Source of the DNA: a virus
Strand: one strand, 5' to 3'
Length of the DNA: 32,864 nucleotides
Virus record (IMG/VR): IMGVR_UViG_3300007765_000024
Location: 1 to 32,864 of that record
Shown here: in pieces, positions 1 to 32,864 of the stretch
Numbering within the stretch: the stretch's first letter is position 1
Layout: every line of letters starts with the position of its first letter
Notes under the pieces: generated by a model
Database searches by the model: none
What the model saw: the letters and a program-made list of their open reading frames with translations, nothing else
Told to the model about the DNA's origin: nothing
Made by a program: the position numbers and the translations under genes

Positions 1-126
1 CCTTGTAGCGATTAAACCTACCCCCCTTGTGTGTTGCAGCGTACCACAAAAAATCATCTTGTGGCCTTGAAAACAATCTTGTCGTCTTGTGTTTTAACAG
101 CGTGACACTTGTTGCACAGTGGTTGA
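1..126. repeat. Left copy of imperfect terminal direct repeat
   Basis: The first ~126 bases recur at 32739-32864 with five substitutions and one A-run length difference (six A here, five there). It spans the 3' end of the HNH gene plus about 50 bp beyond its stop. Such end repeats are expected when a circular or terminally redundant phage genome is assembled as a linear contig. The mismatches suggest population variants or low-accuracy contig ends. Confidence 0.85.
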
Positions 127-440
127 AGATTATCAAGCGCGAGCCGTTCGCCGCCTTGTTTGAGCGGCACGATGTGGTCAACCATGTCGGCAAGTTTGTT
201 TTTGCAATGACGACATATCGGCTCTTGCTTGCGAACCAAGCGGGAAACCTTCGCCCACTTCCAGTCGTAGCCTTGTTCGCTCGAGTTGCCAAACTTCTTT
301 CGTCTAATTGCCGCGAGTTCGTTTCTGCGCTTGTCAATTCTTTTTTGCCGAATATCAAAACACTTCTGGCAAAGTTGTGAATCAGTGACAGATTTTTCTT
401 TACAACCGTTGAGGCAATAAGATTTAATTCTGCTTGGCAT
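54..440 (-). CDS. HNH homing-type endonuclease (packaging-associated)
   Basis: A 128-residue HNH nuclease. The C-terminal half has the zinc-clamped HNH core: C76xxC79, D88-H89, N104 and C109xxC112-H113. A second cysteine set (C9, C13, C24, C27) lies at the N-terminus and may form another zinc knuckle. If the genome is circular, the next genes downstream are the ParB/methyltransferase/terminase set. In HK97-like cos phages an HNH protein beside the terminase is needed for cutting the packaging site, so that role is inferred here. The ATG at 440 overlaps the preceding gene by 17 bp. A partial second copy at the right edge of the window carries a TGA in place of C109. Confidence 0.9.
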   Translation of the reverse strand: MPSRIKSYCLNGCKEKSVTDSQLCQKCFDIRQKRIDKRRNELAAIRRKKFGNSSEQGYDWKWAKVSRLVRKQEPICRHCKNKLADMVDHIVPLKQGGERLALDNLQPLCNKCHAVKTQDDKIVFKATR

Positions 441-708
441 CTACGTTGAACACCTCAGCCCCGCCGTGTATTGCTATTACAGAAAATGCGCATCGTGCGC
501 CTTGCCTCCAATAATCTTTTACTTCTTCTGGTAACGCTTGCCAATCGGGAAACGATTCCTGTGATTCGTTTCGTTGCACTGCTGCCGAACCTGCAACTGA
601 TAAGTGGATTCCCCTTGCCACTTCTTCGAGCAGCACGTTTGTCGGCTTTGGGATCAGTGCTTTTGTGTGGTCTACTCGCACTGCACCTTTGTGTTTTTCG
701 GGTTTCAC
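424..708 (-). CDS. Hypothetical protein, 94 aa
   Basis: Unrecognised 94-residue protein. No signal peptide or membrane segment is evident. The C-terminal half contains a W-x-x-L-P-x-E-V-x-x-Y-W-x-x-x-A-x-x-A pattern (residues about 55-75) that resembles a short conserved motif seen in small phage proteins of unknown role. It lies between a 36-residue membrane peptide and the HNH gene and overlaps the latter by 17 bp, so it belongs to the same operon. In a lysis cassette this is where an endolysin might be expected, but no muramidase, amidase or peptidase motif is visible. Confidence 0.65.
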   Translation of the reverse strand: MKPEKHKGAVRVDHTKALIPKPTNVLLEEVARGIHLSVAGSAAVQRNESQESFPDWQALPEEVKDYWRQGARCAFSVIAIHGGAEVFNVDAKQN

Positions 709-721
709 TTTGTACCTGCGT

Positions 722-832
722 TTACTTTCCGAATCTCTTTTTGATAGTTGCCGCGAAGTACACGCCGCCGATGAAGGCGAGCGTACCGATCAAAAGAATA
801 AACCAAGTTGTTCCAAGAATATCTGCAATCAT
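722..832 (-). CDS. Small single-pass membrane peptide, 36 aa (holin-like)
   Basis: A 36-residue ORF shorter than usual ORF-calling cut-offs. Its ATG overlaps the stop of the preceding gene as ATGA, and an AGGAG ribosome-binding site lies 7 nt upstream. It encodes a short N-terminus, one hydrophobic segment (about residues 8-29) and a basic tail ending KKRFGK, so an N-out or N-in single-pass inner-membrane protein is likely. Its position, after a holin-like gene and a candidate lipoprotein, suggests a holin, pinholin or antiholin role. That is inference from context only. Confidence 0.7.
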   Translation of the reverse strand: MIADILGTTWFILLIGTLAFIGGVYFAATIKKRFGK

Positions 833-1317
833 TTTTTGCACTCCTGTTTTTTGAGAATCATTTGTTTAATTGTAACGTACGACCACGCGAGTGACACGAA
901 CCCAGTACCAACAATCGCTGGGATCAGAACCCACGACAAATAATTTGCAATTGCAAAATTAAGAATTACAAGTGCAACACCAATTAGAATCGCGCGCATC
1001 CCGAACGTTCCACGAGTGATCATCAACGCTGCAATTCCTGTAATTGTTGCTATTCCACCAACCCACGAAAGCACAGCAAGTTCTTGGCTCGCGTGTTGTA
1101 CCACTTGCGTTGCTTCATTTATTTGTTGTTGTATTGTCACAGGCGGCTCGAAGATTTTGCTGAAAGATTTACAGCCTGCCGATAACGATAGTAAGAACAG
1201 CGGGAACAAGCCCAGCGATAGCACCGATTGCACCCGCAACAATGCGCGCTTGGCTCGCTTGTACTGCAAGTTGCTTTTCAATGTTTGAAAGTCTTTTTTC
1301 AATTGATTCAAGATCAT
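829..1317 (-). CDS. Candidate membrane lipoprotein with three TM helices
   Basis: From the ATG at 1317 (GGAG nine bases upstream) this gives 162 residues. A Lys/Arg-rich N-terminus is followed by a hydrophobic stretch ending LSLSAGC, a lipobox-like site with lipid-accepting Cys at residue 49 (the -3 residue is Ser, so it is not ideal). A 30-residue polar, Gln-rich stretch follows, then three predicted membrane helices (about 81-100, 107-125, 127-150) and a basic C-terminus. The first ~49 codons overlap the holin-like gene in another frame, much as Rz1 lies within Rz. An N-terminal lipobox plus C-terminal membrane segment is the layout of unimolecular spanins, but three helices and so short a linker are atypical. 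It could instead be a polytopic membrane protein of unknown role. Internal TTG/GTG starts near 1242-1224 are possible. Confidence 0.6.
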   Translation of the reverse strand: MILNQLKKDFQTLKSNLQYKRAKRALLRVQSVLSLGLFPLFLLSLSAGCKSFSKIFEPPVTIQQQINEATQVVQHASQELAVLSWVGGIATITGIAALMITRGTFGMRAILIGVALVILNFAIANYLSWVLIPAIVGTGFVSLAWSYVTIKQMILKKQECKK

Positions 1318-1396
1318 TTTCGATAACTCCAAGGCGATGTAAAACTAGCCGTTTGTGTTCGCCCCATCCGTTTGTGTAGTCTGTTTTGGTGGGCAT
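1169..1396 (-). CDS. Holin-like / XhlA-like protein, 75 aa
   Basis: A 75-residue protein with an amphipathic coiled-coil region (about residues 18-48, with a heptad-like IENDLESIEKRLSNIEKQL) followed by one hydrophobic helix (about 53-73) and a very short basic tail. This matches the architecture of XhlA-type haemolysin/holin accessory proteins, which bind the inner membrane and help lysis. It overlaps the resolvase gene at its 5' end by 52 bp and the candidate lipoprotein at its 3' end by about 149 bp, the latter in a different frame. The assignment rests on architecture, not on clear sequence identity. Confidence 0.65.
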   Translation of the reverse strand: MPTKTDYTNGWGEHKRLVLHRLGVIENDLESIEKRLSNIEKQLAVQASQARIVAGAIGAIAGLVPAVLTIVIGRL

Positions 1397-1746
1397 TCAT
1401 TGTTTCTTTCTTCTCTAGTTATCGTGTCTTGGAGTCCCACCGCTTGGCAGAATGCGCGAAGATCGTCCGCTCGGATCGTGATCAAAAGATCTTGTCTGTT
1501 CTTTTTGTGAATGACATAAGGAATTGAATCGCCGCAATCTGCAACCGCTTGCGCCATAGCCTTTTGTATGTTTAATGATTCAACAAATTTTACTTCGCAA
1601 TGCGTGTTCGGGAATCCGCCGATAACATCCGCATCGCCATTTGCGCCGCAGTATTGCTGGCTTCGTTTTGCTTTGCAGCCAAAGTTTTCTTTCAGCCAGT
1701 TGGCAACGTATCGTTCACCCCGTTTGCCTTTTTGATTGCTGTTCAT
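1345..1746 (-). CDS. PDDEXK nuclease, Holliday-junction-resolvase-like
   Basis: A 133-residue protein whose first ~95 residues fit the PDDEXK fold of archaeal Hjc-like and phage resolvases. Visible elements are KRGERYV with acidic E11, GDADVIGG with D40, the E51-V-K53 pair and a later conserved basic/beta stretch. It probably cleaves branched DNA such as Holliday junctions before packaging. The last ~35 residues are a polar Gln/Thr/Asn tail that overlaps the next gene. ATG at 1746 has AGAGGA nine bases upstream. It overlaps the sigma-like gene by 32 bp, so it is co-transcribed with it. Confidence 0.75.
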   Translation of the reverse strand: MNSNQKGKRGERYVANWLKENFGCKAKRSQQYCGANGDADVIGGFPNTHCEVKFVESLNIQKAMAQAVADCGDSIPYVIHKKNRQDLLITIRADDLRAFCQAVGLQDTITREERNNECPPKQTTQTDGANTNG

Positions 1747-2218
1747 GTCGAAATTCCTCTGCTGCTGCTTTTTGTTCTTTGTAACTCATGCCACGCTTTT
1801 GCAAATCCCTTGCAGTGAAGCCCGCAAGCCTTGCGTTGAGCCAAGCGTTGTTTCTTTTTGGTTCAATTGTTTTCAGTTCGCCAGTGTAGGGTTGTTGTGC
1901 TTTTTCGACAATTGTATCATCAACAACTTCAACACGTTGGTATTTTCGTTTTCCGTTTTCATCGTTGAGATACCTTTCGCCGTTGCACCGTCTGTAACGA
2001 TGTCGAACGTCAAGCCGAAGTGCGTGCCAAAGAAATGTGTTTAGTTTTGCTTTCGCAGGATCGTAACGCCCACGTTCAAGCAGCCCAACAGAAATAAGAA
2101 ATGCTTCATTTCGAAGTTCGTCAACCTCCCAATTGGGGAAAAAACGCTGCATTCGTCTCGCCCAACGAAGTGTTATTTCCGCAACCTCATTGAGATCAAT
2201 GTTTTTGTTTTCGCTCAC
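1715..2218 (-). CDS. Sigma-70-family-like regulator
   Basis: A 167-residue protein resembling a small sigma factor. Residues about 30-75 match region 2: an acidic/aromatic helix (VDELRNEAFLISVGLLERG) followed by RYDPAKAKLNTFLWHALR and a basic RHRYRR stretch. In sigma factors this region binds the -10 element and core polymerase. The C-terminal part is basic and could hold a weak HTH, but no clear region 4 is seen. It begins with GTG at 2218, with no obvious Shine-Dalgarno, just downstream of a terminator and a candidate promoter. It is the first gene after the early block, so a role in switching on lysis and structural genes is a fair inference. Confidence 0.65.
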   Translation of the reverse strand: MSENKNIDLNEVAEITLRWARRMQRFFPNWEVDELRNEAFLISVGLLERGRYDPAKAKLNTFLWHALRLDVRHRYRRCNGERYLNDENGKRKYQRVEVVDDTIVEKAQQPYTGELKTIEPKRNNAWLNARLAGFTARDLQKRGMSYKEQKAAAEEFRHEQQSKRQTG

Positions 2219-2226
2219 TACTTATT

Positions 2227-2255
2227 ATCGTAGATAACTTTGCCGAGTATGACAA
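2227..2255 (-). promoter_or_regulatory. Candidate sigma-70 promoter for the sigma-like/late block
   Basis: On the minus strand, TTGTCA (complement of 2250-2255) and TACGAT (complement of 2227-2232) are separated by exactly 17 bp. They match consensus at 5/6 and 4/6 positions. A start about 7 nt after the -10 would fall at ~2220, leaving almost no leader before the GTG at 2218. Confidence 0.45.
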
Positions 2256-2286
2256 AAAACAACCCCACAACAAGCAGGGTTGTTTT
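2256..2286 (-). terminator. Rho-independent terminator closing the early block
   Basis: A 10-bp perfect stem (AAAACAACCC / GGGTTGTTTT) with an 11-nt loop. On the minus strand the stem runs into TTTTTTGTC. The flanking A and T runs could also let it work on the plus strand. It separates the winged-helix gene from the sigma-like gene. Confidence 0.8.
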
Positions 2287-2288
2287 CT

Positions 2289-2319
2289 ATTGCAGGGAAA
2301 AGAGTTGAGAGCCTGCAAT
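2289..2319. other. Second hairpin between early block and sigma-like gene
   Basis: An 8-bp inverted repeat (ATTGCAGG / CCTGCAAT) with a 15-nt loop just upstream of the terminator on the minus strand. No T-run follows it, so it is more likely an RNA-stabilising or operator element than a terminator. Confidence 0.4.
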
Positions 2320-2337
2320 CAAAAGAGGAGAAAGATT

Positions 2338-2751
2338 TTATTCAACTTGCAAGCCAACCGACACTAATGCTTTGTGCGCGATCTTTTCAATATCTCGCTG
2401 GTTGTTTTCTTTTGCCTTGATTCGTATATGGTTCAACGTTGCAACAAACCTGTGAATTGTTTGTTTTTGTGTTTGCGAAGTAATTGCAAATCCTTGCGCT
2501 GTCGCATCGCCTGCAACCTTGTATTCTTTTATCGTTGAATTTGGTTTGTGTCTTGATTCAATCTGCCAGCCTTTCATTTGTGCCTGTGTGATTGCATTTG
2601 AAACTTGATGTATTGAGATTTCAAGTTCTGTTGCAACGCGTACGCGTGTGGAGTATTTTTCTCCACGCTTGATCAAGTAATCAACAACTGATTGTTGCCG
2701 ATCTGACAACGCTCTTTTTGTCTGTTCGGGAACACCCTTTGTTTTTGTCAT
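2338..2751 (-). CDS. Winged helix-turn-helix protein
   Basis: A 137-residue protein. The ATG at 2751 is chosen because it overlaps the upstream stop as ATGA; a longer frame exists but would run through the neighbour. Residues about 14-65 look like a winged HTH: a helix (DRQQSVVDYLIKRG), then TRVRVATELEISIHQVSNAI as helix-turn-helix, and a wing with Tyr/Lys. The C-terminal half is Gln/Lys-rich and helical. It is the last gene before the early terminator. A DNA-binding regulator or replication accessory protein is likely; the target is unknown. Confidence 0.6.
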   Translation of the reverse strand: MTKTKGVPEQTKRALSDRQQSVVDYLIKRGEKYSTRVRVATELEISIHQVSNAITQAQMKGWQIESRHKPNSTIKEYKVAGDATAQGFAITSQTQKQTIHRFVATLNHIRIKAKENNQRDIEKIAHKALVSVGLQVE

Positions 2752-3254
2752 GCTGCATTTTCTTTCATTGATCTGAGACAATAGACATATCCGCAGAATG
2801 TTTTTGACCACGTTTCTGGTTTTGTTGCATCGTACTTTTTGCGGAACTTGTATTTGTTCATAGCATATTCTGCCCAGCGCGTTCGAGTTTGCGAGTCCCA
2901 CCCTAGCACAGAAACCTGCATTCTGTTTTGATCTGCAATTACAATATCTTCTTCTTCTTTTGAGACCGCCAAACGCTCATTTTGTTTTTTTGCAGCAATG
3001 TCCTGCTCAGTAATTGGCTCGCCTGTGCGCGCCGCTTTTACTTCCCGCAACGCTTCATGAATCCATTTTGGTTTGGGTTCGCTTGACGAGTATTTGCAAT
3101 ACACTTTTTGTATTGCTTCGCGCAACCATTCGGGGTTGACCATCCCGAACACTGCCTTCCACGCTTCGCCTTGTTCGCGTGAGGCTTCCCAGTTTGGATA
3201 AAGCCCGAACAGCGTTTGCTTTGTTTTTTCCCATTCCATTGTTCGATCAATCAT
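2748..3254 (-). CDS. Helicase-loader-like protein (G39P-type, tentative)
   Basis: A 168-residue protein. The N-terminal ~75 residues (WEKTKQTLFGLYPNWEASRE, then W-x-x-x-F and PKPKWIHEALREV) resemble the helical N-domain of phage helicase loaders such as SPP1 G39P, which brings the replicative helicase to the initiator. The rest is charged and helical, with no ATPase motif. No replicative helicase gene survives in the window, so it may recruit a host DnaB. GAAAGGAA lies upstream of ATG 3254; the gene overlaps its upstream neighbour by 8 bp and the winged-helix gene by ATGA. Confidence 0.45.
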   Translation of the reverse strand: MIDRTMEWEKTKQTLFGLYPNWEASREQGEAWKAVFGMVNPEWLREAIQKVYCKYSSSEPKPKWIHEALREVKAARTGEPITEQDIAAKKQNERLAVSKEEEDIVIADQNRMQVSVLGWDSQTRTRWAEYAMNKYKFRKKYDATKPETWSKTFCGYVYCLRSMKENAA

Positions 3255-3456
3255 CGTTTCTTTTTCCTTTCAAAGTTTCGCGTAGCAGCAACCCTGCACG
3301 CAGATTTAATTCAATGAATCTACTGCCAACAAGAAAGTAGTATTCTTCAGTTGTTCCATCTTGTTTATTCTTTGCAAAGTTGTGTTGTCCCTCTGGGACA
3401 TCAACTACCTTCCCGTCAAGCGATCCACCAACAAATTCGCATTCGATACACTTCAT
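3247..3456 (-). CDS. Hypothetical protein, 69 aa
   Basis: Unrecognised 69-residue protein. The N-terminus has CIEC followed by FVGGSLDGKVVDVPEG, a beta-rich GG-x-LDG stretch seen in several small phage proteins without assigned function. The C-terminus is basic. It is coupled to the upstream gene by a 4-bp overlap and to the helicase-loader-like gene by an 8-bp overlap. No membrane segment is present. Confidence 0.6.
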   Translation of the reverse strand: MKCIECEFVGGSLDGKVVDVPEGQHNFAKNKQDGTTEEYYFLVGSRFIELNLRAGLLLRETLKGKRNDD

Positions 3457-3701
3457 TTTTCTGTTATCTCTTTTTTATCGTCTAAGTACTTCACTTCATC
3501 TGCATTGACGAGCGTGTCAATCTGCTCTATTTCTGCAAACGGGTGCAGAGAAATAAAACTTTCTCCATTGTCTGCATCGACAACTTCGAGAATAATATAC
3601 GACTCGGTTAACACCAGCAACTTCGTGCAAGCGTACACGTGAAGCGGCCCACTTTCATCTTTCACGAACACTCGTACCCATTTTCCAACCATCTCATTCA
3701 T
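3453..3701 (-). CDS. Hypothetical protein, 82 aa
   Basis: Unrecognised 82-residue protein. The first ~60 residues alternate hydrophobic and polar positions (VGKWVRVFVKD, SYIILEVVDADNG), suggesting a small beta-barrel or SH3-like fold. The C-terminus is acidic/lysine-rich. Its ATG overlaps the stop of the helicase-DUF551 remnant by 4 bp, and its own stop overlaps the next gene by 4 bp, so it is a coupled member of the early operon. Confidence 0.6.
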   Translation of the reverse strand: MNEMVGKWVRVFVKDESGPLHVYACTKLLVLTESYIILEVVDADNGESFISLHPFAEIEQIDTLVNADEVKYLDDKKEITEK

Positions 3702-3859
3702 TGTTCACTCTCCTTCGGTGATTCGGGCAACGGCATCCAGTGTGTAAACACAACAGTCTTACCTGTACCTGTTGGGAGAATAAGAAGTTGAGATCGGTGT
3801 TTACTCCACCCAGACTCAATAGAATCAACTGCATCCTGTTGGTACGGTCTAAGGTTCAT
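3698..3859 (-). pseudogene. Truncated SF2 helicase N-terminus fused to DUF551 tail
   Basis: A 53-residue chimera. Residues 1-39 are the start of a superfamily-2 DNA helicase: Q-motif-like LRPYQQDAV and Walker A LPTGTGKTVVFT. The sequence then switches to HWMPLPESPKE, the characteristic C-terminus of DUF551 proteins, and stops. Motifs II to VI of the helicase are missing. The switch lies at a 20-bp sequence identical to the end of the DUF551 gene upstream. The ATG at 3859 overlaps the methyltransferase stop as ATGA, so it was once a coupled helicase gene. A larger frame from GTG 3880 is less likely. It is best read as a deletion remnant, though it remains translatable. Confidence 0.8.
3726..3745. 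repeat. 20-bp direct repeat, copy 1 (HWMPLP coding)
   Basis: GGCAACGGCATCCAGTGTGT is identical to 5242-5261. On the minus strand both encode the DUF551 motif T-HWMPLP. The two copies flank the cytosine methyltransferase and the helicase remnant, marking the probable recombination junction. Confidence 0.9.
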
Positions 3860-5184
3860 TTTAATTCTTCCATCAAGCACACAAAGGCTTTCGCCGCAAC
3901 AATAGGTACTACTCCGTTTCCGAGTAGTCGCAGAGAATCCAATCGACAGGAACGCACCACGTTGCCGTCGGCAGTGCCATGAGTTGCGCCACCCAAAGCG
4001 GTGATAATCTCTTCACTTCCAATTGTTCTTGGGGCTTCCCAGATGTGTTGGGATTGTTCGGGGTGTGCTGGGAAGCCGCCACTGAACACGCTAATCGCTT
4101 CTTGTGTGCAAAGCGAATCAAATCCTCTGGGTTCTTCGCTGTGTCCTTGTGATCTCTCGCGGTCGGAGTCGGCCAGTTCTCTACCGCAGTCTTTAGTGGG
4201 TTGCCCGAGTTCTTCCCCCTTGGGTTTCCCTTGTCCGTGCTGCCTCCCCCCGTACTCGCTGTCGGAGTCGGCCAGTTTACAACATCCTCCCGAAGATTCC
4301 TGCAACCTCCCCCCCTTGCAGCATCCGTCAATTCGTTTGGCTTTCTTATCTGATCGCCGCGTGTCGAATCCGTCACTTGTGGTGTTGCCCAAGTCTTTGT
4401 TTGTCGAACAGCGACACCCAGACTCTTCCCCGGTTTTCCTTTCGCTCTCCCATCTTCGTAATCCTTCACCCTCTTGTTGTAATTCTCTATTGGTTCGTCG
4501 TGATTTCCCCGATCTGCATGAATCCCTGTTGGCGTTGGCCAGTTCGTCTGAACAACATCTGTCAATGTGTCCCCCACAACACTCTTCCAGTGTGGCTTGG
4601 CTGCTGTCGATCTTCGGCTGCCCTTCGCATCGCTTGCTGTCGGAGTTGGACACCGCAAGGATGAACACTCGCTTCCTTTGATGAGGCGCGCCGCATTCCT
4701 CCGCACTGAATATGCTTGCCGTTGCTCTGTAACCCAACGCCTCCAATCTTTCCAAGACATGCTTGAGAACACTGGTGCTTTCTTCTCCTCCGAGCTTTGA
4801 GGAAATAATCCCTTCGACATTTTCGAGGAAGATGATTCTAGGTTTACACTCCATGATAATTCGTTCGATGTCTGGGAACAAATGTCTTGGATCATCTGTA
4901 CTTTTTTGTTGCCCTGCATGGGAAAATGGCTGGCACGGAAATCCGCCAGTGATGATGTCCACGAGTCCACAAAATGGTCGTGCATCGAAGGTTTTAAGGT
5001 TCGTCCACAAAGGTGCTTCATCCAGTTGTTTGCTTTCCATCTTCTCAACCAAGTTCCCCGCAGCGAAGGCTTCGATCTCCACATAAGCGATTGTTCGCAC
5101 TGTTGGGAGAACGCTTCTGAGTCCAAGGTCGATGCCTCCGTATCCCGAACATAAACTGAGGTGATTGATTTTGGTAGTATCCAC
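3856..5184 (-). CDS. dcm: DNA cytosine-C5 methyltransferase
   Basis: A 442-residue C5 methyltransferase starting at GTG 5184. Motif I is LSLCSGYGGIDLGL (~9-22), motif IV GGFPCQPFS with catalytic C84, motif VI E121-N-V, motif VIII Q169-R-K-R-V, and motif X LLGNGVVP near the C-terminus. It would methylate cytosine in phage DNA, probably to evade host restriction. Between motifs VIII and X (about 180-385) the sequence is low-complexity, rich in Cys, Ser, Arg, Gly and Asp, with repeated LADSDS/LANANR units. This is the region where a second frame appears to be constrained. The stop overlaps the helicase remnant as ATGA. The gene lies between two 20-bp direct repeats. Confidence 0.92.
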   Translation of the reverse strand: MDTTKINHLSLCSGYGGIDLGLRSVLPTVRTIAYVEIEAFAAGNLVEKMESKQLDEAPLWTNLKTFDARPFCGLVDIITGGFPCQPFSHAGQQKSTDDPRHLFPDIERIIMECKPRIIFLENVEGIISSKLGGEESTSVLKHVLERLEALGYRATASIFSAEECGAPHQRKRVFILAVSNSDSKRCEGQPKIDSSQATLEECCGGHIDRCCSDELANANRDSCRSGKSRRTNRELQQEGEGLRRWESERKTGEESGCRCSTNKDLGNTTSDGFDTRRSDKKAKRIDGCCKGGRLQESSGGCCKLADSDSEYGGRQHGQGKPKGEELGQPTKDCGRELADSDRERSQGHSEEPRGFDSLCTQEAISVFSGGFPAHPEQSQHIWEAPRTIGSEEIITALGGATHGTADGNVVRSCRLDSLRLLGNGVVPIVAAKAFVCLMEELK

Positions 5185-5186
5185 AT
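3909..5186 (-). CDS. Overprinted second-frame protein with WPTPT repeats
   Basis: A 425-residue frame that starts with ATG 5186, two bases before the GTG of the methyltransferase, shares its AAGGA ribosome-binding site, and stays open almost to the methyltransferase's end. Its C-terminal half has repeated PTPT motifs (RCPTPTASD, NWPTPTGIH, NWPTPTAST, NWPTPTARD, plus WATPQVTD), a YNKRVKDYE...KGKPGKSLG stretch, and ends RLSPLWVAQLMALP. I recall this pattern from phage and environmental methyltransferase-associated proteins. Within the four PTPT motifs every codon difference is synonymous in this frame but mostly changes the residue in the methyltransferase frame. The N-terminal half (Ser/Trp-rich) looks less conserved. 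Role unknown; perhaps a target-recognition partner. Confidence 0.65.
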   Translation of the reverse strand: MWILPKSITSVYVRDTEASTLDSEAFSQQCEQSLMWRSKPSLRGTWLRRWKANNWMKHLCGRTLKPSMHDHFVDSWTSSLADFRASHFPMQGNKKVQMIQDICSQTSNELSWSVNLESSSSKMSKGLFPQSSEEKKAPVFSSMSWKDWRRWVTEQRQAYSVRRNAARLIKGSECSSLRCPTPTASDAKGSRRSTAAKPHWKSVVGDTLTDVVQTNWPTPTGIHADRGNHDEPIENYNKRVKDYEDGRAKGKPGKSLGVAVRQTKTWATPQVTDSTRGDQIRKPNELTDAARGGGCRNLREDVVNWPTPTASTGGGSTDKGNPRGKNSGNPLKTAVENWPTPTARDHKDTAKNPEDLIRFAHKKRLACSVAASQHTPNNPNTSGKPQEQLEVKRLSPLWVAQLMALPTATWCVPVDWILCDYSETE

Positions 5187-5204
5187 TTCTATTCCTTTTT
5201 TTTT

Positions 5205-5588
5205 TTACTCATCATTTACCTCCTCATCAACTGGTGGGGTTGGCAACGGCATCCAGTGTGTTACATTATCAAATCCATCGCCTTTGCCAAAAGTCATATC
5301 TGATAAATAAAAACCAGAAACTTCATGATACTGTTCACCGCTGCGTTCTGCCCGTATCACAAGATATACATTGCTCGCATCTGGCAACCGCTCGTCAACG
5401 CTTATCCATTTTGTTTTCCTGTTGTCTGCCAACTCTTGCAACACTTTGTCCGTGTACTTCACAAGTTCGCTATTGTCGTATGTCATGCGAAACGTTTTAC
5501 CGATTGCATCGTCTTCACTGATTAGCCTCGCCTCTTTTCCGCATTGATTGCATATTGTTTTTTCGCCATTCATTTTCTTGCCTTTCAT
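5205..5588 (-). CDS. DUF551-domain protein
   Basis: A 127-residue protein. The N-terminus carries CNQCGKEA, a possible zinc knuckle. The C-terminal ~65 residues form a DUF551 domain beginning KWISVDERLPD and ending VTHWMPLPTPP. The function of DUF551 is unknown; it is common in phage early regions. Start choice is open between ATG 5588 (AAGGA six bases upstream, within a hairpin) and ATG 5573 (GAAAGG eight bases upstream, the phage's usual site). Its final motif shares a 20-bp identical sequence with the helicase remnant downstream. Confidence 0.8.
   Translation of the reverse strand: MKGKKMNGEKTICNQCGKEARLISEDDAIGKTFRMTYDNSELVKYTDKVLQELADNRKTKWISVDERLPDASNVYLVIRAERSGEQYHEVSGFYLSDMTFGKGDGFDNVTHWMPLPTPPVDEEVNDE
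5242..5261. repeat. 20-bp direct repeat, copy 2 (HWMPLP coding)
   Basis: Identical to 3726-3745; this copy lies in its natural place at the 3' end of the intact DUF551 gene. Confidence 0.9.
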
Positions 5589-5590
5589 TT

Positions 5591-5609
5591 TATCCTTGTG
5601 ACAAGGATA
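5591..5609 (-). promoter_or_regulatory. Hairpin enclosing the DUF551 ribosome-binding site
   Basis: TATCCTTG-TGA-CAAGGATA is an 8-bp perfect inverted repeat. On the minus strand its second arm contains the AAGGA preceding ATG 5588, so folding would hide that site and could favour the ATG at 5573. Confidence 0.5.
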
Positions 5610-5626
5610 CTTTTTGTTCTATTCGT

Positions 5627-5645
5627 CCTTCTCAAAAGGAGAAGG
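5627..5645. other. Small intergenic hairpin
   Basis: A 7-bp inverted repeat (CCTTCTC / GAGAAGG) with a 5-nt loop, in the 68-bp gap before the DUF551 gene. No T-run follows on the minus strand, so it is not a typical terminator. Confidence 0.4.
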
Positions 5646-5656
5646 CAGCGTCCACA

Positions 5657-6022
5657 TCACCGATAGTTAGTTTTGATCTGCAAATCTAAAATCTCTTGCC
5701 AATCATCCGCGATTGCCGCGCCCGTCTTCATTGCGTTTTTTATGTCTTGCTGGATCTGAGTTTGTTCACCAGAATCAAACCGATCCCAACATTTTACAAG
5801 CGATCTGGACACAACAAGCGACGCGCCTGTTTGTCGCTTCAATGCGTAGCGAAAAGCAAAGATCAGCATCGTGTTGAAATCCCAGCTCGATAATCCATTG
5901 CTTGCATGATCTCGCATTCTTATCACTTCTGCTTCGAGATGATCAAACGCGGATTCCCTGCGAAGTGATTCCATCGACAATGTTGCGAGTTCTTTTTGTA
6001 GTTCGTCAATTGTTTGATTCAT
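5657..6022 (-). CDS. Hypothetical protein, 121 aa
   Basis: Unrecognised 121-residue protein, predicted mostly helical. The N-terminus (IDELQKELATLSMESLRRES) may form a coiled coil. A central SSWDFNTMLIFAFRYALKRQTGAS and a C-terminal DDWQEILDLQ recall small phage early proteins of unknown role. No membrane segment or catalytic motif is seen. A GAAAGGAA site is absent here. It lies between a Cys-rich protein and the DUF551 gene in the early operon. Confidence 0.6.
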   Translation of the reverse strand: MNQTIDELQKELATLSMESLRRESAFDHLEAEVIRMRDHASNGLSSWDFNTMLIFAFRYALKRQTGASLVVSRSLVKCWDRFDSGEQTQIQQDIKNAMKTGAAIADDWQEILDLQIKTNYR

Positions 6023-6035
6023 GATTTTTGTTCAC

Positions 6036-6290
6036 TCATTGTTTGTCAGCCCTTTCGTAACTTGGATTTTTTGCTTCATCTTCAACGCGTGTCAACGTTC
6101 CCGAATCATTCAGACCGTTCAAACGATTGCAAGTTATTTCATCACGCATCGCATCTGCCGCTTCGTCAACTTTTTTGATGCACTCCCAACACCAAATGTT
6201 CGGACCACCCCACCACCCATTGTGTGGGCAAAGTCTATTGTTTTTGCAACCCGCATTATTGCAAACTTTTGTTTCGTCTTTCATTGTCAT
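6036..6290 (-). CDS. Small Cys-rich, zinc-binding-like protein
   Basis: An 84-residue protein whose N-terminal half carries C10, C15, C21, C34 and C37 plus His (VCNNAGCKNNRLCPHNGWWGG...WCWECIKKV), a likely zinc site. The C-terminal half is polar and helical. GAAAGGAA sits directly before ATG 6290; ATG 6284 is an alternative. It overlaps the upstream gene by 4 bp. Function unknown. Confidence 0.6.
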   Translation of the reverse strand: MTMKDETKVCNNAGCKNNRLCPHNGWWGGPNIWCWECIKKVDEAADAMRDEITCNRLNGLNDSGTLTRVEDEAKNPSYERADKQ

Positions 6291-6523
6291 TTTCCTTTCT
6301 TGAAACCGTTTGAAATTGCCCGTTCAACTTCTGCTCTAATTAACATTTCGTTCAAAACTTTGTGATAACTTGAAAGCATTTTGATTGCAAGCCGATTCAT
6401 TTCCCACGAATTTCGTATCAATTGGCGCAAAACTTTTTTATCTTCAATTTCATCAATTCGATGCGTTGCTTCAAGGCCATCAATAGCATCTTTCATTTCT
6501 TTCACGTCTGTATTTTTAAGCAT
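6287..6523 (-). CDS. Hypothetical helical protein, 78 aa
   Basis: Unrecognised 78-residue charged, helical protein without cysteine motifs or membrane segments. It may form a coiled-coil or helical bundle (MKDAIDGLEATHRIDEIED, KVLRQLIRNSWEMNRLAIKM). The ATG at 6523 overlaps the end of the replication-organiser gene by 8 bp and is preceded by GAAAGGAA, so it is co-expressed with replication genes. Confidence 0.55.
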   Translation of the reverse strand: MLKNTDVKEMKDAIDGLEATHRIDEIEDKKVLRQLIRNSWEMNRLAIKMLSSYHKVLNEMLIRAEVERAISNGFKKGK

Positions 6524-7400
6524 TCAATTTTTTCCTTTCGTTGTCTGATTCCAATTCTGTCCAATTGTCTTTTGCACTTGTTTTTGATCTGGATTCCCAA
6601 GCCGAAACATCTACCAAGTGCCGATCTTCGTCAAGCCAATTATGCGGGTCTTTGTGATGCCCGCCCTTTCCTTCGCTTGAATTGTAATACACGCCCATTC
6701 TTTCTGCCAGTAAGTGTGCCGCTTGATTCCGTTCTTTTTCATTTGTTGCATTGCTACGGTTTATCGCTGCAACAATTGATGCGCAAAGCAAAACTGGAGT
6801 TTTGATTCTGTTTTTCGGGATCGCCGCTGCAACAATTTTGAAAACTTCGATACGCCGATAGTTTTTTGAAAACATTTTGATTGAATCATTTTGTGAATCT
6901 TCGCTGTCTGGAAAAAACGCTGTTTTGTTCTGTATTGTTTGTTCTGTGTTGTCTTGTATTGTTTGTATTGTAGTTGGTACTACGCTACCAACGCGTTGCC
7001 ACTGCTCTACCACCGCACTACCACTGCACTGGTAGCGGTCTACCACCGCACTACCAATGGATTGGGAAACCCACTTTATTGATATAAGAACGCCGATTGC
7101 AAACTCAAACTCCTCTTTTGTTCTACCAACGAGAATCGAAAAGTCTTCAAAAGTGTACGGCTCCCCATCGTCATCAGCAAGAATCCCGCGAATTTTTGTT
7201 TTGCTCGCAATTTGAACCAGCAACACCCAGATCGCAAAAACCTCAAGCCCGCGATCATGGTTCATCAACTTCTTAAAGCCCAATCCATCGTGCTTATTCG
7301 GCATAGCAACCCAAGTGTGATTTGCAGCACTTTTTCGAGTTTGTGCCTTCTCGAAATTCTGATCCCAGTCAATGATCAAGAATAATTTTTTTTCAGCCAT
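6516..7400 (-). CDS. Replication initiator/organiser-like protein
   Basis: A 294-residue protein. Residues about 25-110 (HTWVAMPNKHDGLGFKKLM, FAIWVLLVQIAS, RGILADDDGEPYTFEDFSIL) match the winged-helix N-domain of phage replisome organisers. A low-complexity linker follows (about 112-150) with repeated GSAVV and TIQ units, encoded by short tandem DNA repeats. The C-terminal part is a polar/helical domain with a WLDEDRH stretch that could bind a helicase loader. By analogy with lambda O, the initiator probably binds its own coding repeats as origin. GAAAGGAAAA precedes ATG 7400. A terminator lies just upstream. Confidence 0.7.
   Translation of the reverse strand: MAEKKLFLIIDWDQNFEKAQTRKSAANHTWVAMPNKHDGLGFKKLMNHDRGLEVFAIWVLLVQIASKTKIRGILADDDGEPYTFEDFSILVGRTKEEFEFAIGVLISIKWVSQSIGSAVVDRYQCSGSAVVEQWQRVGSVVPTTIQTIQDNTEQTIQNKTAFFPDSEDSQNDSIKMFSKNYRRIEVFKIVAAAIPKNRIKTPVLLCASIVAAINRSNATNEKERNQAAHLLAERMGVYYNSSEGKGGHHKDPHNWLDEDRHLVDVSAWESRSKTSAKDNWTELESDNERKKLNA
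6931..7056. repeat. Iteron-like repeats, candidate replication origin
   Basis: Inside the replication gene, TCTACCACCGCACTACCA occurs perfectly at 7006-7023 and 7039-7056 (33 bp apart), with further CTACCA cores near 6985 and 7018. Beside it is a T-rich stretch with TGTATTGTTTGT at 6931-6942 and 6955-6966. Iterons plus an AT-rich segment within the initiator gene are the lambda-type origin layout. Confidence 0.5.
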
Positions 7401-7435
7401 TTGATTTTCCTTTCATTCTGGCTTTGTGTTTTCCT

Positions 7436-7472
7436 AAAAAGCCCTTGCCCAGCCGCTAAGCCGAACAAGGGC
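7436..7472 (-). terminator. Rho-independent terminator after the SSB-like gene
   Basis: A 7-bp stem (GCCCTTG / CAAGGGC, 7441-7447 and 7466-7472) with an 18-nt loop that can pair further. On the minus strand it is followed by TTTTTAGG. It lies between the SSB-like gene and the replication-organiser gene and may reduce read-through rather than stop it, as no promoter is evident after it. Confidence 0.7.
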
Positions 7473-7485
7473 GAAAGGAAAAACG

Positions 7486-7923
7486 CTAAAACGGAATATC
7501 ATCGTCTTTTGGTTTTGATGAATCAGCAGAAGTTGTTTTTTGCTGCGAGGGATTCGTGGTGCTAACACCTTCCTCGTAGTGTTCAACCTCGTTTTTCGCA
7601 GGGTAATCGCCTTCTGGTTTTACTTTCAACTTCACTTTGAAACGCTTGCCCACCAATAACTGTTCGTCAAGCGTTCCCGAAAACTCCAAATTCAAGCACC
7701 GACAAATTGATTTCAATTTCCACAAGCCAGAAGGATTCACTACATAATCATATACGCGAACCTTCTCGCCCTTTTCGCCAAATGCGTTCAATGTCAAAAC
7801 CAACATTTCGTTGCCTGCCTTCGAAATTTTATCCTCAACCTCGATGATTTCCGCTTCAAAAATTCCCGCAGGCAGAATCTTGAAATCGTTTTCCTTTGCA
7901 TCTTTTGGGTCATAATTAAACAT
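7486..7923 (-). CDS. SSB-like protein (DUF669-type)
   Basis: A 145-residue protein. Residues about 1-115 look like an OB-fold similar to DUF669 phage proteins (ILPAGIFEAEIIEVEDKISK, NEMLVLTLNAFG, VGKRFKVKLKVK). A disordered Ser/Thr/Gln-rich stretch leads to an acidic tip ending DDDIPF, the hallmark C-terminus by which single-strand-binding proteins contact replication and recombination partners. It lies next to the Sak4-like ATPase, a partnership common in phages. Its ATG overlaps that gene by 8 bp. A terminator follows. Confidence 0.8.
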   Translation of the reverse strand: MFNYDPKDAKENDFKILPAGIFEAEIIEVEDKISKAGNEMLVLTLNAFGEKGEKVRVYDYVVNPSGLWKLKSICRCLNLEFSGTLDEQLLVGKRFKVKLKVKPEGDYPAKNEVEHYEEGVSTTNPSQQKTTSADSSKPKDDDIPF

Positions 7924-8746
7924 TCACTGTTCCTTTCATTTTTTCAAGCATTGCTTCTGCTTGTTTTTTTGTCAAATCTTCCAAGGCTTCTACACCAGCC
8001 GCTTTCAAACACTTCTGCACAAATTCATGCTTGCCGCTTTCCCTTGCGGCAATTGTAACATCTTCGCACAATGTTTTGTTTGCAAACTCAATTGTTTCAC
8101 GCTTGCGATCAACGCCAAGATCATATCGCTTTGCAATTTCATCGTAACCCCACGCGAAGGTTTCGCCGTCTGGGAACGAGTCGATGCGAGTTTTCACAAC
8201 TCTTGCATATCTTGTTGTTGGTGTTTGCCTGCGAAGTTCCAGCACCAAATCAAATATGTACGGCAGACGCTTCCATGCGTCAAATGTCAATCCTTCGACT
8301 TTCATCTCATCGCCGTACACAGGTTTTGCGTGTGAAGTCATCACGACATTCATATCAAGTTTCATGAGCAAGCCGACAAGCCGCTTCATGTGCTTGCCCG
8401 CTTCTGCATAGTTCCTGCCGTACTCACTTCCCACTTCCGCTTCACACTTTTCAACAAGATCAAACCACAATGGCGAGATCGGATCTATCACAAGTGTTTT
8501 GAATTGATGCGGCTCGCTTGCAAGCACGCGCACTTCATCAATCACTTCTTGCATGTCAACGGTTTGCCAAACCGCACCGCCCACTTTATTGATTGCTTCG
8601 TGATAATTTTCTGTGCCTCGCTCGGCGTCAATAATGTACGGCTTTGGCAGTGCCAACGCAGCAGTTGTTTTGCCAACACCTGCATCGCCAAACATGAATA
8701 ATTTCAAACGCTTCATGTGCGGCTCTGGTTTTTTTGCTTTCAACAT
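7916..8746 (-). CDS. Sak4-like RecA-fold ATPase (recombination)
   Basis: A 276-residue ATPase. Walker A is FGDAGVGKTT (~19-28), Walker B is KTLVIDPIS (~84-92), and a VVMTSHAKPV strand with polar residue follows, as in RecA-core AAA_24/Sak4 proteins. These phage proteins promote single-strand annealing with an SSB. C-terminal ~60 residues are helical, ending in a Lys/Glu helix that may be a partner-binding module. GAAAGGAA precedes ATG 8746, and the stop overlaps the SSB-like gene. Confidence 0.8.
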   Translation of the reverse strand: MLKAKKPEPHMKRLKLFMFGDAGVGKTTAALALPKPYIIDAERGTENYHEAINKVGGAVWQTVDMQEVIDEVRVLASEPHQFKTLVIDPISPLWFDLVEKCEAEVGSEYGRNYAEAGKHMKRLVGLLMKLDMNVVMTSHAKPVYGDEMKVEGLTFDAWKRLPYIFDLVLELRRQTPTTRYARVVKTRIDSFPDGETFAWGYDEIAKRYDLGVDRKRETIEFANKTLCEDVTIAARESGKHEFVQKCLKAAGVEALEDLTKKQAEAMLEKMKGTVNV

Positions 8747-8764
8747 ATTCTTTTTCCTTTCGTT

Positions 8765-9109
8765 TCAGATTGTAACATCAAACTTCAATCGATACTCGAA
8801 CGCCCGAGAATCGTCAATTCGTCTTTTTTCTATCGTGTAGCCGCAACTTCGAAGTTGTCGCATCCTGCGATCTGGACATTCAAGACCAGATCGTTCGCGC
8901 AATTCTGGAATTGTGTGCCAATTATGATCCGCCATAATTTCGTACACGCGAAGTACGCCCGCTTGCAACGGCCTCGCGTCTTTTGCCCGCAATGTTTCGT
9001 TGCCAAGTTTTTTTACGTATTTCTGTTTTTGCTGCCGCGTGTTGAGCGGCTCAACAATTGAAATTGGCATTGCCTTTGCAAGTTCAAACAGGTTGTTTGC
9101 AAATGTCAT
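8765..9109 (-). CDS. Winged-helix-like DNA-binding protein, 114 aa
   Basis: A 114-residue protein. The N-terminus is basic (NTRQQKQKYVKKLGN). Residues about 50-110 form a likely winged helix: VLRVYEIMADHNWHTIPELRE, then DRRMRQLRSCGYTIEKRR and a Tyr-containing wing. Similar small proteins occur in phage replication regions without a defined role. Its ATG overlaps the stop of a 49-residue gene as ATGA. Confidence 0.6.
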   Translation of the reverse strand: MTFANNLFELAKAMPISIVEPLNTRQQKQKYVKKLGNETLRAKDARPLQAGVLRVYEIMADHNWHTIPELRERSGLECPDRRMRQLRSCGYTIEKRRIDDSRAFEYRLKFDVTI

Positions 9110-9255
9110 TGTTTTATCTCCGATCTAATAATTCTTCGAAGCGCTGCGAGTATCTCGTTCGCTCCACGTTCTGCTTTTTTGTAATTTCGCATTGATATTG
9201 CAATGCTCATAGCCGTTATTGCGTTTGCGATAATTTTGTGTTCCAAGTCGCTCAT
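9106..9255 (-). CDS. Small hypothetical protein, 49 aa
   Basis: A 49-residue ORF below usual length cut-offs but coupled by ATGA overlaps on both sides (stop of the upstream gene at 9252-9254, start of the downstream gene at 9107-9109), which strongly supports translation. It is helical and slightly basic, starting MSDLEHKIIANAITAMSIAI and ending with an Arg/Ile-rich helix. No motif recognised. Confidence 0.7.
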   Translation of the reverse strand: MSDLEHKIIANAITAMSIAISMRNYKKAERGANEILAALRRIIRSEIKQ

Positions 9256-9467
9256 TTTAACACCTCAACCAGTCGTAAAAACTGAGTTCGGCGAATATCT
9301 TTTTCACAGTTGCAACGGAGTGCGTGCCATTCCATGTGAAACACGTGCGTTTGCGTCATGCACTCTGGGCAATAAATTCTAAGGCAACGGAAACCGTTCG
9401 GCAATTTATCACCAAGTTTTTTCCTATTGCCGATTGGACGTAGTTCGTATAGTTTTTTGGGTTTCAT
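9252..9467 (-). CDS. Small zinc-ribbon-like protein, 71 aa
   Basis: A basic 71-residue protein with CPEC about mid-way and a later C-x-C (RCNCEKDI), plus His residues, resembling a small zinc ribbon (YCPECMTQTHVFHMEWH). The ATG at 9467 is preferred because GAAAGGAAAGAAA lies just upstream; a longer frame would need TTG at 9482. It overlaps the upstream gene by 44 bp and the downstream 49-residue gene by ATGA. Function unknown. Confidence 0.6.
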   Translation of the reverse strand: MKPKKLYELRPIGNRKKLGDKLPNGFRCLRIYCPECMTQTHVFHMEWHALRCNCEKDIRRTQFLRLVEVLK

Positions 9468-9630
9468 TTTCTTTCCTTTCAATTTTATTCAATTCGTTGC
9501 CGTACTGGATCAACACGTTGATCCAGAAATCATTGTTTGTGTATTCGCCACTTGGCACTTTTTCAAAAGTTTTTGCAAGGTTTTTTACCGTTTGCAAAAC
9601 TTTCCACTGAATTAAGCCTTTGTCGATCAT
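9424..9630 (-). CDS. Hypothetical protein, 68 aa
   Basis: Unrecognised 68-residue, mostly helical protein with no cysteines or membrane segment (GLIQWKVLQTVKNLAKTFEK, then NNDFWINVLIQYGNELNKIE) and a polar C-terminal tail. Start ATG 9630 overlaps the preceding stop by 4 bp. Its 3' end overlaps the zinc-ribbon gene by 44 bp; that tail (KENETQKTIRTTSNRQ) looks unconstrained. Confidence 0.5.
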   Translation of the reverse strand: MIDKGLIQWKVLQTVKNLAKTFEKVPSGEYTNNDFWINVLIQYGNELNKIERKENETQKTIRTTSNRQ

Positions 9631-9950
9631 GTCGTTGCCTCGACATGAGCAGGATTTATTTCGCAGTGCAGAGCAAAGGATTCGTGCAGCGGCTCTTGCA
9701 GCGAATCTTTTGCCTTTGCCAGATAAGAGCCAACCTCGACACTCGCAACCTCCATTGCCTTTGCTGCAATGGATTTCGGCGTGCCGACAATAGAGTGCTG
9801 GATCAGTTCCAGCGTTTCTGCTTTTGTTGACATACGTGTTTTTTGCATATCAAATTGTCGCTTCGCAGCAGATCGTGAAGTAAAAACCTGCGGGAATACC
9901 CCGCAAAATCTCGGCATTTCTCGCACAATGTATATGTTTGCTGTTGTCAT
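9627..9950 (-). CDS. Hypothetical protein, 107 aa
   Basis: Unrecognised 107-residue protein. It starts with a short beta strand and an Arg/Phe-rich N-terminal third (ANIYIVREMPRFCGVFPQ, SRSAAKRQFD), followed by an alpha-helical, polar remainder. No catalytic or metal motif. Coupled by 4-bp overlaps on both sides in the early operon; GAAAGGAA lies before ATG 9950. Confidence 0.55.
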   Translation of the reverse strand: MTTANIYIVREMPRFCGVFPQVFTSRSAAKRQFDMQKTRMSTKAETLELIQHSIVGTPKSIAAKAMEVASVEVGSYLAKAKDSLQEPLHESFALHCEINPAHVEATT

Positions 9951-10162
9951 TTCATTTTCCTTTCTTGTTGCTTTTGATCTTTAAACTGATCAACAATTAT
10001 TTTCAGTCCGCCCAAAGTCTCAGAACCACCAATCACAGTTGATTGACCGTCTTGATATTTTACCGCGTTCCAATATCTTGCTTCGAATCCCTGCAAGTAA
10101 AGAATACAGCCTCTATATTCGTACTGTCCGCTTTCAATTTTTTTAGTTTTATGTTTCGTCAT
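9947..10162 (-). CDS. Hypothetical protein, 71 aa
   Basis: Unrecognised 71-residue protein. ATG 10162 is chosen over an upstream in-frame ATG because GAAAGGAA precedes it at the usual distance. The sequence is beta-rich (QYEYRGCILYLQGFEARYWN, then GGSETLGGLKIIVDQF) with a basic N-terminus and Lys/Gln-rich C-terminus. A similar layout (short strands followed by ETL-x-x-x-K-x-x-I-D) occurs in small phage proteins of unknown role. Confidence 0.55.
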   Translation of the reverse strand: MTKHKTKKIESGQYEYRGCILYLQGFEARYWNAVKYQDGQSTVIGGSETLGGLKIIVDQFKDQKQQERKMK

Positions 10163-10352
10163 TGTTACTTTTCCTTTCAATTTCTTGTTGTTCAAGCTCC
10201 CAAGCAGCGAAGTGCCACTTGCGGAATCTATGTTCTCGATAAGTTTGGATCAACGCGACACAAATCATCGCGCCGAACCCCCACCACTCGCCGAAGTAGG
10301 CGAGTAGCAGGGCAACGAATAAAGCCAATGCTATGCTTTTGGTGTTGTTCAT
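10149..10352 (-). CDS. Small membrane protein, 67 aa
   Basis: A 67-residue protein with a hydrophobic N-terminal segment (about residues 6-36: ALALFVALLLAYFGEWWGF, GAMICVALIQ) that would form one long or two short membrane helices, followed by a basic cytoplasmic tail (REHRFRKWHF). It is an early gene, so superinfection exclusion or membrane anchoring of a partner is conceivable. Its start region AAGGAAACAGCACAATGA is duplicated at the next upstream gene. Confidence 0.6.
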   Translation of the reverse strand: MNNTKSIALALFVALLLAYFGEWWGFGAMICVALIQTYREHRFRKWHFAAWELEQQEIERKSNNDET

Positions 10353-10876
10353 TGTGCTGTTTCCTTTTTTGTTATTCCATCCATGTATTCAAGTTCGCCG
10401 TTACGGAAGCCGCCGCATACGCCGCCATCTTCCACGCTGCCCCACAGTCCTGTTTCCGAATCCTTTTCATACTCATCAAGTTCAATCACAGACCAGTCAG
10501 TTGCTAAGGCAAATCGCTTCGCTTCTTCAAGATCAACAAACTCCCCGCAACACTCTCGCCCGTCTTCATGTTCCCACGCACCGACAACAATCTTAGTTAA
10601 AACAAAGCAAGTGGTTGCTTTGTGGTGCGCGGGGATGGTTGGGATAAACTCCGCACCAACTCCACCGATCCATGTTGCAACATTGCCACAATCATCATGC
10701 CAAAAATCCCATACGATTTTACCGTAAGCATTTTTCAAAACCAATTCGCCTTCAATCCAAAACTCGTTCCAAGTAAACCTGCGTTTTCTTTTGTGCATTT
10801 TTGACATGACAAACTTTTCACCAAGTTTTGCCTCAAACTTTTTCATTGTTGTTTTTGTTTTTTCAAACTTTCTCAT
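10349..10876 (-). CDS. Hypothetical protein, 175 aa
   Basis: Unrecognised 175-residue protein. ATG 10876 is chosen for its AAAAGGAA site and ATGA coupling. Basic N-terminus (KKFEAKLGEKFVMSKMHKRK) followed by an aromatic, acidic core (FTWNEFWIEGELVL, KIVWDFWHDDCGNV) and a Gly-rich C-terminus. Its last residues, KKETAQ, are the same as those of the upstream gene because both stops sit in a copied start-site segment. Function unknown. Confidence 0.6.
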   Translation of the reverse strand: MRKFEKTKTTMKKFEAKLGEKFVMSKMHKRKRRFTWNEFWIEGELVLKNAYGKIVWDFWHDDCGNVATWIGGVGAEFIPTIPAHHKATTCFVLTKIVVGAWEHEDGRECCGEFVDLEEAKRFALATDWSVIELDEYEKDSETGLWGSVEDGGVCGGFRNGELEYMDGITKKETAQ

Positions 10877-11322
10877 TGTGCTGTTTCCTTTTGTTCTTCG
10901 TTTATGCGTTTGCAATTTTGTTTGTCCGCCTCTCTAGGAATAATGCCAGTATCAAGCATTAATTTCATCTTCATTTCTCTGGCGTTAAGGGCGGTTCTGA
11001 TAAACAGAAGCCTTACTTTGTTATTACTAGCACCATCTCTAGTAACCTCACCTGTTTTAGGGTCGACCGAGGCGCCGCCAGAACTTGCTTGGCTAGCCTC
11101 AAAAAGACAAACTTCTTCCATTTTATCTAAAAACATGAGGGAGTTGTAGAGCCAACGTTCAATCTCGATCCCACCTTCACAAAGTTGCGTGCGGGATTTT
11201 GGAAACCAGATTTCCGAATGCAAAAGACCGTTTTCAGTGTCTGTTTCGCAGTCCATCAAAAAGGCCTTTTCAGTTTCTCGTTTAAGTGTTGCGTTTAATT
11301 TAATTGTTTCATTTGTAGTCAT
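10873..11322 (-). CDS. Hypothetical protein with duplicated N-terminal module
   Basis: A 149-residue protein. Residues 1-60 (containing ETEKAFLMDCETD, IWFPKSRTQLCEGGIEIE) are almost identical to residues 1-60 of the primase-like gene at 11651-12487; the identity includes the ribosome-binding site. The module resembles a small beta-rich phage domain in which an ETEKA strand is followed by a WFPKSQ-type strand. From residue 61 the proteins diverge. The unique part here (~90 residues) is helical and may be the module's native partner; it ends in KETAQ. Confidence 0.65.
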   Translation of the reverse strand: MTTNETIKLNATLKRETEKAFLMDCETDTENGLLHSEIWFPKSRTQLCEGGIEIERWLYNSLMFLDKMEEVCLFEASQASSGGASVDPKTGEVTRDGASNNKVRLLFIRTALNAREMKMKLMLDTGIIPREADKQNCKRINEEQKETAQ

Positions 11323-11352
11323 TGTTTTTCCCTTTCGTTGTGCCTTGCGGCG
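11143..11352. repeat. 210-bp direct repeat, copy 1
   Basis: Matches 12308-12517 at roughly 95% by eye. It contains the first 60 codons of the 10873-11322 gene, its ribosome-binding site and the upstream GCC-GCAA-GGC element. Confidence 0.9.
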
Positions 11353-11356
11353 GTTG

Positions 11357-11611
11357 TTATCCCCACTGTTGCGTTATGTCTTGCCCTATGTCGTGCAACA
11401 AGTTCCATTGTTCGTGAAGGCTCAAACCCTCTTGGGTTGCACATTGCGAAGTGCCGTTGCCGTCATCATATTTCTTGCCTTCAATCTTCAAAAACTTTTC
11501 TTCGATGTATCCTTGTTGCAATTCAATGTTTGCCCACACCTTTGCTTTGCTGAAACGCATTGCTGTTGGGTCTTTGATTTCTTTTCCTTTGTTGTCATAA
11601 ACTATTGTCAT
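11357..11611 (-). CDS. Hypothetical protein, 84 aa
   Basis: Unrecognised 84-residue protein. The N-terminal half is basic and beta/helical (TIVYDNKGKEIKDPTAMRFS, then KVWANIELQQG); the C-terminal half is acidic and Gln-rich. No motif or membrane segment. GAAAGGAATTACAG precedes ATG 11611. It sits between the two genes that share the duplicated N-terminal module. Confidence 0.55.
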   Translation of the reverse strand: MTIVYDNKGKEIKDPTAMRFSKAKVWANIELQQGYIEEKFLKIEGKKYDDGNGTSQCATQEGLSLHEQWNLLHDIGQDITQQWG

Positions 11612-11650
11612 CTGTAATTCCTTTCAAGAATCGTTTTGCCTTGCGGCGGT

Positions 11651-12487
11651 TTATGCAGTTGCCAACAATTGGCACTGCGCGTTTCGTTTATGGTTCATCG
11701 AACCGCACAATCGCATGATGCGCGATGGGTTTTTGATACACTTATCAGAACCCAACGATTCAATCAACTCGCATTGTGCGATTTTCCACTGTTTTGTTGT
11801 TTTGTTTTTGTCGCAAAACCAATATGCGTGCGTGCCATCCACGCGCCCAGATGAAACAAGCACATCAGGCGCGCTCAATCCAGCGCTTGCTATTCGCTTC
11901 AGCGCTTCCGATTTATTCGCATCGTCAAAATCCACAAAATTCACGCGAAACGTTTTTATATCTGAATCTTTTGCGCAGCCCATTGCACCAGAACCTGTTG
12001 ATTCGCTTCGCGGGTTTGCCCCAAAATATAATGACCAATCGGCGGTGTTGTGAACCGCTAACCAATCAATCAAATCTAAATCGTCCTTTTCAATTGGTGC
12101 TTGGCGATAAAAACTTGCCGCGCCACCACGTTTTGCAAGCGCACGAAATTCCACCCAATCGCCATCGGCGAATAGTGTGTTAATTTGCTGTTGCGCTTGC
12201 GTGAAATCAACCGGTAAATTTTCCGTTGCGCGTTTTTGCGCTTTTTTTATCTTGTTTGTCAACTCGATGAAGCAAATAAAATCCGCATTCATTTCTTTTG
12301 CTTTTGCGTTGTAGAGCCAACTTTCAATCTCGATCCCACCTTCACAAAGTTGCGTGCGGGATTTTGGAAACCAGATTTCCGAATGCGAAAGACCGTTTTC
12401 AGTGTCTGTTTCACAGTCCATCAAAAAAGCCTTTTCAGTTTCTCGTTTAAGTGTTGCGTTTAATTTAGTTGTTTCATTTGTAGTCAT
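11651..12487 (-). CDS. Chimeric PrimPol/RepB-type primase
   Basis: A 278-residue fusion. Residues 1-60 are a copied module (see 10873-11322). After residue 61 the sequence becomes an archaeo-eukaryotic-type primase like those in RepB-primase/DUF3987 phage proteins: VDFDD (185-189) for metal binding, VSSGRVDGTHAYWF (211-224) with the conserved His, and SRIMRLCGSMNHK (255-267). It would make RNA or DNA primers at phage forks. The C-terminus stops soon after the primase core, so any helicase domain is absent. The native N-terminus appears to have been replaced. GAAAGGAAAAAA precedes ATG 12487. Confidence 0.7.
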   Translation of the reverse strand: MTTNETTKLNATLKRETEKAFLMDCETDTENGLSHSEIWFPKSRTQLCEGGIEIESWLYNAKAKEMNADFICFIELTNKIKKAQKRATENLPVDFTQAQQQINTLFADGDWVEFRALAKRGGAASFYRQAPIEKDDLDLIDWLAVHNTADWSLYFGANPRSESTGSGAMGCAKDSDIKTFRVNFVDFDDANKSEALKRIASAGLSAPDVLVSSGRVDGTHAYWFCDKNKTTKQWKIAQCELIESLGSDKCIKNPSRIMRLCGSMNHKRNAQCQLLATA

Positions 12488-12517
12488 TGTTTTTTCCTTT
12501 CTTTTTGCCTTGCGGCG
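12308..12517. repeat. 210-bp direct repeat, copy 2
   Basis: Counterpart of 11143-11352, ending exactly at codon 60 (the Leu-Tyr-Asn codons) of the primase fusion. Confidence 0.9.
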
Positions 12518-12532
12518 TTGGTTCGCACCAAG

Positions 12533-12742
12533 TTATGCGGTTACTGAATTGATTTTTTCTAGTCTTTCTTTCCATACTTTCAACTCTGCGTTGTAATAGG
12601 CATGGTTGGCTTTGTATTCTTCTTCTTGGCAAGCGGGGTGATGCCGGTTGAGGTTAAGTGATTGAAGCATGGCTCTGAAGTAAGCGATGTTGGCTTCGCA
12701 TTCTTTTCTGGTTTCTTGGTTTGTTGTTTCGTTTGTAGTCAT
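12533..12742 (-). CDS. First early gene: coiled-coil protein, 69 aa
   Basis: A 69-residue protein, first gene after the early promoter. ATG 12742 is chosen for the GAAAGGAAAAAACA site; an upstream in-frame ATG lies in the leader. Its first seven residues, MTTNETT, and ribosome-binding site match those of the duplicated module genes. The remainder is helical and charged (KECEANIAYFRAMLQSL, AELKVWKERLEKI), consistent with a coiled coil. Being first, it may act on host takeover, but its role is unknown. Confidence 0.65.
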   Translation of the reverse strand: MTTNETTNQETRKECEANIAYFRAMLQSLNLNRHHPACQEEEYKANHAYYNAELKVWKERLEKINSVTA

Positions 12743-12769
12743 TGTTTTTTCCTTTCTTTGACTAAGATT

Positions 12770-12798
12770 ATTATACACTATATATCGACATTGTGCAA
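12770..12798 (-). promoter_or_regulatory. Strong early promoter
   Basis: Minus strand: a perfect TATAAT (complement of 12770-12775), a 17-bp AT-rich spacer and TTGCAC (complement of 12793-12798). Transcription would start near 12763, just upstream of the first early gene's ribosome-binding site. The -35 is poor, so an activator or repressor may act here. Confidence 0.75.
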
Positions 12799-13281
12799 GT
12801 TTTTATGTATATTTTTCCAAAAAATCTGCATTTTTCTTTAAATTGTTCATTTTATTACTTTGCCTTTTAAGGCACCCAGAACGCCGCCTAAGCCATTCTT
12901 TGAAAAAACGACCTCAGATACCCTTTGAACAAATGCCGCTCAGAATTGCGAGATACGCCCACAATAAAGAGTAGGGAATCCACATAGCCAGTTCTGAGGC
13001 TTCGACTTGAGAATACATCGTTTTGCCTATATCCTCCCAAAGTCCACCAGAATCAATCCTGCGGCTTCTGGCAGCCTGCAAGCCGACCCCTAAAAATCGG
13101 TTCTAAGGCATTCGTTTTTTCAGTGACTACCTAGTCGCTTTCATTCAAAGAATGCAACACAGGCGATTCTGTGGATCGTTTTTTTGGGAAAGTGGTCAAA
13201 AAATGGCTGTTTTAGCCGATTTTGACGACTTTCAAAAAATAAACCTTGTTTTTAGCCTAAAAACCAATGTTTACAGAAAAG
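12799..13281. other. Structured non-coding region upstream of the early promoter
   Basis: About 480 bp without a credible gene, the largest gap in the window. It holds several inverted repeats: TGCCTT/AAGGCA at 12861-12874, CTCAGAA/TTCTGAG with a ~45-nt loop, CCAGAA/TTCTGG at 13047-13071, a 17-bp near-perfect hairpin at 13188-13233, and GTTTTTA/TAAAAAC at 13248-13264. I see no tRNA, no attachment site and no CRISPR repeat. Operators, a small RNA or a second origin are possible. Confidence 0.5.
13188..13233. other. Long near-perfect hairpin, 46 nt
   Basis: Arms GAAAGT-G-GTCAAAA and TTTTGAC-G-ACTTTC pair apart from one symmetric G/G mismatch; an inner GGCT/AGCC helix closes a GTTTT loop. Seventeen base pairs in total. 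No T-run follows immediately on either strand, so it is not a simple terminator. Confidence 0.6.
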
Positions 13282-13304
13282 GCGTATTTTTCGGAAAAAT
13301 ACGC
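13282..13304. terminator. Terminator at the end of the late operon
   Basis: A perfect 10-bp stem (GCGTATTTTT / AAAAATACGC) with a CGG loop, just past the stop of the metallophosphoesterase gene. On the minus strand it is followed by CTTTTC; on the plus strand by ATTTTTG, so it may work in either direction. Confidence 0.7.
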
Positions 13305-13317
13305 ATTTTTGAAACGG

Positions 13318-14091
13318 CTAGAAATGGATCAATTCAGCGTGCCAAGCGTTTGCGCCGAGCCGATCAGCACGACCAACTTTTGTCTCGCCGATAAGGCAAG
13401 CCCTGCCCCACTGTTGTATGTCAAACCTATTTGTGTAGTCTGGTCTTGATTCAAAAGCCATGTAGCCAACGTTCGCAAAGTGCCACGGCAACTTTACCCT
13501 TGCCGTTCTTTTGCATTGTGTTGGCGGGACTGGTCGATGCGTATGCCCTCGCACAATCAATCTGTGAGCATGGCCACCGCAAGCCATCGCCAATTGAATC
13601 GATTCGAGTTCGTCAGAGTTTGCACCAGCAGCAAAACCATGTGCAAAGATTACTGCGCCGAGTTGATAGCATCCTCTTGCTCCATGTCGATAGGGAACAT
13701 GCTTCCACCTATTGTATTCATCGGCAACGCCGTACATTAAACGTGGGTTACAAATATCTCGCAAGTCTCTTTTGATCCTGCGCGAATCTGGTCGTTGAAT
13801 GTTATCATCGTGATTGCCATCAAGCAAAACCAATTTACAATCGCTGGGCAATGCTTCGCGGATTCTTCTAAGCATATCCGCAGCAACACAAAACTCTTCA
13901 TAAAGTGAATGATCGCTCGGATCATCGTTGTGAACACTCGCGGCCTCAGCGTCAACAACATCACCCAAATGAATAAAATGTGTCAACTGTTTTCGGCTTC
14001 GAAGTCCCGCAAGTAATTTCCCGATTGCCTTTTCACTTTGATAAGGGCAATGCGTGCAACTGATCGCAGCAAATCTTGCGTATTGTGCCAT
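13318..14091 (-). CDS. Calcineurin-like metallophosphoesterase
   Basis: A 257-residue member of the metallophosphoesterase fold: HLGDVVD (GDxxD), LDGNHDD (GNHD), FAHG and RGHTHRP (GHTH) are all present. The usual first metal ligand, the Asp of D-x-H, is replaced by Cys in ISCTHCP, which may change metal use. Related phage proteins are nucleases or phosphodiesterases. It is the last gene of the tail block, one base after the fibre gene, followed by a terminator. It may process nucleic acid or act late in infection; substrate unknown. Confidence 0.8.
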   Translation of the reverse strand: MAQYARFAAISCTHCPYQSEKAIGKLLAGLRSRKQLTHFIHLGDVVDAEAASVHNDDPSDHSLYEEFCVAADMLRRIREALPSDCKLVLLDGNHDDNIQRPDSRRIKRDLRDICNPRLMYGVADEYNRWKHVPYRHGARGCYQLGAVIFAHGFAAGANSDELESIQLAMACGGHAHRLIVRGHTHRPVPPTQCKRTARVKLPWHFANVGYMAFESRPDYTNRFDIQQWGRACLIGETKVGRADRLGANAWHAELIHF

Positions 14092-14092
14092 G

Positions 14093-15493
14093 TTAATTAC
14101 TTATTGTAACACTTCTTCCCGTATCAACAGCAAAGTTTCCGCCGCCGCGAATTTCAATTGATGGCGAAGCAGAAGGAACCCACGATCCTGTCAAAGTTCT
14201 TGAATCATAAATTCCATTCTTCCACAAATAAATATCTTCTGTTGCAATGTTGCTGTTCTCATTATTTTTCAACGTCAACTTTCCGTTCATGACGTGAATG
14301 TCTGCACCAGTTGAATCAGAGTTCAAAAAAATCGTGGACTTGTTGACAATATATGAATCACCTCTTGAAAAACAATCACCACCCTTGCAAGTGCATTTTG
14401 TGTTGCTAAAAACACCCGAATCAAAACCGTTTTCAACCAACAGTTTTCCGCCACCAATTCGCAAATCTGTTTTTTGTCCAGACGTTGAAACGTTTTTGCT
14501 GTTCGAATTAAACGACATGATCAAGCTCGAATCACCAACCGCGTTGAAATTGCTGCGAGTCGCATCAACGAACGTTGTGTACTCACCCTTCGCATTTGTG
14601 AACGTACTTTCATCGCCCGAAGTGTTGATAACAAAAACATCACGACCCGAATCACTGTTTTCTGAAAAATTAAACATCCCCCGTTTTTTGTTGATCACAA
14701 ATTTGCCACCACTTAAACTTGTGTCTGATGCCAGAGCAATCGCAGTTGATGCACCGCCAATATCACCCACATATTCTTCATGAATGAAACATGAATAACA
14801 ACTCAAGGTTCCCGTTGTTACATCAACAGCACTTGTTGAATTGAAAATTACAATATCATTTGTAGTTGGCGCAACATCACCAACCCAGTTTCTTCCATCG
14901 CTCGCATCGCCGTCAATATCACCATCCCAAACAACACGATTGGCAACAACAACACTTATCTGCGGACGATTACTTGGCGTTGTATCCTCGCTTGGGAAAA
15001 AATAACTTTTTCCGTTGTCTGTTGCAGAATCATCTGGATCAAAACAAAGCACCAGCAACAAAGTTCCACTTCTTCTTGTGATCGCATCTATCACCAAATC
15101 TTTAATGTCAATTGATGGGTTTGTTGAGCCGTCAATTGTCACATCGTATGTAGTTTGCGTAAACTCACCATTGCCTTCTGCACCACCACCGCCGGTCCAC
15201 GCAACGCCTGTACTTGCACTGTTCCAAGTTGTTTCCGCTTCGACAAAACTTTGATTCAAGCGAACAAGTTTCATTGTTCTATTGCCGCTGCCGCCATCAA
15301 CTGTTAAAGAAAAAAAACAACTCACAATATCTTGTGCAGAAATTGCTGAAACATCAAAACTAAAAACCGCGTGCCTGCGGTTTGCAGAAAATTGCCCCAC
15401 GCGAATTAAAGAGTTGCCAGAATAGTTTGTGTCTGGTGCATTCTCACGAAGGTTCGCGTCAGTGTCTGCATAAATTGTAGTTGTTGTTGCCAT
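14093..15493 (-). CDS. Tail fibre/receptor-binding protein with DNRLRE domain
   Basis: A 466-residue virion protein. The N-terminal ~175 residues match the DNRLRE/CBM-like fold (ADTDANLRENAPDTNYSG, then RVGQFSANRRHAVFSFDVSA and ETTWNSAS). A motif VVWDGDIDGDASDGRNWVGD follows, then ~250 residues of Ser/Thr/Asn/Gly-rich beta-solenoid repeats ending in DTGRSVTISN. The last ~25 residues resemble those of the upstream fibre, suggesting a shared solenoid cap. Host recognition or carbohydrate binding is likely. Its ATG overlaps the upstream stop as TAATG. Confidence 0.75.
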   Translation of the reverse strand: MATTTTIYADTDANLRENAPDTNYSGNSLIRVGQFSANRRHAVFSFDVSAISAQDIVSCFFSLTVDGGSGNRTMKLVRLNQSFVEAETTWNSASTGVAWTGGGGAEGNGEFTQTTYDVTIDGSTNPSIDIKDLVIDAITRRSGTLLLVLCFDPDDSATDNGKSYFFPSEDTTPSNRPQISVVVANRVVWDGDIDGDASDGRNWVGDVAPTTNDIVIFNSTSAVDVTTGTLSCYSCFIHEEYVGDIGGASTAIALASDTSLSGGKFVINKKRGMFNFSENSDSGRDVFVINTSGDESTFTNAKGEYTTFVDATRSNFNAVGDSSLIMSFNSNSKNVSTSGQKTDLRIGGGKLLVENGFDSGVFSNTKCTCKGGDCFSRGDSYIVNKSTIFLNSDSTGADIHVMNGKLTLKNNENSNIATEDIYLWKNGIYDSRTLTGSWVPSASPSIEIRGGGNFAVDTGRSVTISN

Positions 15494-16338
15494 TATGTAA
15501 CTGTTACGTTTCTTCCAAGATCACATTTTACAATTCCACCATTGATCGCAAGTGCATTTGTATATGTGCAATTTGACAAACCATTTCGCTCGTCAATCAT
15601 TGATCCTGAATACAGCGTTGCATTTGTAATTGTGTGACTCGGTGCGTTGCAACCCTTCATGTCAAAGAAGCCGCCATACATTGTCAAGGTTGAAAGTGTT
15701 GCCGCACCCGTTGGCTTGTATTTGCAAGTGCCTTTGTACATCGTGATCGTGTTTGTTGTTCCGCTTGCGTTGACAAACGCAACTGTTCCGCCAAATTGTG
15801 TAACAGTGTCAACTTCTTCGTACGTCAAAAACGTTCCTTCGTCAATTGTAATATCTGCGGCACTTACAGTTGCGCCCGCTTCAATTTCAACCTTTACACT
15901 TCCTGCGCCAATCATGTCAACGCTGCCAGAAACCGTTGAGTTCTCATCAACAAAAACAGTTCCGCTTCCACCTGTCACACGCAACGTTGTAACTGTTGAA
16001 TCTTCAAATTTTAACGCTGGTGAATCAATTGAAGTCGCCTGCACGTTCACTGTTGTGTACGCTCCTTCAAGAAATACAGTGCCAAGTTTATTTGCATAAT
16101 CAACATTTGTTGCATCAACTTGCAAAGCAGTTGCGATTGACCCCGACCACTTCACGCCGAAGTTAATGCTGTTCAGCGAAACCGCCGATTGATTCAACCC
16201 TGCTGTTACATCAGCCGATCCAGTTACAAAATAAACATCATCACCGTTTACCGGCACTGCTGCTTCATCCCAATTGCCTGCAACACTCCAGTCGTTGGGG
16301 GTAGTTGCATCTGTTCCGTTCCATGTTCTTGTTGCCAT
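15493..16338 (-). CDS. Beta-solenoid tail fibre-like protein
   Basis: A 281-residue protein. The N-terminal TRTWNGTDATTPNDWSVAGN-W motif followed by AVPVNGDDVYFVTGSADV is seen in autotransporter-like and phage fibre repeats. The rest is built of short beta strands with Asn/Thr/Gly turns, typical of a parallel beta-helix. Its C-terminal GGIVKCDLGRNVTVT aligns with the next fibre's end. It is probably a fibre or tip component. Coupled by TAATG to the DNRLRE fibre. Confidence 0.7.
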   Translation of the reverse strand: MATRTWNGTDATTPNDWSVAGNWDEAAVPVNGDDVYFVTGSADVTAGLNQSAVSLNSINFGVKWSGSIATALQVDATNVDYANKLGTVFLEGAYTTVNVQATSIDSPALKFEDSTVTTLRVTGGSGTVFVDENSTVSGSVDMIGAGSVKVEIEAGATVSAADITIDEGTFLTYEEVDTVTQFGGTVAFVNASGTTNTITMYKGTCKYKPTGAATLSTLTMYGGFFDMKGCNAPSHTITNATLYSGSMIDERNGLSNCTYTNALAINGGIVKCDLGRNVTVT

Positions 16339-16341
16339 AAT

Positions 16342-16752
16342 TTACCATCGTCCTTCTGGGCATTTTTCTGTTTTCAGTTTTACTTTCGCTGCACAAAAAC
16401 ATCCGCAGCCGCCTTTTGATTCATCGCAAATTCCAAAATCATACAACCCACACGATTCACATAATGATCTTCTCTTTATTATCGTGTTCTTGTTTGCGGC
16501 ATCAACACCTAATTCTACCTTTAACAAACCAACACCACCACGCACAAGTTTTTTTAAATTCGCCGCAGCACAATTTCCGCAGCCCTTTTTCTTTTTCGGT
16601 TTTGGCTTAGGCAACTCTGGCTTGATTGTTTCAACCGCTGCTTCGGTTTCAAGTAATTGCACACTTTTGATTTTACATGTTTTGCCAAGCGAAAGTTCGG
16701 CAACATTTTCAACACCCCCGTACGTCCATTTTACAAAGTGCGTTTTGTTCAT
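16342..16752 (-). CDS. Cys-rich zinc-binding structural-region protein
   Basis: A 136-residue protein. The N-terminal ~50 residues are beta-rich and followed by a Lys/Pro linker (KPKPKKKK). The C-terminal ~80 residues carry C-x2-C at the linker, C-x2-C and C-x4-G-G-C-G-C-x-C clusters and end EKCPEGRW. This C-terminal pattern (cysteines followed by CGCF-x-AAK-x-KL-x-x-EKCP-x-G-x-W) is a small zinc domain often found in tail regions of environmental phages. Coupled by 4 bp to the upstream Cys-rich protein. Confidence 0.7.
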   Translation of the reverse strand: MNKTHFVKWTYGGVENVAELSLGKTCKIKSVQLLETEAAVETIKPELPKPKPKKKKGCGNCAAANLKKLVRGGVGLLKVELGVDAANKNTIIKRRSLCESCGLYDFGICDESKGGCGCFCAAKVKLKTEKCPEGRW

Positions 16753-17873
16753 GATACAGAAAGGCTTCCACTAAAAGGCATACATGGCGAAGTGTTTACA
16801 CAAGTCCACGATCCACCGAATACCGTACCACCACAGTTGCCCTCCCAAATACAATTTTCTTCATTATCTTCAATATCAGTTGATAGAAGTTTTTGCCCCC
16901 ACGCTGAATTTGCATCAACATTGTCGTTGGCACAATCGCAACAATCCTCACAACAATTTGTTCCGCTGCAATCGGGGATACACCCAAACACACAATTGTA
17001 CGTTGTTACCCACCGCGCACTGTTTGGCTTTACGTATTGAAACTCCTCGCTCGCACCCGTTATATCGTACCAATCAACACCGTTGCCCAATCGAATAAAC
17101 TGAAACACTTTTGTGTTTCCACCCGAACAGTGAATGCCAATATCATTGTTCAAATCAATCGATGTTTTATATCCAAGTAATTCATTTTGATTTACTGGCA
17201 TTGTTGCAGTGTAACGAACATTTTCTTCCCCAGTGATCCATTCTTTTTTCATTGTCCAACGAATTTGAAGTTCACCGCCACTTGTTTTTTTTGCTTCTAT
17301 TTTTCGCAATGATTTCCGAAATTCATGGCAATCATCATACTGTGTTGGATAGCCCACAAAATCTTCAACAATTCCAGAAATGTACACGCCGCTTGCGTGC
17401 CAATCGGTTTCTGTCATTGTTTCGTTTGAAATAACTCCTTGCACAAGTGACGATGAACCGCTTGTAAAATCACAAGAATCACAACCACCCAAATCTGAGT
17501 CACAATCAAAACAGTATTCCTGCGCATCGACACATTGAATTGATAACCCAGAACCGCTTTGGCAAGTTCCTTCCCAATCATGATCGGGTGCAACCTGCCT
17601 GCAACCACTTCCACCATCAGTCATCGTAAACACTGCATTAAAACCAGATGTTTCGCATGTTGTATATGGAAGTTCTTCGCAATCGGTAGGCAGACCAAAC
17701 GTAAATGTGGTTGTTAGCGTTGTTGTTGAATTTGGAACAGTGCCATGCAGTGCATTGATGTTGTAAATTTTACTCGCACTACTTTGTACAGTCCACAACG
17801 CTGTTTCATCCGTATATTCTGTCGGCGTGCAACAATTACTGCATGGTGTTTGTGTAACTCGATTGTAAGACAT
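16749..17873 (-). CDS. Highly Cys-rich tail/baseplate protein
   Basis: A 374-residue protein with 26 cysteines (about 7%), in clusters such as CSNCC, CFDCDSDLGGCDSCD and CVFGCIPDCSGTNCCEDCCDC. Between them are beta-rich stretches. It lies between a conserved tail protein and the zinc-domain protein, so it is probably a virion part. Whether the cysteines bind metal or form disulfides outside the cell is not evident. No named family recognised. Confidence 0.65.
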   Translation of the reverse strand: MSYNRVTQTPCSNCCTPTEYTDETALWTVQSSASKIYNINALHGTVPNSTTTLTTTFTFGLPTDCEELPYTTCETSGFNAVFTMTDGGSGCRQVAPDHDWEGTCQSGSGLSIQCVDAQEYCFDCDSDLGGCDSCDFTSGSSSLVQGVISNETMTETDWHASGVYISGIVEDFVGYPTQYDDCHEFRKSLRKIEAKKTSGGELQIRWTMKKEWITGEENVRYTATMPVNQNELLGYKTSIDLNNDIGIHCSGGNTKVFQFIRLGNGVDWYDITGASEEFQYVKPNSARWVTTYNCVFGCIPDCSGTNCCEDCCDCANDNVDANSAWGQKLLSTDIEDNEENCIWEGNCGGTVFGGSWTCVNTSPCMPFSGSLSVS

Positions 17874-17875
17874 AG

Positions 17876-18562
17876 TTATGTTGTGTCAATTGTAACATCG
17901 GTGTTACCCGAATCAACGAAGTGTGGGTTGCCATCAGTATGAACATAAATATAACCGTAACTTGCACCCGATGGTACTGTTGGAGTTGCCATCCCATCAG
18001 TAACAGCAACAGCAGTTGTTGAACATGTTCCATCGTGTTCGTTCACTGCTGTGAATACGTGTCTTGAAACACTCTCTGTATTCAACCCGCCAACTCGGTG
18101 CATCAAAACAATCACCGAGCCAATGGCAACTTCACAACCTGCACCCGAACAACTTCCACCACCAATTGCTTGCATTGTCCAGCCCGCAGGATAATCACCC
18201 TCCATGTTTACGCCCGCCGATGTTCGTATTGAAGTGTTTGAAATTTCCATTAAGTTAATAGCCGCAAAATCCCATTCATCGGTTTCGCCTGTTGAAGTTT
18301 TGCCGTTTGTTGCAACCGAAAAACTGTTATCGTCATTCAGTGTTACTTGCCTCCACGCATATTTGTATCTGTTTGCGGCAATACACTTAGCATTTGTTAG
18401 TTCGACCAAAAATGGTTTATTCGCTGCGGTTGCTTTTTTTGCAGAAGTTTCATCGCGCGTGCCTTCTTCGAAGTTGCGCAACATTTTCATCAAGCGTAGC
18501 CAAAGATCTGGGGTCAAGTTCCCCAACCCTCTTTGGATTGTTGGAAATTGACCTTGTGTCAT
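17876..18562 (-). CDS. Tail protein, 228 aa
   Basis: A 228-residue protein beginning with a basic/aromatic helix (GLGNLTPDLWLRLMKMLRNF), as in a group of tail-region proteins from environmental siphophages. It is followed by a beta-rich part (KCIAANRYKYAWRQVTL, Gly- and Thr-rich strands). A role in baseplate or tail tip is inferred from position. Coupled by 4 bp to the upstream acidic tail protein. Confidence 0.6.
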   Translation of the reverse strand: MTQGQFPTIQRGLGNLTPDLWLRLMKMLRNFEEGTRDETSAKKATAANKPFLVELTNAKCIAANRYKYAWRQVTLNDDNSFSVATNGKTSTGETDEWDFAAINLMEISNTSIRTSAGVNMEGDYPAGWTMQAIGGGSCSGAGCEVAIGSVIVLMHRVGGLNTESVSRHVFTAVNEHDGTCSTTAVAVTDGMATPTVPSGASYGYIYVHTDGNPHFVDSGNTDVTIDTT

Positions 18563-19536
18563 GGCGCAAACTCAAACGAAGTGCGATCTGGAAACGGTTG
18601 TTTGAAATATATTTCAAGCGTCCCGTCATCTTCAAATTGCACCTCACCGTCATCCGAACGCTTTGGTACTTGCCGCATATGTTTCCATTCGTCCCAAGAA
18701 AAGTTGTAGGTAATATCCCAACTGTCAATACTTTGACGTTGCACACTCATTCCTGTAAACAAAACCGATCCAGAATCAAAACCATAAAACTCAGAAGCAT
18801 TTCTTTTTCCTGCCTTCAAGTTTGTGTTGCCAAGAGAAAAGTATTCCCCGCCCTGCTGTGTGGTCAAAGCAATTGTTGTGATCGGCACTGGAATTGTAAC
18901 AGGCTCGCCGCCTTGGTGAACAACCGTTCCATCGGTAATTAAAAAACCATCGTCTCCACCTTGCGAGCCGTTTGCAGGAACGGTTGCACCTGCAACAAAC
19001 CCGTCAACAAGTGTTACAGAAGCGTTGATGGAAACGCCCGTATAATTTCTTTCTTCAACTCCACCAGTTCCATCTTCTTGTTGTTCATCTTCTGGTTCTT
19101 CAACTCCATCGTCACCTTCTTCGGAATCGCCGCCACCACCCGCGCCACTTCCACCGCCACCACCACCGCCACCAGTCGGCGGATCAAAAACATCGTCATC
19201 ATCAACATCATTGTCGGTGTTGTCGTTGTCGCCGTCCCACTGGTCATCGTCACCACCAGCGTCTGATGAATCAACTGGTTCCGCGTATTGCCAACTCAAT
19301 TCCCAAGTGTCTTTTCGTTCGCGTGATGCCGCAATGGAAAAACTGTTCGCGTAAATTCCAGAAATGTCTGGGTGTACATCGCTGAAAGAAACGCCGTATT
19401 CATAATTCACAGCATCTTCAAGCGAAAGAAAATTTCCCGCATCATCGTAAACAAGAAAAGTTCTCGATGCGGTGTAGACAGCAGCGTTGCGTGTCACTTG
19501 CCTGCTGCCCATCAATTCTTTGTACTGGATCGTCAT
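18559..19536 (-). CDS. Tail protein with acidic/Gly-rich hinge
   Basis: A 325-residue protein. Beta-rich N- and C-terminal parts flank a ~75-residue low-complexity insert (about residues 88-165) made of Asp/Asn runs, polyglycine and Glu/Gln-rich sequence. C-terminal features include NYEYGVSF-like strands earlier and DITYNFSWDEWKHMRQVP later. It follows the tape measure gene, where distal-tail or baseplate hub proteins lie, so such a role is likely. The insert is probably a flexible hinge. ATG 19536 overlaps the tape measure stop by 4 bp. Confidence 0.65.
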   Translation of the reverse strand: MTIQYKELMGSRQVTRNAAVYTASRTFLVYDDAGNFLSLEDAVNYEYGVSFSDVHPDISGIYANSFSIAASRERKDTWELSWQYAEPVDSSDAGGDDDQWDGDNDNTDNDVDDDDVFDPPTGGGGGGGGSGAGGGGDSEEGDDGVEEPEDEQQEDGTGGVEERNYTGVSINASVTLVDGFVAGATVPANGSQGGDDGFLITDGTVVHQGGEPVTIPVPITTIALTTQQGGEYFSLGNTNLKAGKRNASEFYGFDSGSVLFTGMSVQRQSIDSWDITYNFSWDEWKHMRQVPKRSDDGEVQFEDDGTLEIYFKQPFPDRTSFEFAP

Positions 19537-21434
19537 GTTAAAGGACTCCCACCATCACCCATCATCAATGCTGTTTGTGTTTTTTGTTCTGTAAGTTGTT
19601 GCCAATTCGCAGCACGCACTTCGCCAAGCAGATATTCCGTTTGAGACATATCAGAACCTTGGATTTGTATATTCGCGTTTTCAACGCCCGCTGTAATTAC
19701 ATTTTGCAAACCATTCCAACTAATTCCAACGTTCAAGTTGTCGAGTTTTGAAACAATTTGACCTGCTTTTGACGCAGTTGATTCTGATGATTGCGCAGTC
19801 CCTGTCACTTGTGACTCAATTGCACTTGTCAAACTTTGCATATTCTCTGCAACTTGCAAAGATCTTTCGGCGATCTGTTCGCCTCGATCAACTTGCCCCG
19901 CAACCTTTACTGATCCAAGTGCGGTTTGCAAACCCTCTACAAAACCTTTTGCAATAACATTTACTTCAATGTCCATTGATTGTTCAAGATCTGTTCGAAG
20001 TTGTTCAATTGCCCTGTTGTAAGTTTCTTGCGTGATCGCTCCCGCATCAAGCATTTCTTCTGTTTTTGCGAGTTCCTCACGGTAAATTTCCATTGGTGTT
20101 CGAAGCGATGCGGTCAACGATTCGCCCATCCGTTTCAAATCTTCTGTGATTTTGTCAACATCTTCTGTAACTTTTTCAGAGTTGATAAAATCAAACTTTT
20201 CTTTAACGATGCGATCCATTTCTTTTGCAATTTGTCTTATTGCAAATTCGCCTTCCTCTGCTTTTATCGTTCCATCGCCAATTGCACCATTAATTCGTCC
20301 ATACGTTTCACCAAGTTTCTTTAATTCTTCATTGAAAGCAAAAACTGGATCGGTCATCGAAAACTTTTTGACCAACGCATCAAGTTCTGTAACCTCTTTT
20401 GCAAGATCTTTTGCCGCTTGTGCAGCAGCAGCCTCCTCTGCAAGTATTCGTGTTTTCTTTGCTGCTTGTTCTGCGGCAGTTCCAATTTTGTCTATTTCTT
20501 TTGCTTTTTCGGGCATAGCAGTGAATGCGGCTGCGAAATCGCCAGTGAAAAACAAACTCACACGCCCTAAAAGTGTCGCATTCTTCTCAACAGATGAGTT
20601 CCATTGATCCAACGCAAACATCCCAGCAACACCTACGCCCTCGATGAGTAAAGTCAAATTCGAAAGGGTTTCACGAAATTCGCCACTGCTTGCCATTTCT
20701 GTTAATTGATTCGATATTTTTTCAATTGTTGGAGCAAGATCAATTGCCATTCGTTCAAACAACGAATCAACAACCATGCCAAGCGTTGTCATTGCATCAT
20801 TCGCCCGCTCAACACCCGCAGCATCAAAAGAAGTGAACAGAACGCCCATCCCGCGCATTTCTTCTTTCATTTCACGAATGCCCTCTGAACCCATTTTCAT
20901 TGTGTTCAAAAGTTTCATGCCCGCACGACCAAAAATATCGTATGCAAGCGATGCTTGCTGTGCAACGTTGTCAACTTCCATAATGGAATCTGCAATCACA
21001 CCAAACATTTCATCGGCTTTCATATTACTGAGTTGTTGCGTGTTCAACCCCAAAACTTTGAACGCATCGGTTGCCGTGCCGATGCCCATTGTCGCTTCGC
21101 CGACATTCTTCACCATCTTGCCAAAGGCCTTGTCCGCCTCGCCAACACTCACCCCAGTAAGTTTTGCAGCGTGTCTAAAAACAAGAACCGCTTCCGTCCC
21201 CACGCCAATTGTTTTTGCAAACTTTGCAACCTCATCAATGCGATCCATTGCGTCAAAAATTGCGCTCGTAAAATCTTTGATAACTTTAACGGCAAAAGCA
21301 GCCGCCATTGCAACACCAATGCCAGCCAACGCACCCTTGAAACCGCCAAGTGATTTTTTAGACTTCTTTATTCCCTTGTCAAGTCCTTGCGTATTCGCCT
21401 TGACATTGATCCAAAGATTGCCAACTGTTCCCAT
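19533..21434 (-). CDS. Tape measure protein
   Basis: A 633-residue protein that sets tail length. Basic N-terminus with WINVKANTQGLDKGIKKS, then a hydrophobic helix GALAGIGVAMAAAFAVKVI and long Ala/Glu/Lys-rich helices with coiled-coil character, as is typical for the family. If about 0.15 nm per residue holds, the tail would be near 95 nm. The ATG at 21434 overlaps the end of the G-T reading frame. Immediately upstream are the tail assembly chaperones, the standard order. Confidence 0.9.
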   Translation of the reverse strand: MGTVGNLWINVKANTQGLDKGIKKSKKSLGGFKGALAGIGVAMAAAFAVKVIKDFTSAIFDAMDRIDEVAKFAKTIGVGTEAVLVFRHAAKLTGVSVGEADKAFGKMVKNVGEATMGIGTATDAFKVLGLNTQQLSNMKADEMFGVIADSIMEVDNVAQQASLAYDIFGRAGMKLLNTMKMGSEGIREMKEEMRGMGVLFTSFDAAGVERANDAMTTLGMVVDSLFERMAIDLAPTIEKISNQLTEMASSGEFRETLSNLTLLIEGVGVAGMFALDQWNSSVEKNATLLGRVSLFFTGDFAAAFTAMPEKAKEIDKIGTAAEQAAKKTRILAEEAAAAQAAKDLAKEVTELDALVKKFSMTDPVFAFNEELKKLGETYGRINGAIGDGTIKAEEGEFAIRQIAKEMDRIVKEKFDFINSEKVTEDVDKITEDLKRMGESLTASLRTPMEIYREELAKTEEMLDAGAITQETYNRAIEQLRTDLEQSMDIEVNVIAKGFVEGLQTALGSVKVAGQVDRGEQIAERSLQVAENMQSLTSAIESQVTGTAQSSESTASKAGQIVSKLDNLNVGISWNGLQNVITAGVENANIQIQGSDMSQTEYLLGEVRAANWQQLTEQKTQTALMMGDGGSPLT

Positions 21435-21756
21435 TATTTAAGACCCGCCATTTGTTTCATGATGTCTTTCATTTCGTCATCGCTTTGTTGTTCTGGTTCT
21501 GGTTTCTGGTGCATCGGCATAAAATCTGATGGGGTAAATGTTTTTGATGATTTCGTTCGGTTTACGTTTGCAATCGTGCTTGCCACAACTCCACCTGCTA
21601 AATCTGTTCTCCACCTTTGATCAATAGGATCAGTGGAATTAAACGCAATCCATTCTGCGAGTTCACGCGAATCAATTCTTGCCAGCAATTCCTTTACGGT
21701 CATGCCCAGAGATAAGGCAAGTTGAAAATAGAAACGCCTTTCTGGTCGGCGTTTTA
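21434..21756 (-). CDS. Tail assembly chaperone T domain (made by -1 frameshift)
   Basis: The frame downstream of the slippery site encodes LKRRPERRFYFQLALSLGM followed by TVKELLARIDSRELAEWIAF and a polar tail ending at 21434. This is the conserved T domain of G-T fusions. It lacks a proper start: the ATG at 21703 sits inside the conserved region and has no ribosome-binding site. So the domain is made as a G-T fusion rather than as a free 89-residue protein. It recruits the tape measure and tail tube during assembly. Confidence 0.85.
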
Positions 21757-21763
21757 ATTTCCC
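21732..21763 (-). promoter_or_regulatory. Programmed -1 ribosomal frameshift signal
   Basis: The minus strand reads G GGA AAT (21757-21763), an X XXY YYZ heptamer almost equal to lambda's GGGAAAG, directly before the zero-frame TAA. A 7-bp hairpin (AAACGCC / GGCGTTT, 9-nt loop) follows at once. Slipping joins the G frame to the T frame. Confidence 0.9.
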
Positions 21764-22107
21764 GACAAATCATCAATGTCGGTTTGTCCGAGTCCATTCA
21801 AGCGGCTTGCCACATCAAAAATTAAATCAAGTGCTTTTGCTGATTTTTTGCCAAGTGCTTCAACATCACCTGCACCAAACAATCGAGTTCCTGACTCATC
21901 GCAAATTGTTAGCACGGCAAGCCTCGCGCGTATGTTTGTCAAATTCGCTTCTTTATTCTTACCTTTTTTGTTCACACATGATTGTTCAAAATCGTCACGC
22001 TCAGAACCACTGAGAGTTCTGATAAAAAGATCACCGCCCCATTGCGGGACGGTAATCTTTTCACGGGGTAAATCATCAGAATTAAGAATTGATTTTTTGT
22101 CTAGCAT
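21754..22107 (-). CDS. Tail assembly chaperone G
   Basis: A 117-residue protein (LDKKSILNSDDLPREKITVPQ at its start, then WGG and SGSERDDFE) resembling the G protein of HK97/lambda-type tail chaperones. It binds the tape measure and is required for tail assembly. Its end contains the slippery heptamer, so a fraction of ribosomes make G-T. It lies between tail tube and tape measure, as expected. Confidence 0.85.
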   Translation of the reverse strand: MLDKKSILNSDDLPREKITVPQWGGDLFIRTLSGSERDDFEQSCVNKKGKNKEANLTNIRARLAVLTICDESGTRLFGAGDVEALGKKSAKALDLIFDVASRLNGLGQTDIDDLSGN

Positions 22108-22117
22108 TTTTGTTGCC

Positions 22118-22510
22118 TTATGAAGCGAACGTTACCGCGCCTGTGATTTTCAAACCAACACTTGCCTTGATCGAATCATCAATTGATGCCGAAGGAGCAA
22201 ACGAAGTAATAATCGCACTGAACGAACACGTGTCCGCGTTTGAATACGTCACAACAATACTTTTTGACGATCCGTCAATTGCCGCTGTAATCGCTTGATG
22301 TGTTGCGCCTGCGGGGTCGTATGCAATTTCAAAACTACAATCACCGCCGTCTTTTAGACCACCTATACTTGAACGCCATGTTGAATCCATGTCTGTTGAA
22401 TCTATCAACGCAACACTTACGTTATATGGCGTGACTGAAATGAGGTTTGCAACTGTTGTTGTCCCACCATCAATGCTCAGTGTCGTACCATTTCCTGTTA
22501 CTGCTCCCAT
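22118..22510 (-). CDS. Major tail tube protein
   Basis: A 130-residue beta-rich protein (GTTLSIDGGTTTVANLISVT, then TDMDSTWRSSIGGLKDGGD and SIKASVGLKITGAVTF) typical of siphophage tail tube subunits of the lambda gpV/TP901-1 fold. It polymerises into the tail tube around the tape measure. Position between terminator and chaperone fits. No extra Ig domain is present. Confidence 0.85.
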   Translation of the reverse strand: MGAVTGNGTTLSIDGGTTTVANLISVTPYNVSVALIDSTDMDSTWRSSIGGLKDGGDCSFEIAYDPAGATHQAITAAIDGSSKSIVVTYSNADTCSFSAIITSFAPSASIDDSIKASVGLKITGAVTFAS

Positions 22511-22522
22511 TGTGGAAACTCC

Positions 22523-22930
22523 TTAATCTGAAACAAACCAAACTACATACTCACTTTCGATAACCGAAACGCCTCGGTCACCTGCTGTTTGCGAATCTTC
22601 TACGCTCGCTGTGTCATTATCGTGGACGAGGCTTTTTACTTCGACACTTTCAACTGTTCCCGAATAATCATTCAAGGCGGTTCGAACCTTATCTGCTAAA
22701 TCTTTTGCTGCTGAATAACTTGTTGCCAACGATTCAACTGTTAAAACCGCGCGAGTCAAATCAATATGCCCGCCAAGTGCTTGTTGTGGTTCGGTTGCAT
22801 CAAGCGTGTAAACGATTGCGGGCAAATCGGAACCTTGTTGTCGCATCCAAGGATACACTCGTCCCGAAATAACAGTGTTCACAGGCGTATCGTTTATCAA
22901 CAATGATCGAATTGCAATTTCAATAGCCAT
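22523..22930 (-). CDS. Tail terminator/completion protein (DUF3168-like)
   Basis: A 135-residue protein matching the DUF3168 pattern: early AIRSLLINDTPVNTVISGRV, then YPWMRQQGSDLPAIVYTLD and a beta strand LTVESLATSYSAAKDLADKV. Such proteins cap the tail tube at the head-proximal end. It shares one base with the upstream gene (22930). Confidence 0.8.
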   Translation of the reverse strand: MAIEIAIRSLLINDTPVNTVISGRVYPWMRQQGSDLPAIVYTLDATEPQQALGGHIDLTRAVLTVESLATSYSAAKDLADKVRTALNDYSGTVESVEVKSLVHDNDTASVEDSQTAGDRGVSVIESEYVVWFVSD

Positions 22931-23403
22931 TAGTTTGCACTCTTTATTTTTTCAATTGCTTTTTCAAGATAATGTTCAAATGTTTCAATTTGCCTGCCCT
23001 TGTGTTTTTTGAATGTTGGTTTTGAAAACGCGCGTGGTGTTATCTTGCCCACCGAAACCGAAACACCTTGATGCCCGCGATAGTTTTCCACCGTTCGATC
23101 ACTTGTTCCGTATTCGTGCCAGTTTGCATGATAGCCCTTCTTGTTTCCCTTAACACTCCACCAAACACCGCCCCAAACCGTATTCTTTTTGCGAAGAACC
23201 CTAGCTCCAGATGTAACAGATTTGCGCAGGTTTCCCGTTTCACCTTTTGGTGTTGCCATGCGCGCATCCTTGCGGATTTCAGCAGCAGCCTTTCCCGCCG
23301 CTTGCTTCAAGATTTTCTTTCGAACCTTGTGTTCAAACTGCTCCAATGCGTTGTTTATGTCCACCATGCCTGCCAATGTTACGCCACTGCTCAACCCACT
23401 CAC
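22930..23403 (-). CDS. HK97 gp10-like head-tail protein
   Basis: A 157-residue member of the HK97 gp10 family: N-terminal helix (NNALEQFEHKVRKKILKQAA), KDARMATPKGETGNLRKSV, then HANWHEYGT and a PRAFSKPTF motif. It links head completion to the tail. The GTG at 23403 is the likely start because AGAGGAGGT lies seven bases upstream and the upstream stop overlaps as GTGA; a longer frame from 23424 lacks this. Confidence 0.85.
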   Translation of the reverse strand: MSGLSSGVTLAGMVDINNALEQFEHKVRKKILKQAAGKAAAEIRKDARMATPKGETGNLRKSVTSGARVLRKKNTVWGGVWWSVKGNKKGYHANWHEYGTSDRTVENYRGHQGVSVSVGKITPRAFSKPTFKKHKGRQIETFEHYLEKAIEKIKSAN

Positions 23404-23723
23404 TCGCTCACCTCCTCTTTGCACATAAGTTTCATGTATTCGTTCTTTTCATTTTGATCTAAGATTGAAACAATCCCAAACTCACGCGAACCAAAAAGTA
23501 TTCTGCTTTTGGGAGTCAGGCCCGACAAATATCGAACGATCACCCGATGCGAAACAATGCCCGCCAAACCTTCACCAATATCTCGTTCTGAACCGCTCAC
23601 GGGTTCAATTGCAGCCCAAACAGTGTCGTCCGTTGACCATGAATCACTTGGTTCGCCATACGAATCAAGCGTTGTTGATTGCGTTTGAATTGAAACGCGA
23701 TGGCGCAACCTTCCCGCTCTCAT
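23400..23723 (-). CDS. Head-tail adaptor (stopper-like)
   Basis: A 107-residue head-tail joining protein of the SPP1 gp16/HK97 stopper family: RAGRLRHRVSIQTQSTTLDS at the start, WSTDDTVWAAIEPVSGSE, then HRVIVRYLSGLTPKSRILFG. It closes the connector after packaging. Adjacent to the gp6-like connector with no gap. Its stop is part of the GTGA start of the gp10-like gene. Confidence 0.85.
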   Translation of the reverse strand: MRAGRLRHRVSIQTQSTTLDSYGEPSDSWSTDDTVWAAIEPVSGSERDIGEGLAGIVSHRVIVRYLSGLTPKSRILFGSREFGIVSILDQNEKNEYMKLMCKEEVSE

Positions 23724-24308
23724 TTAATACACCTCTGGCATTTCAATTGAAGAAACCAACGCTTGAAAACCAAGCGGCAATTCTTCTAGTTTTTGCGGCG
23801 TTGTCATTTCACGATTTTCAAACCAGTGACCCACCATCAAACGAATTAACAGGCGTATTTCTTCTGGAACATCTGTTGTTGCATCCCCGAAACCCGCAAC
23901 AAACACAACTGTTACTGCGTTTGGAGTTGCCCGCGTGCTTGGAAAATCTTCGTTGTAAATCGGTGTGACCCTTGCAGGAATTGAATTTGTGTCCACATCA
24001 TACAAACTGCTCGACCAAGTTTGAGTTGCGCCATCGGTGTCCACATATTGAATGCTTGTAACGCTTTGTGCAGGCGATCTTGGCAAAAGAATCTCACCAC
24101 CAGTAAAACCATCGAGTTTCATTGTGATTGTTTGTGTAATGAATGATCTTCTCGCAAGATTTTCGCACAACTTTCGTGCAGCAGTAATATAATTACCAAT
24201 TAGCGTATCTTCATCACTTGAATCAATACGCAAATGCGTTTTTGCTTCTGCTGTTGTGATTGGTTCAACGCTTGGATCAGTTGTTACTTTGTAACTTCGG
24301 TATTTCAT
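23724..24308 (-). CDS. Head-tail connector (gp6-like)
   Basis: A 194-residue protein with the family's EPITTAEAKTHLRIDSSDED start, a helical segment IGNYITAARKLCENLARRSF and a C-terminal RLLIRLMVGHWFENRE. Such proteins form the ring below the portal. ATG 24308 overlaps the preceding stop by 4 bp. Confidence 0.85.
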   Translation of the reverse strand: MKYRSYKVTTDPSVEPITTAEAKTHLRIDSSDEDTLIGNYITAARKLCENLARRSFITQTITMKLDGFTGGEILLPRSPAQSVTSIQYVDTDGATQTWSSSLYDVDTNSIPARVTPIYNEDFPSTRATPNAVTVVFVAGFGDATTDVPEEIRLLIRLMVGHWFENREMTTPQKLEELPLGFQALVSSIEMPEVY

Positions 24309-24499
24309 TCTTCAACTGCTCGTTCAAGATCGTCTGGTTTTGAAACTGCGCGCTCTTTTTTCTTGCCAGCACTTTTGCTTTTCACAATCCCACGTTTGAC
24401 AAGATGCTCCGCGTAGCCTTGATCAAGCTCAACAACTGCACCAAGATCAAACGAACGTCCGTCTTTGCCGCATCCACTTTTTAAAACTTCATATTTCAT
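24305..24499 (-). CDS. Small head-region protein, 64 aa
   Basis: A 64-residue protein beginning KYEVLKSGCGKDGRSFDLG then AVVELDQGYAEHLVKRGIV, a pattern of short beta-strand proteins often placed after the capsid gene in siphophages. The C-terminal third is Lys/Glu/Ser-rich. Its role is unclear; possibly a head decoration or connector accessory. Confidence 0.7.
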   Translation of the reverse strand: MKYEVLKSGCGKDGRSFDLGAVVELDQGYAEHLVKRGIVKSKSAGKKKERAVSKPDDLERAVEE

Positions 24500-24525
24500 T
24501 GTTTGGGTTTCCTGTTACCCCCGAA

Positions 24526-24557
24526 GGGATTGCAAGTATTTTTCAACTTGCAATCCC
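24526..24557. other. 12-bp hairpin after the capsid gene
   Basis: A perfect inverted repeat (GGGATTGCAAGT / ACTTGCAATCCC) with an 8-nt loop, in the 87-bp gap between the capsid and the next gene. On the minus strand it is followed by TTCGGGG, not a T-run, so it probably protects the capsid mRNA end or attenuates downstream genes. Confidence 0.65.
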
Positions 24558-24586
24558 AATAAGGTTTATTCAATTATCAGAATGGT

Positions 24587-25786
24587 TTATGCCATTGTGA
24601 TCATTTGAACGGCTTCTGCTTGTGTGAGTTCGCCATCAACGCGAATCGCACCTTGGATTCCAATTTGCCCATTAGCAGCATAGAGTTCATCGAGTCGTTT
24701 CAATGAAACGCCTTGACGCATTGCAACCCAGTAGTAAGACCAATCGCCAAAGAATACAGGCGTTTCGCCCGTTGCGGTATCGTCTGCCGAATCAGAAATT
24801 GCAACTGGTCTACCAAGCAACGTATCTGGTTGACCACCACTAAGAGCGGGTTGCCAAAGATATTGGTTGTTTGAATCTTTCAGTTGATGAATTTCTTTTG
24901 CAGTTGTTGAATTGAAAACCCAAGTACCGTTGCTGCGATAGTTTGCTTTTACAGCATAAAAGAGTTGGATCAATTCATCGGCAGTGATCGCTGTCGCCGA
25001 TGCGGCGGTCAGTGCGCTAGTCGCAGTATTTTCAACGCCTGTTGGTTGTCCAGAACCTGAACCTGTCATGAAAGCATCTTCGAGAAGATTCGCAAACGAA
25101 CGACCAAACGCATTTCCAAGATAGCCTTCAAGATCAACGGCACTATCGGCAAGTAGCTCCTCGGAAACCTTGCACATTCTTGTCGCTTTGAAAGGAGTGA
25201 GAGAAGTTTGCGCAAATGCGTCATCGGCATCGCTGTACGATGCTTCTTCCGAAGTCCACGCAGCAGCACCTAGGCTTGATTGCGTTGGCACAGTAATTTC
25301 ACCGCTTACGTTTACAACTGTTGCAAGATCAAAAATTGCACTCGAATCATCCATTGTTTGGATAATTGTCGCTTGCAAACTTGCAGAGTCTGAACCAACA
25401 GCGGGGGCTAAGAAGCCACCTTCTGAGTTTGTTCCAACTTGCAAGGCTCGAAGTTGTTCGCCGCCTAAGCGAGTTCGTCCGTAGCGCAAGTAATTATCAA
25501 AGGCATCGCGGTATTCATCGCTTGCAGTTGTTACTGCTGCTCGTTGTTCTTTTACTTCTGGTGTTTCAATTGAAGTTTTACGATCAGTTGCCACCTTCAT
25601 TGATCGTTCTTCTGCTTCAACTGCTTCTGCCCGATCAATGTCCTTGCGGAGATTGTCGGCATCATTTAACATGGCATCAACACTTTCGCGCTGTTCAGCG
25701 TTCAAAGTATCTGAGCCATCCATAATTTCGCGTGCATCGGCAATAAGTTTTGCGCGTTGCGTTCGCCATTCTTGTAGGTTTGACAT
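24587..25786 (-). CDS. Major capsid protein (HK97 fold)
   Basis: A 399-residue protein. The N-terminal ~100 residues are a charged coiled coil (the delta/scaffold domain, removed by the protease). The HK97-fold core follows: VGTNSEGGFLAPAVG, SEEASYSDADDAFAQTSLTP then RMCKVSEELLADS, a GTWVFNSTTAKEIHQLKDS stretch and C-terminal A-domain strands. It builds the icosahedral head. A 270-bp leader with two tandem hairpins precedes it. Confidence 0.9.
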   Translation of the reverse strand: MSNLQEWRTQRAKLIADAREIMDGSDTLNAEQRESVDAMLNDADNLRKDIDRAEAVEAEERSMKVATDRKTSIETPEVKEQRAAVTTASDEYRDAFDNYLRYGRTRLGGEQLRALQVGTNSEGGFLAPAVGSDSASLQATIIQTMDDSSAIFDLATVVNVSGEITVPTQSSLGAAAWTSEEASYSDADDAFAQTSLTPFKATRMCKVSEELLADSAVDLEGYLGNAFGRSFANLLEDAFMTGSGSGQPTGVENTATSALTAASATAITADELIQLFYAVKANYRSNGTWVFNSTTAKEIHQLKDSNNQYLWQPALSGGQPDTLLGRPVAISDSADDTATGETPVFFGDWSYYWVAMRQGVSLKRLDELYAANGQIGIQGAIRVDGELTQAEAVQMITMA

Positions 25787-25828
25787 TTTGTCTATTTCCT
25801 GTTTTTTTTCGTTCTAGTTTCTACGATT

Positions 25829-25861
25829 CTTGCAACGGCAAGTATTAAAACCAACGGGTTT
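25829..25861 (-). promoter_or_regulatory. Tandem mini-hairpins in the capsid leader
   Basis: Two 5-bp stems (CTTGC/GCAAG and AAACC/GGTTT) each close the same four-base loop, AACG (CGTT on the transcribed strand). They lie 40-70 bases upstream of the capsid start and may stabilise its mRNA. Confidence 0.5.
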
Positions 25862-25876
25862 CAATCTGTTATCGTG

Positions 25877-25957
25877 TCAACGGAAAAAACAAAAGGCCAA
25901 TGCGGTGTAAAAAAACATGTGTGGCATAACCACCCGCAACTTGTGCCATAATAACAT
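25877..25957 (-). CDS. Possible 26-aa peptide in the capsid leader
   Basis: An ATG linked as TAATG to the 34-residue ORF gives 26 residues, starting MLLWHKLRVVMPHMFFYTAL. It is hydrophobic and aromatic at its end. Support is only the coupled start; it may be untranslated leader. Confidence 0.25.
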   Translation of the reverse strand: MLLWHKLRVVMPHMFFYTALAFCFFR

Positions 25958-26061
25958 TAGCGAACCAACGAACAAGCAACAAAAACAGTGCTTGCAGAAA
26001 ACACACTGATCAGCAAAAAACTACCCGCTTCAATGATTTTCAATTTCGTTTTGTAACTCAT
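25957..26061 (-). CDS. Small hydrophobic peptide, 34 aa
   Basis: A 34-residue ORF whose ATG overlaps the prohead protease stop as ATGA. A short basic start (MSYKTKLKIIEAG) is followed by a hydrophobic stretch (SFLLISVFSASTVFVACSLV) that could span a membrane. It lies between protease and capsid genes, where a membrane peptide has no known assembly role. No other evidence. Confidence 0.45.
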   Translation of the reverse strand: MSYKTKLKIIEAGSFLLISVFSASTVFVACSLVR

Positions 26062-26666
26062 TTCTGATCTTCAACCTCGATCATTTTAAGTTTAAGTTTC
26101 AAATCTGCGGTTTTGCCAACGGCTTCGAAGTCCGTGTTTTTCAATTCTTGATCAACTCGCCAACCCTCAAGCGAACGAACGGCAACCTCTGTTGCAGAAT
26201 ACGCGGGAGTTGTTACCACGCTTACATCAAAAAGCCTTGCTTTTTTTACTGTGCGAACATCCTCACCCTCTACCGTTTCCCACGAATCAGTCACATTGTA
26301 AAAACCAAATGACATTGAAACCAAATCACCCCTTCGAAGCAATTCTACAACGTCCCTGCCATCACTTGTGTTCGGCGGATCAATTTCGATTGCCAGACCG
26401 TGATCATCTTCGTGCAATCGAAGTGTGCCAGCACCACGCCTGCCAAGCAGTTTATCGTTGCTGTGATTAAACAACGCGTGAACCTCATCGTTGTTTGCAA
26501 GTGAATCAGTGAACGCACCGCGTTCTATTTTCTCTCGAAAACCACCAAGATCACCCGACAAAGAATCAAAAACTGCTGCGTAACCTACAATTTTCGGTGC
26601 TTCCGCTTCTGGTTGTTCGTCAATTCGCAGTTCGGCGAACGCTCTAAATTCTTTTTCATTGTTCAT
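26058..26666 (-). CDS. Prohead protease (HK97 gp4-like)
   Basis: A 202-residue serine protease that matures the prohead. From ATG 26666 (GGAG ten bases upstream): VGYAAVFDSLSGDLGGFREK, catalytic His H68 in ALFNHSNDKLLGR, Ser in LVSMSFGF (S117/S119) and the LFDVSVVTTPAYSATEV strand with D147. A longer frame reaching 26795 would run inside the portal gene and is unlikely. It overlaps the portal stop by 11 bp. It would remove the capsid's N-terminal domain. Confidence 0.88.
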   Translation of the reverse strand: MNNEKEFRAFAELRIDEQPEAEAPKIVGYAAVFDSLSGDLGGFREKIERGAFTDSLANNDEVHALFNHSNDKLLGRRGAGTLRLHEDDHGLAIEIDPPNTSDGRDVVELLRRGDLVSMSFGFYNVTDSWETVEGEDVRTVKKARLFDVSVVTTPAYSATEVAVRSLEGWRVDQELKNTDFEAVGKTADLKLKLKMIEVEDQK

Positions 26667-28233
26667 TTTCAAAACTCCGTTCGAGCAAGATGTTTGCACT
26701 TGCTTCATTTGTAAAACTTCTTGCCCAATTATCGCAACATTCAACACTTTTCTCGCGTGTTTCTGCAACGGCAATTGCATCACGCCAAGTTGCAAGCAGC
26801 AACTGTGCTATTTTTGCAGCCTCAACACTACCGTTTTGACATTCGATTTGCCTACAAGCAGGTTCAAGAATCTCTTGCACTTTTTCTTGCAGGGTTTTAT
26901 CTTCAACAGATAGCCACTCTTGCCATTCTGCATCAGTTACCTTGTTTGCTTTTCTATTTGACGCGTTTCGGACAATTCCTACCGCACGATTGATGGAATC
27001 TGAAAGCCACGCACGATCGGCAGGCAAATCGGGTGTTTGTAAATCCTTTGCGACATCAACATCTGCAAAATTCAACGGTTGAATGTAGGAATCGCCACCG
27101 TCAACAGGATTCATGTTTTCGCGTGTTCTGATTTCATTTACGCTCATCCAACCAGTTTCGCGTGCTGTTCGATACGCAGCGAATCTTTCAGAAGTGTTAC
27201 CGCGTAGCATTTCCTCGGCAAGAAATTCTGCATAAACGGAACGATCTTCTACGCCGATCAACTTTTTGTTGATCTCTTGCTCCCACCGCCGCAGCCAAGG
27301 CATCAAAGTTTGTTGCATGTATGCTATTTGCTGGCTCTCAATGTTTGAAAAAGTGGCACGACTAAGATCGCCGATCATGTGTGGCGGCATTCGATAAATT
27401 CTTGCAATGTCTTGCAGTGCATATTGCCGTGCCTCCAGCCACTGCGCGTCACTGTGCGGGATTGAAAGTGAATTGAATTTCATCCCTTCTTCAAGAATTG
27501 CAGTTTTGCCAAGATTGTCTGAACCAGAATACATTCCATCCCAACCTTGCCGCAAACGCTTGCTTGCGTCTTCGCTTAATCTTGCGGGATGCGATAACAC
27601 GCCGCTTGGTCGGCTACTGTTTGCGAAGAAATTTCCGCCGCTCTTTTCCATTGCTTGTGAAATGCCAATCGTTTCGCGTGCGTACGAAATCGGCGAATAG
27701 CCGAGAATGCCGTCATGTCCAAGCCCGCGAATATGTAAAACTTTTTCGCTTGGCAAAAGCATACGGTTGTCATACTCATACCAAACTTCACCCTCGATAA
27801 CTTTCACTTGCATTTTGTCGGGCATTAAAACCCACAACGCAATTGGATCGCCCGCTCCATTGCGTTCAATTTCCGCATACGCATTGCCATGCAAAAGAAT
27901 GTGTGCCGTCATTGTTTCTTTGAACGTGAACGGTGTCATTTCAGGATTTGGTGCAGTATGCAAAAGCCTTGCAACTGGGTGCGAATCAATCGGTTGCCTT
28001 CCGCCGTTGTTATCTTTCGCGTAAACCTTGCAGGGTAAACTTGCAACATCTTCGGAAATTACACGCACGCAAGCGAACACTGCGGGTTGCCGAAGTGCGG
28101 AATCCGTTGAAACTCGTTCACCGCTTGCCGTTATTGAACCTGTAAAAACACCGCGCAGCCAATCTGTCGGGTTTGACAAACTCGCGCGAGTTTCTTTTTC
28201 GTTGCTGCCACGCAACCATTTAATTATTCCCAT
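26656..28233 (-). CDS. Portal protein (HK97 type)
   Basis: A 525-residue portal: ALRQPAVFACVRVISEDVAS, LLHGNAYAEIERNG, a stem/clip stretch, RYALQDIARIYRMPPHMIG-like helix (ARQYALQDIARIYRMPP) and SNIESQQIAYMQQTLMPWL. It forms the dodecameric channel at the head vertex. The C-terminal ~110 residues (after residue ~415) are helical and polar, longer than in compact portals. It starts one base after the terminase stop. Confidence 0.92.
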   Translation of the reverse strand: MGIIKWLRGSNEKETRASLSNPTDWLRGVFTGSITASGERVSTDSALRQPAVFACVRVISEDVASLPCKVYAKDNNGGRQPIDSHPVARLLHTAPNPEMTPFTFKETMTAHILLHGNAYAEIERNGAGDPIALWVLMPDKMQVKVIEGEVWYEYDNRMLLPSEKVLHIRGLGHDGILGYSPISYARETIGISQAMEKSGGNFFANSSRPSGVLSHPARLSEDASKRLRQGWDGMYSGSDNLGKTAILEEGMKFNSLSIPHSDAQWLEARQYALQDIARIYRMPPHMIGDLSRATFSNIESQQIAYMQQTLMPWLRRWEQEINKKLIGVEDRSVYAEFLAEEMLRGNTSERFAAYRTARETGWMSVNEIRTRENMNPVDGGDSYIQPLNFADVDVAKDLQTPDLPADRAWLSDSINRAVGIVRNASNRKANKVTDAEWQEWLSVEDKTLQEKVQEILEPACRQIECQNGSVEAAKIAQLLLATWRDAIAVAETREKSVECCDNWARSFTNEASANILLERSFENEQ

Positions 28234-29871
28234 TCAAAAAGTCTCCAAGCCGCGGTCTTCATAAACACTACCCTCATTATCGTCACCTGCTGCGCTTGCC
28301 CTGCCAATAGCGTTTACTGCTGCTGCGATCCCATCGATTTTCTCGTTTGATCTTTTCTTTGAAGGCTTCACGTTCCCTGCCGCGTCTTCTTCATGCGAAC
28401 AAACGCTTGCGTTCCAGCGAAGCACGGGATGATTGCCATGCCTGAATCTTTTCCCCATAATGTTTGCTTCTAATTCTTTTGATGGAGCGGATAAACTTCT
28501 AAAACCTTGACCACAAAACGCAACGTCAAAACCATCTTGCTGCAATTCAACAGAAAGAGCAGTTGCATTCCAGCGATCAATTGAAATCTCTTTTATGTCG
28601 TACATTTTGCCCAATTCATTTATTTTTTTGCGAATGTACGCGTAGTCGATCACATCGCCCTCGGTTGCGATCAAAAACTTGCCGTGTTCATCGCCTTCGT
28701 CACGCCAAATGTTATACGGCACGTGATCGTCACGTGATCTTTTGTAAATGTTTTCTGCTGGCACAAAGAAAAAAGGCAAGACATCGTAGCCCTTTCCTTC
28801 TTCATCCGTTCGCGGAAATACTAAAACCAACGCGGTCAAGTCAAGCGTTGATGACAAATCCAAGCCAGCATAACAAACTCGACCCTGCAACTCATCAAAA
28901 CTCATACGATCTTCACACTCATCGTAATGTTCCATTGAAAGCCAACGTTCGAGCGATTCAGTTGGTTGATTCAAATACAATCTGCGGAAAGCGTTTGCAT
29001 AACTTGGTAACGCCTTCGCCTTCGCACACTCCTGCTCATAAAATTCTTCTTGCACTGTAATTCCAAGTGCTGGGTTTACCTTTCGCCAAACTTCGGGATC
29101 ATCCCACGCATCATCCTTATCAGCAGCCCAGATTGCGGGCAAAAAACTTGGATCAACAACATCACCGCTTTGCACACCCCTTGCGAAGTTGTGAATGTCT
29201 CGCCAAAGTGTTGGCTCAGCAGTCCCTGCCGTTGTAATTGAAATGTTTATTGGCTGGATTCTTGCGCCTTGCGAAGTAACAAGTGCTTCGTAAAGTTCCC
29301 GCGCGTCTGGTTTTGTCCAAACATGAAGTTCATCGCAGATAACAGCACTTGCATTTAGACCGTGTGCAGTGCCAGAATCTGATGAAATGGCTTTCATTGA
29401 CGAACCAGTTGATTCAACAACGATTGCGTTTCGGTAAACTTTGCAAACTTTTGACAAAGTTTCATCGCGTTCAACGAATCTTTTGGCAATTCCAAACACA
29501 ATTGATGCTTGATCACGAGTTGACGCAGCAGCAACAACACTTGCGCCGCTTTCATTATCTGCAATCAAACAATACAAAGCCAAGCCTGCTGCCAAATGAG
29601 ACTTGCCCGTTTTTCTGGGCAACTCAACCAACCCAGACCTGAAACGCCTAGTTTGATCTGGACGGAGCCAACCAAACAAATTACCAACAACCGATTGTTG
29701 CCAATCCGAAAGAATAAATGGATCACCCGCCCATTTTCCAATATCGTGCTGCAAGAAGTTTTCAAAAAACTGAATTGGACGCAACGCAGCATCTGGATCA
29801 AACACACATTCCCCCGCCTGATCCTGTGGATCATAATCGGGCAATGGAAGTAATTCTAATTTATTATTCAT
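28234..29871 (-). CDS. Terminase large subunit
   Basis: A 545-residue packaging motor. N-terminal adaptor IQFFENFLQHDIGKWAGDPF, then Walker A LPRKTGKS (~84-91) and Walker B SAVICDELHVW (~183-190) of the ATPase, and a C-terminal nuclease with D in CYAGLDLSSTLDLTAL and a later DRWNATALSVEL. A closing EKIDGIAAAVNAIGRA helix is typical of HK97/phiE125-type terminases. It overlaps the small subunit by ATGA. Confidence 0.95.
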   Translation of the reverse strand: MNNKLELLPLPDYDPQDQAGECVFDPDAALRPIQFFENFLQHDIGKWAGDPFILSDWQQSVVGNLFGWLRPDQTRRFRSGLVELPRKTGKSHLAAGLALYCLIADNESGASVVAAASTRDQASIVFGIAKRFVERDETLSKVCKVYRNAIVVESTGSSMKAISSDSGTAHGLNASAVICDELHVWTKPDARELYEALVTSQGARIQPINISITTAGTAEPTLWRDIHNFARGVQSGDVVDPSFLPAIWAADKDDAWDDPEVWRKVNPALGITVQEEFYEQECAKAKALPSYANAFRRLYLNQPTESLERWLSMEHYDECEDRMSFDELQGRVCYAGLDLSSTLDLTALVLVFPRTDEEGKGYDVLPFFFVPAENIYKRSRDDHVPYNIWRDEGDEHGKFLIATEGDVIDYAYIRKKINELGKMYDIKEISIDRWNATALSVELQQDGFDVAFCGQGFRSLSAPSKELEANIMGKRFRHGNHPVLRWNASVCSHEEDAAGNVKPSKKRSNEKIDGIAAAVNAIGRASAAGDDNEGSVYEDRGLETF

Positions 29872-30350
29872 CCCGTGAGGAATTTCATCTTGTCCTCAGC
29901 CCTTGAAGTTTGCGAATCTTGCACGGTTTGTACGCGAGATCTTGCAGATGGTGTCAAACCAAATTCACAAAGCATATCTTTCAATTGTTTGGCGTAGGCT
30001 TTTGACATTGAAACGTATGGCGTTTGTTGCAAGTATTTTGTTTTGCCTGCATCGTCTTTGATCGGATAAACATCCCCATATTTTTTAAGCATATCTTGCG
30101 ATCTTCGCCAATTTGCATACGTTTCGCAAAGCAAAGCCAGTGCCGTTCGATCCGCAACAGTCAAAACATTCAGATCAACAAGCATTGGTGCAAGTTCGTC
30201 CCAACAAGCCTTGGCATTCTCACCAAGATATTCTGGCATTTCTGGAATTGCAACTTCGGGTTGCGGTTCGTTTTTATTTATGTCAGCACGCCACGAACCT
30301 CGAAGTTTTAACATCGCTGTTGGCGTTGGCTTTGTTCCTCTTTTACCCAT
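29868..30350 (-). CDS. Terminase small subunit (P27 family)
   Basis: A 160-residue small terminase: GKRGTKPTPTAMLKLRGSWR, then WDELAPMLVDLNVLTVADRT and a C-terminal LKDMLCEFGLTPSARSRVQ motif typical of the P27 family. It recognises packaging DNA. Its ATGGGTAA start overlaps the upstream methyltransferase stop by 8 bp, the same junction used by the next two upstream pairs. Confidence 0.9.
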   Translation of the reverse strand: MGKRGTKPTPTAMLKLRGSWRADINKNEPQPEVAIPEMPEYLGENAKACWDELAPMLVDLNVLTVADRTALALLCETYANWRRSQDMLKKYGDVYPIKDDAGKTKYLQQTPYVSMSKAYAKQLKDMLCEFGLTPSARSRVQTVQDSQTSRAEDKMKFLTG

Positions 30351-31101
30351 TTGATAATACCGCCTTTTTATTTGTTAGATTTTCCCAACGCTTCACAATC
30401 ACATCACAATACAACGGGTCAATCTCCATGCCGTAGCATTTGCGGTTGAGTTGTTCGCAAGCGATGAGTGTTGTTCCGCTTCCCATGAATGGGTCGAGAA
30501 CCAATCCATGCAAAGTCGTGCTGTTCTTTATTTGATAGCCGAACAATTCAACGGGCTTCATTGTTGGATGTTCTTTTGAATTGTGCGGTTTGTCAAACTC
30601 AAGCACTGTGGTTTGCTTTCTGTCTGAATACCAATTGTGTGATGCACCAGATTTCCACCCATACAAACATGGTTCATGTATCCAATGGTAGTCTTGCCTT
30701 CCCATAACCAAACTGCTCTTTTTCCATATCAAACACTGCTTTACTTCCTGACCGCAATCACGAATAGAACCCCTGAAATTATATCCTTCCGAATCAGAGT
30801 GCCACACATAAAACGCAGAACCAGATTCCATATTTATGAATGATTTTTCAAACACTGAATTTAAGAACATTCTGAATTCTTTATCTTCTTTGTGGTCGTT
30901 CTGCACCACCTTGCCATCTGCTCTGCGGTTTCTTGCTTTTGCTTGTTCTGGTGTTTCATTCATTCCCAATGCCACATTGTATGGTGGGTCTGTTAGAAGC
31001 ATGTCTGCCTTATCTCCATCCATCAACCTTGCAACATCATCTTCACTCGTTGAATCGCCACAGAGCAAGCGGTGTTTGGACTTCAGTTTCAACTTACCCA
31101 T
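30343..31101 (-). CDS. DNA N6/N4 methyltransferase (MTase 2)
   Basis: A 252-residue amino-methyltransferase of the beta-type motif order: DPPYNVAL (motif IV, catalytic) first, then DPFMGSGTTLIACEQ (motif I, SAM binding) near the C-terminus. It begins KLKLKSKHRLLCGDSTSEDD, the sequence that in fused ParB-methyltransferases follows GDLW-x-LG. Target base is uncertain. ATG 31101 is favoured over an in-frame start at 31119. Its N- and C-termini are nearly the same as MTase 1, a tandem duplication. Confidence 0.85.
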   Translation of the reverse strand: MGKLKLKSKHRLLCGDSTSEDDVARLMDGDKADMLLTDPPYNVALGMNETPEQAKARNRRADGKVVQNDHKEDKEFRMFLNSVFEKSFINMESGSAFYVWHSDSEGYNFRGSIRDCGQEVKQCLIWKKSSLVMGRQDYHWIHEPCLYGWKSGASHNWYSDRKQTTVLEFDKPHNSKEHPTMKPVELFGYQIKNSTTLHGLVLDPFMGSGTTLIACEQLNRKCYGMEIDPLYCDVIVKRWENLTNKKAVLSNG

Positions 31102-32101
31102 TGCACACCGCCTTCTCACCTGTCAAGTTCTCCCACCGCTTGACGATGACATCGCAATACAACGGGTCGATTTCCATGCCATAGCATTTGCGGTTCATTT
31201 GTTCGCAAGCGATAAGTTCTGGACAAGTTCCCGCAAAGGGAACGCCAACCGCATCGCCTTCTTCGCTGCTTGACTTGATTGCCCTCGCCACCATTTCCAC
31301 AGGCTTCGGTGTTGCGTGTCCATGTCGTTCTTCGCCTGAAACTCTTTCAAACTGCCACACATCCGTCATGTTGTCGTGGGTGTTATTGAAGAACGCTCTT
31401 GTTGCGTAAAACTCCCGCTTGAGTTCGTCATACTCCCGCTTGAATGCGCCATGCTCCCGCATTGCTTCATCTCGCCAAGTGTCGTATGTTTCTTTTGTTG
31501 GCATCATCCACTGAGATTTATCAAACCAATGACAACCACTCTTTTCGGAATGACCTGCCAAACGCTTGAACTTTGAAATACTCCACCCTGTTTTCTTCTT
31601 TTCTTTTTTCAGGTAGTTCACGATTGAATCCCACCCATGCCAATAGTTGTCGGCGTTGTTGTTGAAACCTTGCTCGCCAACCATGAAGAACAGGCAGCGT
31701 TCGGTCGCAGTAGCAAACATGCGGTGCTGTTCTGATCCCATGCCCATCGCGTTGCCCTTGTCCCACACAATCTCATTCCGCATGGTCAAGCGTTCCGAAT
31801 CCTGCAACCCGCCTTGATACCACAACCGCCATAAGTCCTCGGCGTTGCCCCAAATGTACACGCTCCCATTGTCTGCGGTTTTTGTTCGCCAAGCGTTCCA
31901 CCATTGCATCTGAAACTTGTCCAACTTTTCTGCGTACAAATTATCGTTTGCAATGCCGTCTTTCTCTTTTCCCATTCCATAGGGCGGGTCTGCGTGTATC
32001 ATCACAAGCGAAGCATCACCAACAAGACGAGCAACATTCTCGCTGTCTGTTGTATCGCCACACAACAAACGATGCTTGGATTTCAGTTTCAATTTACCCA
32101 C
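31094..32101 (-). CDS. DNA methyltransferase with altered motif I (MTase 1)
   Basis: A 335-residue protein starting at GTG 32101 with KLKLKSKHRLLCGDTTDSEN and DPPYGMGK (motif IV). The middle ~200 residues are unrelated to MTase 2 in length and may hold a larger recognition domain. Motif I reads GVPFAGTCPELIACEQ instead of DPF-x-GSG-x-T, so SAM binding may be weaker. The C-terminal CYGMEIDPLYCDVIVKRWE matches MTase 2. Overlaps neighbours by 8 bp on both sides. Confidence 0.75.
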   Translation of the reverse strand: MGKLKLKSKHRLLCGDTTDSENVARLVGDASLVMIHADPPYGMGKEKDGIANDNLYAEKLDKFQMQWWNAWRTKTADNGSVYIWGNAEDLWRLWYQGGLQDSERLTMRNEIVWDKGNAMGMGSEQHRMFATATERCLFFMVGEQGFNNNADNYWHGWDSIVNYLKKEKKKTGWSISKFKRLAGHSEKSGCHWFDKSQWMMPTKETYDTWRDEAMREHGAFKREYDELKREFYATRAFFNNTHDNMTDVWQFERVSGEERHGHATPKPVEMVARAIKSSSEEGDAVGVPFAGTCPELIACEQMNRKCYGMEIDPLYCDVIVKRWENLTGEKAVCNG

Positions 32102-32660
32102 AAGGACAATCCTTCATCTTCTTGCCTTCATCATAATCGTACCGCTTGCCACAATCTTCACATTCATAGTATGCACCAAGCAACCACAAATCGCCAACTT
32201 GCGTGATGGCTTCCTTTGGAACTTCTGGCACTTCATCTTCGACTACTTCACCAAGTCCAGCCGCGTTGTTGATCAATTCTTCTATTTCTTTTTCATCGAA
32301 GCCTGTCAAGGTTTCATCAATGTCAAAATCGTTCTGCAAACTTGCCAAAGTTTTTGCCAAAGCCTCATCATCCCACGCAGCAAGTTCAGCCGTTCGATTA
32401 TCCGCGATTGCAAACGCCGTTGCATCCACCCCTTCAAGATCGGTTTCTACAATTGAGATTTCTTTCCAGCCCAAATCCTTCGCTGCTGCGAGTGTTCCAT
32501 TTCCCGCAACAACAACCCCGTTCCGATCAACAACAATTGGTTTCTGTTGCCCAAACTTTTGCAGCGATGCCTTGATTGCATCGTGGTTTTTTGAATCGTG
32601 CAAACGAACGTTCGCGGGATCGTTACTCAGCGTTTCAACTTTTACTTTTTTGGTTCTCAT
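32094..32660 (-). CDS. ParB-like nuclease-domain protein with C-terminal zinc ribbon
   Basis: A 188-residue protein. Residues ~1-95 form a ParB/Srx domain: NDPANVRLHDSKN, FGQQKPIVVDRNGVVVAGNG then FAIADNRTAELA. Such domains usually head ParB-methyltransferase fusions ending GDLW-x-LG-x-HRLLCGD. Here GDLWLLG is followed by YYECEDCGKRYDYDEG and CPCG, a rubredoxin-like ribbon, then a stop; HRLLCGD appears in the next gene. So the fusion is split. AAGGATGA precedes ATG 32660. Confidence 0.8.
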   Translation of the reverse strand: MRTKKVKVETLSNDPANVRLHDSKNHDAIKASLQKFGQQKPIVVDRNGVVVAGNGTLAAAKDLGWKEISIVETDLEGVDATAFAIADNRTAELAAWDDEALAKTLASLQNDFDIDETLTGFDEKEIEELINNAAGLGEVVEDEVPEVPKEAITQVGDLWLLGAYYECEDCGKRYDYDEGKKMKDCPCG

Positions 32661-32738
32661 TGATTATCATCCTTACCCCCTTGCTCAAAAACTTGTGAAA
32701 AAAAACGCGTGGTCAATACCGGCGATTAGGTAACAAAA
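32661..32738. other. Gap at genome junction; candidate cos region
   Basis: This ~80 bp between the ParB-like gene and the terminal repeat has no gene. It includes a T-rich stretch and GGTCAATACCGGCGATTAGG with partial dyad symmetry, plus a run of seven G (minus strand) in the neighbouring repeat. HNH and terminase on either side make a packaging site plausible, but no cleavage position can be read. Confidence 0.35.
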
Positions 32739-32864
32739 CCTTGTAGCGATTAAACCTACCCCCCCTGTGTGTTGCAGCGTACCACAAAAATCATCTTGTG
32801 GCTTTGAAAACAATCTTGTCGCCTTGTGTTTTAACAGCATGACACTTGTTTCACAGTGGTTGAA
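32739..32864. repeat. Right copy of imperfect terminal direct repeat
   Basis: Matches 1-127 with six differences: T to C after the C-run, one fewer A at 32785-32790, and four base changes in the HNH coding part. In the minus-strand HNH frame two are synonymous, one is Asp to Gly, and one turns the conserved Cys of the last CxxC into TGA. So this partial HNH copy would be non-functional if real; it may reflect strain variants or end-of-contig errors. Confidence 0.85.

Follow-up and report, generated by a model that had tools for sequence, protein, structure and literature searches.

The window analysed here, a phage contig of 32,864 bases that carries terminase, portal, head and tail genes, encodes a protein in which a small beta-barrel module stands in front of an AEP primase-polymerase core, and the start of its gene recurs at the head of a neighbouring gene for a 149-residue protein. 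All genes of this region lie on the minus strand (Table 1). We consider it fairly likely that a free-standing module was fused to an AEP core lacking its helicase half, and that the leader and 60 codons of the fusion gene were copied to the 149-residue gene at a later time; a docking role of the module is a weaker proposal.

Table 1. Genes, domains, repeat copies and junction elements of the repeat region, in the order of transcription
Feature	Position	Strand	Basis
Promoter-like site TGCACA-16-TATAAT upstream of the 69-aa gene, weak	12770..12797	-	3 in region vs 1.5 expected
Third leader copy: ribosome site and MTTNET, heads the 69-aa gene	12720..12759	-	95%/40 nt vs primase copy; pattern search
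69-aa gene, first of the run	12533..12742	-	ORF
Repeat copy B, leader and 60 codons, head of the primase fusion gene	12308..12530	-	repeat comparison
18-bp element CGCCGCAAGGCANAANGA, junction of 69-aa gene and primase gene	12500..12517	-	exact match
Fusion gene, 278 aa: N-terminal module, linker and AEP primase-polymerase core	11651..12487	-	ORF; PHROG matches; AF2 pLDDT 84
Complete module in the primase, residues 1-66: predicted beta-barrel 6-55 and helix 56-66	12290..12487	-	profile without window, residues 4-66; AF2
Linker, residues 67-90, mostly low-confidence predicted helix	12218..12289	-	AF2 blocks 71-90, mean pLDDT 53-58
AEP core, residues 91-278	11654..12217	-	VIA-align to 6zp9_A; residue alignment
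18-bp element CGCCGCAAGGCANAANGA, junction of primase gene and 84-aa gene, directly behind the primase stop codon	11631..11648	-	
84-aa gene, between the two repeat-bearing genes	11357..11611	-	ORF
18-bp element CGCCGCAAGGCANAANGA, junction of 84-aa gene and 149-aa gene	11335..11352	-	
Repeat copy A, leader and 60 codons, head of the 149-aa gene	11143..11365	-	repeat comparison
149-aa gene: 60 module residues and an 89-residue tail	10873..11322	-	ORF; module match ends at residue 61

The primase core of the fusion protein

Fold comparison with VIA-align showed that the best match of the AEP core was S-2L PrimPol (6zp9_A; Z 19.6, 2.4 Å, 167 residues), followed by RepB' (3h20, Z 17.2). S-2L PrimPol also matched the core by sequence (E 1e-6), and phrog_36873 matched residues 166-271 of the primase (E 5e-13). 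In the residue alignment D186, D188, H220, D248 and R259 of the window protein correspond to E85, D87, H118, D146 and R157 of S-2L PrimPol; in addition, S-2L K115 aligns with D217 and S116 with G218, and the S-2L steric gate Y63 had no reliable counterpart position in this alignment. Judged from the predicted structure and the alignment, residues 91-278 are a complete AEP core in which the catalytic residues are kept, and the PrimPol-type core that the initial annotation had recognised was borne out by this fold and these residues.

Residue 278 is the last of both the protein and its AEP core, and a helix-bundle or PriCT domain is missing. The missing helix bundle is no bar to membership in the AEP superfamily, and it matters for full primase function. 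Relatives of the primase are about 700-900 residues long, the complete ones extending about 700 residues further than the window protein, and a tblastn search with a 908-residue relative (from L042) found the AEP part only, the C-terminal and helicase half being nowhere in the window. In the four closest relatives (L041-L044, 53-56% identical) the N-terminus is short and the module is absent; primases of this kind, which the initial annotation had proposed to look for among relatives, thus exist. The window primase starts with MTTNE and that of L041 with MTTNEN, a stretch too short to judge inheritance from an L041-like ancestor. In L041 itself, a probable single-base frameshift in a G run near the contig end (L041:6490-6520) truncates an otherwise full-length primase.

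S-2L PrimPol (PP-N190, PDB 6ZP9; PMC8065100) shares the AEP fold and the catalytic residues with the window protein, but its architecture is the reverse: PriCT-2 and a helicase follow the core and no N-terminal module precedes it. The NrS-1 and ORF904 enzymes require the helix bundle behind the core for priming and not for extension (PMC8718748), and by analogy with these enzymes the window protein would be better at extending primers than at making them. The same requirement, together with the loss from the window of the regions that relatives carry behind the core, could be taken to mean that the primase is a decaying remnant, with its helicase half gone, its AEP core dead, and the fusion and the copy being neutral recombination debris. 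We regard this as rather unlikely: the whole AEP fold and the catalytic residues are intact, the reading frame is uninterrupted, is preceded by a good ribosome site and recurs unchanged in a sister contig, and the AEP domain of S-2L PrimPol retains polymerase activity by itself (PMC8065100).

The module and its family

In the AF2 model of the module (pLDDT 83), five or six strands are predicted to form a small beta-barrel and residues 56-66 a helix behind it, and the full-length model gave the same result. The module matched phrog_8389 (E 2e-5), phrog_8580 (E 3e-4) and phrog_12732, PHROG matches generally lying at E 1e-4 to 1e-3, and a profile that had been built without the window matched it at E 2e-13. 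The family has the pattern RETEKA-L-E ... W-PKSQ ... W-L--K, and its usual form elsewhere is a free-standing protein of 60-105 residues in many unrelated phages, often in replication gene clusters. The proteins of phrog_8580, phrog_8389 and phrog_12732 (for example Orf58 of Pseudomonas phage PAE1 and a protein of Bordetella phage FP1 annotated as 'putative DNA primase') share the 60-70 residue domain, the motif and often the replication-locus context with the window module, but they are free-standing or have a small extra N-terminal segment, and none was found fused to a primase; in the window the module is not free-standing and is fused to the AEP core and to an 89-residue tail. The initial annotation had treated the module as a discrete domain, and this was supported.

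We collected free-standing relatives from phage records and viral contigs (L013-L021 and L026-L038). The module records comprise about 50 from Pseudomonas phages, 8 from Bordetella phages and 29 from Flavobacterium phages, and the genomes that have it include Yuavirus, Vojvodinavirus, Flavobacterium and Bacillus phages and viruses of methanogenic archaea. A search of plasmids found none, and in bacterial and archaeal genomes, taken one per species, the module was at one locus only. No possible donor gene for the fused module was found above about 44% identity. Two side observations concern the architecture of family members. At L014:2121-2600 the module is C-terminal, behind a different N-terminal segment, another sign of domain shuffling, and at L039:1665-2126, in Flavobacterium frigidimaris, a 154-residue protein apparently has two module copies and lies near a large relaxase-like protein.

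Pfam and NCBIfam gave no match for the module or the 149-residue protein, and a profile search by sequence among solved structures found nothing for the module. Fold matches in the PDB were weak and scattered over unrelated large proteins (best E 0.5, Z 4.0), and we did not take these as relatives. The fold search of a viral model library gave many hits to small phage proteins that are uncharacterised, which fits the family and is silent on function. One record labels a family member 'S1-like RNA-binding', and in NCBIfam ribosomal protein S1 showed up as a trace match well under the cut-off; both are leads only. Because no solved structure convincingly resembles the module, it can only be guessed that it binds DNA or a protein partner, and the partner-binding or regulatory role that the initial annotation had suggested is plausible and putative.

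The repeat, the probable order of events and the gene junctions

Positions 11143-11365 and 12308-12530 form a direct repeat with a spacing of 1165 (94% over 223 nt). It spans the intergenic leader, the ribosome site and 60 codons of both genes. The homology has sharp edges: downstream it ends after codon 60, and its opposite edge lies at CGCCGCAAGGCA, a short leader element. The initial annotation had described about 95% identity with an abrupt end at the same codon, and this was confirmed: between 11143-11352 and 12308-12517, 202 of the 210 bases are identical (96%), and the match stops after codon 60 in both genes. The interval 11651-12487, to which the repeat had been assigned, is the primase ORF itself, and the repeat lies partly beyond it. 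Five of the 60 codons differ between the copies, three of them with an amino-acid change (residues 7, 34 and 56) and two silently (dN 0.021, dS 0.057). In addition, the leader and the first six codons stand once more in front of the 69-residue gene, as a third copy that the initial annotation did not mention. According to the models, the 60 repeated residues make up most of the small beta-barrel domain, and the repeat ends five residues inside the C-terminal helix.

The profile built without the window matched the primase through residue 66 and the 149-residue protein only to residue 61. The primase tail SWLYNAKAKEM fits the C-terminal helix of the module (compare SWIIDAKQKEV in L013). Random tails from the same phage scored like the primase tail in 5 of 2000 cases, and the tail of the 149-residue protein scored average. 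Because the copy in the 149-residue gene is cut inside the last helix and the copy in the primase gene keeps this helix, the 149-residue gene is probably the recent recipient of the leader and 60 codons, a call of direction that we make with moderate confidence and that depends on six tail residues. In the simplest order, the fusion of module and primase is an older and separate step. No intermediate phage between the proposed states was found, and no DNA trace of the module donor for the primase fusion remains.

The initial annotation had proposed that one of the two genes recently gained a new N-terminus, which agrees with these data, the likelier gene being that of the 149-residue protein. 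It had also proposed the reverse direction, in which the module comes from the 149-residue gene or its ancestor and the primase gene has recently received a copy of that gene's 5' end. In favour of this, length and identity are symmetrical between the two copies, and the primase must have gained the module at some time, as the closest primases lack it. However, residues 61-66 fit the module family in the primase copy and not in the other, so that recent copying as the source of the primase module was not upheld, and we hold this direction to be unlikely. Nor did the 149-residue 'small unknown protein' prove to be the home of the module, the home form being the free-standing protein. The initial annotation had also suggested a database search of the unique parts. 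On the primase side it found relatives without the module; for the 89-residue tail, neither phage records nor viral contigs gave a convincing relative that could mark its gene as the module's home. Alternatively, a third, free-standing module gene, since lost, might have given its 5' end to both genes, or older paralogues might have been homogenised by gene conversion. Free-standing module genes are the common form, and the three copies of the leader speak for copying more than once, but a third module is absent from the window and a single event accounts for 96% identity with an abrupt stop, which makes either process unlikely. Finally, misassembly is possible in principle in a contig from an uncultured virus record, but an assembly or chimera artefact is hardly conceivable here: a separate sister contig (L003), 99.7% identical to the window, has both copies with the same differences, so the repeat is no one-off assembly error.

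Short conserved sequences at gene boundaries serve phages as recombination joints for mosaic exchange. In the window, the 18-bp element has three exact matches, one at each of three consecutive junctions, where 0.5 would be expected even at 3 mismatches. The repeat is carried at two of the three junctions that have this element, and the shortened C-terminal end of the primase coincides with one of the elements. The phage also encodes a Sak4-like annealing protein and an SSB-like protein. The likeness to mosaic exchange lies in gene-boundary sequences as the joints; the difference is that exchange here occurs within one genome and yields a new N-terminus and not a whole-gene swap. An RNA hairpin at the intergenic element, with a three-pair stem and a GCAA loop at two of the three junctions, was considered and is not claimed (z-scores no better than -2.1).

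The SAS/ESAS sequences of Cluster K mycobacteriophages (PMC3203893) are similar in that short near-identical repeats stand upstream of several start codons, over the ribosome site; in the window, the 18-bp element is common to three junctions and the ribosome-site leader to three starts. The window elements differ in sequence (compared with the published 13-bp SAS by eye only), occupy three consecutive junctions only, are without the 17-bp inverted repeats, and in two cases belong to a copy that extends 60 codons into the gene. They resemble SAS/ESAS and are probably not members.

Elsewhere in the genome, the window ends (1-127 and 32739-32864) repeat each other at 95-98%, and the genome is probably complete, circularly permuted or terminally redundant, of about 32.7 kb, with ends assembled from slightly different strains. 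Two adjacent DNA methyltransferase genes of related families (30343-32101) share a 144-nt stretch at 76% identity, a second and older duplication in the same genome. In the metallophosphoesterase gene, seven substitutions between window and sister contig lie within 22 bases (13471-13492), which looks like a small recombination tract.

Module and primase as neighbours and as a fusion

All collected loci were scanned in six frames with two profiles, giving 72 AEP frames and 50 module frames. Both profiles hit one and the same frame in the window phage, in its sister contig and in loci excised from these two, and nowhere else; the other AEP frames were all without the module (0/62). The module on primases of unrelated phages, the observation that the initial annotation had set against its own proposal, was thus searched for and is absent there. 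In these loci the fusion was seen in one phage lineage only, the window and its near-identical sister.

In Yuavirus and Vojvodinavirus, the module and the AEP primase-helicase are separate genes of one cluster. The order in FP1, PAE1 and SN1 is PolA, module and dCMP deaminase, with the AEP primase-helicase 1.3-1.7 kb downstream. Elsewhere the module directly follows a Prim-Pol protein (L017) or a D5-type primase-helicase (L018), lies between PolA and a DUF5906 protein (L014), or adjoins UDG-PolA (L035). Several neighbourhoods were uninformative, and non-replication neighbours also occur, a terminase-like gene in L013 and a relaxase-like gene in L039; therefore the link between module and primase is not universal. 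Fusion of genes that are adjacent elsewhere is a classical hint of partnership. Since the module and AEP genes are neighbours elsewhere and fused here, the arrangement is a hint of a natural partnership between the small protein and phage primases. As to naming, the free-standing module of Yuavirus and Vojvodinavirus (L095:5953-6150) is called 'putative DNA primase' in several records and is without a primase domain, and the true AEP primase-helicase downstream of it is named integrase in some records (PMC11946847).

We propose that the module would have started in phage replication loci, as a small free-standing protein with a beta-barrel fold. In a first step, the complete module with its linker would have been joined to the front of an AEP core without the C-terminal and helicase half; in a later one, the leader with its ribosome-binding site and the first 60 codons would have been copied from the primase gene onto its neighbour, creating the 149-residue protein. 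The likely route would be recombination between the near-identical leaders at neighbouring gene junctions, the short shared leaders acting as joints that would allow recombination or template switching; from their position we infer recombination at the leaders with moderate confidence. The fused module might dock or contact nucleic acid, most likely holding the primase at the phage replication machinery, a job that a separate small protein would do in other phages. A still wider reading would make the beta-barrel family a general accessory of phage primases, which here replaces the lost helix-bundle and helicase half in a minimal two-domain primase-polymerase and was given as a docking domain to a second protein for a shared partner; we think this quite unlikely.

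The type of event is ordinary phage mosaicism. What is new is an AEP primase that has this N-terminal module and is without the helicase half, a fusion unseen elsewhere in the loci examined. The region also offers a clean recent case of a domain copied onto a new gene together with its ribosome site; such a step in the birth of phage genes is seldom seen while its boundaries are still sharp. New as well is a link, open to testing, that connects phage primases with a small protein that is widespread, uncharacterised and currently annotated as hypothetical or as 'DNA primase'. If the fusion reflects a real partnership, this would be a first functional lead for the family in Pseudomonas, Bordetella, Flavobacterium and Bacillus phages and in archaeal viruses.
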